From positions 42,055,693 to 42,119,692 of the forward strand of contig OX439045.1 of NCBI GenBank assembly GCA_949317995.1: a DNA stretch of 64,000 bases, in the 5' to 3' direction. Source of the DNA: Acholoe squamosa. Lineage: Eukaryota; Annelida; Polychaeta; Phyllodocida; Polynoidae. Position 1 is the stretch's first letter, and the number at the start of each line of letters is the position of its first letter. The notes under the pieces are model-generated. The model did not search any database. It saw only the letters and a program-made list of their open reading frames with translations, and had not been told where the DNA came from. Positions 1 through 64,000 of this stretch are shown here, piece by piece. The position numbers and the translations under genes were made by a program.

Positions 1-35
1 GAGGTAGGGATAAGTTTCCAGAGATAACCTCGCCC

Positions 36-440
36 AAAAAGTTTGCAGGGTCTGTCAAACATACTGCAGCCCCTTAGAAAAAGAAAATGAAAACATCTTC
101 TAGATCATTTTTAACCATAGAACAGGTGGGAACCATTTATTTTTAGGTGCTCCATGATCTTCTCATCATAAAATGGTTCTAAACCTCTGGTTGAACTTTG
201 ATGGGGTCAAAGGCAAAATTCCCTGTATTCAACCTTGTACAAAAAATAATCATTTTAAAGGTCTAGCCAAGCCTGTTAAAATGGGCCCTTGTTTGTAAAG
301 ATCCTCCAGTAAATAGCTTCAGAATAAGCTTGCAAAGAAAGGAGAGTTTAACACTACCCAGATTCAGCTTTATCACAGTTTCACACCTCTCCTGCAGCAG
401 ACTTAGCAGTGGAGGTATTTCAGTGCCTACCTTGTGGATG
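36..440 (+). repeat. Dispersed repeat, copy 1 (second copy near 33.6-34.0 kb)
   Basis: This segment aligns along its length with 33,620-34,030 in the same orientation. Shared blocks include GGGTCTGTCAAACAT (GGGTCTGGCAAACAT in the other copy), AAGATCCTCCAGTAAATAGC, CTTGCAAAGAAAGGAGAGTT, and the stretch AGCTTTATCACAGTTTCACA. The copies are clearly diverged, with many indels. No coding potential was found. In the other copy the repeat lies inside an element with inverted termini, so this may be the inner part of a related element whose left end lies outside the window. Confidence 0.7.
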
Positions 441-2787
441 CCATCATTTCAGTTTAGCTCTTGGTAAGTCAAAAAAATGTGTTTCTGCTTTCCCGACCCT
501 GCAGAGCGAAATGAGGGCGGTAGGTTTTGAACTAATTCAGCCATCCACAAGTTGCTCCCACGAGTACTTGGAGCAATTTTTGGGCTGATTTCTGGGTAAA
601 CTTTAGGCCCAAGTATAACCTAAAACATAACATAACCTAAAACACAACTTCTCTTTGGCCCAAGGCTAGTATGGGAGGTAACGTATCAAAGGCCCAGGAC
701 AGTGTATATATGGAGCATCCAATTACTGAATGCTTGCTTCATGTCATGATTAATCTCTTGGTGACAGCCTCAAGACAGTATTTCTATCTCCATGAGTCAG
801 CACAGAGCTGGTGGATAAATCCCTATCACTGTCTTGGTGCATCATGCTTACTGCTTTGGGAACTCCATTCGGTCGCTGTGATGTATGGGGCAGCCATGGC
901 AAGTAGAGTCATAACAGCTGAATAAAATATACATCAAGATAAGAGATAACAAAACTGTAGGGGCCTTCCATGGAGATGACCTCTAAGAAATGATACCGAT
1001 GAAGACGGAATAATTGGTATTCCCTATACTAATTCTAAATAATATGTATTGTTCACAATGCCTTATGACATCGGCTGAATTATCAATGTTAGGCTAGCAA
1101 TTTCGTCACTACTTCTTCCATTACATGATATCAAAAGTCATCACCGTATTTTTTTTCCTGTCGATTTCTCTCCAGGACTACTGTTCCTTACTATCTCGCT
1201 AGCAGCATCCTTGCTACCAGTGTTGATATTCCTGCCACATTTGCTATGCTTTAATATTCAAAGAGATCATCAATATTAAAATGGCAGGGGTATTCTTTTT
1301 AGGTTGTCAGCTTAGGTGTGATTATCAGAGGGTTGGGGGGGGGGTAGTGTGTGAAGGTCGGCTTAGATCTGAGAAAGTTACCAGCCTTTGAGTTCTGACA
1401 CGACGAAGTAGTCCATGAAAAATACGTCAACATTAGACGGACGAAGCAGGCCACAGACGGCAACACCAGATGCAATTCTTAGCTCAACCGACCAGGTTTC
1501 CCTTTCCAGCCCTCTCTCTCTCCAGTCCTATCCCTATTCACGTTATGACTGTAACCTAAACCTGACCCTAACCTACAATGGCTTTTGGGCTTACCCTTAT
1601 CTTCATAATATCATATAGAATCGTTTAGACTATCCATGAGACTAGGCAAATAAATGGACACTTACGATTTTCGAAAAAAAAATGGTGAATGAGGCCCTAG
1701 TAGCGGCTTTCTCCCTTGCCCCTCCTGATAGACTCGATCATTCAACCCATAGATTTGGTCATCCATAGATGCGATTACTGCTGTGCTGGGCAAGCAGCAT
1801 TATTACCTGTCTAGCTTTTTGGACAAGCGGCTTTTAAAGATATGTAAAAAAGGGCTTAAAGATGCAATTTCAACTAAAATCACTTCTTGGGAAGTGATAA
1901 TTGAATTGTACTATTGTTAATGTTGCCTGTTCCCAAACAAATGGTGTATTCCATTTCGACATGCATGCTCCCTGTATGTGCAAATTTGAGACATCTAGAT
2001 GATCAATACCTAATTTCGATGGCGGGAAATGTAAAAGGATTTGAGTGTCGACTTACAGTAAAGATTCTGTACTACCTTGTGCATATTTTAACATGAAATA
2101 CATTGCACATGGTTTCAAAACCCTGGGAAAATGTAAAGAAAGGTATAACACATACAAATGTGACATGACTGAAAAATGACAAAACTTTAGTTGGGATACG
2201 ATCTTCAATGTCCAGAAACCACAGTCTCTCTGCTAACTTTTAATTACAATTAGTGGAGGTAAAATTGACCAAAGCACCTACCGGCAGGTACAGCTTAGCA
2301 AACAACTCGTAACTAACAGATAACCGTTATGATGCCTTCAGCTGAAGGTAAACAATATAAAGTATGGCAATAGTACAGTTCGATAATAACATTTTCAGAT
2401 TATCTGCTATGATTGATTGTTCTGTCATTGCATACTGATCTGCCGTGCCATTGATGTGTTAAATCATTGTATAAATAATGTGACTTCTAGAGTAATGCAG
2501 ACCCATAAGACTAGATTATAGCGGGGACTGACAAGAGGTCCTGCAGCCCCCTGTACCTTACACTAGATGGCAGTGGTCAGTTTAGTACATCCAGTGTTCA
2601 ATCTTCAGTTGGTGTTCAAACACAATACAGACATATTTGGTATGAAATTGAAGCTTACAGTATCAGTATTGCAGTGAGGTAGGGGTCATGTGCATTCTAA
2701 CCATTTAATTTGGACGATAAATCATCAAGCAATAAATTATATTTTTTGTTCTCCTGGCAGGTTGATACCCTTAGAACCATAGGCCCC
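441..2787. other. Non-coding stretch, nothing recognised
   Basis: About 2.3 kb without a supported gene. Open frames here are 60-84 codons, without recognisable domains or splice context. The only simple feature is a run of ten G at about 1,335-1,344. Confidence 0.5.
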
Positions 2788-3172
2788 TAAGGCCATTTAA
2801 TTATAATAACCTGGATTACAGATCCGCCACTGGGATTTTTGGCAAAATAGAAAAAAAAATAGATTTTTTTTTTGCTCTGGCCACTGGGATTTTTCAACAT
2901 TTTTGGTATAAAATATTAAAAAAGTCCATGGACGTGTGCAAATATCCAACAATTCTCTACCTTTCCAACATTGACTTCCTGAAAAAGTAATTTTGGTTGT
3001 CAAAATGTGACTTTGATAGTGGGAAAAGTGCATTTTGGGGGCAATGTAGGTGGATTTTTTTTTGCCTCTGGCCACTTACTTTTTGGTCCCTTTTTTATAT
3101 ATTTTTACTTTTGGCAACCCAAAATAGCTCAAGAAATTCTGTAATCCAAGTTATTATAATAACATGGCCTAA
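2788..3172. mobile_element. MITE-like inverted-repeat element
   Basis: Left arm 2,788-2,822 and right arm 3,138-3,172 are about 35-bp inverted copies (GGATTACAGA inward, TTAGGCC outward, TTATAATAAC between) with a few mismatches. A second inner pair of similar blocks, both containing CTCTGGCCACT or its complement next to T runs, suggests longer imperfect arms. No ORF of interest. It abuts a (TA)n tract on the right, so a target duplication cannot be read. Confidence 0.6.
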
Positions 3173-3173
3173 A

Positions 3174-3175
<2 letters not shown>

Positions 3176-3227
<52 letters not shown>
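3176..3227. repeat. (TA)n microsatellite
   Basis: About 26 uninterrupted TA units. The Ile-Tyr-rich ORFs crossing it on both strands are by-products of the repeat. Confidence 0.97.
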
Positions 3228-3229
<2 letters not shown>

Positions 3230-3398
3230 ACAAGAGCTGCACATGTATATGCATGTGATTGCTAAGTGTAATGGCAAGATGGTGAATTAATGTTAAGAAA
3301 ATAACAAGAAAGTATAGTGAAATGGCATAGAATGTTTGAAATGAAGGGACAAAAATAGTCCTGAAAAAATTAGCCATTTTTCTCAGGATGGGCATAAT

Positions 3399-3838
3399 AT
3401 TTAACTCGAAGAGTGAGTTATAAGAGCCGGTTGAAAACAAAACAAGGTTTTCAGTGCCTCAGTAAAGGTGGGGAAAAAGGGAGGGGCAGGATTTAAAATT
3501 TGCAAATACACTGTTAAATGATGCAATAAACTTCACAATTTGAACATGGAATTGGAGATTAGAATGTCTATTTTATGATATGGAAAGAGTGAAGTTGTTT
3601 TCTTTTTTACTTTCTTAAATATCCTGTCATGAGTGCATACAAGTCATTCACAGTTTGTGTCCAGTTTTTGTCCAGTCCTCCTTTGAATGGAGGTTCAAAG
3701 GGAGGCTGGTGGTGTGAATAGTTCCCTGTTATACAAACGTACAAAGTACATATCATTGTAGTGGTGACTGATGAGAAAACAAAGAAGAAAATCGGCTTTT
3801 TGAGTTACCTGTAATGCACATTGCTATCCTATATTATC
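3399..3838 (+). repeat. Dispersed repeat family, copy A
   Basis: The left end (TGAGTTATAAGAGCCGG) and right end (GAGTTACCTGTAATGCACAT) recur in the same order at 9,593-10,396 and 27,985-28,998. The outermost bases form a short inverted repeat (TAACTC-AAAG against CTTTTTGAGTTA), which suggests a non-autonomous DNA transposon. The interiors differ strongly in length (about 440, 800 and 1,010 bp), so the grouping is tentative. Confidence 0.45.
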
Positions 3839-5190
3839 ATATACCGATTCCCCGCTGTCACTCAGAATTGTGCCCAGCAACTCAGATACTAGATAACAGT
3901 TCTTCATTACCAATGCATAAATACAAAAGACCTACTCTTGCTATGATATCTATCAAATATCAACTGATTTGCATCTACATTCTCTTACTTCAAAGGTGAT
4001 ACATACAGCCCCTAAGAGGCTTTAGTTATGTCTTTAGTAATATCGTAATGATCTACACCCAAAATGATGCCTGCCTGATGTAACTTTATACAACCTGATT
4101 GAGCGCTACACTATTTCTTTCCTGTTGCCGTGTTTTGGCCGATCTGAAAAACGTACATGTATGATTTCTGCCAATAAACTTGTTAAAACTCAAACTCAAA
4201 CTCATGAATTTAGATCTATAATTTAGGGTACTTTGACACATCTCTGAACATGTGGCTCCTATTCGAGCACATCCCCCCCTTAGACAATTTTGGCTATTTT
4301 GAAATAAACATTGTGTATCATCATAAAATTGGGAAAAAATCGGAATATCAATACCAAAAATCGTGATAATCGAAATCGACAATGATATCCCGACACATCA
4401 CCCTGTAACAAATTCGAATAGTAAAAGAATATTCTCCTTTAGTGAACGAACATTCCATATCTGAGTATCTTTGTACTTTATCCCAGCCAAAGTGATAAAC
4501 TTTATACTGTTGGGAGACCCCCACAACACAAGGCAGGCTACAAGAAGAGCACTGTTGCTATTAGCAGCTGCTAGCAGTTTCACATTACTTCATGTGTAAT
4601 CTTAAGCGAGTCTCATAGAACAGAAACTCCAAACCACAAGCATCCTCCTCCTGTTGATTATGCTGTGGCTGTTATTCTGTAGGTCTGCTAATTCCCCATT
4701 TTGATATTTTGTATCATGATATTTCTCAGCAATGGTGTATTTGGGGTGTTATACATTGTAGCTAGACCTTGGCCTACATTTCAAAGCATTGTTTTATGTT
4801 TCCTTTGTTAAATCGTATTGCCTGTTGTTACACAGAAAATGTAAAACATTCTTCTCTCTGAGAGTCCAAGAGCTGCTCAAGATACCTTTACTTTTGTTTT
4901 GATAAGCAAAAGGTTTGAAGGTGCATTCGGGTGTTGGATTTTCTGCTAAGTACGGAAATGAAATCTTACTAAAGATTTCTTGGTGTGTTATCTGACAGAT
5001 TTATGTCAAATCAGGATCCCTCCTTTTTTTTGACTGGAATGGAATTCCTTTCTTTTAGAGGTGCAATTAATTTTATATTCACACTGTTCTCAAATATTCC
5101 CTGAAGGCTCCACAGTTATATCTGGATTGATAGAAACGATATTATATGTTCAATAAATCAGCATTTTTTACAAAGAATACATAACACTAT
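3839..5190. other. Non-coding stretch, nothing recognised
   Basis: AT-rich sequence without recognisable genes or tandem repeats. Short ORFs up to 98 codons have no identifiable domain. Confidence 0.45.
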
Positions 5191-5194
5191 GGGG

Positions 5195-5710
5195 ATTCTT
5201 AACATAGATTTTGATCTAGAAGGAATTTTCCATTTCTGTTTTTAGTTTTGGGTTTTTGGTGAATATCCCCGAAAATTGGTATAAAAATCTGCAAATTTTG
5301 ATTATTGGAATGGTTGCCATGGCAACCAGGAATAGGCATATAGGTTGATTTCTACTAAAAATGGTGCATTTTAAATGAGACCATCGGGCCTCCCTAGCCC
5401 ACTTAAAAGGGTCTATTTCTCCTCTTACCTATCCCCTCGGATGTGTGTGGTGCACATATATATGCGTTGGCACTGACACATTCTAATGTGAAATTGTGTA
5501 ATGTCGTTCTCACCATAAATATGACCTTAGCTGTCAAAATGCCGTTAAACACCTATTACTCATTCACTCAAATGAGACCATTGAATTCTGCATAAAAAAT
5601 TAGCATAACATATTTTTATAATAATTTTAGAGTAATTTTGCCTCTCCAATGCCACCTGGTGGCCAGATGGGGAATTAAAAATCCCCCGTGGAGGGGTGTT
5701 TTACCTTGAT
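5195..5710 (+). repeat. Dispersed repeat related to 14.23-14.54 kb, split by a retroposon
   Basis: Contains TTTTGATCTAGAAGGAATTT, a GTTGCCATGGCAAC-type palindrome and a CACCTGGTGG block. Similar elements occur in the same order at 14,239-14,540 (TTTTGATCTAGAAATGGCAT, TTTCCATGGCAAC, CACCCTAGTGG). The retroposon at 5,385-5,569 interrupts it; removing that insertion rejoins AAATGAGACCAT to the following sequence. Confidence 0.45.
5385..5569 (+). mobile_element. Short retroposon (SINE-like), copy 1, with 12-bp target duplication
   Basis: This is a ~185-bp unit starting near GGGCCTCCCTAGCCCACTTA and ending TTAAACACCTATTACTCATT plus a degenerate (ACTC)n tail. It is flanked by AAATGAGACCAT on both sides (5,373-5,384 and 5,570-5,581), as expected for target-primed retrotransposition. 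Copies 2 (7,606-7,788, minus) and 3 (26,974-27,155, plus) carry their own different duplications. No tRNA A/B box was found, so it may be a non-autonomous LINE 3' derivative instead of a tRNA SINE. Tails of the ACTC type are common for retroposons of marine invertebrates. Confidence 0.85.
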
Positions 5711-6645
5711 GGGTCACAATTTACTTATTGCTGTAAATCCACCTTCTTGGTTACAGTACTCGTGTAAATACAGTAGATTATACTGTAGAATTACAGGAAT
5801 CCACATCTGATGACTTTTCCCTCAGATCATCAGGCATGACCTGCAAGTACTATGCCCACAATACCATCGTAAAGAGAAACTTGCAGTAGGGGTAGAATGA
5901 GTGTATTGAGAGTCAGGTATTCAAATATTTTGGTCTGAATGACAAGGGCAGAGAGTCCCATGAATGAGTATGGTTCTTACCAGCAGCATTCAATGCGGCC
6001 TATCTGGAAATAATTTGATTTGCTGGATGCATGGGATTAGGGTGCAGATTGGATGCCGATATAGTCCTCTAGACCCTTTGTCCTGCTGGAGAAAGGCAAG
6101 GCGCAACAGAAAATATGTACAGCCTAGCCACGTAAGATTATATTGAAACTCAGGACAATGAGCTCTGGATCAATAAGTGTTCTTCCTTGACCCTTTTGTA
6201 ATAATCTGTGTTTGTTTGCCGTCATCAGGGGCATAGGAAAAAAAGGGGGGGGGCAGGGGGGCCCGGGCCCCCTCAATCATAAAGGAGGGGGGGCTGAGTA
6301 GTCTGCCTCCCCCTATTTGCAAAGAATTCATAATAAATTGGACAAGAAGCTAAAACTTTGCATCTCAAATTAGATGAATATAGTAATAAAATACGGAAAA
6401 TGGGGGCCTGAGCCTCAGATCAGATATAAAAATACCTATACAAATTGTATATAAGTATATATAGGCGTCATCACACTTGGGCTGACAGTTTAAGGTGGTT
6501 GTGGTGGGGCCCATGCTGGGCCTGCCCCCACCCCCATGGGGATTTGCTTCCTACGCCTCTGGTCATGCTTTACAGCTTTACTCTCCAAAGCTGCATTTAT
6601 GTATCATGTGCATGGTGCACCTTTATGATGGTGAGTTATTCATCA
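5711..6645. other. Non-coding stretch with G/C runs
   Basis: No supported gene. A G/C-run cluster lies at 6,241-6,316 (GGGGGGGCAGGGGGGCCCGG and nearby AGGAGGGGGG and CCTCCCCC), seen in the sequence but of no assigned function. Confidence 0.45.
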
Positions 6646-6769
6646 GGAGGTCATTTCTTAAGGTACTACGATCACTGGCAGCCCTACGACTACAAATGCC
6701 AGTGCAATTTCTGCAAGGATTTTGGTACGACTTAAAGGATCCAGTCGTAGTATGTTAAGAAATGGCCTC
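6646..6769. mobile_element. Small MITE, copy 1
   Basis: About 124 bp bounded by imperfect ~30-bp inverted repeats: GGAGGTCATTTCTTAAGGTA on the left and the complement of GGAGGCCATTTCTTAACATA on the right, both followed inward by TACTACGA. Related ends recur at 59,625-59,730. No target duplication could be read with confidence. Confidence 0.6.
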
Positions 6770-7594
6770 CAGCGCTGCCTTGTTGGACCATGACAATAAG
6801 TAATATACACCTAGTCTAGAATAAGTAGAATGATGAGATGTGGCTAAAAGTTAATGCAGCCCAGACCTAGCATGTCCCAGCCCATACCAATGATCAAAAT
6901 CAATAGCACCAAGCATTCAATCATAAAAAGGAACTATTCTTTTAAGAAATACTATTAGGGACAAGTAATCTCGGAAATTAGGCTCAATTCAATTCAGTTC
7001 AATACATGCACTAATAATGTCTGTTTCTGGTCAACAGGGTGACTATTTTGAGGGATTTCTTTTCCCGAGAGTGAGCAAAGCACCTCTCCAGTCACATGTA
7101 GGTGTACAGCTGCAGATGTGTGGTCTAAGTACTTCAAAACGTCCATTTGCCTTGACTTCTAAAGGGCAATACCATAGTTAGAGCAAACAGCCATTTTGAT
7201 AAGAAACATGGCATTTACTAAGACTCATGAAAACGAAATAGATCAGTAATTTGTTGTTGAAAGAGACTCACCTGGTAAAAACCACAGGTCTGTACGTATG
7301 AAGGATCCCATTACTCAGGAAAGTAGTACTGCCTCAGCTCACTCTAAAGTAACCAGATACTTATAGATGCAACTGGGTGATCTGCGATGGGCAGCCACTT
7401 CCAGTACATCTACTTCCACTTTTCCTAACGGAAGTGCATAATGGAAGCCATCTTGTCACATGACTGGCGCTGCAGGCAAGGGTGTCATCACTAACACATG
7501 GCCACCGTAATGGCCCGTTTAAGCACCTTGACATTTATAGATATCACTGCCGAAGTACCTTTCTTGTACGCAAATGATACAAGGTCTCAAGTGT
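6770..7594. other. Non-coding stretch, nothing recognised
   Basis: No gene, tandem repeat or inverted repeat was recognised. Confidence 0.4.
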
Positions 7595-7605
7595 ATGGGG
7601 AAAGT

Positions 7606-7788
7606 GAGTGAGTGAGTAATAGATGTTTAACACCATTTCGACAGCTAAGGTCATATTCATGGTGAGAACTACATTACACAATTTCACAGAGGAATGTGTC
7701 AGTGCCTGCACATATGTGCACCACACACATTCCGAGGGATAGGAAAGAGGAGATATAGACCCTTTTAAGTGGGCTAGGGAAGCCCTGG
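7606..7788 (-). mobile_element. Short retroposon (SINE-like), copy 2, with 11-bp target duplication
   Basis: Minus-strand copy of the unit at 5,385-5,569. Read on the minus strand it starts GGCTTCCCTAGCCCACTTAA and ends TTACTCACTCACTCACTT. ATGGGGAAAGT flanks it on both sides (7,595-7,605 and 7,789-7,799). On the plus strand the tail appears as GTGAGTGAGTGAGTAATAGA. The copies are similar enough that insertion was probably fairly recent. Confidence 0.87.
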
Positions 7789-7810
7789 ATGGGGAAAGTC
7801 TAAGTTTTTA

Positions 7811-8977
7811 GTGTTTATCATTTATTTCAGCATTACTGTACCCGACATACCTCCCCTGATACCCCCCCCCCACCCCACCCCAAGTGCTTATTTGAATACC
7901 AGTCACTTTATTAGGCCATTGCGGTATGTATGCCTGTGTCGCCTACATCCACACACCCCATATGCCTGGACATTTCCCGTGCTGTGGATGTGTGCTTCCT
8001 GTGGGCTTAATAGACTTCCTGTTGGAAGGACAGCTGGGACTAGGGTGGGTGTGATGTGGTTTGTAAACCTGCCAACAGGTGTCACCAACAGCAGTAGTGG
8101 ATGTGTGAAGATGAATGGGACAGCAATTCAGTACTGCACCTGTGGGACCGTTGGTCAATCTGATAATGGAACAGGGACTTTTCTTTATTGACATCTTACA
8201 ATATGCTACTGAATCAGGAAATACAGTACCATTTTCTAGCAAGTCATCTTTTCTCATATTCTCTTGAATCTGCACATATCTATAATGACTACACTGATTT
8301 TATGCAAGTGGTATACTTGTAATTAACAGCATGTCAAAAGTCATTCTCTGGTTTAGAAAATACATGTCGATGTTTTGGTTACGTAAAATAGGAATGCAAA
8401 AACAGCTGCCATTCACTGATTTATTTCTGTTCAAAACTACAAAAAAGGTACTGCAGAGAAAGGAGGTGCAGTTTCACCAATAGGTGCTAGGTATTCTTTT
8501 GTGGCACGAAACACGTTCAGCTCACCAAGGCTTACTAGATTGACTATTTGGTTGAGAAGATAATTGTGACTAATGAGCTTTATCACTTTAGGTGGTTAGC
8601 TCATGTGGTACTTAGCAGTGGCTCCAGAGTGGTGAGGGTGGTGCCTTGAGGAACACCACTGATTGAGGAACACCATTGACTTTTACATGGAGTATCACCA
8701 GTTGGTAATATTACAAACTTGTACCACTGCTTTAAATGTTAAGTGGGTGTACCTAGCAAGAGTGTTTTGCCTTTTGCCATGTGTTGTACAAGCTCCAATT
8801 CTCACTGGTCAGCTAAAGGCCTGGGACCCAACAGCTCGTCGGACTCGGTACCACAGTGCAGTTGGTACCCAAAACTAATCTGAGTACTTCCCCCCTCCCC
8901 ACCCCATTTCTAGTTTGGCAGACAATCAAGCCACACTTTTATACCCTAGATGTAGCATTTACAAAAGAGCAAAATTA
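7811..8977. other. Non-coding stretch with C-run
   Basis: Holds a C-run (about 7,862-7,870) and a 126-codon open frame at 7,811-8,191 that shows no recognisable domain; its first third is driven by proline codons from the C-run. No host gene is supported. Confidence 0.4.
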
Positions 8978-9085
8978 GACCTTAAGTGGTCATTTTGACC
9001 TCCTAAAGTAGTTCTTTTAGGTTTTGCCAACCTGAGAACCTAAAGTCGTCACCACTGACTAGTTTCGGATCTTCCAGGTTTTCAG
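8978..9085 (+). repeat. Dispersed repeat pair, copy 1 (other at 17,643-17,734)
   Basis: Shares TAAAGTCGTCACCACTGACT followed by AGTTTCGGA and CCAGGTTTT with 17,643-17,734. Each copy also contains an upstream GTGGTCATTTTGACC or GTCGTCATTTTGACCACC block, so the unit carries an internal degenerate repeat. Confidence 0.7.
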
Positions 9086-9364
9086 TGTCTGTGAATGATA
9101 GTTTTTATTGATAAGCATTCACACGTTTTAGGTGGTGCAATTTAGAATCCCTCTGGGTCCTCTCTGCATTGACAACACAGCAGGGAGTCCTGTTTGGGAA
9201 TTGGGTACATTCAAGTTGACTGGCTTATCTCATATAATTGTGTACGTTCAACTTTATCCTTATAGTTTCTCATTATTATCCTATAATTCTTGACAATTGC
9301 ACTATTGAAGAACTGATTGCATTATATCGTTGCATTTGAACCTATACCCACAAACACCCACAGT

Positions 9365-9434
9365 CCACTTGGCCTCTGTCGCAAAAATTCATATAGGAAA
9401 TGTATGGCTAAATCGCTCGACAGAGGCCAAGTGG
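9365..9434. mobile_element. 70-bp hairpin / minimal MITE
   Basis: Perfect 17-bp inverted repeats, CCACTTGGCCTCTGTCG and its complement, separated by 36 bp. One more outward step pairs with a mismatch (AGT against GCT). CCACTTGGC also begins the unrelated-looking MITE at 29,042-29,385, a possible shared terminal signature. Confidence 0.7.
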
Positions 9435-9592
9435 GCTATCGATATAATGTCATCTAGTTGTAAATAGTAGAAAAAATATCATGAATAAATATCTTTCCCA
9501 GTGTCACCATAGTCTGCATCAGTTCAAATTCATTGAATTATACTAACATGCAACCATTAATCTCTATACCCTTTATCTATTCATTAACTCGG

Positions 9593-10396
9593 AAAGAGTT
9601 ATAGGAGACGACTAGGGTCCTCTCATTTTCAGTCATTTTGATGGTGCAAATATGTTTAAAAAAAAAAAGATGGAAATTTTATATATAAGAGGCAGAATTA
9701 CTAATGAATTTGTAGTGTCATTAAAGGAGGAGGGGTCTTGCAGGAAAAGGTATTTCAGTACCAACTATTGTAAATTTTGAGTAATTGTCTATATTCTACA
9801 GAGTCAGTTGGTTGGCAGCCATAAGACACTTTTTGCCTCCAATGGTGAAGGTATATGATGTTGATCCATGTATTAACTTTCCCACCTTTTTTGGCAATAT
9901 GGTGCGAATAGCACAGTATTGGTGGGAGTTATGCAAATAGTGGCTTTGTGGTGCGAATAACCTGGGTGAGTAGCATCTGGTCTTCCTCCAAGCAGATGTC
10001 TTGTGAAAGTATAGGACTATAACACTATTTAACACCTGCTTGGAGTTGGTTCCTGTCTGTGAATGGGAGTGCTGATGTCAAATCACAAGCTAGACTTGCT
10101 TAAGGCTATTGATTTTAATTTTGGAGAAACATTGTAATGGAAAAGACTATCAAGTATAAAGGGGCCAGAGCTTTGGGACAGTAGAGAGTCTAACTAACCT
10201 GCTAACTGCAATTACCTTAAATTCTCTGATACAAGCAACATTACCTGCATTACTGACCTTGCAATAAACTACAATTTTGATTTGATTAGAATGTGATATG
10301 AACCTCAAATCAAAGAATTTATGTACATAACATCTGCCAAAAAATTTAAATTTTATTTCTTTTCGAGTTACAAGCAATGCACATTGCTGCCCTATA
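9593..10396 (+). repeat. Dispersed repeat family, copy B
   Basis: Left end TTAACTCGGAAAGAGTTATA and right end CGAGTTACAAGCAATGCACA correspond to the ends at 3,399-3,838 and 27,985-28,998. The interior is mostly unalignable by eye, so an internal insertion or chance pairing of solitary ends cannot be excluded. Confidence 0.4.
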
Positions 10397-10565
10397 TTTT
10401 CCCATATAATTGATCACATCATTCATATTTATTCACTGCCCATGAAGATGGTTTAAGTTATGTGACACTGATATTTAAATACCTATTGCAGAAAGCTGCA
10501 CAGCAGAATAAGGATGTGCAGAGTTGAGGATCAAAATGAAGGGAAAATAAGGGAATGGGAGAAGG

Positions 10566-10797
10566 TACACCGAAAAAAATATTCTTACTTACTTGAGTCT
10601 TGATCCAGACTCAGGCAATATCGCCAAAAAGAGTATGATTTGTATGAGTATGATCCTTGGATGATACTCAGGCAGAGCCGGAGTACCACCGAAGGATCAG
10701 CCTCAGGATCTGCCAGAGCATCACCCCAGGGTCAGGCTGAGTCTCAAATTATACTCATTTTGACGACATTGCCTGTAAGAATATTTCTTCAGTGTAA
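10566..10797. mobile_element. MITE with TACAC termini
   Basis: Left end TACACCGAAAAAAATATTCT and the complement of the right end, TTACACTGAAGAAATATTCT, form ~22-bp terminal inverted repeats. A second inverted pair lies inside: GGCAATATCGCCAAAAAGAG against GGCAATGTCGTCAAAATGAG. The ends are consistent with insertion at TA, but a mariner assignment is not proven. Confidence 0.7.
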
Positions 10798-10946
10798 GGG
10801 AGTACTATACCAGCAAGGGAAATATAAGGGAGGTGGGAAGCAATGTAGCTTGTTCGTCCACCCTTCTTTGAGGACGTCATAGTTAATTTCAAGCGGCAGT
10901 ATCTGTCGCCTGCCTTGATTTGATTTCCATATTTGACCCATTTTTT

Positions 10947-10999
10947 AGGATGTGCCTTTTCTATTTATAGATACATCTATAAATAAAAAGGCACATCCT
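10947..10999. repeat. 53-bp near-perfect palindrome
   Basis: AGGATGTGCCTTTTCTATTT and its near-exact complement meet around a 2-bp centre (AC). Such a palindrome would extrude as a hairpin; it may be a collapsed MITE. Confidence 0.75.
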
Positions 11000-12424
11000 T
11001 CTTGGTGTTGGTTGGGGTGGGTAGCAGTGTCTGAAATTGGAAGATCACTTCTGCTCAGAAAAAAGCTATGTCAAGCTATATTATCTTTCCATTCTTTCTG
11101 TCAACTGATTCTTGACATAGATGTCCTTCCTATTTCATTTTCATTTTTTCAAAACTTGTATGGAAAAGGTATTTTCAGGAGGATCAAGTCAAACATACAT
11201 AACACAAGACCTATTCACCCATAGCCTCCCCTTACTCACCCTCAGAGTGTGTGGCCCAGGGGAGGGTGGCACTCACTATAGTAACCATGTGTGTACACAA
11301 CCCTTGTTAATGCGGAGCCGCACATTATTGGTATCACCAAAAATGCCCTGTTCTGGAGGTATGTCTTCATAATTGCTTGGAAATAAATGTATATAGTAGC
11401 CATCCGTCCATGAAACATTGATGAATGTGAGGGGAAGATGTTAGGTATGAACCTACCATAGTTATTTTTAGTTAGGGATAGATAGGTACACCATAATCCT
11501 TCTAGTTGGAATACTTAAAAAATTCTTTCGCCATTCAAAAGCCCTTTAAAAGGGTACCCCTTTTAGCTTAAATTAGGCCCAAAAGGACCCCTTTTAACGG
11601 GTCCAGGAAGGTCTGCTCATGGGTCCCAAAAGGTAACCCCTTCCCTGCTAGTTTGTATATGCAAATTGTATCCATAATTCCATGAGTGCCTCCCCCCCAG
11701 GGTGTGTGGTTGACCTATGTATAGCAAAGTATACAACTTGTAGTAACAGATACAATAAGAGTCCCCCCACCCACCCAACACACTCTTCCCTTGTAGACCA
11801 GAATGTTTGCCCTCACCCCCTCATTTTACTCTACTGTAGGGTGCTTCATAACAACCACAATTTGACTTGGTCACTTATAGGGGGTATTTCATGAATAAAA
11901 TGATGCAAATGAGTAAACTTGACATATGGAACATATGTAATTCTTTTCTGCACCTTTCTACCATGGCAACTTTTGAGAGGTTATGGATCTTAAATTGATT
12001 AGTTTGGAGATGAATGTTAAGGCGTTCAAGACATTAGCATTTGATATGACAGAGATAACATCATTATGCAGATTGTTGCAATAGATTTCTCAGACTCTCC
12101 CCTTTGCGCCTGACCACTTGGATTAGGTCTATTTTCATAATTTAATTTGTGCCAAACTTCCCTACCATGTCCACCCCTCTCGCCACCACCACCCAGGCAC
12201 ATACAGGGGGAGGTGGGGAATCTAGGGCCATTTTGGCATATGCATTATGTCCACAGGGGGGTACTTTAGAGGTCAAATTTAGTGTTATTTGGGGCAGAGA
12301 TAGTGGTAGTCCCAATGTGTACTAAGAAGGTGGTTCTTTTTCGCAGTGCACTAAAACTGCCAATATGGCAGGAGGATACATCTTGTTATGTCGGTCAATG
12401 CCCTGGAGGCATATGGGCTTGTGC
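11000..12424. other. Non-coding stretch, nothing recognised
   Basis: No supported gene. Open frames of 70-90 codons lack domains, and C-rich tracts near 11,690 and 11,765 explain some of their length. Confidence 0.4.
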
Positions 12425-12955
12425 GCCCCCTGTAGTGATGCAGCAATGATGTGACATGGATGCAGCAATGGGGCAGCATGGATGCAGCAATGGTACAGCA
12501 TGGATGCAGCAGTGGTGCAACATGGATGCAGCTATGGTGCAACAATGGTTCAACATGAGTGCAGCAACATGGATGCAATGATGGTGGGACCTGCATGCAG
12601 CAATGGTGGGACATGGATGCATCAATGGTTTGACACAGATGCAGCAATGGTTGGACACGGATGCAGCGGTGGTGGGATACAGATGCAGAAATGGTTGGAC
12701 ACAGTCGCACAGATGGTGAGACATGGATGCTCAATGGTGAGACACAGATGCAATGATGGTTAGACACAGATGTAGCAGTGGTCGGACATGGATGCAATGA
12801 TGGTTGGACACTGATGTAGCAGTGGTGGGACATGGATGCAGTGATGGTTGGACACAGATGCAGTGATGGTGGGACATGCATGCAGCAATGGTGGGACATT
12901 GATACTTAAATGGTTAGACACAGATGCAGCAATGGCTGGACACAGATGCAAATCT
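12425..12955. repeat. 22-bp minisatellite, about 23 units
   Basis: Tandem units of the form GATGCAGCAATGGTGGGACA plus TG or CA, each close to 22 bp, with point variants and a few 1-2 bp slips (near 12,540-12,580 and 12,730). In the right half, units ending ACATG tend to alternate with units ending ACACA, hinting at a 44-bp higher-order period. Three units equal 66 bp, so long open frames arise on both strands, including a 182-codon minus-strand frame rich in Ser-His-His and Cys-Pro. These are best explained by the repeat and not by a gene. Confidence 0.92.
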
Positions 12956-12959
12956 TCCC

Positions 12960-14229
12960 TAGAATAGCAGGGCTAATATGCAAAAGGCACATCCTCCCAG
13001 TAAAACAGTTGTTACTCTTAACTACGATGTTGCATTGAACTGTTGTATTTTTCTTGTCCAAAATGCACATGACTGTCATTTAAAAGGATTTGCCTTGCTT
13101 TTGGTATTTGAACCATCAAGGAAATGAAGCTTCCCAACTGACGAGAAATCCCATAGCGTTAAGCAAAAAGTTTCTTAGGCAGGCTTCAAGGCTACATGTG
13201 TATTCATCAAAACAATAGTTGCAATAATGAACCCTCAGCCTGACCTCAGCTTAACCTTAACACAACATGGCCAGGCATGCCACACCGCTTATGCTTTTTG
13301 TGTCACATATCGAATCACATTAAGTAATAAGCATGATTAGCTTAAACGAGTGAATGGCAATGAGAAACTTTTCAGGTCTGCCCCCTCCACCCTCTACCAA
13401 AAATGGCTCCCCGTACCTCATCGTCCCTCTTCTATGGCATGCTGTGGTAAAGTGATACTGATACATCATGAATTTCGATATTCCTATATGTTACCAGCAA
13501 CATCATTTTACAGTCCGGTTATCTCACCTGGAAAAGAAGAGAGGAATATTCATTATCTCTAATGACTGAGGCATACATATAGAACAGCATTGAAAGTATC
13601 TCTGCTAATTTAGAACTGATGGGTGTAATGCTTTAAGCGAGGGAATGACCTTGGTGCCTGATATTTCTGAAAACCCCTTATTAGAGTGGTGACGGTAGCA
13701 GAGATTTGGTATGCTGTGGACTGAAAGATCAACCAAATACGATGCCCATGGCTTAAGGTTCTCTTTCCATGTTGATGACCCAAGGTAATCATGTTGATCC
13801 CCTTGGATTATTAAAATTGATGACCCAAGGTCACGTGTTTAAACCATATATATATTTACAGTGGTGTTTTGAAAAATGACTATCTTTCAGCCAGACAGAA
13901 TTTCGAACTGAGCACAAAATCTAGTACAAAGAACAGAGTGGAAAACTTAGGCCTAGGTGGTACATGTGTGCTAGTTGGAGCTTGACCTAGGGGCAATGAG
14001 AAAGAGTGCTCCGTGCTGGAAGTCAACTTTAAAATTCAGATCACTAGCTTTTCAGTGATAAATTACATGGGAAGGTACTCCTATTAGTATTGGAGAAATG
14101 GCTTGCTAAATATGGGTAGGTATGACCATTTCCTGAATGTTGATAAGCCTCTACATCTAATTGGTCATGAGATACATCTATAATTATCATAATTTATGCA
14201 AATTTGCTAGATTAGCATAAATTTTTATT
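12960..14229. other. Non-coding stretch, nothing recognised
   Basis: No gene recognised. GATGACCCAAGGT occurs twice (near 13,775 and 13,820), with a related GATCCCCTTGG between. Confidence 0.4.
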
Positions 14230-14540
14230 CTTTTGCCCATAACTTTTGATCTAGAAATGGCATTTCCATTCTGTTTTCACCATAGTACCTTGTAAAACGT
14301 TCCTTCAAATGGAATCATTGACTTTCTTATTTGGAATGAAAATCATGTTTCCATGGCAACAGAAATCAACAAAAATGCCTATTTAGGCCCAAACCATTCT
14401 TTTTACATGCCAAATTTGGAACATTTCCACCCAAAATAGAATGTTTTATCAAAAATCATTGAATTCTCCCTAAAAAAGTAGCCAATAGTAGTTTTAGTCA
14501 TACTTTTCCTATTCTAACCCATAGTGGTGCACCCTAGTGG
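14230..14540 (+). repeat. Dispersed repeat related to 5.2-5.7 kb
   Basis: Shares TTTTGATCTAGAA, a CCATGGCAAC block, ATTGAATTCT with a nearby run of A, and a final CACC-TGG block in the same order as 5,195-5,710. Diverged, with no ORF of interest. Confidence 0.45.
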
Positions 14541-15834
14541 CTAAATCAGGTAGCCTTCTAAATCCTGCAGGAACCCCCATTTCTGCTTGCTGGCTCACCC
14601 CTGCAGTCATCCCTTTGTATATAATTATGACCATTATTCGGCAATGCTTTGTGATAGTCCTATTACACCATCCCCAATGACTCCACACCCACTACTAACC
14701 GTCAAGGTTATGAGAAACCATAAAGATTCCACACTGCACAATGCCTTCATTCTTATCAAGAACAATGGCTGTATTGAGCTGTAGGAGTCACTGTGAATAT
14801 GGTGAGGGGTGGATTACGCTGCTGCCTTCTCAATGAAAGTGTCCCGGACCTAAAACCTTTCTTTGATTTAGATGTCTTGATAGAAAGGGGCACATGTGCA
14901 CTATGTTTTATATCACCTATTTTGATTTGTTGAAATATAATATTTAACATTCTTCTTGCTGATTACCGATACTAACATAGATATCTAAGGAACCAGATAG
15001 AAATACACCAGATGCTTGCACTCTAAAAAAATGTTGCTAAAACAAATGTGAAATCCTTGTTCTAAAGTTGTAAGCGATCCATTGTTATTTTCATGGAGAT
15101 TCCTTGTACTAATCTGGGGCTTTATTGTAGAAAACCACACTACTTCACTGCAGTATGAGTACGGTGGTTCACCCTTCAGTTTTATGTGGAGACCTGGTAA
15201 ATTCAACATTCTATTTTAGAGTGTGGGCAAGCGGACTTGGGGGCCTTATGCCCGCCCCCCCCCCTCCTCTCAGAGGGAGCCTCCAAAATTTGTCAAGGCG
15301 AAACTCATAATTATAACATCATTATGATAATGGGATAGGGGAATAAGGGGCTAGGCATAAAGCAATTTTCCGACCAAGGAAAAGTTTCTGCTAAGTCCAA
15401 TAAAAAAACCCAAAAAAACCCTTGGGCCTGAGCTGATTCATGCCTTTTTATGATTAGGCCTAAAGAATATAAGAAAACGACCAACAATATATGCTGAGGT
15501 CGCCTGACTTCTGTACTAATATTTTGAAGCAGCTCTTTTATGTGTTCTATAGACGTTTTCCGCTCACTACCACAGAAATGAAAAGAACCAGTGTAGTGAC
15601 AGGTGTAACTGACCTTGCTGCTCTGCTCCCGAGTTCCTACTGTTATGAGAGTTTTGAGTTCCCTGTCTGTACAAAGAAACGGTTGACTCGAAACTTACAG
15701 CTATATACCTGTACAGGTATACTTCAGGTCCCTCTACACAGGGTACTACGGGTCTGTCTTGGTGATCTACGTACTTGGTGTACTAGCTTTTTAGGGATGA
15801 AGCCGCTTATCTGTTGGAATGTCTGTTACTGCAG
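14541..15834. other. Non-coding stretch, one unrecognised ORF
   Basis: Contains a 122-codon plus-strand open frame (15,491-15,859) with no recognisable domain, signal peptide or splice context, and a C-run near 15,256-15,264. Not supported as a gene. Confidence 0.4.
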
Positions 15835-16275
15835 AACCATTGACTCAGAAATCAAATAAATAGTATTAAAGCAACCCAATAGTACTAAAGCAACCCTACT
15901 ATTTTATACAGTGATGATTCTTAGGTTTAGAACTCACATAAATTGCACTTTATGGGTGGTTGCTATAGGCATATTTGTTGACTGTTGGTAGGCAACATCA
16001 TGCCATACATGTTACATGTTGCTATGGCAATAAACAATAAGAATACTGTAGCTGGGCATATATTTGACTGAGGTTAGCATAGATAGTTCAAAATGTTCTT
16101 CAATGACATGAGTTTAAGGGGTAGTAAATGATCAAAATACATCTGTATAGGCTCATACCTGGGTTGCTAGGGAAGTAACAAATGAATTGTCTGTTGCGAG
16201 GAAAAGGTTGGCTCAGAAATAAAATAAATGATACTAGGGCAAACCTACTATTTGATATACTGTGGTCATACTTTA
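15835..16275 (+). repeat. Diverged direct repeats (third copy at 16,795-16,925)
   Basis: GACTCAGAAATCAAATAAAT at about 15,841 corresponds to GGCTCAGAAATAAAATAAAT near 16,211, each followed by a CAA-CC-TACTATTT-ATAC block. A further block, GATTCTTAGGTTTAGAACTC with GGGTGGTTG and GCAACATCATGCCATA, is matched at 16,816-16,910 by GATTCACAGGCTTAGAACTC, GGGTGGTTG and GCAACAGCATGCCATA. Confidence 0.6.
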
Positions 16276-16794
16276 TTTCGCCCTGTAGATATTTTCGAGT
16301 TTTTCACGGAACTTAAAAGTCTGCGACTTCATTTCCTTCGTGAAAATTTAGTCAAAAAGCATAGATCTAGCTAAGGTGGGAGAAGGGGGTTGACAGTGTT
16401 TGTGTGTGTGTGTGTGGGGGGGGGGGGTTAGCAGCCTCCCCCATATACTTACACACTACAACAGAAACTAATGTAGCTATCACTACAAACCTTATTATTA
16501 TCCTTATTTAGATTGCTTTGACAAGCAAATACATGTACTTTCACATTTGTGACTGCTACTAATTAAATCAATCTGTATGCATGTGGCTGTGATATGAGGC
16601 CGTGGCAGTCTATGTCTCTGTATATAGACCTTACCAGGGAAGTTTTGGTGCTATAAGATCAGGTATACATTACTAGATAAATCAAGTTCTGTGAGTCTAG
16701 ATTAAACAAAGTAATTTAAACAGCACAAATCCACGACATTAAATACACGTGAATCTGCCTTTTTTTGCCAATTCCGCAAAAAAATTATATAAGT

Positions 16795-16925
16795 GAAAAT
16801 ATCTATGACTATGGTAATGATGATTCACAGGCTTAGAACTCTCATAAATGGATTTTTTTGGGTGGTTGTTAGGGAAATCAACAAAAGTGCTAGGCAACAG
16901 CATGCCATAGAACGTACATCTTATA
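16795..16925 (+). repeat. Direct-repeat copy related to 15.9-16.0 kb
   Basis: Matches 15,910-16,010 through GATTCACAGGCTTAGAACTC and GCAACAGCATGCCATA, with small indels between. Confidence 0.6.
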
Positions 16926-17278
16926 CAGAAATCAATGACTTTATCAAAATTTCTAAATTTCATGTGTTCAAACCAAAATGCACAATTTTTGGAGGGATCT
17001 GCTGGACTATTGAGCGAACCTCTCTTCTGTCCTTTATCAGTGAATATATGGCACATGGATATGGGAAGGGTATGAAGCTACATGCATCCACCCACACATA
17101 CAGCAGGATCAAGTCGGAGTCGGGTGATCCACATTCACGATCATGGTAACTTTGGCGATTTTTAGTTCCATAATAGCCATTTTGCACAGGTGATGACCTC
17201 TATTTATGGCATTTGTACTTGATGTGTCTGCAATGGACAGTGGCCTGCGAGGATCCACCATGACTAATGGAAGCTTTA

Positions 17279-17513
17279 GGGAGTGGTCATTATTTATTAA
17301 CAGGCGGGGTGGTGGGTTTTCGCGTGGAAGCAGGTGCAGAGAATTTTCGCGCCTCTCTTTGATCTATAGTAGCGCTCGGGCTTTTTTGCTAAAAAGAGGG
17401 TAATTTTTTTAGCCCCCCCTCAAGAGGGCTCAAAATATTATTAGCCCCCCTCTGAATTTTTTATGCCCCCCTCAAACCCACCACCCCCCTGTTTATAAAT
17501 AATGACCACTCCC
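17279..17513. mobile_element. Harbinger-like MITE with TTA target duplication
   Basis: Terminal inverted repeats of about 41 bp start GGGAGTGGTCATTATTTATT on the left; the complement of the right end is GGGAGTGGTCATTATTTATA. A GGTGGTGGGTTT block follows on both sides. TTA flanks the element on each side (17,276-17,278 and 17,514-17,516). A 3-bp TWA duplication with G-rich termini is characteristic of the PIF/Harbinger superfamily. The 235-bp interior has no coding capacity, so mobilisation would need a transposase supplied elsewhere. Confidence 0.85.
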
Positions 17514-17642
17514 TTAGGCATGCACCTTCCATGGGCACAGTGATTCATCTCATTTAGCCATTGTCTCACTAATCAGTTTAGCCACATAATGACTCTGTAT
17601 TGTCAGTATTGTCATACTGACAACTTAGGTTGTCAGGGTGAT

Positions 17643-17734
17643 GACTTAAAGTCGTCATTTTGACCACCTTAGGTAGTTGTTTTAGACCTAAAGTCGTCAC
17701 CACTGACTAGTTTCGGAACTGCCAGGTTTTGAGT
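17643..17734 (+). repeat. Dispersed repeat pair, copy 2
   Basis: Matches 8,978-9,085 through TAAAGTCGTCACCACTGACT and AGTTTCGGA, same orientation. Confidence 0.7.
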
Positions 17735-17939
17735 TCAAGACAGTGGACGACATATTAGTCTGCAGATTAAGGTGGACACTTAGAGCAAATAGATGTCCTG
17801 TTTTTCAGTTGAATGTGGAATGTTTCAGGTGAGTCACTTCTAGGAATCAGCTCCAACTCCAGGGAAAACTCCAAGACCAGGAGGGTGATTCATAAAAATT
17901 CAACAAGCATTTGAAAGTATGTAAAATTGTGCTCAGTAC

Positions 17940-18008
17940 GGAAATTACAATTCTGTAAGGGTATTTAAAAAAAAATGGTATACACGGTTTCATTTAGATG
18001 GTCAAAAT
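17940..18008 (+). repeat. Direct repeat, left copy
   Basis: GGAAATTACAATTCTGTAAG and the sequence through GATGGTCAAAAT are repeated at 18,518-18,594, where the second copy has an extra ~8 bp in its A-rich middle. The pair brackets the GC-rich ORF segment. Confidence 0.9.
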
Positions 18009-18204
18009 GACTACTATATATGCAAAGGAACTGTGGATATATAGGGGTATATTTCCCCACCAGATGGACCCTTCACCCACCGGAGTCAGGTGGTTCCTAG
18101 CCACCACACCAGCTGGCACAGCACCACATATGAACAAAGGGACAAGACATGGACTTTTGGTCATGAGATTTTTTTCCTGAATTTGTTCCTAAATTACCTG
18201 AGCT

Positions 18205-18546
18205 ATGGCTGTCAAATGTGCATCATGCAGCCATGAATATCATGGGAACCATAGGTCCTGCCCGGAATGCTCTCACCCGAACCCTCAATGGATTACTGAA
18301 GACATTCCTTCTGATTCATCCATCCGTGACTCCCATGGGGAAGGGGCCGGGGCCGGGACCGAGGACCAAGCGGCGGGGGGCCACCCGGGCCTGTTCAAGT
18401 CCACAATACTCAGGTACCTGCCAAGGACGATATTACGATATTGGAACACCAAATCCAAGAAGAGACAATTGTCTAAGCAGAAGGAATTAGAGCTCGAGTT
18501 GGCGAGCATATTACAATGGAAATTACAATTCTGTAAGGGTATTTAA
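18205..18546 (+). CDS. Small ORF with two CxxC pairs, unrecognised, possibly captured
   Basis: 113-codon open frame from an ATG. Near its N-terminus are CASCSHEYHGNHRSCPECSH, two Cys-x2-Cys pairs about 12 residues apart, as in a zinc ribbon. A glycine/alanine-rich middle follows, then a basic, Lys/Arg/Leu-rich C-terminal half that could form a helix. The codons lie in a locally GC-rich island (18,330-18,400, GGGGCCGGGGCCGGGACC) quite unlike its AT-rich surroundings. The last ~10 codons run into the right copy of a direct repeat. The protein is not recognised. It may be a real small protein, an exon of a larger gene, or a gene fragment carried by the surrounding element. The alternate +2 frame is also open for 90 codons, which weakens the coding claim. 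Confidence 0.3.
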   Translation: MAVKCASCSHEYHGNHRSCPECSHPNPQWITEDIPSDSSIRDSHGEGAGAGTEDQAAGGHPGLFKSTILRYLPRTILRYWNTKSKKRQLSKQKELELELASILQWKLQFCKGI

Positions 18547-18594
18547 AAAAAGAAATAAATATGGTATACATGGTTTCATTTAGATGGTCAAAAT
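18518..18594 (+). repeat. Direct repeat, right copy
   Basis: Second copy of the repeat at 17,940-18,008, with a short insertion (GAAATAAA) after the A run. Confidence 0.9.
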
Positions 18595-20347
18595 ACATGT
18601 TTAGTTAAGTGAGTGACCAATTCTAAAAGACATCAACATGTAAAATACATTCCTAACAGGGTTGAAAGATCCACGTTCATAGCCACCTCAGCATATATGA
18701 TTTCAATTCTGCACACCATTTAAGGAGGGGTCTTAAGCTCATCCTAAGTGAGAATTCTTTTTTATTATCAATAACTCATAACTGGGCATAACTGTATAAT
18801 AAAAGTTATTTTTTCCATTCATTTTGATATATAAAGAATTGGATTGAAGCATTTATTTCCCATAATAGAAAGGACAAATTTTTACATGTTCACAAATTCA
18901 TGTTTAAAATTTACAGTGTTTAAAAATTTATTTTCATTGATTTGGGTACAAAGCTCTTATCATATAGACTTTGGGGGCCTTTTATCCACTCCATTCCTTG
19001 AAGCACAGTAGAACATACTCATAGAGTATAATGGGTAGGTAAAATTGAGAAGTATCAGGCACTTTGTGAGCAATACTAAGTCTGCTTCAGCTAAAAATGT
19101 TCTTAAATCAGTTGGAAAATGTAGCACTAGAGGAATTAAGCATGATGTTAGGCATCAAAAGCGCAAAAACTGATTTTACACCAAAATGAAGAGCATGTCT
19201 CCTCTTTAAAAGAAATCATATTTTTATTAAATCATTTTATACTAACTTCAGGTTGCACAAGAGGCCTAAGCACATTCATTTGGGTAGAATATTATCAAAA
19301 TTTACAGTCGGACATTGCCCAAAGCTTCCTGATTAGTTTTTGCTAGAATGCCCTTAAATTATCACATGTGATAGTGCCACCTAGCATTTGTGTTATACAC
19401 CAAACCCCTTTGATGTTGCAATTTCAAAAATGGTGTCAAAATATTTTAAATATATTCATTTGAATATTCTCTACCATCTTGATACTACGAATCTGATGAA
19501 TATTGAGTTGACATGCAGAAATACCTCCCAGCCAGCAAAGGCCAGAGATGGGATTCCTGTGGGCTTCTGGGCTAGCCCAGATGTGGGCTCAAGCTTGTAA
19601 ATGTCTGAGCTGACAGATTTGGCTGAGGTGGGCTAGTCCAGAACCCTCTTTTCACTATTTATGTATTTTTTGTACTTTTTTGCACTGTCTATATGTGTAG
19701 GGGTATGAAATTATATAAATATATAACACTCATTACGTTTATCCACCCATGGGACTCAGACCCAGGTCTCAGGGTGTGATGGAGGGATCTGGATGGCAGG
19801 GGGCAGCACCTGCCTTCAGGTTCATATCAAGTACACAAGGGGGCCCACCACTCGTGTGTCAGATATCACATGACGAGTCTGAGTTTTGCGGGCTTGTCCC
19901 ATATAAATTATAAGGGCGGTTTTCTTGTTACCACTGCTCACATCCTAAGGGTGTTACCATAAGGGTAACCAAATGCCATGAGCATGTAGCCTATAGAGGC
20001 TGGATGGTATTTAATAAACTTGGTTGCTTACCAAGAACTTCTTCTCTTTTTGTTATTTCTTAACATAACTGAAAAGTCGAACCACTACAGAGATGCATCT
20101 CTCTTAGCTATCTCTCTACCATTTCAACTACAGCCATCACAGCAACCAAGTTAGATCAGTAGAAAATTTATACCATCTATAATTGCCCTCACCATGAAGT
20201 CGGATTCATGTTCAATGAATGTTAAATGTGCTCAGAATTATTCAGTGAATTTAAACCTTTTAGAATCCAAAATTCATACTGAAAAAAAATCCTACCAGTT
20301 ACATGGTCAAGCAGATACATGTTGATTTTTTATGAATCACCCTCCTG

Positions 20348-21689
20348 GGGAAAACTCCTGAGTATGGAAAGTCTAAAATGTTCAGTAAATTCAAAATAAT
20401 ATTTTCCATTGGGGAAACATGTATTTCTATCATGCCAAATTAGAGCATTCCTCTACATAAACAAAATGCAAGCAACTGGTACCCATGCTAGACTTTTATA
20501 TTTGGTGAGACGAAATCAATTTCCAGATAGGCCTCCAAACTTGTCCATCTCTCCCCACTCAGGCCATTCTACTATAGATACATGAATATAGCCATGGTGA
20601 GTAGACATCTCAGGACATAATATATCACTGTCTGTTATCTTGCCATCATGATGAAGCAAAGCTACACTAATGCATTATTCATCAGCATTGCTTTGGTGAA
20701 TCATGCCAATATGATCATCATTATAATCCTTGTGTGCTGATATACTCCTATCAGGTGGGAGTATATCAGCACACAGCGCACAATGATAGGGTCTAATTCA
20801 CATCATCTTTGAGAACATGTATTGACCAACCCTAAAGACAGTAGAGTTTAGTGGATTGGAGTTTGAAAATAGATCAGTAAATATGCTTAACATTTCAATT
20901 CAACCATATGTTTGTGATACAATATATATAGGGAGTTTATTCCCTTCTGGTAACTGTTGGATGTACACTTGTTGTTGCTTTCCACTAGAAGTTTTTATTC
21001 CTTTGACTTAAGCATGGAGAGGTTGCGCTTTTTCCAGGCAAAGGGCTTGGGTTTTTTTCAAGGAAGATGGAATGTGTTGAAATTCAGATAATCCTTAACC
21101 TCCTTAACCTGCATTAAGATAAAGAAATTGTCGTAATCTGTCATTTTTCTCTATAAAACTCAGGACTTTGACATCTCAGTTCACTCAGCAGTTGGGACTT
21201 TTTTTTATCATACAGCCTGTTGTAGGCAGCACACTACACTCTACGGCTATAGAACCTTAAATCTTAGATGTAAATGCATTTTGCCACTATTCCTGCCTAG
21301 CCAGTCTGCCTCTAGCTTTCTAAATATGGATGTAGCGGAGGTGATTATTCACCATGTAAATGCCTCCCCGCCTGTATAAAGTACTGGGTAAATGTTGTGG
21401 GCGAGGTTAGAGTGAGCCAATGTCAGAATGGGTAAGAGCTAATGGCCAGGTCATGACATGGGTTAGGAATAAGCAATCTGTTGCCTACTTGCCCACTTTA
21501 ATATGGCTGTTTTTTTTACCAAACATTTTACAAACCTGCTGCCAACTGACCACTAAACACCGCCACCTACGGTGCAGTCTCTGAAATTTTAAGTAGTGGT
21601 GCCTGCTAACCAAATTTATGTATGGTCCCTCTATTATCTTATAATTTCGGCTTCTGTTACCACATTATTCTAAAATCAGGAGACTCGAA
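20348..21689. other. Non-coding stretch with one hairpin
   Basis: No supported gene. An 18-bp perfect hairpin lies at 20,731-20,775. Confidence 0.4.
20731..20775. repeat. Perfect 18-bp hairpin
   Basis: TGTGTGCTGATATACTCC and its exact complement are separated by 9 bp. The GTGCTGATAT core recurs in the palindrome at 63,857-63,920 and in complement (ATATCAGCAC) near 46,850. Confidence 0.85.
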
Positions 21690-21762
21690 TTATTATTACT
21701 ATTATTACTACAACTACCACTACCACTACTACTACTATTATTACTATTATTATTATTTATTC
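21690..21762 (-). repeat. (AAT/AGT)n triplet microsatellite, LINE 3' tail
   Basis: Plus strand shows interspersed ATT, ACT and ACC triplets. On the minus strand it directly follows the LINE 3' UTR (TTTGAATAAATAATAATAAT). CR1/L2-group elements commonly end in short microsatellite repeats, so I read it as the retrotransposon tail. Confidence 0.75.
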
Positions 21763-23132
21763 AAAGTGTAATCGTTCTTAGAAAAACATTTTTCCATGCA
21801 CCGAGAGTTGATTAACAATCTGAGGATCAAACTCTGGTATAAGAAATACATCATTTTGTCTTATTGCAAATGTGGATTGGGGTAGCGGATAAATATATAT
21901 AGAGAGTTTGCCATGACTCCAGTGTGCATGATACTTATTCCACACTCTTGCTGGATAAATTTGTGAGAGCAGCAGCCATGCACAATGTGAAAACTGTCGA
22001 AAACATGGTTAGGCAGCTAATTAAATAATTTATAAATGGCCGATTTAAAATGGCGGAGGGTGGGTAGATGCTGTACATCTGTACTTAGTGTATCCCATAG
22101 ACTCACCCCACGATAATATGGGCATCTTTCATAGAAAGCACTTTTTGCTCTTCTTTTAACGAATCTTATCTTTCTGTCCCCTCTGGTTCTAACTGCTGCT
22201 GCAGCTAGAGCCTCTCCCCTGTTTGCCTTTTTCCACATTATACATAGCAGCTGTCTGTCGCGTCACTTGGCCAGCAGCTCTATTTTACTAATTTCATGCA
22301 GTCTGTCTATGCTAATTTCTCTCACCCTTCTATTTTGACAGACTCTCAGGCTTGGTTTTGCATTTGTTGCAGTTTGTTTAACACGCCACTATTGCAACAT
22401 CCAGTGTAGAAAGAACAATATTCGATCACCGGTACCATCATAACTTTATAAATTCTTAAGCTAATTTCAACAATCATACATTTACGAAGCCTGCAGAGCT
22501 TATACAGCTTGTTACCTAAACTCTTTTTTACTCTGCTAATCTGAGGGTTGATAGATAGGTGGGAGTCAAGCTCAACGCCCAGGTACGAGTAAGTGTCACA
22601 GTTTGGTAGGAGGTTGCCGTTAAAGCTTACTGTTAAGGCTGGAAGATTGCCTAATTTGTTTCTAGGACCAAAATACATGCACATACTCTTCAGAGTGTTC
22701 ACTGTCATGTAGTTTGTGAAGCACCAATTGGATATGCCATTGATATCGACCTGTAACTTATCAGCAGCTATCTGGGCATCCTTATCAGATACATATATTA
22801 TAATATCATCTGCCTACATTACACACTTGCCATGCACAATCCTCTCAGCTATATCATTTATAAACAACACAAACAGCAAGGGGCCCAGCGTTGACCCTTG
22901 TGGTACTCCAAATTTAACTTTGAGCTGTTTGAGCGGGTGTTATTTGCAATAGTCTCATGTGATCTATGTGCCAAGTAGTCTGTTAACCATCTTTTGAGCC
23001 TACCATGGATGTTCAGTCTGTAAATCTTATGTAATAGGGTAGGGTGATGCACACAGTCAAATGCTTTACAGAAGTCAATGAAACAGCAAGCTGTTATTCT
23101 CCCTTCATCGCGTGCTTCAAATAGGTCCTTAA

Positions 23133-23379
23133 CCCTTTAAAGGCCACTAATGCAGGAGTGCATCATGCCCAATGGTCGGCATGATGCACCAATGAAGTGC
23201 TGGTGAGACTGCTCACAGCACTTCATTGGAGCATCATCACGACCCTCTGGGGTATCAACCCTGTAGGGTCAGCATGATGCTCCAATGAAGTGCTGGCGAG
23301 CAATTTCGCCAGCACTTCATTGGTGCATCATGACAACTAATGGGCATGATGCATTAATGCATCAGCGGCCCTTAAAGGG
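23133..23379. mobile_element. piggyBac-like MITE with TTAA target duplication, nested in the LINE
   Basis: The element starts CCCTTTAAAGGCCACTAATG and ends in the complement of CCCTTTAAGGGCCGCTGATG. TTAA flanks both sides (23,129-23,132 and 23,380-23,383). TTAA duplication plus CCC-GGG termini is the piggyBac hallmark. Palindromy continues inward: TGCATCATGCC blocks, then CACCAATGAAGTGCTGG repeated in alternating orientation (four occurrences of the AATGAAGTGC core or its complement), so nearly the whole 247 bp can fold. It interrupts the LINE RT frame and so postdates LINE insertion. It has no coding capacity. Confidence 0.9.
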
Positions 23380-24147
23380 TTAACAACTGTGAAAACAGCA
23401 TCACTAGTTCCTCGGTTGGGTCTGAATCTGTATTGGGTGGTGGATAAAATATTGTTATCTTCCAAATGTGTGGATAGTTCTTTATGTATCAATTTTCCAA
23501 AAGTTTACCTGCGAGGGGCAGTAAGGTTATAGGGCGCCAATTTTTTTATTGATTTAAGATTTCCCTTTTTGGGAATTGGGACTAATGTATCACATGACCA
23601 AGATGCCGGAAAGATGCCTTCTTGAATTGAATTAGTAAACATTTGAAGTAATTTATCTGTCATTAGGGAGAGGGCATCCTTTAGAACCATACTATTGACA
23701 TCTTTTAACCCACTGGATTTGTCAATATTGATTTTCTTAGCTAATTCACATACAACATCATAATTAACAAAGTTATGTATATCATATTCTTCATTGTTTG
23801 GTCCAAAGTCTGGCTCTTCATGCAAGAGGCCCGCATTGGGTATTTTACTAAACAGGTCCTGCCCCACATTAGCAAAATAGCAATTTATATATGTTGCAGT
23901 CTGTTCTAATCCTTTTGAGAATGGTCCTGTCATTTGTGCGCTTTAATCCACATATGAGCTGGTGCCGCTCATTAATGAGTTCAATTGCTTCTTTAGTTAC
24001 CCAAGGCTTAGATTCCTTTTTGGTTCTGAAAGTTCTAACAGGACAAGTGCAGTCAAGATATTCTACTATGTGCTCATACATATAAGTCCACTGAAATTCA
24101 GGGTCATGTAGCTCATCAAATTCAGACCTGTCAATGTCCTGAAGATA

Positions 24148-25600
24148 TTAATAAAAGTCCTGCTAAAAAGACTACATCTACGGACAATTTAGGTGACCGT
24201 GTTACAAGCCTCGTGGACGATCCTTGCCATCCGCTCTCAAAACAATGAAATCCTCGCTGCTATGAACGGCCTTAAACCTGCTTCTACACAGCCTACAACT
24301 ACACAAGTGCAGCCAAAGGTCAGTCAGATCCCAGTAGTGGACATCACTTCAACAGAGTCAGAACCTGTAGTACAGACTCCGTCTAGAAATATTTGTGCCG
24401 CCGCAGCTGCTGCTGCCATCCAGCTGCAGTGACGTCACAGCCTGCCGACGAGTTTGCTGCGGCCATACAGGCTGCTACCTTCGTGGGTGAGAAATCCTAC
24501 CCTCTACCACTCAGCTACCAAGCTGTCACTGAGAAGGTAGCAAATATCCTCACCTCTTTATCACATCAGCTGTCATCCATCAAGGGTAAGCCTACTCATG
24601 CCCACGACTTCATTTTCCATGGCCCTACATGTATCAAAACAGGTCTAAATGTCCTAGACCCTTTAGAATATTTGTTTGGCCTGTCACAGCTTATGAAAGA
24701 CCACCGTACCCTGCCCCAAGATAAGCCCCGTATTACTGAGCATATCATGGACATAATAACATCGGGCAAAGATTATCAGTGGGAGCTGATACGTGATTGG
24801 TCAGAAGAAGTCCTATCTTCCATTGCTGATAAACTATTTACTTGGCAGGACAGTGCATCTATCAGAGGTTGGCAAGCTCAGAGCAGGTAATCCCCATCGC
24901 CGACATAGCTAAAGCCTCACTCAAGAATAAGTCTAAGTCTAAAACAGAGTCTAAAAATCAGGCCACTTCTCAGAATCAGACTTAACCTAATAAAACAGCC
25001 TATACAGACAGCTGCTGCTTCACAACCAGTCTACAAAGTCTCTGGCAGCTCCGCTGGTCGCACTGATGTACCCTGTCAGGCTTACAGCACTAAGACTGGC
25101 TGCACTAAACCTGACGGCCATACAAAAAGTGGTATACAGTATGGCCACCACTGCACCTGGTGCAGGCACAATATTCAGAAGCTTCATTTCCATGGCTCCA
25201 CAGCATGTCGCTGCAGACAACCAGGAGAAAAAAAGCCCTATTTTCAGGCCTGAGCCAGATTGCCCCGGCTCTCCCTATGATACTGCTGACATGAACTTGG
25301 ATACAGACTTAGCCACATCTATCCCTACTAAAGCCTGGGTAGAATATGCAAACCATTATCTCAGTTTGCTCCGGCTTTCACTCATCCTACAGGAATACCT
25401 CTTACCCCTCTCCAACTCACCAACATTACAAAAGCGGCACTCTTAGACATTGAGTGCCCGTATGCCATGGGCTTCTCAGGCCACTCTCTTAGACGAGGTG
25501 GTCTTCAATCGGCTCTAGTTAGACCTTATGTACTTAGCCAACATACCCTATCAGTCTCACAGTGCCTCAGAGACTTATGGCACATTCCAGCTTATTAAGT
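24148..25600 (+). pseudogene. Relic of a tyrosine-recombinase (DIRS-like) retroelement: gag-like region plus recombinase tail
   Basis: Several overlapping plus-strand frames together read as one decayed element. An N-terminal Ser/Thr/Pro- and Ala-rich region (24,150-24,430) leads into a 165-codon frame (24,393-24,890) with a helical gag-like block (YPLPLSYQAVTEKVANIL through HIMDIITSGKDYQWEL). Near 25,090-25,220 another frame gives a Cys/His cluster, GHHCTWCRHNIQKLHFHGST followed by ACRCR, like a retroelement zinc knuckle. Finally, 25,361-25,600 reads THPTGIPLTPLQL and then GFSGHSLRRGGLQSALV. HSLRRGG matches the conserved HxxR box near the C-terminus of DIRS/Ngaro-type tyrosine recombinases. 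The reverse transcriptase and most of the recombinase are missing and at least three frameshifts or stops intervene. It adjoins the minus-strand LINE at ~24,146. Confidence 0.65.
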
Positions 25601-25968
25601 CCATCTTTCCATGTCCTCAGATGCAATTAGTTCATATTATGCTATGCAATCTGTTTATCATAATGTGAATGGTTTCTAATAAATCGTGAAGTCTCAGAGA
25701 TATTTTTTTATGAGCTTAAATATGTTTTTATATGATATTCTTCCTTAAGTATATATGCCAAATCATTGGCAAAAACTCAAAAGTGCCTGTCCTCATCCTA
25801 AATTTTCAGTTTTGAAGCATAATTGTAAAATGATCGTTGATAGTGATACCTCACATATGTAAATAGATCAAATCATTGTCATTTCAATTTTTTAATACCT
25901 TTAGTTTTTAGGCTGTGGTAAAAAGATAATTTTCTATGAATTTATTTCTGATGTCAACAGATTTCAGT

Positions 25969-26340
25969 TCATTTCCGAATGATTAATTATAAGATGCCTT
26001 AAATATATGATCTAGATACCAAAAGTTATTTGGGTTTGGATAAAATAAAAGTACTTAGAGGATGCTACTGATTGCCTATGACATTTTGGCATAGGCAATC
26101 AGTAGCATACTTATCTATCTTATGATTGTACAAAGTTGTGATAAAAACATAAATTTTTTAAGGGTTTCATTTCCGAACAGTTAATTAAGGGCACATACAA
26201 CTATTCAGTACATAAAATTATTGTCATACAACCTTCCCTCAGTTATATCTATCTGGAAAAAAATATTAGAGGATGAAGTGAGACATTAGAATGACTGTAC
26301 TTTTCATTTCCGAACGTTCATTCCCGAACATTTAATTATA
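25969..26340 (+). repeat. Spaced motif TTCATTTCCGAAY-N-TTAATTA, three copies
   Basis: GTTCATTTCCGAATGATTAA (about 25,973), GTTTCATTTCCGAACAGTTA (about 26,165) and TTTTCATTTCCGAACGTTCA followed by TTCCCGAACATTTAATTA (about 26,302). Spacings are about 195 and 140 bp, with poorly conserved sequence between. They may be the conserved cores of a decayed tandem repeat. Confidence 0.6.
26062..26108. repeat. Perfect 19-bp hairpin
   Basis: ATGCTACTGATTGCCTATG and its exact complement are separated by 9 bp (ACATTTTGG). Confidence 0.9.
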
Positions 26341-26973
26341 CCATAAAATATTCACACTTTTTCTTATGAAAAGGCTTCTAGAATACTTAATACAAACTAC
26401 ACAAAAAACAGTAGTGGTACCAAATTAAAGCTGAAGCATAGCCAGACCTGATGGTGGTATATATATTCTTTGGCAATCATTATTATTACTCTCCTTTCAG
26501 GTGTGTAAAGTCAAGTACCATATTTTCTCTTGTGTTATACAATGTGGCATGCAGTGCCTTCAAAAACGACTCTCAAAAGATAGACTTAACATGGAATGTG
26601 CCTTATTTGCACCTTTATATGTTGACTTACCATATATATTATACTCAAACTTTATACTATGGACTCTGAACATTTATCCATTGTTGGTAACATACTGTAC
26701 AAGTTAGTGCCTTACCTCATTTACATATTCAACTCTTAGATACAAACCGGTATCTCATTAGTTTAGTTACATGTTTATCATATACCATATTTTATCCTAC
26801 GAGGGGTAATGTCCTAGAATCTCCAATGCATACCTTATGCATTATAGGCCTAAGTAATGTAGATGGCTTGATATATCCTTTGGTACTGATGGCATGATCA
26901 GACCTGCATCTATATATAGGCAGTAATGCTGCTTAGAACATGAAAGGACAGGCTAGAGACTCAGTGTCTGCTA

Positions 26974-27155
26974 CAGGCATCCCTAGCCTACTTAAAAGGG
27001 TCTATTTCTTCTCTTTCCTATCCTCTCGGGATGTGTGTGGTGCACATATGCGCGGGCACTGACACATTCCCCTGTGAAATTGTTTAATGTAGTTTTCGCC
27101 ATGAATATGACCTTAGTTGTTGAAATGGCGTTAAACATCTATTACTCACTCACTC
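26974..27155 (+). mobile_element. Short retroposon (SINE-like), copy 3, with 15-bp target duplication
   Basis: Starts CAGGCATCCCTAGCCTACTT and ends TTAAACATCTATTACTCACT plus CACTCA. ACTCAGTGTCTGCTA flanks it (26,959-26,973 and 27,152-27,166); the duplication's first bases merge with the ACTC tail. Same unit as 5,385-5,569 and the minus-strand copy at 7,606-7,788. Confidence 0.87.
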
Positions 27156-27293
27156 AGTGTCTGCTATGATTACATGCATATTCCCATACGGTTGTCTGTG
27201 TCTCTACAAAGAAAGGATTATGGGTCATGTGTCCCCAAAAATGTCATGCGTTCCACCACCAACTAAGAATTATTATTGAGAAATCCAAAACAT

Positions 27294-27515
27294 GGGCAGG
27301 TCCAAGCAGATGTCCCTCTGTGACACTTCCTATTTTAGACTCTGGAATCCGCATCTAAAAGAATAAAATCATGTCCTTTGGTGGGAATTTAGTGCCAGAA
27401 TTTGAGATGAATTCCTACCAAAAGAAATAATTTTCTTCGTTTAGATGTGGATTCCAAAGTCTAAAATGGAAGTGTCACGGAGTGACAAAATGGACCTGTC
27501 TGCTTGGACCTGCCC
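27294..27515. mobile_element. 222-bp MITE folding along most of its length
   Basis: GGGCAGGTCCAAGCAGA begins the left arm and its exact complement ends the right arm. Palindromy continues inward through GTGACACTTCC, TTTTAGACT and GGAATCC-CATCTAAA, giving ~105-bp imperfect arms. ACAT flanks both ends (a possible 4-bp duplication; if the terminal base is T/A instead, it shortens to CA). Confidence 0.8.
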
Positions 27516-27984
27516 ACATAGAGAAAACACTCTGTGTACCTCGGATAATGTCTGAATGATTATTCCTCCTGTACACATTCTCTTTAATTGCTACAGGGTC
27601 AATCATTTATTTTCTGCTTTTGAACCATGTGAACGTCAATCTCTTTTGGTTGCAGAAATGATAATTTCTAAAAAATGTAAGAGGAGGTAGAAGACAAACC
27701 ATGGAATTAACAGATGTATAGTTCATTTTCTTCATGTAAGGCTCAGACAGTTTTTATGACTTCCATCAGAAGGGCCACTTGTAATGCTCCTCAAAATGTT
27801 AAATGAGGCTGTGTATATGAATTGACATCCCTCGTAAGACTATATGGCCCAAGAGAACATCTGTTACCTCTCTGTGAGATCTTCAAGTCCCCCATAGCTG
27901 GCTCTAGTGATCTCTCCCACTCTGCCTTAAGTTATAGGCCACCCATCACTCTTTCACTCCAGAGTCTATGAAGTGTCACTCTAG

Positions 27985-28998
27985 TTAACTCAAAAGATGA
28001 GTTATAAGAGTCGGGTAAAAAAAAACACACATTCAGTGCCTACTAAATGGTAGGATAACAGTGAGAAAAAAATAAGACGTTTTCAGGCCTATGTTAAATG
28101 CCATAGGTGGTACAAAAAACTAAATATTCCCGCCTTTTTGGTCCGGAGTGGGGCGAATAATTGATAAATGTTGATGAATTTGCTGTAATCCGATCCGTCC
28201 GCGCTTCTCTATTATCGTAAAAGTGGTCGATATTAGTTTTTTTTTAAATTTTCAATTATTCACTGTTATAATGTAGAAATATGATAAAGAATTGACAAAG
28301 GATATGATTTGAATTGATATGTATTATGAAAAAGATAAATAACTATGTGTTTGCCCTGTTGTTAATTCGCATCACAAAGCCGTGGTTGTGCAAATTGACC
28401 CAAATACCCATGGAAATTGGGTCGGGCATGCGCAGATAGAACCAAAATCAAACATGGCGGACAGCGGGACGATCGACTTGTGGGGCTATAACAGTAAATA
28501 GATAGGGTATATTCGATTCAATTCAATTGAAGTTGCCAAAGATGCATGGATTATATTCAAAAAGCCATTAATTTCAAGTTAAATCGATAGAATATATCAT
28601 TTTTCCATAAAAAATGCTACTTCTGGCAAGGAGGGGTCGCGCATGCGCACAGAACATCAAAATCCAAAATGGTGGACAACGACACAATCGACTCACGGTG
28701 CCATGCAAACTGCTGGATTATGACAAAATGGAGGAGAAATACACTGTCTCATGCGTTTTATTGGTCAATATGGATCATTATTTAAGACGTGTTGGTATTG
28801 TGCAATGCTTAATTCGCCAAGAGAGGAGTTATTCGCCAATGAAACATACAAGCGATAATGGATGCATTCTCCATAGGCTTAACCACTGACAGTAATAACG
28901 CTCGAACAAAACATGAGGTTAGTATCAGAAGGGGCCTAAAAGAAGAGATTAAGTGCCCTTTTGAGTTACTTGCATTGCAAAATGCTGTCCTATATTTA
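27985..28998 (+). repeat. Dispersed repeat family, copy C
   Basis: Left end TTAACTCAAAAGATGAGTTA and right end CTTTTGAGTTACTTGCATTG match copies A (3,399-3,838) and B (9,593-10,396). The outermost bases form an inverted repeat, TAACTCAAAAG / CTTTTGAGTTA, clearer here than in the other copies. The interior holds a promoter-like direct-repeat pair. Confidence 0.5.
28428..28692 (+). promoter_or_regulatory. Direct repeat pair with NRF1- and YY1-like sites
   Basis: Two ~52-bp copies (28,428-28,479 and 28,631-28,692), each containing GCATGCGCA and, 20-25 bp downstream, AACATGGCGGAC or AAAATGGTGGAC followed by a CGAC block. GCATGCGCA resembles half of the NRF1 palindrome, and AACATGGCGGA resembles the YY1 consensus; both are typical of housekeeping promoters and of some transposon promoters. 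No coding gene is seen adjacent, so function is inference from motifs alone. Confidence 0.4.
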
Positions 28999-29041
28999 TA
29001 AAACTGGGCTGTGCTCTCTTTTAATCACACTCCGTTACCAA

Positions 29042-29385
29042 CCCACTTGGCAGAAAAACGTTTCTTTGACTTTAAAAAAACGTTTTTTTCCCAAGTTTGC
29101 AAAACATTTTTTTTCAACGTCAAAATAACGTTTTTACATGTACTCAAAGAAAATCATTATTTTGACGTTTTAATTACAATGTTTTTATTTCAGGTTAAAA
29201 AAAACTTTTTTTTAAAGTATGAGAAACATACATAAAAAACGTTTTTATTTGGTTGAAAATTGGTTGAAAAAGCAAACGTTTTTATTTGGTTGAAAAAAAG
29301 TTTAAAACGTTTTTTTCAACATCACCCAAACCAAATAAAAACGTTTGCAAACGTTGAAAAAAAACCGTCTTTTTTGCCAAGTGGG
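29042..29385. mobile_element. AT-rich MITE with AACGTTTTT subrepeats
   Basis: Starts CCCACTTGGCAGAAAAACGT and ends in the complement of CCCACTTGGCAAAAAAGACG. The interior carries repeated AACGTTTTT/AAAAACGTT motifs in both orientations, about ten of them, and is strongly AT-rich. The flanks show only AA on both sides, so the superfamily is not assigned. Confidence 0.75.
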
Positions 29386-30939
29386 AAGCTTTTAGCTGGA
29401 GCTTTCACTGCTAGAGGCTTCGACATATTGTAGTTCACTGTGCATATGAATTCATCAGACTGTGCTGGGAGCTGTTGATATTATAGGAATGTAATTGGAA
29501 AGAGAGTAACTATCCAGGGCGGTGGAAAAAGGGGAGAAGAATTGGTGGCGATTTTGTTTGGGAAAGGTCTGTTATTTGATTTCTGGATCTGGAAAGAAGG
29601 CCAATGATCATCATCTGGCTCATTTAATGATATCTGCGTCTGAAAAGATTACAGCTTTGCTTAATGCAACAATAGGCATTGTAAAAGTGTAAGAATGCGG
29701 AAGTGGTGCAGAGCAGTAAATGAGGAGGATGTAAAAGAGAAATTGCAAAGGGAGACATGAAAGAGAGACAAACTGAATTACTTGAAAGAGTTCAATCAAC
29801 TGGGTACAACTGTCACCAAAGCCTTATCAAGTTGTACATGATACAGCAATGACATTGGCGTCAACTTCATTGGTTCCTTGTGGTAATTCACAAGGAATGA
29901 TATGACCGTTCCCTGCCATTACACCATTAATTCGCTAAAGATCACAAAGGTGAAAATACCTCCAACCAAAGGTAATGTTAAGATATTGCTCCAGCAGATT
30001 CAAATTCCTTCCTTACCCATCCAACTACTGGTACTCGAAAATGATATTTCCTACTAGTAGAAATGCTTGGGCAATTCTTGATATTTGAACTGCAATTGAT
30101 TTTATTCAACACCAAGCTTGTTATTATTAAGTATTTGAACAAAAAGATAGTCAATCTATTTACACTCGTTTGTTTTTCTGTGGAGTTAAATGGAAGCACT
30201 GGCTGCAGCTGTCAGGTCTCAGATGGAGGTCTACGTTGGTACTGGAACCTGTTTGCCTGCAGCATCCTGTATTATTATCAATGCAGGCCCCATCTGCTGC
30301 TGCATTGTACAGTCATATTTTTGCTCTCACGCTAGGTATCTGCCCTTGACTGAAATGCTTAGGGTAGGAGCACTAAAGAAAGTCCACATTTCCAGTGGTG
30401 TCATTTTAAGAAAGAGAGTTCCTGCCAATGATACATAATTGGCAAAATCTCGACTTCTCAAGTCATTTCTTATGTATACATTATTGGGGGCTACCTCTAG
30501 CATAAAAAAAAAGGTTAATGAAATGCCACAGGTAAATAATATCCCTTTCTGGCATGACTTTGTAGGTTGGGGAAAGGAAGTAAGATGGTCAATATGACTT
30601 CTGGGGGTGTGCGGTGTAACTGTAAGGCATGCCCAGTGTACATAATGAACCTTCTCGAAATATTTACTATTGTGCACAATAATTATAATGTTGCACTATA
30701 ATCAAGGAGAAAAGAATGACTGAAACGAGAGTCATAGAGAAATAAACAGTTGGTTGTCTTTTGAAGCATTCAACAGTGGTGTGGTATACTCTTATCTTTG
30801 TTGCGTAGAATGGCTCGGATTTTTTCCGAGTTTTAACGGGCTTCACACTGCCAGTATATCCTGATAACAGGACATCTCACTTGGAAAACATAGCATACAC
30901 TGTCATGAAGCTGTTTAGAAATAAGACATGTTAGGATAA
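29386..30939. other. Non-coding stretch including a diverged repeat copy
   Basis: No supported gene. The segment 30,150-30,300 matches 36,085-36,235 (annotated separately). A short hairpin (TTCCTTGTG / CACAAGGAA) lies near 29,873-29,896. Confidence 0.4.
30150..30300 (+). repeat. Dispersed repeat, copy 1 (other at 36,085-36,235)
   Basis: Shares CTGGCTGCAGCTGTCAGGTC, then TCAGATGGA/TCACATGGA, then GGAACCTGTTT-CCTGCA and CATCCTG with 36,118-36,200, same orientation. Upstream blocks GTTTTTCTGTGGAGTTA and TTTTTTTCTGTAGTTA also align. Confidence 0.75.
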
Positions 30940-31430
30940 TATTGTGTTTAATTCCTAATCATATGATAATTTTTGTGTTTAAAACCTTAATGCTTAGATG
31001 TTGGAAACACAATATTGGACATTTTCCAGCTTCTAAACAACATATTGTTTAGAGAACCCCTCTTATCCCCCTGACAATCTTTCGCAGAGGGATGACTGTC
31101 AATTCTTTGGACATAATATGGTGGTTAATCACATTGGGGACAGGCTAACTTAACCACAGAATCACCAACTGCAATTGATCATCATCTACATTCTGGAAGG
31201 ATGAAATACTCTATTAGATAAACTCTAAGTGATGTTTGCTCCAGCCCTTAATACAAGCAAAACATCTAAACACAGAATGGCTAAACACAGGATAATCTAA
31301 ACACATCAGAGCCTACTAACACAAGTATTTTCTACACACCTTCAATTCCAAAACATGTTCAAGGTCTAAACGTGTTCCAAAAAGTAAGACGACATTGTGT
31401 TTAGAGATGTGTTTAGATTCTAAACACCTC
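30940..31430. repeat. Cluster of GTGTTTA/TAAACAC motifs in both orientations
   Basis: At least eight exact GTGTTTA or TAAACAC heptamers lie in ~490 bp, six of them within 31,265-31,420 (CATCTAAACACAG, GGCTAAACACAGG, ATCTAAACACATC, GTGTTTAGAG, GTGTTTAGATT, TCTAAACACCTC). Plus-sense copies prevail on one side and minus-sense on the other, as in subterminal repeats of a DNA transposon. The core also fits the forkhead-factor site RYAAAYA. Confidence 0.6.
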
Positions 31431-32399
31431 TTCAGAGAGTATGGAAGAGATTATGCTGTTGATTTCTTGTAACTTCTCCTACAGGTATAATGCAGTATGA
31501 ATAACCAGAGTAGCCTACCTATGCAATCATTTTAAAATAGTAACTGAGAAAGAAGATGATAGAAACATTACAATACTTTTGATTCAGTACTGAAGATTTG
31601 CATATCATAAAGGCTAATTTTCCCTAATGTTATGGTGCTTCCCTACCATCTGACAGAGCTTACTCCAGTTCTGATGATCATTTGCAGAAAGTGAGAAAAT
31701 CTGGGATTATTGATTTTACATCTTATACTACCAACACGTGATTGGATGCTTCCTATGACTCTTAAACAAGATTGATGGTTGTACCTAAAATGCTGGATAG
31801 CCGTGCTGGTTATTAAATGTACTATCTTCAGTCAAACTCAATGCCTCCTCAATACCTCTTTGTCTATGAATAATTGCAGAGACTGCACTTGACTACATCA
31901 ATAAATTAGACTAGCTTTAATGCACCGTGGAAGACCTTGTGATTGGTATATTGTAGAGGGGACTCTTAAAGTTGATATCATAAACCCGGGGAAAGCTGCA
32001 ACTTTGACTATTTCAAGGCGATCCATGCATGATGTACAAAACTCTTTATAATACCGAATTCACAAAGGAATAAGGTAATCCTGTAAGATAAAAATAGGCT
32101 ACCACAGACTGAACCTAGCCCACGCATTTCATGTTTCACAGGCTCAATTGGATTATGAAAATTATTATGATGATGGTAAGTTGTTATTTAAAGCCGTTTT
32201 GACGGCTGGTTATAGGTTTTCCAACCTATTGATCTTATTTGAGTAACTCCTGGTTGCTAGGCAACACTTTTTTGTTCAAAATCCTTTCAGATTTTTAGAT
32301 GTCATTATTTAACTTTTAGACTAAAATGAACTTTGATGAAAACCATTGTCATGTTTTAGAAAAAAAAACTATCAATGAGAAAGATGTTAAGTTACCTAA
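31431..32399. other. Non-coding stretch, nothing recognised
   Basis: AT-rich, no supported gene or repeat. Confidence 0.4.
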
Positions 32400-34400
32400 A
32401 TTGACCAGCTTGAATTTCCTAAATTGGACCATAGTTGTAACATTGGGTCCAATTTGGTTTCCTAAATTGGACCACTAGAACAGGCCTAGGCCTAGTTTTC
32501 TAAATTGGACCAAGGTGTAACCCTTTTCTGACTCCAGTGGGGCTGTGTACAAATGACGTCATGCATTTTTGGACCATTTTCGACCCCCCCTCCCCCCTTG
32601 TCATGTTTCGTCATACAACACTTGACCCCCCCCCTCAGCATGACGTCATGCAGAGAGATACCCCCCCCCTCCAAGTTCAACAAAGGGAGGGTGTGGATTG
32701 GGGGAAGAGGAAAAATAATTTTGATACCTCAAGGAGTGGGAGGGGGAGGGGTAAAAAGATTCATGCCTTTTCAGCAAAAAAAAGCCTGTGGATAACTATC
32801 GATGCTGCCCTGAGGCAGCAGCGGAGATTCAGTGGTATTTTAGATGCTGCCTAAGGGCAGCAGTGGTCCTTTTCAAAAAGGGTTAAATCAGTATGGGGCC
32901 TGGATTAGGGGTAAGAGTAGTGCACCCTGGCCTGGACATCAACTTGACTTTACACTGACATTGATGGCAGTGACACTCATTGAGTGAGATGTCTGAGGAA
33001 GGCATGCATGTAGGGCCTATAGGTAGGCACTTACCTAGTTTTCAAGACTTTGTCCCATGCATTTTTTTTAAGCAATGGATAGATCTCATCAGAAGAAATG
33101 GATTTGCTCTTTAAATGAAGTATTTATGCCAAGTATAAGGGAAGTTATGAACGATCAAAGACCCCAAATCAAAGCCAAAATTCTGTCACTGTTAGGAGTT
33201 TAAATAGGGCCCAGATTTGTGATCAAGCATATCTGATACAGGTGTAGCTACATCTCTTAAATAATTATTTTGGACTTTTTCTTTTTCGTGTATGAGTTCC
33301 CCATAAAAGGTTGAAAATCAATGTATTATATCAAAATTTAACAATTTAAAGGGATTTTATCTTGACCTAATATCATCTGTGATTTAGCGATCTCACAGAA
33401 TTGATGCAAAATTATGGAGTTGATATGAGATCTTTAAACGGTCAGAATTTCCCTTTAAATTGATGTAAACACTTCATTTAATTAAAAAGGAAATCCACTT
33501 ATTTTTATCGGCTCTATCCATTGTTATATAAATGATATACATAGGATTGGATTCTAGCAAACAGACAAGGACCTAACATGGAGAATCTGGTGGAAGGGTG
33601 ATAGCGAATGGCACGCTAAAATTTTTGTGGGGTCTGGCAAACATCCTGTTCCCCTATGAAATGAGAAACCCTAGACAGTTTCTAAACCATTTTTTTCTGT
33701 AGAAAGTGTGGGAACTATTCTCTTTTATGTGAGATTTTGCCTTTATACCAAAAAATGCTTTCAAAGTTATGGGGTAACTTCACTTGGGGAGAATGGGATG
33801 TTTATCTGAATCAATTATTTCTCAAATAGATTCATATTAAACCCCTAATCAATCCCTTTAAAATGAGCTCATCTTTGTTAAGATCCTCCAATAAATAGCT
33901 ACACAATGAGCTTGCAAAGAAAGGAGAGTTTAGCACTCCCCAGTTTCAGCTTTATCAGTTTCACACCTCCACTGCAACAGAAGCATGCACTGGGGGTAGG
34001 TAAGTGCCTACTATAGGTATTATATCTCCCTACCTTTACAATTTTTCTTTTCTTGCCAGAGCCAAAGCAAATTTTGATTTCTTGATGACATGATGTCATG
34101 CAGCCCATGACCCCCCCTCCCCCCTTGTCATGCTTGGTCATGGGAAGTGGGACCCCCCTCCCCCCCTCCTGCATGACGTCATTTGTACACAGCCCCCGTA
34201 CGGAGCAAATTCACATGATCTATATGAAAATAACAAGAGGATATGTCATATCATATATTAAAAGTTCCCTGGTTTTATATATTTTTCAATATAAGGAAAA
34301 TGTTAGGAAATAGAGAACAATAATGCACATTGGTCCAATTTAGGATACCAGTTGGTCCAAATTAGGCACCTGGCTGCCTAAATTGGACCATTAGGCTTTG
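32400..34400. mobile_element. ~2-kb element with inverted, subrepeat-bearing termini
   Basis: The left end carries three spaced copies of TCCTAAATTGGACCA-like motif (32,415-32,515) followed by GGGGCTGTGTACAAATGACG (about 32,538). The right end carries the mirror order: GACGTCATTTGTACACAGCC (about 34,175) and then GGTCCAATTTAGGATACCA, GGTCCAAATTAGGCACC and CCTAAATTGGACC (34,330-34,390). Poly-C blocks GACCCCCCCTCCCCCCTTGT with CATGACGTCATGCA-like palindromes sit just inside each end. The interior holds a diverged copy of the repeat at 36-440 and no recognisable transposase. Superfamily unknown. Confidence 0.6.
33620..34030 (+). repeat. Dispersed repeat, copy 2 (first copy at 36-440)
   Basis: Aligned with 36-440 through GGGTCTGGCAAACAT-like, AAGATCCTCCAATAAATAGC, GCTTGCAAAGAAAGGAGAGT and TCACACCTC blocks. 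It lies inside the inverted-terminus element at 32,400-34,400. Confidence 0.7.
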
Positions 34401-35731
34401 ATTCTTAATTGCACACCCTGACTAGAGGGATTACCTGCTTTAGCCTTTGCATCTCCTTTACTTATATAAAGTCTGCATTTCTGTGAAAATTATTGTGAAA
34501 ATAAAAATGTGTGAAATGATGGCTCATCCCCATCTACGGCTTTTTTAAAACCCCTTCTTTAGTATGGGCAGATGAGGGAAAAGGGCCCTCCCTGCGGGAT
34601 TTTTAGTACTATTTCACGATATGTAGCAATGACACACGAACCATGGAGTTGACTTTTAGACAATCGGCTCAAAAGTTACAACGTCCCATAATGCATGTGG
34701 TGCAATTAGAACCTTATCATAATTAGCATCAACAAAACAAACCTCGTCAATCAACACCTGAGAGGCATCGCACCCAGCAATGATTCCAGAGCTCCCTCTT
34801 CTTGCCCTACAGGTCCACTTCTTTCCAAATTGTCCATTGCCTTTTCCACCCAGCTCTCAGTCCTATTAATCACAAACTAATGCGAGGCACCTTGTGCGAG
34901 CTGCTGCTACTGCTGGCAGTCCTTGTTGAATCTAGATCACTGCACGTCTTAAAGACAGAGGCTTCCTGGTGACTACTGAGGTTCTGGAGGCATGATCAGA
35001 AATGGAAAAAAACTGTCCATGCTTGGATGAGAATATCGAAGGAATTGTTGGGTTATGAGTTATAAAGTGCGTTCTGTTGGAGGCTTTGGAGCGGGAGAAA
35101 GCTATGCCAGTTATGGACATAGTTGCATGTGATCATCTAGAAGTGCAAATAATATGTAGCATATAGAAGGAAGGGCATAACACTTTTCCAAGGAGATCTA
35201 AGTAATGTTAGTCCCAGATATTCAATTTAATCAAGTATTAGCCATTCATTTCAGATGTAGCCCACTTTACCTGACTGCTTGACACTCATCGCACAATTAT
35301 TGGTAGGTGCTGGTATTTAGACAGAATGGGTGACAATTGGAAACATATCCTTCGTTTCCAAAAACATTCAAACAGGTCCTCAGGCGGTATCTGCCACTCC
35401 TGGTAGTGATAAGACGAATCTTATTTACAACCTTGGGGATATCAATCCAACCTATACCGACCCTCTTTGTGAAAGACTAAGGCAACAGTCAGCTAATGCT
35501 GCGGAGCGGATACAACTACACTATACTGTATACTTCAACTCAGGGTCAGCCTCTCAAATAATACGCATTCTTACAACTTATATACCTGAGTATTGCTTTA
35601 GAGTCAGACTGGGCATATTTTTTTCTCTGTGCATATCAGCAAGTCATCAACTCGACCCTTTAAATGTGGACTCTCAAGTGGAAGTATGAAATTGAATGTG
35701 AGGGGAGTAAGGTGGGGGATAAAAAAGGGAG

Positions 35732-35733
<2 letters not shown>
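34401..35733. other. Non-coding stretch, nothing recognised
   Basis: A 119-codon plus-strand frame (35,330-35,689) has no recognisable domain. No other feature supported. Confidence 0.4.
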
Positions 35734-35734
<1 letters not shown>

Positions 35735-35781
<47 letters not shown>

Positions 35782-35790
35782 ACACACACA
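35735..35790. repeat. (GA)n-(CA)n microsatellite
   Basis: About 22 GA units followed by six CA units, then degenerate GA to about 35,813. Flanking ORFs rich in Arg-Glu or Leu-Ser are by-products. Confidence 0.97.
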
Positions 35791-35833
35791 GAAAGAGAGA
35801 GAAAAAGAGAGAGGATGCTAGAATCAAATGGAA

Positions 35834-35874
35834 ATAAGTGATTTGATTAAATGCAGGTAAATCAAATCACTTAT
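35834..35874. repeat. Perfect 14-bp hairpin
   Basis: ATAAGTGATTTGAT and its exact complement, separated by 13 bp. Confidence 0.8.
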
Positions 35875-36084
35875 AATAGGACATTATCACAATACACGGC
35901 TCACAATAATATCGGACATGCTCTGCATATCTTTACATAGAAGACCCATTCGCCATTGGTTGAGAAGGTCTATTTTTGATACACGTGGGTATTCATTTAA
36001 GGTCATAAATTCAGATTGACTGTATATAAATGTTAGTCTCCCAATTTGTCCATTTAAACAAATGGAGTTTAACAACGTCTCCTT

Positions 36085-36235
36085 TTTTTCTGTAGTTATG
36101 TGGAAACCCGGGAGTGGGAATACTGGCTGCAGCTGTCAGGTCTCACATGGATGTGTCCTCGGATGGGAACCTGTTTACCTGCATCATCCTGCATTACCAT
36201 GCACCTGCTGGATGTAACAATCATGATCAGGCTCC
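36085..36235 (+). repeat. Dispersed repeat, copy 2 (other at 30,150-30,300)
   Basis: CTGGCTGCAGCTGTCAGGTC followed by TCACATGGATG and GGGAACCTGTTTACCTGCAT. Same orientation as the first copy. Confidence 0.75.
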
Positions 36236-36240
36236 TGTTT

Positions 36241-37021
36241 CTCTCTCAACATTCCCCTAATCGAACTGTAACCCTTTAAGGACAGCTATATAGGAAAAAG
36301 GTCTATATATAATCTCACAAGAATCACACAAAGAAGAAATCATTTGAATGTGTTATGTTCACTGAGAATATCTGATCTGAACTTTTCTTGTTAAATTTAG
36401 TGGCGCCTGACAAATGTTGCGGCCAAACTAGCATTTTACAATTTACTACTCCATTCACTACAAAGCAGGAATCAGGGTTTCAAATAACTCTTTGTATATA
36501 AATCCGATAGGCGAGAAATTTCCCCACTGAAAGATCCTGTCTTCCCTGCTCTATCATTGGGTAAGGGCCATCCGCCAAGGCGTCCTGCTAATACACAGCA
36601 CATTTATTATCCATTTGAGCTGCTGCAGAGCCGCGCATATCATCAAATGAATACACTGTAGGAGAGAGAGAGAGAGGCAGGTTGAGCCACTGGGCACGTT
36701 AACCCACCAGATGTCATTTCTATTTACTTCAGAGCTTCACTAAAATGTATTTAATTGTAATGCTCGGTGAGTTAACGTACTCACATCTCCCCTAGACAAT
36801 TTTGTCACATACCCACATTGTCCCCTCCTACGTACATAGACTATCATGGTTATAGTCGGATATATTCAATAAATACAATTAAACATATCAAAACCGTGAA
36901 ATTGTTCTTGTGAAATGACGTTTTATGATATGCTATAGCTGGCCTTAAGATACGTAACCAGGTCATTCACTGTATTCAACATGGAATAAAGTACATGCCT
37001 GCCACAACTGTCAAACTCACA
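36241..37021. other. Non-coding stretch, nothing recognised
   Basis: No gene or repeat recognised except a short GA tract near 36,662-36,677. Confidence 0.4.
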
Positions 37022-37694
37022 TCATCACAGACTACTTACATTGTTGAGGCATGCACCTGCTACCAACCCACATTGTCATATACTACTCACATCGTTAAGT
37101 CATACACCTGCCACCAACCCACATTGTCATATACTACTTACATTGTTAAGACATTCACCTGCCACCAACCCACATTCTCAGATACTACTTACATTGATAG
37201 AGCATACATCTGCCACCAACCCACATTGTCATATACTACTTACATTGTTAAGGCATACACCTGCTACCGACCCACATTCTCATATACTACTTTGATTGTT
37301 AGAGCATACACCTACAACCAACCCACATTCTCATATACTACTTACATTGGTACAGCATTCACCTGCCACCAACCCACATTCTCAGATACTACTTACATTG
37401 ATACAGCATACATCTGCCACCAACCCATACCAGAAAGCTAATGCCATCTTTCTGTCCATACTGTTACATACTACTTATATTGGTACAGCATTCACCCACC
37501 CACATTGTCACACGCTACTACATCAATTAATACAGCATTCACCTGCAACCATATTATCACATAGGCCTACAATGTACATTGGTACCGCATTGACATGCCA
37601 CCTACCCACATTGTCACAAACACATACTACTCACATTGGTGCATCATACACCTTCCACCTACCCTCTTTTCCACATACTACTTACAGGTAAACA

Positions 37695-37696
<2 letters not shown>

Positions 37697-37749
<53 letters not shown>
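37697..37749. repeat. (TA)n microsatellite inside the 51-bp array
   Basis: About 26 TA units between the two sequence variants of the 51-bp array. Confidence 0.97.
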
Positions 37750-37752
<3 letters not shown>

Positions 37753-38298
37753 GCTACATACCAACATTGTTACATAATACTTGCAGTAATATAGCGTACA
37801 CCTGCTACATACCCACATTGTTACATACTACTTACAGTAATATAGCGTATATCTGCTACATACCCACATTGCTGCATACTACTTACAGTAATATAACGTA
37901 CACCTGCTACATACCCACATGTTACATACTACTTAAGTAATATAGCATACACTTGCTACATACCCACATTGTTACATACTACTTACAGTAATATAGCGTA
38001 TATCTGCTACATACCCACATTGCTGCATACTACTTACAGTAATATAACATACACCTGCTACATACCCACATTGCTGCATACTACTTAAGTAATATAGCAT
38101 ACACTTGCTACATACCCACATTGTTACATACTACTTACAGTAATAAAGCAGAAACCTGGTACATACCCACATTGCTGCATACTACTTACAGTAATAAAGC
38201 ATACACCTGCTACATACCCACATTGCTGCATACTACTAACAGTAATATAGCATACACATTGTTACATACTACTTACAGTAATAAAACATACACCTGCT

Positions 38299-38438
38299 CA
38301 GTGATGCCACTTTTCCTGGTTTATCAGGAATTCCTGGTTTTCAGTCCAAGATACCTGCATTAGATTATGTTAAATTCCTGGAAAAAATGTGTCCAAAAGT
38401 CCAGTTTTCCTGTTTTTTTTTGTCGGCCAGTGAGTGGC
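38299..38438 (+). mobile_element. hAT-like MITE, copy 1, inserted in the minisatellite
   Basis: Begins CAGTGATGCCACTTTTCCTG and ends CGGCCAGTGAGTGGC. It interrupts a minisatellite unit, which resumes at CTACATACCCACATTGCTGC. Compared with copy 2 (41,134-41,276) the right end lacks the last ~8 bases (ATCTCTG). The AGTGATGCCACT-type termini resemble hAT elements (CAG start). Confidence 0.7.
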
Positions 38439-38540
38439 TACATACCCACATTGCTGCATACTACTAACAGTAATATAGCATACACCTGCTAGTGCTACAT
38501 ACCTTGCTACATACTACTTACAGTAATATGCCTGCCACCT

Positions 38541-39621
38541 ATCCATCAACAGAGCAATCATACACTCTCAGCCCCACTTGTAAATGGGCTATGAAAACCA
38601 CTGTAGTGGGTATAGTAGAACCCACTGTTAGGTCATTGGATTTGTGCTGACAGTAACTACTGCTGTTTTCCAAAAATAGAAGCAATATTCTGTTAAAAGC
38701 TACCCACGGTCTGATAGTGTATGTCTACTACATACCCACATTGCCATATATACTACTTACTTTGATACAGCATAGACCTACACCTGCTACATACCCCAAT
38801 TATCACCAGCACAGCATCCATTTCTCACATTCCCACATTGTCACATACTACTTTCATTGATACAGCATACACCTACCTACATCGCCATATTAATACTATT
38901 TATAAACACAGACATGTCATAACCCTGCCATTGTCACTTGGTACATAGCAATATTGATACGGCATGGGGGATTGAATAAAGTATACATGTAGTTAGTAGG
39001 GGGGGTAGAAAAACAGGGCTGTGGATGGGGGTCTTATTTTCTCAAAAATAATGCCTCCATACTTTATGGGAGCCCCCGTCCATACTTTATGGGAGCCCCC
39101 CCCCCCTTCATACCCACATTGTTATACTATCACACTGACCCAGTATATCCCTTCCACAATCACATACTGCTTGCGCCAGCACAGAATTTATGCCTGCCAC
39201 ATACTAACATCATCACATACTACATACACAAATACCGGTACAACACATGCCTGCCAGCTGCCTACTTACCCTTAATCTTTCTACCTCTGTGCGTGCTACT
39301 CTCGTGCAGATGTACTACATGTAGTTTACCCTTTCCATATACATTATGTCATCCTTATCTGTAAATGGTGATTCTCACTGACAGCTGTTGCCATTTTACA
39401 TAACCACTATCCCAGGTCAATTCATGACTCAGCCTACTAGCCTGTTGGTCCATAACAGCGGCACTGTCGTACGGCCTCTACTGCTTCTGGTATCCCCTTA
39501 TTCCTGACTCCATCTACTAGCCATTACAGGACCACTTCATGGAAATGTTTGCAATGTCTCTGTATTAAGTTATCAACAACCGTGTATGACTCATTCTCAC
39601 CAATGTGATGCAATTACGTTA
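38541..39621. repeat. Decayed continuation of the 51-bp array, then unrecognised sequence
   Basis: Degenerate units (CACATACTACTTTCATTGAT followed by ACAGCATACACC, and similar) appear at about 38,725-38,900 and 39,180-39,260. A C-run with a duplicated TACTTTATGGGAGCCCCC block lies at 39,060-39,108. No gene is supported. Confidence 0.55.
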
Positions 39622-40506
39622 GGGGAGGTTTCTAACCGTTTCTGACCGAGGTTTCTGACTGGCAGTTACAGAGTTAATTTAGCCTACAGTTTGAAAGTGG
39701 TCACAGAAAGGTACTGTTTTTCACTCCCCCCATGTTCCTTATGGTCCAGGGCACCCTTCCCTGTGCTTTTTGTTCCTTTCCAGACTCAGGACAAACTAAG
39801 AAGGAAGATTTTCTTGACTTCCTCCTCTGCCAAAGAGGTTTCTGACTGGAAGTTATAAAAACATCTATTGACCTGTAGTTTGAATTCCATCACAGAAAGG
39901 CATAGTTTTTTTCAGTCAATGTAGGATTGATCCTATCCTATCCTAGCTTTTTTGCCACCCCTTATATTTATGGCACAATTGGCCATCTCTTCTCTGGTCA
40001 GAAAGCTTCACATAATGAAGGTTTCTGACCGGGGAGGTTTCTGACCGATGTCTTGATGAAGAATACAGTGTAAGTATGCAACTTATCTTGATCTTCAGCC
40101 TTCCCTCCCTTTTCCTTAGATGGACATCTTTCTATCCCTACTGTTTTTCCTTACTTATTTGCCCTCTCCTTTGTTTTAAGGGGAAGCCACTTCTTCTAGA
40201 AATTCTCTGACCTGATGGAGGTTTCGGACCGGGGAGGTTTCTGACCGGCAGTTATAAAAACATGAATTGACCTGTAGTTTGAATTCCATCACAGAAAGGT
40301 ATAGTTTTTTCAGTCAATATAGGATTGATCCTATCCTGACTTTATTTTAGATTGATAAATTTCTTGCCACATATATTTGTGGCACAATTGGCCATATCTT
40401 TTTCCTGGTCAGAAACCTCAGTCAGAAACCTTGATCAGAAACCTCCCCAGTCAGAAACCTTGGTCAGAAACCTCCCCGGTCAGAAACTTCGGTCAGAAAC
40501 CTCCCC
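39622..40506. mobile_element. Compact fold-back-like element (885 bp)
   Basis: The left terminus is GGGGAGGTTTCTAACCG followed by TTTCTGACCGAGGTTTCTGA. The right terminus is an array of the inverted motif (GGTCAGAAACCTCCCC and variants, about seven copies at 40,407-40,506), so the ends pair with one another. The interior is built of four ~190-bp tandem units, each opening with GAGGTTTCTGAC (about 39,650, 39,834, 40,019 and 40,218). Two of them share CTGTAGTTTGAATTCCATCA and GGATTGATCCTATCCT. Inverted ends made of short tandem subrepeats are the diagnostic of fold-back elements. No coding capacity. Confidence 0.8.
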
Positions 40507-40850
40507 GAATATAGTTGAGACAGAGCCATATACAGTCAGTCCAGATAGGTAGCTCACTGTTCACTGACAGCCATGTGGGGTTTATTTAGATTCCTGTGCA
40601 AATCTCTTACCATGATGCAGTGAACTGGCAGGCATTGCTCACTGTGTTTTTTTTTGGACTTGCTTATTGCACTAATGAGCTGTTATGTTCATTTTAATGC
40701 TATAGAGCAGATCAAATTTTATTGAGATTTCAAACAACAAAATAGAAGCAAATATATATATTTTAAATCATTAAAACATGACATGTAGAAATACACTGTC
40801 TAAGCAACTTCTTCATAGACACTCAGATTCGTCTGGTGGAATAATGTCAG

Positions 40851-41005
40851 CAAATGTCAACGATCATGGAATATTTTTGCATCGTATTTCCGGAAATGAG
40901 TCTGCCATGTTCAACGAGGCCTTATAGGCCCAGTTAAATGCGGGCAGACTCATTGAGGGAAATGCGATGCAAAAATATCCCATGAGAGTTGTCATTTGCA
41001 TTTAT
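40851..41005. mobile_element. MITE-like inverted repeat
   Basis: GGAATATTTTTGCATCG on the left and its near complement (CGATGCAAAAATATCC) on the right, with outer pairs (AAATGTCAACGATCATGG against AAATGACAACTCTCATGG) and inner pairs (ATGAGTCTGCC / GGCAGACTCAT). Arms are ~55-60 bp with a central loop of about 36 bp. Confidence 0.75.
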
Positions 41006-41133
41006 GCCATGGCCCTACGGGGTTAAATTGCTATTAAATTAAGTATCACAATCATATTTTCTGATTTTCAACGTGTTGAGTCGTCTTGATTTATTTTCGT
41101 CTGCCATGACACCTTCTTTATAGATTCCAATGC

Positions 41134-41276
41134 CAGAGATGCCACTTTTCCTGGTTTACCAGGAATTCCTGGTTTTGATTACAGGTTATCTGTATTAAAT
41201 TATGTTAAATTCCTGGAAAAAACCTATCCAAAGTCTAGTTTTCCTGACTTTTGTTGGCCAGTGAGTGGCATCTCTG
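41134..41276 (+). mobile_element. hAT-like MITE, copy 2, complete
   Basis: Starts CAGAGATGCCACT and ends with its exact complement AGTGGCATCTCTG, giving 13-bp terminal inverted repeats. The interior matches 38,299-38,438 (CTGGTTTACCAGGAATTCCT, TTATGTTAAATTCCTGGAAA). No matching 8-bp flanks were found (TCCAATGC left, CTATGGGG right), so the duplication is lost or the superfamily call is wrong. Confidence 0.8.
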
Positions 41277-41640
41277 CTATGGGGAGAGCTAGCTGCAGGG
41301 TCAACCGTTGTTTTGCATCTTCTTCGTATTAATTTTCGAAATACTTCATAACTGAGATATCTTACAAGTTTTAAAATTGATGTCTAACTAATTGTTTTAA
41401 AATGACATTGCTGTAGTAATCAATTAAATCTAGATAAAAAAAATTATCAAAATTATTAAAACAAGCCGGGACGCTGTGGACTATTTCTTGTTGCCCCCAT
41501 GCATGCCTTTTCCCGCCCCGAACCCACCCGAGCACCGCCGAACATTTCCGTATTACTTTCAAAATTCAATTTTGTGTAAATATGAAGGTTTATTTTTGTT
41601 TTAATTACCACCATAATTTTAGTCCACCAAATACCTTACA

Positions 41641-43747
41641 TTAAGGGGAAGAAACAACTTTTTCAACAACTTGAACAATTTTATTTGAAAAGTCCTGAGC
41701 GAACATCCGGCACTTGTAACTTTGGCGCCAAACATGGCAGCGTCTCAAAGTTGAGCAAGGAGCGCAATCGTCTTTATTTTTCGGTATATCAGGAGACAAT
41801 GCGCTTTGAGAAGAAGACACATTATAGTTTATAGTAAGATTAATGTTCCCAGTGATGGAGGCATGGGCAAATATCCCCTGAACAGATATTATCATGGTGA
41901 ACAGCCATTCCCCCGGTAAAGAGACCGGGTGGTCAGGCAGGAGTTGACGGGCCTCTCCCTCAGCGTCCTCGACCAAGGCTGGTGGGAGACTGGACGGTGT
42001 CAAAGCTGGGGTCGGAGCCTTACCAATGGTGGCAGATGGCTTTCTTTTCTTCGATACACCTTGTATAGGCACTGATGTGCTGGACTTTGTGTTTGCAAAA
42101 CTATATTCAATGGATTTACGCTTTTGAGTAGCAGTGACTGGGAGATAAGGTCCGCTCATGGCCCTCTGATGCTCACGGTTTGCAGTATTGTAATTTGCAA
42201 TGCTGGCTTCATTTTTATGACCTGAGTGCTGAGCTATGTAGGTAGAAGGGACTTTAGCACCCATCAATGCCTCAATGCTACTTTTGCGCAGAGAGTGATT
42301 TTTTTTTCTTTCCTGTGACGCCCCCCTCCTTGCACACGGTCTTGACTATTTCACCCATAGTGTTCACACCCATGTTCCCTCTGATATTCCCAAATTCATC
42401 GTCAATGGTAGCTGTTCCGTGTGGGGTTAAGAACATAGGTGCCTCGTCATCACACATTTCAATAGGCCTTCTGGATACATAGTCCTTAAAGTACCAAATA
42501 GGGCATCTGTCCCCCTGAGTAGCCAAGATCCTTGGTGGGAAGGCCCTAGGTGCCGTCTTTCCACCTCTTGTTTTGGTTATTTTTTCTGTGTATTCCAGAT
42601 ACTCTACCCCATCTGTATCAGTTTTAAGCTCAACGTCACCATAACACATTTGCTTTGCTTCCTGGTTAGCACGCAATCCAAAGCCCATATAAAAAAAGAA
42701 AGAAAACAGTCTTTTGTAGTGTACCGGGATCAGCCATGCCCAGACTACCATTGGCCCACAACATTTCCATATCTTGCTTTGTCAGAGGTTCTGCTCGATT
42801 AGGACGATTCCCTTTACCTGCTGCCTTCAACTTCACTCTCTTGGCGTGCAGCACTTCTCTAGACATCTCAAATCGTGGGTCTTTTAAGGGATCCACCCAA
42901 TATTTTATATCCTTAAGATGCCTGGGTGGGTTTAATGCCAAAACATTAAATAAATTATATCAAAAATTTAAAAAAAAAAAATTATTAGTTAAATACACAC
43001 CTCAGGATTTCTCTGTGGGTTGATGTTAAAGTGTAAGACTTATGCTCCTCCCCGTTAGCCTTTTTCTTGCCTACAATGTAATTGCACATGAAATGATCTA
43101 GTTCAGGTGGTTCTATTAGATGAATGGGCCTGGTTTCATTGCAGAATTTATCAAACCACTTCTGGAATGCATTGACAACCTGTAGAAAATGTTAAAAAGT
43201 GTTAAAATCGTCTAAAAAGCCATAGTCCCCTTACAATCCTTATCTACATTGTCTATAACACCTTACAAAAGTAGGGCGCTCAGTACACATGCACTAAGAC
43301 ACTGCAGCGGGTGGACTTGGCACCATGCCAATGCTCCACTCGCTTTGTTTACTTTTTGAGACGCTCGTCTATAACATCGATTTCTTTACCCTAAAACTTC
43401 TACAATAGCTAAATATGACATACCTGGTTGGTTTTACAAATAGTATTCTTATTCTTTGCGCTGTCTACGTATTCTGTGAGGTCGTCAGTACTCATTAACT
43501 TTTCGGGCTTTGTCGGGTGCTGGACTTGCTGAGTCAACTTGGCTATATCATCAGGAATCATCTCCTCATCACTTCTATTGACGGGCATACCTGCAAAATC
43601 AACCTCAAAGTGGCCAACATTGTCAGCCCTGCTTACTGGCACAAAAATTAGAGTGGGTTGCTCTAAATCTTGGTTAAACTCGTCCATATTGATTCCTTGA
43701 AAATAGCTGTGACTGTCCATGGTGCATTGACGACTGGTGACAAACAC
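41641..43747 (-). CDS. Crypton-type tyrosine recombinase (DUF3504/KIAA1958-like), spliced, two frame breaks
   Basis: Minus-strand gene in three exons: 43,747-43,424, 43,179-43,001 and 42,921-41,641, ~590 codons. Donors CAG|GTATGT and GAG|GTGTGT and acceptors CTACAG| and CACCCAG| join in phase. Exon 1 gives an acidic leader. Exon 2 gives the N-terminal DNA-binding-like helices (VVNAFQKWFDKFCNETR, YTLTSTHREILR). Exon 3 has HLKDIKYWVDP, then the catalytic domain with its arginine box (GFGLRANQE), the HSLRKSS box (HxxR) and QHSGHKNEASIANY with the presumptive nucleophile Tyr. A Ser/Pro tail and a GNINLTINYN segment follow, as in KIAA1958-like proteins. Two frameshifts are needed, in T7/A7 at 42,691-42,697 and in the A/T run at 42,299-42,307. 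Both lie in homopolymers, so sequencing error or very recent decay is likely. Cryptons encode only this recombinase and move by site-specific recombination. Confidence 0.88.
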
Positions 43748-45214
43748 TTTAGTTGGGACTACTTTCTATGACACTATCAGGTCTCGTGACGATTTAAAAA
43801 TGGCGCGATTGAATACGGAACTATTGTATTCCACCCCTTTGAATACGATCTTAGCATATATTGACGATCATATCTGCCATGGCATAACAGCTTTTACTTG
43901 GGGAATAGCAGCTTGATGAAAAGTGGATCACATCCACAGCAGGTGTGTACCTTTATCTATTTCCTCATCATTCAATATGGCGCCTAGCTCACTGTAACAG
44001 ACCTATATACTTGGCTTAGCATGCCCCCTGGTGGATGTAAACAGATACCTGACCGTGGTATGGCCTGCACCTGTGCACCCATTGCGGTGCTCGTTAGCCG
44101 CTCCCTACATCCTGAACCCTCCCCATAAAACAGATGCTACCTGGTGATAAAGAACTTGATAGGTACTTAGATACTTTCTGCTGACTGCATGTGCTAGCCC
44201 TGTTTTGGAAATAATATCATCTTGCCTAAGGTGACTCCATCACTTTTTCTGGGACACCTCGGAAGAAGACAGGCTTCTCTGATAGGCTTTCATAATATTC
44301 TACTTACATCGATCAAAGAAGAGCATACTGACATTTTCTTTGAAATGATTGACGTATACTCGAAGTATGATATCAACAAATCACTTTAGGTGCACTAGTT
44401 GCTCTCCATAAATGATTTTCTTGTATGCCAGGACGCCATTGTCGAGGCACGTGCAACTGTTTTACACAATGTCAATGATGCTGAGACGATGGAAAGTAAA
44501 ATAATAAAGTTCAGTGCGTTTTACTCAGCGATAAAATAAATCTTACCACAAAGTTATTAGCCACTATACTAATAGCAAGCTGGGCTCCCCCAGTCCCTAG
44601 CACTGTGACACTATGTCCACACCACTCTGTCAGACTAGTTACATTCCATTCCCATAGGAGTCACCACACTTAACCCCATCAATATCACATCTCTCAGTGG
44701 TGTGACAGACCTACTGCAGGTACAGATGGATGCTGGAATAGCTGACTGTGTGCCATTAGGAGGTGGGAAACAACACACTGTGTTTGGGATGTAAATATAG
44801 TAATGGCTTCCCAGCCTCAGCCTCCCAATCGCTGCCCTCTCCCTACCTCTGTAGGCACAATTCAAGCCACTTCACTTATTTGTGATCATAGGCCTTGGTG
44901 AGTAACTCGTCAATGCTGCATTGGTGTAACGATACAAGGATAAAAGTTTTGGCATGATGCACCAAAGCAATGCGCTTTGGATACCAGTCTGTGTGGTAAT
45001 GATCCACCATAACAACAAATTAACTGAAGCACTGAGGATCATGCTGTTCTTACAGGGTTCACCCAGATAATCACAGGAGATGGGCAGCTGTTCAGCACTT
45101 GAGTTTTGCTGGTCACAGAGTATGGCTCTAAGTGTGTGTTCCTTCCATAGGGACGATGTGGTGCTAATGATGCATTAGCGAAGGAGATGGGACTTTAACA
45201 GTTGGATATTATCA
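43748..45214. other. Upstream of the Crypton; no gene recognised
   Basis: The segment just 5' of the Crypton start codon contains AAAAATGGCGCGATT (43,796) and ATATGGCGCCTAG (43,976), YY1-like ATGGCG sites that could belong to its promoter. The rest is non-coding. A 76-codon frame at 44,635-44,865 (minus) shows no domain. Confidence 0.4.
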
Positions 45215-45298
45215 GATTACAGGTGTGGCTTTAACACCCCATATTATGAGGTGTTAAAGCCACACATATTATGGGGTGTTAAAGCCACACCTGTAATC
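45215..45298. repeat. Perfect 29-bp inverted repeat with a third internal copy
   Basis: GATTACAGGTGTGGCTTTAA and nine further bases (45,215-45,243) are exactly complementary to 45,270-45,298. The 26-bp centre contains GGTGTTAAAGCCACAC, a third copy of the arm core in the right-arm orientation. This is a nested palindrome that can fold in two alternative ways. Confidence 0.9.
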
Positions 45299-45323
45299 AC
45301 ATGGCATCACTTTTAACAAGAAA

Positions 45324-45687
45324 AATGTGGCAAGGACCACGGATAGGAGTTGCAACTCTGCCGCCGATGTGTGATGTCACAGCCGTCGTATGATGTCACA
45401 AATTGCGTCACAAGGTGACAATGATGTCACTGACAAACCGAAAACATAATGAAGTTACTATGGTCGCTGCGCTCACGGCCGTTACGCGGCAAGCAACCCC
45501 AAAAAAATGTGGCAAGGGCCACGGACAGGAGTTGCCACTCTGCGGCCGACGTGTGATGTCACAGCCGACGTATGACATCACAAATTGCGTCACAAGGTGA
45601 CCGGGACGTCACTGACAAACCAAAAACATAATGGAGTTGCTACAGTCGCTGCGCTCCCGGCCGCTACGCAGCAAGCAACTCCAAAAA
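45324..45687 (+). repeat. 182-bp tandem duplication rich in CRE-like palindromes
   Basis: Units 45,324-45,505 and 45,506-45,687 align without obvious gaps at roughly 90%. Each contains four or five TGATGTCA/TGACGTCA-type half-palindromes (GTGATGTCAC, TATGATGTCACA or TATGACATCACA, TTGCGTCACAAGGTGAC, GATGTCACTGAC or GACGTCACTGAC). CpG-rich blocks such as GTCGCTGCGCTCACGGCCG make the segment far richer in GC than its surroundings. Confidence 0.9.
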
Positions 45688-46074
45688 ACCTTTAGGGCAT
45701 CATCCCTATTTAGTATCATTCCAACTTTTAAGGACTAATGCAGCGCTAAAGGGGTGGAATGAATGTAGTGAATCTTTTTTGACTGGGGAATGGACAGTGT
45801 GTTAACTTAAATGTATCATTTTACCTCACCTAAACTAAGCAGGCACCTGCCAACCTAACTTCCGTAATTTGGGTTTATGAATTTACTCTGTTTCATGTTT
45901 ATATAGGCGAGGAATCCTTAACAATGACTTCAGTGATTTTGACTTAACTCTGAGGCTATTGAAAAAGTAATTAATGGATATTTCACGACGAATTGGTGAT
46001 ATCAAACAATATTAAATGAGGGCGCATTACTACTTATTTTATTACATGACAAACCCTAAAAATGTATAATTTAC

Positions 46075-46251
46075 CTGATATCCAAGCTGAAACTCATCGT
46101 GCGGAAAGGAAAAGCAAGCACCGCTATCCCCATTGTTGTGACTCGATGAATGGTCATGAAACGCATAGGATTCTAAAGATTTGGGACGAAGACAGCTCAC
46201 ATGGTTTAAAGCCATAGAAGTAGGGATCCCATAGATGAAGTTAGTGTCCAT
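46075..46251 (-). CDS. Possible first coding exon of an unidentified host gene
   Basis: On the minus strand an ATG at 46,251 opens 59 codons that end exactly on a consensus donor, TATCAG|GTAAAT (junction at 46,075). An in-frame TGA lies nine codons upstream, so this would be the true start. The peptide begins MDTNFIYGIPTSMALNHVSC and has a Ser/His/Asn-rich middle (FHDHSSSHNNGDSG) before FSFPHDEFQLGYQ. Its balanced composition and lack of repeats differ from the repeat-driven ORFs nearby. The protein is not recognised and no second exon was found downstream on the minus strand before the tandem CRE-like repeats. A chance ORF remains possible. Confidence 0.3.
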
Positions 46252-46892
46252 ATTTAACCTATCTATTGCTTGGTTTCAACATAAATTCCACTTTTCCAAC
46301 AGTTATTCCAGCTCGGCCTACCAAGCCTATGCGAGTCGTCTTGTCCAGCGTGCCAGACGCAGGGAGTGGTTATTATTTTCATCGTATGTTCAACCATGGC
46401 AAGTTGACCTTGGTATCTCCCTTTGCATTGCACACAGAATTATACATACATTTGATAAAAAAATATTAAAGAGATTTTAATATGTTATTGTTTCATTATT
46501 TAATCTTTTCATAGCTTAGTTTTGTCCTGTTGACTTAGAATAGATATGTATGGCAAGCGCAGCAAACAACAACAACTCTATTTAAAAAACAATACATGCT
46601 CCCTGTCCAAACCAGAACGAGGCCCGTCCAAGAAGATGCCGCTTCACGGAGCCAATGGCGAAGGTGACCCGCAAGTGGGGCTCTATTTACCTCAGGAAAA
46701 TTGGATCTTACGTTGAAAAAAAGGAATGGAGACATTAAATATGGACACTAATTTATATCATCTAAGGGACCTCTACTTCTATGGATTTTAACCATTTGAG
46801 CTGTCATGCTATCAATTCTTCAGAATCCTGGGTGCCTGATATCCATGGATATCAGCACACTTTACAAATGTCTTGATGCATGCATCATGGCG

Positions 46893-46966
46893 TGCAATAT
46901 CAACAGGTATCAGAATGGGAATATCCAGGAAAAGCACTCAGAATCACAGAAATCGTGTAATAAACT
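46893..46966 (+). repeat. Dispersed repeat, copy 1 (other at 63,927-64,000)
   Basis: GCAATATCAACAGGTATCAG and AATGGGAATATCCAGGAAAA, followed by AATCACAGAAATCGTGTAAT, recur at 63,927-64,000 with few differences. In both copies a GATATC-containing palindrome lies 40-80 bp upstream. Confidence 0.85.
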
Positions 46967-47039
46967 ATGATATGTAAAAGATATCAAATGTTCCTTTTTT
47001 ATGTTTGATTTGGTACCATGTAGTCCGGAGAAAACCTGT

Positions 47040-48075
47040 CCTGGGTAGTTTTTCTCTTATTTTGAAGAAATCTTTATATAATCGTTTTAGAGAAAAGATC
47101 TAATAGAGAAAATATTCAACTTGGAAGGAAATCCCATTTTTCCCTTTAAATTCTTTTCAATGTATTTCAATATATTTTGAAGAAAATGAACATGTAAATA
47201 ATATAGAAAGAAAATCTGTTTCATTCTTTGGAATTTCTTTAAAATACTCAAATCTTTGTTAGATTCTCAGTGAATAAATTCTACGTTGTTTCTATGCTGA
47301 TACATACATTCTGATGAACAGACCTGGGAAACACCCTATGATGTCATAATGTCAGGAGGGGATCCCTTCAATCTTTGGCTCTCAGGGATCATGTGACAAA
47401 AATTAAATATTCATGTAATGATTTTCTTTGTATTTTCTTTTTCAAATGAGAAAGGCTATACTTCTCTTTGTAATTTCGTTTTTCACCTTTAAAGATTATA
47501 GAGGTAAAATTCTTTTGCTTAACGATTTCAAAAAGATTATCCATAGACCAACCATCCATAGGGGAGGGTCACATGACCCTATCTGCATATCCATAAAAAA
47601 ATTTTGGGAAGATTTTATAAGGAATGAAAATATAAAGAAAATATGAAGAAAATCTTACACATGACTTGAGTCTAAAACAAAACACTACCAAATTCATTGT
47701 TGGGAATTCTTTTATGTTTATAGCCTTTGTAAAATCATATTCTTTGATAATCTAAAGAAAAATTATATTTAAAAAAGTATGTGGAATTTTCTGAATTCCT
47801 TATCCCCACCTCAAGAGGTGGCCCTAACTTAACCCTGAGCAACAGGTTTCGGACAAAAGAAAATACCAAAATATTTTCTTTTCACTAAAAGAAAATAAAA
47901 AGATTTTGTAAAAATTACAAAGAGCAATACTTCAAATCTTTCTTTATGCGATTTCATTTGGACCATTTTGCACGGTTTTGTAAAGAAAGAAAATAGAAAG
48001 AGAAATGGTTTTTAAAACGATTTTTAAAAGATTAAACTTAGTATATTCTTTTTAAAAAGAGAAAAAACACCCTGA
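47040..48075. mobile_element. AT-rich element with weak inverted termini (tentative)
   Basis: CTGGGTAGTTTTTCTCTTAT near 47,040 and the complement of the segment near 48,075, CAGGGTGTTTTTTCTCTTTT, resemble terminal inverted repeats. The ~1 kb between is dominated by AAAGAAAAT, AAATCTTT and related strings in both orientations, reminiscent of an arm-rich MITE, and has no coding capacity. Low complexity makes chance similarity possible. Confidence 0.4.
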
Positions 48076-51000
48076 TATCATATGGGAAATGTGACCTTTT
48101 ATTTAGTTGTCGCAGGTCTATATATCGACACTATTCTGACTCAGAGTGAAAACTACTGCTTATCCACATGGGGTGTAACCTTCTATTGGTCGGCTGAAAG
48201 CAATCAATCAGATTAACAGTATACACAAGGTAGAGTATCTTTACCGCCCATATGGCCTCCTCCCAGCTACACATAATATGTGACTGTCCATTTAACACAT
48301 ATATGTTCAGTCAACCATGTGAGCCATGTCTATGATATGTCAAGGGGAAACATACTTAAAAACCAAAAGGGATTGCCACAACACAAAATAAACACGATGT
48401 TACTGAACGAACACCAGCATTATTAATCTCGACGTCTGTTAGATACATTTTTCTGAAGCCTGAATATCACTGTGAACATCAACGTTATATATAACAAGAA
48501 TGACGTTATAGCTTAGTGTCTTTTGTAAACAAAAGATGATACCTTGGAAGGATATGCAGTGACAACAGGGACGTACTTCTATTTAGTCATTGTAAGAGCT
48601 TTTGATCAGGTAAGGCAGTGATGAGTCTTCTGCGCAAATCAGGTCGGAGGTCACCTTATAGGATTGGCCCAAGTTTGGGGTGCATCTTATACGCAGGCTA
48701 AGGTGGGATACCATCAGGAAGAGAATTCTAGATTATAAATTCTTGAAACTCACAAAATGTGTGTCAGTGCACCAGTTAATTGCCCCCATATAGTGCATAA
48801 GTAGTGATACTATAGGGTAGAACCACATGATCTTTTGTTGTGGACATTGTCTATACGTGTCACTATCTGATACTGTGATTTATGGTAAAACCGCCCACTC
48901 CTATAAGTCCTTATTGAAAGGGGTTTAAGACCACGGCTCCCCAAAATTTCTTTATCACTTATTCAAGGGAGCCAAGGTCTCAATAAATGAAACTAGGGAA
49001 TTGGCAAGACAGATCTGTCAAATTAAGTAGCCATCCTTTGTTTTATACACGTGCAACTCAAATCAGCATAAACCACTAAGCTCGATTTGTATAAGTTGTT
49101 TAACACCGTGGTTTATCACGACAAAATGGGCTATTTGTGAATGAAACAGCACCCAGTCTCCTCCAGAGGCATCCAATTCTCATGCTTGGCCAAGTGAGCG
49201 GACAGGCAGTGGTGAATGAATGGAAGCTTTGCTCTTGAGAAGGCATGAATAAAAGGGAATGATGGGGCCTCACTGAGGGCGGGCAGTTCTCCGTCACAAG
49301 CGCCATCTGTTGAGCAGTATCTACATTTCACTTACTACAAATTCAGTTTAGAAATTTGCACTTTGAGACGTTTTCTACAATGTCTTAGGGGAAATACAAT
49401 CTAATTTGTGGTAATTTCTATTTTGCAATTAACTATCTGTTTTGTTGTTGTAATTATACTGAAACGGTATACATGTACCCCCTGGGTGTCAGATCACCCA
49501 GGCACACCTACAACGATACACAGAACAGCACAGACAAGGGGTCTATATCCACCAGTGCATCATAATGATAGGGAGCTCTGCTTCTATCCCACCATCTCCC
49601 ACCTATAGTTAAACATATACACATTGCCGGAATAACGCTCTATTTATGTAATAACATACAAATTTCATAAATTGTCTACAGAAATATCATTTCTAGATAA
49701 CACTTTTTTTTTCTTCTGTGTCGCAGATATGGTATATAAGGCATGTGCGCCCAGAGATCAATGCGCCTTTTGTATTCACAAAACAGCTCCCTGGTCCTAC
49801 TTCGATCTCTTACTCACAGCTATATATGTCTACCCCTACCTCCTCCCATACCAAGTGATATCGACATACTCCCATATTCACCGCCCTCCCCTCGGCTCTG
49901 TCCCCTACCCATCATTGCCCTTCGAGGGTTGCACAAGTTCCAAGCCTCGTGGTCATTTATCGTCGTGATGCACTAATACAGTACTGGCCAGGTATTCGAC
50001 ATCTTCTGCACATAATATGTGTATGGACCCCACACAGTTAGAAGAATGCATGCAGGAATACAGCTATGACTGCACTCATGGACAGTGTATATATTTTGTA
50101 ATGCGCATCCCTTAGATGTCTGTGCTATCTCTGTCTCACGGAGTTAGTGATATATGCTGTGCCGGTAGAAGTGTGTGGGATTGGTGGTTGTCTACTGTGT
50201 CCTAGTATAACCCCTTCAGTTTAGCATCGTGCACTTCTAAGTTGCACCTTTTAATTGTCTTGATTCATTAGAGTACCATAAAGGCATTCATGCATCATGC
50301 TCATCTTTCGTATTGATACATTCATTAAAGGTTAGTACGGTGAACAAGGACTGCAATTTTAAGTTGTTCACTTACACTAACATAGTGCATCATTACCAGA
50401 GATTCCATGCAGTCCTGATGCATGGGAGGTCCGTTATCCAATTTTGCAAATTTATAATTACAAAAAATGCATTTCTCCCTAGGAATAACATTGGGTGTAT
50501 TGACAATTGATAACATTCATACCCTGTTATTATGAGTATGAACATTTAACTCAGTTGTCCTAGAAAACCTGCAGGTAAGTCCTAGGAATCCTGCAATTAC
50601 ACCTCACTTGCAAGGGCACAAGTCATATTTTTCTGCAAGTATGCACTCAACTTGCAAGTACGGGAATTGTTGCCTGAGTCAAACCAAAAACTCCTATTGC
50701 TACTTACACCTTTTGGGCAATTACCTCTATTATCACTCACTATACTCTGTCTCTAGTCACTAGTATGCATGACCTTACCATTTTAGTATGGTCAGTGCAA
50801 CATCCTAAATACCTGCTTGCATCTTACCCATAAAGGTGTGTAAACAGAAGTCCACACTAATAGTAAGTATTGGTGTAACAGACCCCTGAAGCACTACAAA
50901 AAGAGGACTAACTGTGGGTATGGAAGGCGAGAGGAAGGGAGACACCATGTAATATGTGGTGTGCTTATGATAACTAGGAAATGGGTTGCCTTTTGAATTT

Positions 51001-51249
51001 TAAGAATGGAGACACTCTCACCAATGGTGAACACTGTTGATCACAAATGCACCAACTAGGCTAATGCTGCCAGAATGTGATATACAACACAAACTATAAT
51101 TTGGGCAGTTCATATCAAAAGTGACATGACCCGAAAATACAGAAGGGTATTCTACAATAACATCACATACCTTTATTACAAATTTCCAGACGGAACGGTT
51201 AACTGACAGTAGTACTTTTCTATAGGTAGACAGCACAGCCGAAACCTAT
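48076..51249. other. Non-coding stretch, nothing recognised
   Basis: About 3.2 kb with only short ORFs (up to 98 codons, no domains) and no evident repeats. It is among the least repetitive stretches of the window, so regulatory or unannotated exon content cannot be ruled out. Confidence 0.4.
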
Positions 51250-51602
51250 AGTAGGGGCTGTTAAAGACAATTTCAGACCACAGGGGAACTTGCTGGACAA
51301 AACTCTGAAAATTTGCATATAAGTTCATTTTTAGCCCTCTTTAAAACTGGATGGGGAGACATTGTGAACTTCAATTGGAATACCCTTAAAACCAAGATGG
51401 CCACCACATAGACCAAATTTCCATTGAAATCCCTTATTTTACCCTCAAAGTCTCAAATTTCCCATTAATATGGTCATGTAATGGCTCATGTAATGGCTCA
51501 AAATGAAGGTCTTTCTAAGGAAAATCATACCCAATGGGAAATATTGATTTTCAGGTTGTGTAGTTCCAATGGCAACATAGAATTCATGTACCCGGGGCCA
51601 GA

Positions 51603-53131
51603 TTTCTGATAAAAACCCCTTATTTGCCCTCAAAATCTCAATTTATCCATCAATATCGTCATGTAAGGGCTCAAAATCTGTGAGAGGAAATCATAGGCTA
51701 AGGGAAATATTGATTTTTGGATACTGTGGTTACCATGGCAACAGAGAATTCATGTACCAAAGGACAAATTTTCAATAAAAGATCCTAATTTTAGCATTGA
51801 AATCTCAATTTATCCTTGGATATTGTCTTGTAAGGATTCAAAACATAGGTCTTTGAAAGGAAAATCATACACGATGGGAAACATTGACCTTCAGGTCCCG
51901 TGGTTACCAAGGCAACAGGGAATTCATGCAGCTGGGCCAATAAAAACACTTATTTTGCCATTGAATTCGCAATTTATCCATAAACATGGTCATGTGATGG
52001 CTCAAAATGAAGGTCTTTGTAAGGAAAATCATACACATAGGGAAATATTGATTTTCAGGTCAGGTGGTTACCATGGCAACATAGAATTCATGTACCTGGG
52101 TCCGGATTTCTGATAATAAACCCTTATTTTGCCCTCAAAATCTCAATTTATCCATAAATATGGTCAAGTAATAGCTCAAAACGAAGTCCTCTGTCAGGAA
52201 ATTCAGATCATAAACGAAGGGAAATATTGATTTTCAGAAAAAGTGGTTTTGCCATTGAAACCTCAATGTTTCATGGACATTGCCGTGTAAGGGCTCAAAT
52301 CCTAGGTGTTTTGGAAGGAGAACTATACACAATGGGAAACATTGACTTTCAGGGCCAATGACGGTTTCTGTGAGGCAAATCATACACACAGGGATTACCC
52401 TTTACCATGGCACCAGAGAATTAAGATGACCAAGGCCATATTTCTGATAGAAACCCCTTATTTTGCCATAAAAGTTAAAAAATTATGGCCATGTAATAGC
52501 TCCCGTTAAAGGTTATGCTAAGGGAAACCATGCACTATAGGGAATATTGATTTTTAGATGCTGTAGTTACCACTTCAAAAGAGAATTTAGATTTTTGATT
52601 TCTGATGAAAATCTTTCATTTTGCCAGCGAAATCTCTGTTATTCAATAAATATTGTCATCAATATCTCAAAAGGATGGTCCCAGGGAGATTGTGTACAAA
52701 AGAAAATATTGTTTCAAGGTACTGTGGTTACCATGACAACATAATTTGTATAGCTGTGGCACAGTCTCTGAAATTCTCTATTTTGTTAATGAAGTCAGGG
52801 GCAGATGTACCAGTAGTTAATAGTGTATTTGCCTTTTCTTATCCTCAAATTTAGTCAAATTGGAAACTAAAATGAAGGGTGCAACCCCTTCTTTTCAAAA
52901 TGCTGGATCCACCACTGGAAATTATCAATCATCATATAAATATGATCAAGATACCAAACTATCTCACTAAAGAGACAATCCATGCTACGATGCCATGCAC
53001 CATGGATATACTCCTAAGTGTTTCGCTATGGTTTCTTTTTTATGCTGTGCCCATAAATCTGTGACATTCAACCACCCTGAAAAACAGAGGAGGGAAGAAT
53101 TGGACTCACTGAATTATTCAACTTTAGGAGT
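51603..53131 (+). repeat. 1,529-bp tandem duplication, copy 1
   Basis: Identical on reading to 53,132-54,660 with a constant offset of 1,529. Similarity stops sharply at both outer ends (A versus T before TTTCTGATAAAAACCCC; T versus G after CTTTAGGAGT). It contains several ~165-bp arm units plus ~400 bp of other sequence. Confidence 0.95.
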
Positions 53132-54660
53132 TTTCTGATAAAAACCCCTTATTTGCCCTCAAAATCTCAATTTATCCATCAATATCGTCATGTAAGGGCT
53201 CAAAATCTGTGAGAGGAAATCATAGGCTAAGGGAAATATTGATTTTTGGATACTGTGGTTACCATGGCAACAGAGAATTCATGTACCAAAGGACAAATTT
53301 TCAATAAAAGATCCTAATTTTAGCATTGAAATCTCAATTTATCCTTGGATATTGTCTTGTAAGGATTCAAAACATAGGTCTTTGAAAGGAAAATCATACA
53401 CGATGGGAAACATTGACCTTCAGGTCCCGTGGTTACCAAGGCAACAGGGAATTCATGCAGCTGGGCCAATAAAAACACTTATTTTGCCATTGAATTCGCA
53501 ATTTATCCATAAACATGGTCATGTGATGGCTCAAAATGAAGGTCTTTGTAAGGAAAATCATACACATAGGGAAATATTGATTTTCAGGTCAGGTGGTTAC
53601 CATGGCAACATAGAATTCATGTACCTGGGTCCGGATTTCTGATAATAAACCCTTATTTTGCCCTCAAAATCTCAATTTATCCATAAATATGGTCAAGTAA
53701 TAGCTCAAAACGAAGTCCTCTGTCAGGAAATTCAGATCATAAACGAAGGGAAATATTGATTTTCAGAAAAAGTGGTTTTGCCATTGAAACCTCAATGTTT
53801 CATGGACATTGCCGTGTAAGGGCTCAAATCCTAGGTGTTTTGGAAGGAGAACTATACACAATGGGAAACATTGACTTTCAGGGCCAATGACGGTTTCTGT
53901 GAGGCAAATCATACACACAGGGATTACCCTTTACCATGGCACCAGAGAATTAAGATGACCAAGGCCATATTTCTGATAGAAACCCCTTATTTTGCCATAA
54001 AAGTTAAAAAATTATGGCCATGTAATAGCTCCCGTTAAAGGTTATGCTAAGGGAAACCATGCACTATAGGGAATATTGATTTTTAGATGCTGTAGTTACC
54101 ACTTCAAAAGAGAATTTAGATTTTTGATTTCTGATGAAAATCTTTCATTTTGCCAGCGAAATCTCTGTTATTCAATAAATATTGTCATCAATATCTCAAA
54201 AGGATGGTCCCAGGGAGATTGTGTACAAAAGAAAATATTGTTTCAAGGTACTGTGGTTACCATGACAACATAATTTGTATAGCTGTGGCACAGTCTCTGA
54301 AATTCTCTATTTTGTTAATGAAGTCAGGGGCAGATGTACCAGTAGTTAATAGTGTATTTGCCTTTTCTTATCCTCAAATTTAGTCAAATTGGAAACTAAA
54401 ATGAAGGGTGCAACCCCTTCTTTTCAAAATGCTGGATCCACCACTGGAAATTATCAATCATCATATAAATATGATCAAGATACCAAACTATCTCACTAAA
54501 GAGACAATCCATGCTACGATGCCATGCACCATGGATATACTCCTAAGTGTTTCGCTATGGTTTCTTTTTTATGCTGTGCCCATAAATCTGTGACATTCAA
54601 CCACCCTGAAAAACAGAGGAGGGAAGAATTGGACTCACTGAATTATTCAACTTTAGGAGT
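53132..54660 (+). repeat. 1,529-bp tandem duplication, copy 2
   Basis: Head-to-tail second copy of 51,603-53,131. The absence of visible differences, against diverged neighbouring units, means the duplication is very recent or an assembly artefact. Confidence 0.95.
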
Positions 54661-54960
54661 GTAGTGATGAGGTACACACACAGAAGGATGACCTTTACCT
54701 AGAAGACCATGTGCAGCAGGAAATATTGACTTTTTGGTGCATTGTGCTTACAATGGCAACAGAATCCATATAGCTGGAGGCACATTTTTCAAACCACTTA
54801 TATTGTTTTTAAGATATCTAATTATCCACATATATCAGTTCATGCAATAGATCAATACAATGTTTCTGCCTAGGGGAAATATATATAAGGTCTGATATGT
54901 TAGCATTCCAATGATGTGGTTACCATTGCAATAGACATCTATTCAATCTACCTAAATATT

Positions 54961-57459
54961 CAGTAAGCCTCTTGTTTAGCCAATACATAGGGCAATGATG
55001 AATTTACTTTTTTTTCAGGTGTAATCTCAAATTATGCACTTTACACAGGATTTTCTTTCTCATTGCTGGATCTCCCAGTAGGGGGGTCTAAGCTTTCCCA
55101 TACAGTGAAAATGATAATATTATAGCACAATTTGAGAATTTCAGAATACTTTGGAAATACTTTGATGTGATCATGAATTACGTTATAAAATGCTAATTTC
55201 TAGGACCTTAAGAGACCATCAGAAGTGATATTGTTGCAATTGTAATCGTATAACATGCCTTGGGGTGGGTTAATAGCCTTGGTGAAATACTGTTATCTCA
55301 CGATTCAGGCCAATCAGTGTGCTGTTTTGGTCATAACCCCGTTCCGTTAATGGGGTTTAACCGCACTCTGAGACATTTTCTTCATCTTCAAGAAGGTGCT
55401 GGTTTGAACCTGGACATGTTAATAAATTGGAGAAGGATACAAAGTCACCCTCGCTATACATTTCCAGTTAAAACCGTTCAGGGTTCTATGGGGAATCGAT
55501 ACTCGGCTGCTGTGACAGCAGCCGGGGATCGCTGTCCACTATACCAGGCCGAACGGTACTAGAAGCCAATGTACACGAAGGATTTGAAAAAGTTGTCCGA
55601 CATACCTGGGGCTTTGCACACCTTGTTAGTATAGAATCCAATGGTGCCATGTCGAGTTATTAACAGGGAACATCCTTAGATATCCTATATGAACATGCCA
55701 TGCCAAAGCACTCCATAATATTCAAAATAAATAAGAATCCAATGATTTTCCATAGCAATACGTCTTGGCACCCACCATTGTGGCTTGCTGACCTTTCACC
55801 CTTAACAAGGTCAGGCACTGACATCCGGTGTACTTTTACAGTGTCAACACAGCCCAGCTTGGCATTTCGCTTCGATTTATAAAGAATTTGTTGGTATTTG
55901 GCCTCTATATAGCCCAGAATGGCATTGAAACATGGTAAGAATAATCCTCGGCACCATGTAGTAAAGAATAGATAAGTTAAAAGGTTATTATCATAACATT
56001 TCAACATTAGAAATTGATTATCCACATGCCGGGGCCCTGCGGCGAAGCGGCCCAGGAATATGGGCAAGAAAGCACAGGACCACATCCGCTGAGGATTATT
56101 TTTCTATCTCTAGGCATAACAAAATGTTTTTCTCCTGGATTTATTATGGGGTTATAAGGTAAGAAATTGATACAAAATGGAGGAATAAGTGTGATAAACG
56201 CAATGATATATGTTTAACCTAGGACTCGGTGAGGTTACCTGGAAATATTTCCAGCAAACCTCACCTCATCCTAGGTTAAACATACATTAATTAATTAATA
56301 AATAAGGTAATTTGCAGGTTTTTGCTCTATACACATACAGGTATATACACCCTGATGGTAGTATGTTCACAATATATAAGAATGATTGATAAATAACCCA
56401 TTTATTCCTACTCACTGTCCCAGGCGACCTCCTTACCTAACCACTCTCCCACATATCCCATGCGTTACAATTTCAACCATTTGCAATGTCCCTCTATATG
56501 TTACATATTTTATCTGAGTATCGAAGTAAATATAGGATATACCATGTGGCACTGCAAAAAACACCACGCCAACTGTGAGTATGGTTTGCTTAGCAGGTGT
56601 TTCTGTGAGGGGTTCCCATCAACAATATACCGCTGGTACAGTCTTCTCCCCTGTCCCTGATTGTCTCTCGGCCCAAATGCTACATCGGATTTTCTCAAGA
56701 TTTTTTTGCAGGTGTGTACAATGCCAACAGGGTTTGAATTAGGACCTATATTATCTCTCGTGCCTTCTTGTGTTGCCTTGCAACTTATGAGACTTGTTCA
56801 GAATCTATGAGGGCAGCCAGGGATGTGTCAAAATGGATTAAGTGCATCCTTTCATCAATTTGTGACCCTTATCCAAACCTTCCCCCCCCCCTAAATTGCA
56901 CATGCACACACACATCTGTTCATCTATCACTGACTTCCTGCAACACCCTTACAACCACAACCACACTCTCCCTGTCTTACTCATACCTCCATCACACACA
57001 TTCCACCTCACATGTACATCAACCCCTTACTCAACACTTCACCTGATCATTCACCACACCCGTCCCTCCAGAGAAATACCATGCCAGGTACATCCACTAT
57101 GCACTTTGTTCCTCACTTATACCTCACTGACTACTTCCCACCTCATTCTATCTCGATCCATGATTGATATGCAAGAGAATTCAGCCCTTCAAGGATGGTC
57201 TGAAAGATCTCTATGAATATAATATGTGAAAATCTTCCCCTCCCCTCAGTTTGTAAGATAACAAGCCCTTTATACCATGACCGAAGGAGGTTTGACAGTG
57301 TCTGTATGTGTGTGGGTGGTAGTGTGCATGCAGGGAGTGGGCATGTTGAATACTGGTGATGATCTCCTACAATTGGTTACAAATGATACCATGGCTGTTT
57401 ATAAAATACAGATGATACAATTGGTGGGAAGGTTTTGAGCATTTCAGTGACAAAAAAGG
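54961..57459. other. Interior of the fold-back element, no recognised gene
   Basis: Unique-looking sequence between the arms. A 100-codon plus frame (55,260-55,562) and a 141-codon minus frame (56,085-55,660) were read for transposase motifs (DDE-type, zinc fingers) and none was recognised. One 15-bp hairpin lies at 56,210-56,283. The 56,880-57,130 portion is C/A-rich. Confidence 0.5.
56210..56283. repeat. Inverted repeat inside the fold-back interior
   Basis: ATGTTTAACCTAGGA and its exact complement, with an inner pair GTGAGGT / ACCTCAC and a central GGAAATATTTCC palindrome. Confidence 0.85.
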
Positions 57460-59102
57460 GGATTCAATAAGTAGGCATTTTACATTATGGGATCCCCTTG
57501 TCATAATCATTGTAATGAGCCATTACATGATAGCATTTCCAGGGATACTTGAAAATCAGACCTTTGTTGCTATAGCAATCAAAGGTAACAGTAATTATAA
57601 ATCACAAAAATCAATATTTCTTACCTTAAATGATTTCTCTTGAATCAAAGACCTATATTTTGAGCCGTTACTTGATGATGTTTATCAAGTGATGGTGATT
57701 TCAAATATAAAACATAGACTTTCCATGGGAAATCATAGTTATATAGATTCCCTCTTGCAATATATTTCTAATTGCACATGGCTTTTGCAAACCCTATAAT
57801 TGAATAAAGGCAATTTCGATGGTAAGATTAGGAATTTTCATAGCCCCAGGATGAATTCTGTGTTACTATGGTAACCATATGAAACTCAATAATTGCTATT
57901 CATGACAGCTGTCCCGAAGACCCTTTTTTGAGCCATTATGATATGATGACTGTGATAAATCGAGATCTAAAGGGCAAATTAAGGGTCTTTTTTTAAACTT
58001 GAAAACCTGGCACAAGCTATGCCTTGGTAACTATAAGCTCTAAAAATCAATATACCTTATAACATTACATGAGCATATCCATTGAGTAATCAAGATTTTG
58101 AAAGGAAATAAGGGGTCTTGATGGCAAAATAAGGGGCTTTTATTGTGAATTTGGCCTCAGGGACATGGGTCTTGTTGTCATGGTAACCAGTTAACCAAAA
58201 AGTCAATATTTCCCATTATGTACAATATCCCCCTCTAAGACCTTCATTATGAGCCATTACTTGACCATGTTCATGGATAAATTGATATTTTACTGGAAAA
58301 ATAAGGGGATTTTATTGAAAAGTTGTCCCCTGGTGCATGAATTCTCTGTTGCCATGGTAACCACAATATCCCGAAATCAAAATTTCCCTTTATTTATTAT
58401 TTCCCTCACAGAGACCTTTGTTTTGAGCCATGAAATGATGATATTTATGGATTAAGATTTTGAGGGCAAAATAAAGGTTTTCTATCAGAAATCTGATTTC
58501 TATGTTGCCATGGTAACCACACGACCTGAAAATCAAAATTTACCTATATGTATGATTTTCCTTACAAGGACCTATATTTTGAGCCATTACATGACCATGT
58601 TCATGGATAAGTTGAGATTTTAATGGCCAAATAAGGGTTCTTATTGGCCCAAGGTGCATAAATTCTCTGTTGCCATGTTTATGATTTCCCTCACAGATAC
58701 CTTCATTTTGAGCCCTTACATGATGATATTTATGGATAAATTAAGATTTTGAGGGCAAAGTAAGGGTTTGTTATCAGAAATCTGGTCCCAGGTACATGAA
58801 TTCTATGTTGCCGTGATAACCACACAACCTGAAAATCAATATTTCCCATTGGGTATGCTTTTCCTTTGTTTTGAGTCATTACCCGGCCATATTCATGGAT
58901 AAATTGAGATTTTGAGGGCAAAATATGGGGTTTTCATTGGAAATTTGACCTATATGGCAGCCAGCTTGGATTTTAGGGTGTTCCAATGGAATTTCGAAAT
59001 GTCTCCCCATCCAGATTTAAAGAGGGGCTAAAAATGAACCTGTATGCAATCTTTCAGAGTATTGTCCAGCAAGTTCCCCTGTGATCCATAACAGCCCTTA
59101 CT
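57460..59102 (-). repeat. Right arm of the fold-back element
   Basis: Inverted relative to the left arm: CATGAATTCTCTGTTGCCATGG with GTAACCAC, GAAAATCAATATTTCCCATT and GAGATTTTGAGGGCAAAATA recur every ~160 bp. It lacks the 1,529-bp duplication and is about half as long as the left arm. Confidence 0.85.
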
Positions 59103-60676
59103 GCTACCCTTGTCAAGGTAGTTAGGTAGGACTGAGTCACTAAACAACATGGCTGTCTGCCAAATCAGTCCCTCCAATCACCTCCATGAGAGGCGCAACA
59201 TGAAAGCTAAATCCCGATGTTTGAGGTGCAGTGAGGTTATTTCCAGACGAATAAATACCAGACCTCATCTCCCCTTATTTGCACTTGTAGACATAGTATT
59301 TGGCATGCTATCTGATAGACTCAGTTCTGATTCAGTGCCAATGTTTCAGTGATAGTGTAATTGCTTTTTCAAGCACAGGTCTTAAATAACCAGCCTTATC
59401 TGAGGGAATTGCAATAGAGAGGTTGGTTAGGAAAAGACAAAAGTTCTTTTAGAACCACTCTAAAAGGACAAGATCGCTGTAATTCAATATCAACCTGTAC
59501 CGGTGGGTTCGATACTGTCATAATTATATAGGTACATTGTACTGGTTTTATAAAAATGCTATCACACATGGAAGCACAACTGATTGGAACATTGATTCAC
59601 TGAAAGGATGGAGTTAGTCTAGGAGGCCATTACTACGAATGCACACTCCAAGTCATACCAAATTCCCATAGGATTAGCATTAGGATTTCATCTCGTAAGT
59701 GATCATTGTGTGTTAAGAAATGACCTCCTGGTGTCCTCTAACAAGGAGGGAGTGGGGAATTATGTCCTGCTGAAAAGTGTGCCTACGGACCTGCAGAATA
59801 CCAGCGACCACTAGTCTTGAGCCTTACTACAGCCTAGAGCAAGATAAACTAAACCCATAATAAGACAATATAGCATAAATATCAAGAATAGTATAGGTTC
59901 CCTAGGATATGTTACTCAATAGTGTCCTATAGTGCAAGCCACCTCCCTCTACCCCCCCTCCTTAAAAGTAGGCTCCCTTTTGTGTTCAGTATTGAGTCTA
60001 ATGTAGGATAAGGGGGTTTATAGAGGTGTCAGGAATCTTTATCAGAGTGATATCAAATGGAAACAAGGGGCCACCTGTACCAAAGAATCCTGTTGAATCC
60101 AAAATTTGTGGTCTTGATTCTCAAATTCGGCCAAAGGTACCTAAAAATGAGGTTTGATGATGAGAATATTTTAAAAATGTAAAAAAGTTATATTGAAAAT
60201 GATTGGAACTTTTTATAGATGCAACATGCTAATCAAAGTCAGTACCTTAATATACATACCCCAATGTTTGCCTATCCCAACCTGACTACTACTCTACCTG
60301 CGTATGGCTCTGCCTCTCCCACATACTGCCTATCCCTTAGTCTGACTATCACTCATACTACCTATCCCCTGAAACATCTAGAGTTTAATTAGGTTTTCCT
60401 TCAAATGGCTTAAAGGATTAAAGTTTACCCCTCACCTTTGTACCTAATTTTCTCTGTACATTCTTACCAACAGTCTAACCTCAAGGATATATAGCATGAG
60501 TGATAGGTAGATGTATGCGTGAAGTAGACTGTTAAATTTGTTCCTTAGGGGATAGGGTGACTAAGAGATCAAAATGAAGGTTGGTTGTGAGCTATCCCAG
60601 CTGAACAAGCTGTAATAGATTATGAAGGCATGCACAATGTCTCCAATATATACACAATAAAGAAGAATCAATTGAT
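59103..60676. other. Non-coding stretch with one MITE copy
   Basis: No supported gene. The MITE-like copy at 59,625-59,730 is annotated separately. Confidence 0.4.
59625..59730. mobile_element. Small MITE, copy 2 (related to 6,646-6,769)
   Basis: GGAGGCCATTACTACGAATG at the left and GTTAAGAAATGACCTCCTGG at the right match the ends at 6,646-6,769. The interior is different. Confidence 0.45.
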
Positions 60677-60822
60677 TTTTCCATCGTAAGCGAGTCGCGC
60701 ACGGCCATTCTCTGCCTCTTCTTGCTTCCTCCTGTGAACTACATCCGGGCCACTGACACATTTCGTCGAGCAAGGAGGTGGGCAGGGGGAATGGTGGACT
60801 GCGACTCGCTTACGATGGAAAA
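60677..60822. mobile_element. MITE-like element with perfect 22-bp termini
   Basis: TTTTCCATCGTAAGCGAGTC plus GC, and its exact complement at 60,801-60,822. Imperfect pairing continues inward (CCATTCTCTGCC against CCATTCCCCCTGCC). CpG content of the arms (GCGAGTCGCGC) is unusually high for this window. Confidence 0.8.
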
Positions 60823-61020
60823 TGTATGGATTCCTTCTATATTTCAAAGGTTAGAGCCCAAAATGGCCTACGATCACCATCTATGGATCATTAATTATTG
60901 GGGCTAGGATATTATACCATGACACCGTTGGATTCAATACAAATAGTGGGTGCGCTAGCATAGGACTACTGCTACAGGTTAGAATTTATTTACTTTTGCA
61001 TTGAATTTCTTCACTGTTCA

Positions 61021-61092
61021 GTGTGGCGCAATGGCTAAGGCCTCCACCTATCTCAACTACGGCCGGGGTTTAATACTCCTACGAGTTGGGAT
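61021..61092 (+). repeat. tRNA-like sequence, probable SINE head
   Basis: GTGTGGCGCAATGGCTAAGG resembles a polymerase III A box (TGGCNNARTGG). GGGGTTTAATACTCC, 31 bp further on, resembles a degenerate B box (GGTTCGANNCC). No cloverleaf with a clean acceptor stem could be drawn, so it is read as a tRNA-derived SINE head or pseudo-tRNA. Confidence 0.45.
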
Positions 61093-63734
61093 GATTTTTC
61101 ACATTGAAACAATGGCGAGACTGACTTTGTATGTCCGTCAGCATTTCCCAAAATATTCTAAGTCCAACTTGACATAGAGAAAGTATATCCAAAAATCCCG
61201 AAAATGAACATGTGCATATAATATTATGCTCTGGTAAGGCACTGGTAGAGGACAGCATAACAGTAAGGGAGGTGGCAGAATAGTGGTATAAGTTACGGTA
61301 ATGTGCCCTTAAATCAAGCTTGAGTATGGACAATCCGTGTAAGCTGTTTTAGAGGCTTGAGTCGTTAGCATGAGGTAGAGGAGGCAGTCACTAGAGGAAA
61401 AAGTATATCTACAACATGATATTTTAAACAGGAGGGGTAGACCTCTGTACAAAGGCACAAAGATGGTCATTATTGGCCGAGAGACTTGTCTCCTCGGCCA
61501 TCTATACGTCGTGTAAGAGGGGGGCAGCAGGTCATATCAAAAACAGCCAAAAGGCCTCTACTATAGATCAGCTACTGAAATCAGTCAACCATGACTAAGA
61601 CTGCAGTGTAGACTAGACCAGTCACCTGCACGCAGTCCTGGCATAACAATCCAGTACACTACTCCCTAATAGCCCCTGACCCTTCTGTACTACTCAAATC
61701 ATTTATAGATGTAATCAAGATGACACGAGGTATATGGTACTTAGCTGTTGTACCATATACCTTGTAATTACACATCTCTACTACAATCTCTCGGCCATTA
61801 CATCTGTGATGTACAATTTACTCTTGATAATGTACTTGACCAAGCGTGACCTCGTCATCATTCACATGAATAAAGGCATGGATATTCTTCATAATCCATA
61901 GAGTAGCCGCGGGTATTACTGACATGGTGGGTATTTCTGGCACCGCTATCATAGTGCAGATGATTAAGCAATATGCGAATGAGGTTGCAGGTATTTTTCC
62001 ACTTTGAGCCCATTCTTGTGACCTTCATCTCTCATCCCATACGCAAAGTGATAAGTAAATCAGGTTTATAAATTAACTTATTCAACTTAAATGATATTTC
62101 CTTTACCTAAGGATATCAGCTATCCACCAGAATAGTTATTTTTAATTTGATTTAAAAAATATTAATAGCTTCCTTGAAGTCTTTTCACTGGTGGTTGGAA
62201 TATGCAAGTATCGTGTTCACACAACAGCTTGTGATCCTTTTACAGGTAGAAACTACTTATGGTATACATTGAATTGTAAAAGACATTCTGTGGTGGGGTT
62301 GATTTATAGATATTTTTGTGAAGGAGTGATAAATATTATGTACAATTGGTGTGTAGAATACAGACAAGGCTAAGGTTGGTATATAACATTGTCTTTGGTG
62401 TAGATCTACAGTAAGCATAGTGGGCTGCGTTTAGTGCCTAGATGTTGGTAGTGTAGATAAGGTATCGACGCAGCCGTATACACGCTAAAGACCCTGGACT
62501 TCTGTCCCATGTTTCTCTCCCCTAGGAAGTGAAGGTAGGAAGCGCCCTAGGTCATCCATTTACAAGGCCATTGTAGACATCTGCATTGGTTGGATGTGGG
62601 GTAATGCCGAACCATAGATCTATTCAGAGAGGCATCTTCAGCAGAAGAAGGAATGTTGCATTGGTAGTCAAGTAGGAATAGTCTGAGAGAAACCTGCACC
62701 GAGCGATGGAATAGCCAATAAGGCATGTTCTCATGGAATTCTTTCTAGATTTGTAATAGGGTCGGGATCATTGGGTTTCCCGCTTTCCTTTTGATATAGT
62801 TACTTCGCACAGTCCTCTGTTAACGTAAATTTAATGTGAGGAAGTACCGTCATGTGGAAGGCCAACTCAATATGAAATATTCAGGGGAATATGATGAACT
62901 TAATGACAAAACATGTGACCATAGGATTGTATATAAGGGCCCATGCAGGTGAACGACTGTACTTCGAGCAAATGACTGTTTAAGTGGGGTCTTGCTATAC
63001 TACTGACGTCACTGCCATTGTTAACCGCCCCCTCGCCCAATCCTTAACGTTCACTACCGGTACTATAAAATTGGGGGAGGGGTGTCGCAGAGAAAGACAA
63101 AATCACCTTTCTGTCTCCACGTTTATGTTGGGTTCGGTTCCATACGGTTCAGGGTTGGTGGTCACAATGCCATCTTTTCTGTCATTCCTGCCACCAGTCG
63201 ATACTGCACATGTAGTGGGTGTCGTAAACGTCAGCTGATGGTGCCGTAAAAGAGCAGGACGCCATGACGGCCTAGTGCCTCTACATCAAGACGGCCATTA
63301 TTACTCAGGGGGGACTGAAGGGAGTCGGTGTGATGAGAACTTGACCTTTGAGTCTCATTACTTCGGCTAGATTGAACCCTAGTAGCATGGTTAGACCCAA
63401 TGTCCTATATTGAATAATTTCATGTTGATTATTTTCACCCTTTATGATCTATGAAGAGAGTACCGCGTAATGAATGGGCTAATGGGCACCGAATGAAGTG
63501 TATCATAGGATATCGAAGCGAGTGGCCGTAGGCCACAAGTTTTGCTATTCTACGATACACCGAATGAGCAGTCGCCGCGGTTATGGGAGCAGCAGCAACA
63601 AAGCTGGGGGGCTCACAACCCAGACTGCAGGATATTTTCACACTTTGAATATATACTAGTTATATGTGAGTGACCTCCCTGGGCTTTGTATCATATCAAT
63701 GACTTATAGAGACCTGGTTCATTTCTCATCAGTC
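61093..63734. other. Non-coding stretch, nothing recognised
   Basis: No gene with a recognisable domain. It holds a 13-bp hairpin at 61,728-61,762 (AGGTATATGGTAC / GTACCATATACCT). Confidence 0.4.
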
Positions 63735-63812
63735 CCTGTGGTGCAATGCATAGGGACTTGGATTTGGGATCAGTGGAGTGCAGGTTGGACCCCTACCCTG
63801 GCAATGAAAATT
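63735..63812 (+). repeat. tRNA-like sequence, probable SINE head
   Basis: CCTGTGGTGCAATGCATAGG resembles an A box, and GCAGGTTGGACCCCTACCC a B box (GGTTNGANCCC), about 50 bp apart. Related in style, but not obviously in sequence, to 61,021-61,092. Confidence 0.45.
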
Positions 63813-63856
63813 TTGTAGGTTTTAACATTTAACATATGACATGTTAGGACATGTAA

Positions 63857-63920
63857 GGAGTGCTGATATCATGGATATCCGCACTCCTAGGAGTGCCGAT
63901 ATCCATGATATCAGCACTCC
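63857..63920. repeat. 64-bp near-perfect palindrome
   Basis: Two abutting 32-bp arms (GGAGTGCTGATATCATGGAT through CGCACTCCT, and its complement) with a single mismatch and no spacer. GATATC occurs in each arm. Related core sequences occur at 20,731 and 46,850. Confidence 0.92.
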
Positions 63921-63926
63921 TAGAAC

Positions 63927-64000
63927 ATGCAATATCGACAGGTATCAGAATGGGAATATCCAGAAAAAGCACCCAAAATCACAGAAGTAGTGTAATAACA
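63927..64000 (+). repeat. Dispersed repeat, copy 2 (other at 46,893-46,966)
   Basis: GCAATATCGACAGGTATCAG and AATCACAGAAGTAGTGTAAT match the first copy. The repeat runs off the window end. Confidence 0.85.

Follow-up and report, generated by a model that had tools for sequence, protein, structure and literature searches.

Introduction

Why do some transposons carry kilobase-long repetitive arms? The usual answer is that such arms hold multiple transposase sites. FB of Drosophila melanogaster and TU of sea urchin display the general fold-back architecture, and it is in this general architecture alone that we liken them to the element described here. The P element duplicates 8 bp of its target. 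Galileo, a Drosophila element of the P superfamily, has long inverted arms that contain tandem repeats, of ~210 bp in subfamily F of D. mojavensis, and varies in arm length (PMC3573991), and the arm repeats of GalileoG contain extra transposase sites (PMC3688188). Tetris of Drosophila virilis, treated in an article that also mentions the fly and sea urchin foldbacks, is described there as a fold-back without coding capacity, built of a flanking domain, ~220-bp tandem arm repeats and a variable middle; one duplication in repeat number is reported between alleles, and the repeat shares 37 bp with the flanking domain and may have arisen from it (PMC4079207). Satellite-like repeats are also carried by the Helentron/HINE elements of the Pacific oyster, in which monomers of 160-180 bp dominate (PMC7492417).

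Here we describe an element from a 64-kb stretch (the window) of the 1.48-Gb genome of the polychaete Acholoe squamosa, which is very probably a fold-back DNA transposon, non-autonomous and moved by cut-and-paste. It resembles Galileo in its long inverted arms, which hold tandem repeats, and in arm-length variation, and Tetris in combining a flanking domain with tandem arm repeats. Galileo makes 7-bp duplications and has a known P-type transposase, whereas the window element has a 3-bp duplication and no transposase in the ORF pieces searched; unlike GalileoG, moreover, its unit core differs from its terminal domain. Kinship between unit and terminal domain, as proposed for Tetris, is present in a sister family (F2) and not in the family of the window element (F1).

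Structure of the element

The element occupies positions 51249-59103; alignment placed its outer limits at 51250 and 59102, and the family comparison that set the final limits adds one base per side. The initial annotation had described the two ends as inverted copies ~7.85 kb apart, which is confirmed by self-BLAST (51276-52186 matches 59086-58242 in inverted orientation at 75.4% over 915 aligned columns), by the abruptness of the ends (the flanks beyond them show no similarity, 156 of 200 shuffles scoring as high) and by the alignment of the two terminal domains at a score of 197, where the shuffle maximum is 32. The left terminal domain (L type; 51249-51412, + strand) starts with TAGTAGGGGCTGTTAAAG, contains one AAGATGGCC, is conserved across copies and is common to the second family. 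The right terminal domain (R type; 58952-59103, - strand), defined by alignment and family comparison, has CAGTAAGGGCTGTTATGG as its outward end. The termini read TAGTRGGGG, i.e. TAGT..ACTA ends, and the family ends are defined as L plus R, TAGTRGGGGCTGTTA... The trinucleotide CTA stands on both sides, at 51246-51248 and 59104-59106, as a 3-bp target duplication.

Matches to a profile of the ~165-bp unit run from 51463 to 54935 on the + strand and from 57496 to 58951 on the - strand. Profile and unit alignments resolve the left arm into a partial unit followed by units L1-L9 of ~165 bp, some truncated (51413-52795, inner limit by eye), a non-unit spacer (52796-53131) parts of which recur in seven other copies (L010, L015, L018, L021, L022, L024 and L025), a segment (53132-54660) that repeats 51603-53131 in tandem and without a difference over 1,529 bp and the diverged inner units L10-L11 (54661-54960), all on the + strand. 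The right-arm array, units R1-R8 plus fragments, covers 57496-58951 on the - strand. The 1,529-bp duplication, which is not seen in the related copies L010 and L018, where the spacer segments are single, may be a true event or an assembly error. The description of the arms as arrays of ~165-bp units thus holds for the units found by profile but not for the ~165 bp at the outer end of either arm, which are terminal domain. Likewise, the inverted homology claimed for at least 1.5 kb is there, but it weakens from 0.74-0.90 in the outer 1 kb to 0.59-0.76 farther in (values per 100 bp), and the left arm is enlarged by the 1,529-bp duplication. Unit order is partly collinear between the arms.

Dispersed copies and target duplications

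Searches of the source genome with the element ends placed 25 of 40 matches (the best 40 of 103 candidates) in 12 inverted groups, with pairing done by eye. From the same best 40, four further ends were paired in later listings and 11 were single; these 11 among the matches listed indicate that solo or truncated ends also exist. All copy numbers are lower bounds, further listings having given 41 matches from 75 candidates, 69 from 258 and 65 from 246. A pattern of the ends, which takes in F1 and F2 together, matched the source genome 178 times, against 11 times for the reversed control (about 100 of the 178 places were listed).

The 3-bp duplications on the two sides of a copy are identical in 11 of 12 copies, compared with 8 of 132 pairings between copies. 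With copy L031 included, the count is 11 of 13, and C2 and L031 each fail by one base; the 12-copy count leaves out C9d (second end beyond the fetched stretch), L029 (truncated L end), and L032 and L033 (one end found). Duplications of 4-8 bp match in none of the 12. The L and R ends form two separate types that 11 copies conserve, with the L ends clustering at a support of 1.000; identity is 88.4% for L-L and 88.9% for R-R, against 83.2% for L-R within a copy and 82.3% for L-R between copies. The greater likeness of L to L and of R to R implies that the difference between the two ends predates the spread of the copies and that the ends were kept as a pair. Because L-R identity hardly depends on whether the ends come from one copy or from two, arm divergence is rejected as an insertion clock.

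That the arms are tandem arrays, and that some ends among the matches listed stand single, might suggest two unrelated satellite arrays brought by chance into opposite orientation. The shared non-unit terminal domains, the abrupt ends and the recurrence of L/R pairs with a common centre and 3-bp duplications make this extremely unlikely, and the paired copies refute it. A local inverted segmental duplication would account for arms that are just ~75% alike and partly collinear in unit order, yet the arm divergence is inherited, the L-R difference being about equal within and between copies, and dispersed copies carry 3-bp duplications of their own; we regard it as refuted by these copies and hardly credible. 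A non-autonomous Helentron (HINE) would bring tandem repeats of a similar monomer length (PMC7492417), but such elements have no target duplication and no long inverted arms and hold their repeats between two modules, whereas the window element has both the long inverted arms and the 3-bp duplication, so that this origin is contradicted and highly improbable. The fold-back transposon we favour accords with what was found: long inverted arms with tandem repeats, dispersed copies, constant ends and a duplication of constant length. The initial annotation had raised mobility as a possibility, and the inverted end groups, shared end types and constant 3-bp duplication now demonstrate it; the arms do not always occur independently, as full copies share end types and a duplication of one length.

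To which superfamily does the lineage belong? A published rule for comparing element ends asks for equal TSD length and for likeness over positions 1-11 (PMC4455052). Polintons, considered for the copies of 20-26 kb, duplicate 6 bp and have AG ends; these were rejected, given the 3-bp duplication and the retroelement pieces contained in the long copies. The 3-bp length fits Academ and Zator, which duplicate 3 bp. Duplications of the PIF/Harbinger group are of the TNA type, and those of the window family, which include CTC, CAA, AAT and TAC, are not of one such type. EnSpm and Harbinger are likewise given a 3-bp duplication (PMC12730594); the length therefore agrees with EnSpm/CACTA, but the termini are TAGTRGGGG rather than CAC..GTG. 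The 7-bp duplication of the P superfamily contrasts with the 3 bp found here, and the 8-10 bp of Tetris found no counterpart in the window family (none of 12 copies, compared up to 8 bp). Although the architecture is alike, a 3-bp duplication fits neither Galileo nor Tetris, and fold-back anatomy here lies outside their 7-10-bp duplication class.

Centre and coding content

The centre of the window element consists of part A (54960-55290, + strand) and part B (56291-57500, + strand; no coding signal, 80-91% identity to the window in a nine-centre alignment), both common to other copies and separated by an insert of ~1 kb (55291-56290) that is not at that place in the other centres compared; the insert segments 55358-55460 and 55529-55855 are also present in L023. 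This non-coding centre is common to 10 of 12 copies and missing from two, C15a and C16, the latter 0.7 kb long. Three subfamilies were distinguished: SF1 (the window element, L010, L018), SF2 (L009, L011) and SF3 (L012, L013, L015, L020). L029 and SF3 both have the centre inverted relative to the L end. The inverted centre of one subfamily could stem from recombination of the two opposed arms with each other, and arm length would change by duplication, as in the identical 1,529-bp tandem copy of the window if that is not an assembly error.

No DNA-transposase domain was detected in 12 ORF pieces taken from the centre of the window element or in 43 of the 55 ORFs of at least 120 aa from L009-L028, the other 12 being mostly repeats or overlapping frames. 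The copies are therefore taken as non-autonomous, as the initial annotation had supposed of an element whose centre lacks a recognisable enzyme, and over the ORF pieces searched that view is supported. In the long copies, reverse transcriptase exceeded the cut-off in L019 and L023 and an integrase zinc domain in L023, while reverse transcriptase in L017, Phage_integrase in L019 and capsid/gag in L023 fell below it. One other domain alone exceeded the cut-off, DUF6227 (26.3 vs 25 bits); the piece concerned, L013:1426-1908, is repetitive and rich in proline. Six ORF pieces from F2 loci, of which the one from L042 sits outside the complete element, yielded reverse transcriptase in L038 and no other domain above the cut-off.

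No autonomous relative was found among the copies of both families examined. DDE_Tnp_4 (PF13359) gave 151 matches in the genome (150 of 2938 candidates scored), and among the matches listed none was seen by eye beside known ends. PF07592 gave zero matches in the genome and zero in 14 controls, and its silence in the controls makes the result uninformative. Searches with one exact pattern against viral and bacterial collections and one blastn against a phage collection returned no match; papers matching the letters of the terminal inverted repeat were unrelated by title, and among the paper titles listed none contradicted an undescribed family. Because neither an autonomous element nor a transposase was found, we infer mobilisation in trans: the transposase of an autonomous relative would recognise the two unlike ends and cut with a 3-bp stagger.

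The arm core and the sister family

The tandem arm units may serve as extra protein-docking sites, most of them with a near-palindromic X-box-like core. An example, GTTACCATGGCAAC (51729-51742, + strand), fits by sequence likeness the published RFX X-box consensus, GTNRCCN0-3RGYAAC (PMC3414849). Allowing up to two mismatches on the unit strand, a pattern search of the window located further + strand cores at 51563, 51903, 52067, 52401, 52727, 54747 and 54919, those of the duplicated set at 53258, 53432, 53596, 53930 and 54256, and those of the right arm (- strand) at 57862, 58174, 58348, 58504 and 58807. The stricter consensus occurs six times in the left arm, three of these in the duplicated copy (shuffle mean 0.02), and three times in the right arm (shuffle mean 0.0). 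Similar palindromes lie in other dispersed repeats of the window, at 5313 and 14347.

Over 99 units the core is the best-conserved block (0.937, where blocks average 0.849 with sd 0.047), with 82 of 98 units within one mismatch against 37% for the median block; this alignment kept the 99 of 152 unit rows that cover at least 130 of 169 positions, and core-anchored units served as the seed of its profile. Among the 19 units of the window taken together, block GAAATATTGATTTT ranked higher than the core. Low mutability, or amplification in the recent past, might by itself explain why the core is kept: CpG is absent from it, the units of a subfamily are of recent origin and its excess over other blocks is moderate. 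Still, it exceeds other blocks of the same units, and we consider this explanation rather unlikely.

F2 is a related fold-back family with the same ends as F1, whose units (71 of 82 rows kept) repeat the terminal domain; the 3-bp duplication matches in 5 of 9 F2 copies. The F1 and F2 units are related over ~55 bp (score 97, shuffle maximum 41). The window unit does not match its own terminal domain above shuffles (unit L5, which has no core, was excluded), so that derivation of the F1 unit from that domain is unsupported. An X-box within two mismatches is absent from 9 F2 loci.

The X-box-like site may be bound by a host RFX or by a transposase. A serious possibility, if short of probable, is that the core serves the transposase as a binding site and resembles the RFX X-box by coincidence: a domain of the Galileo transposase binds arm-repeat sites (PMC3688188), and all 19 F1 loci counted have a core within one mismatch. 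A transposase must nevertheless act on the terminal domain, which does not resemble the unit beyond shuffles, and since F2 has the same terminal domain and no X-box, a shared transposase would not need one. Somewhat more tentatively, the core may be a putative docking site for host RFX, giving expression, chromatin state or nuclear position where RFX acts. The fit to the consensus (PMC3414849), the enrichment in the arms over shuffles, the RFX DNA-binding domains encoded by the host genome (10 matches above the cut-off) and the absence of the core from the nine sister-family loci are consistent with such docking, but the argument is one of likeness, and the comparable palindromes in other repeats of the window weigh against it.

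F1 and F2 share a terminal domain and differ in arm units within one genome, which makes the roles of ends and arms separable. The F1 arrays of RFX-like sites, for their part, offer a way to ask if host regulators are recruited by mobile elements by way of the arms. A doubtful reading is that they are sister families of a lineage of unassigned superfamily, with the same ends and half of the arm unit exchanged, the F2 half being the terminal module AAGATGGC and the F1 half the RFX X-box palindrome. If that is true, docking of host transcription factors, beyond transposase binding alone, would shape fold-back arms. The terminal module repeated in F2 units resembles a YY1 site.

Ends and Target Duplication

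The fold-back element in the window belongs to a dispersed family, F1, with defined ends and a 3-bp target site duplication. The source assembly (1.48 Gb, 63 contigs), in which the window is C11:42055693-42119692, was searched with the first 201 bp of the element, the best 40 of 103 candidates being scored, and with a right-end query, for which 41 matches were scored from 75 candidates. Twelve inverted groups with ends 3-26 kb apart take in 25 of the 40 left-end-query matches; four more were paired through right-end or terminus-pattern listings, and 11 have no partner among the matches listed. The arms therefore do not always occur independently, and the paired, dispersed ends bear out the mobility suspected in the initial annotation. 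Eleven end pairs besides that of the window, plus five later stretches, were examined. The F1 terminus reads TAGTRGGGGCTGTTA, with few changes between copies. Does insertion duplicate the target? In 11 of 12 copies the 3 bp just outside one terminus equal those outside the other, versus 8 of 132 comparisons for ends taken from different copies (binomial p 4.6e-13); longer flank matches of 4 to 8 bp were found in 0 of the 12. In a thirteenth copy, L031, the 3-bp match was missed by one base. The window copy is flanked by CTA at 51246-51248 and 59104-59106, which sets the element limits at 51249-59103. Two very short copies, L030 (C16:52539754-52540464, 0.7 kb) and L031 (C9:76366688-76367042, 0.35 kb), keep their ends and are MITE-like.

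Arms and Unlike Termini

The mirrored arms described initially are present: 51276-52186 matches 59086-58242 in inverted orientation at 75.4% identity, and both arms are arrays of ~165-bp units. Alignment puts the outer limits of arm homology at 51250/59102, and the flanks beyond both limits share no similarity. Outer units of the two arms resemble each other and come in two alternating types, A (left-arm units L1 and L4, right-arm units R1 and R3) and B (L2, R2 and R4). Inner units of both arms (57496-58121 and 54661-54960) have diverged more, and those of opposite arms partly cluster together in a weakly supported tree; renewal of the arrays may take place close to the ends. The left arm contains a 1,529-bp tandem duplication (51603-54660) whose two copies are identical, reflecting either a very recent event or an assembly error.

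The outermost ~165 bp of each arm contain no unit sequence and form a terminal domain. In each of the 11 copies for which both ends were aligned, one is an L end and the other an R end, the L end carrying about 10 extra bases following the terminus. Across these copies identity is 88.4% for L-L and 88.9% for R-R, versus 83.2% for L-R within copies and 82.3% between copies, and the L ends form one group in the tree (support 1.000). From this pattern we infer that divergence of the two ends preceded the spread of the family and that they were kept as a pair. Consequently, the insertion in the window cannot be dated from its low arm identity; arm divergence is ruled out as a clock, L and R being about as unlike between copies as within. 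In copy C5b a third end, of R type, lies at L018:296 (C5:73189796); its nearest flank repeats that at the normal R end, as if an inverted duplication had copied a segment together with its flank.

Centre and Coding Capacity

Nine of the 11 other copies compared for target duplications share two parts of the centre, 54960-55290 and 56291-57500 (71-92% identity per piece), the exceptions being C15a and the 0.7-kb copy on C16; loci L029 and L033 also carry them. The ~1 kb between these parts in the window is not at that place in other copies. Alignment of nine centres gives three subfamilies, SF1 (window, L010, L018; support 0.976), SF2 (L009, L011; 1.000) and SF3 (L012, L013, L015, L020), with SF1 and SF2 jointly split from SF3 (1.000). 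Relative to the L end, SF3 and L029 have the centre in reverse orientation, and in L015 the spacer of the left arm is found on the far side along with the centre. This arrangement is consistent with an ancestral recombination between the two arms.

The centre was said at the outset to hold no recognisable enzyme, and our searches agree: it has neither a codon-phase signal nor a common long ORF, and Pfam searches of 12 window-centre pieces and of 43 of the 55 ORFs of at least 120 aa in L009-L028 detected no DNA-transposase domain. Retroelement domains in long copies were taken as nested insertions. The element would be moved by a transposase supplied in trans.

The Arm Core

A near-palindrome, GTTACCATGGCAAC or a closely similar sequence, is present in most arm units and agrees with the RFX1 X-box consensus GTNRCCN0-3RGYAAC as quoted in PMC3414849. 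Consensus sites number six in the left arm (shuffle mean 0.02; three of the six fall within the duplicated copy), three in the right arm (0.0), none in the centre and three in the rest of the window (shuffle mean 0.44, maximum 3). By conservation the core ranks first of 162 blocks in nine outer window units (unit L5, without the core, omitted), seventh of 160 when all 19 units of the window are used, where GAAATATTGATTTT and overlapping frames rank higher, and second of 156 over 99 family units, behind only its own one-base shift. It occurs with at most one mismatch in 82 of 98 units versus a block median of 37%, in a unit profile seeded on core-anchored units and thus biased in its favour. 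The arms may offer multiple protein-docking sites, as shown for Galileo (PMC3688188). The docking protein could be either host RFX or the transposase; the host genome has 10 RFX DNA-binding domain matches above cut-off. Elsewhere in the window, two diverged copies of a dispersed repeat, 5203-5628 (split by a SINE-like insert) and 14238-14507, carry X-box-like palindromes at 5313 and 14347 and weakly match the arm-unit profile.

Sister Family and Known Relatives

The pattern TAGTRGGGGCTGTTANRGN, allowing at most one mismatch, has 178 genome matches versus 11 for the reversed control. Many belong to F2, a second fold-back family whose ends, one long and one short as in F1, match the F1 terminal domain. 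Two F2 queries were run, with the best 40 of 258 and the best 40 of 246 candidates scored. Its 3-bp duplication is weaker than that of F1 (own-copy match 5/9 versus 4/72 between copies). The ~160-bp F2 units repeat an inner section of the terminal domain, and AAATCCAAGATGGC is the best 14-bp block among them; no X-box with up to two mismatches was found in nine F2 loci. Units of F1 and F2 show homology along ~55 bp (score 97 versus a shuffle maximum of 41) and are otherwise unlike. On a simple reading, F1 retained the ends and exchanged half of the unit. An F2 copy on contig C1 has its L end, with identical outer flank, twice (L037:101 and L037:1592, 1.49 kb apart), a tandem duplication resembling that of the window.

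Galileo and Tetris have the same build as the element, but its duplication length rules out membership in either. Its termini rule out EnSpm and its duplication sequences Harbinger; Harbinger duplications are of the TNA type. Academ and Zator are still candidate superfamilies. A search confined to published papers found no such element.

Other Repeats

Weak reverse-transcriptase (RVT_1) pieces under the curated cut-off mark a decayed LINE-like element at 22349-23136 (minus strand). DUF3504 and Phage_integrase pieces, under their cut-offs, lie at 41644-42781 (minus strand), a combination found in Crypton-type tyrosine recombinases. Three SINE-like copies, 86-92% alike, occupy 5381-5570, 7605-7784 and 26976-27156. 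Arrays of a 51-bp minisatellite lie at 37031-37427 and 37737-38269; the latter array also shows a 152-bp higher-order period.
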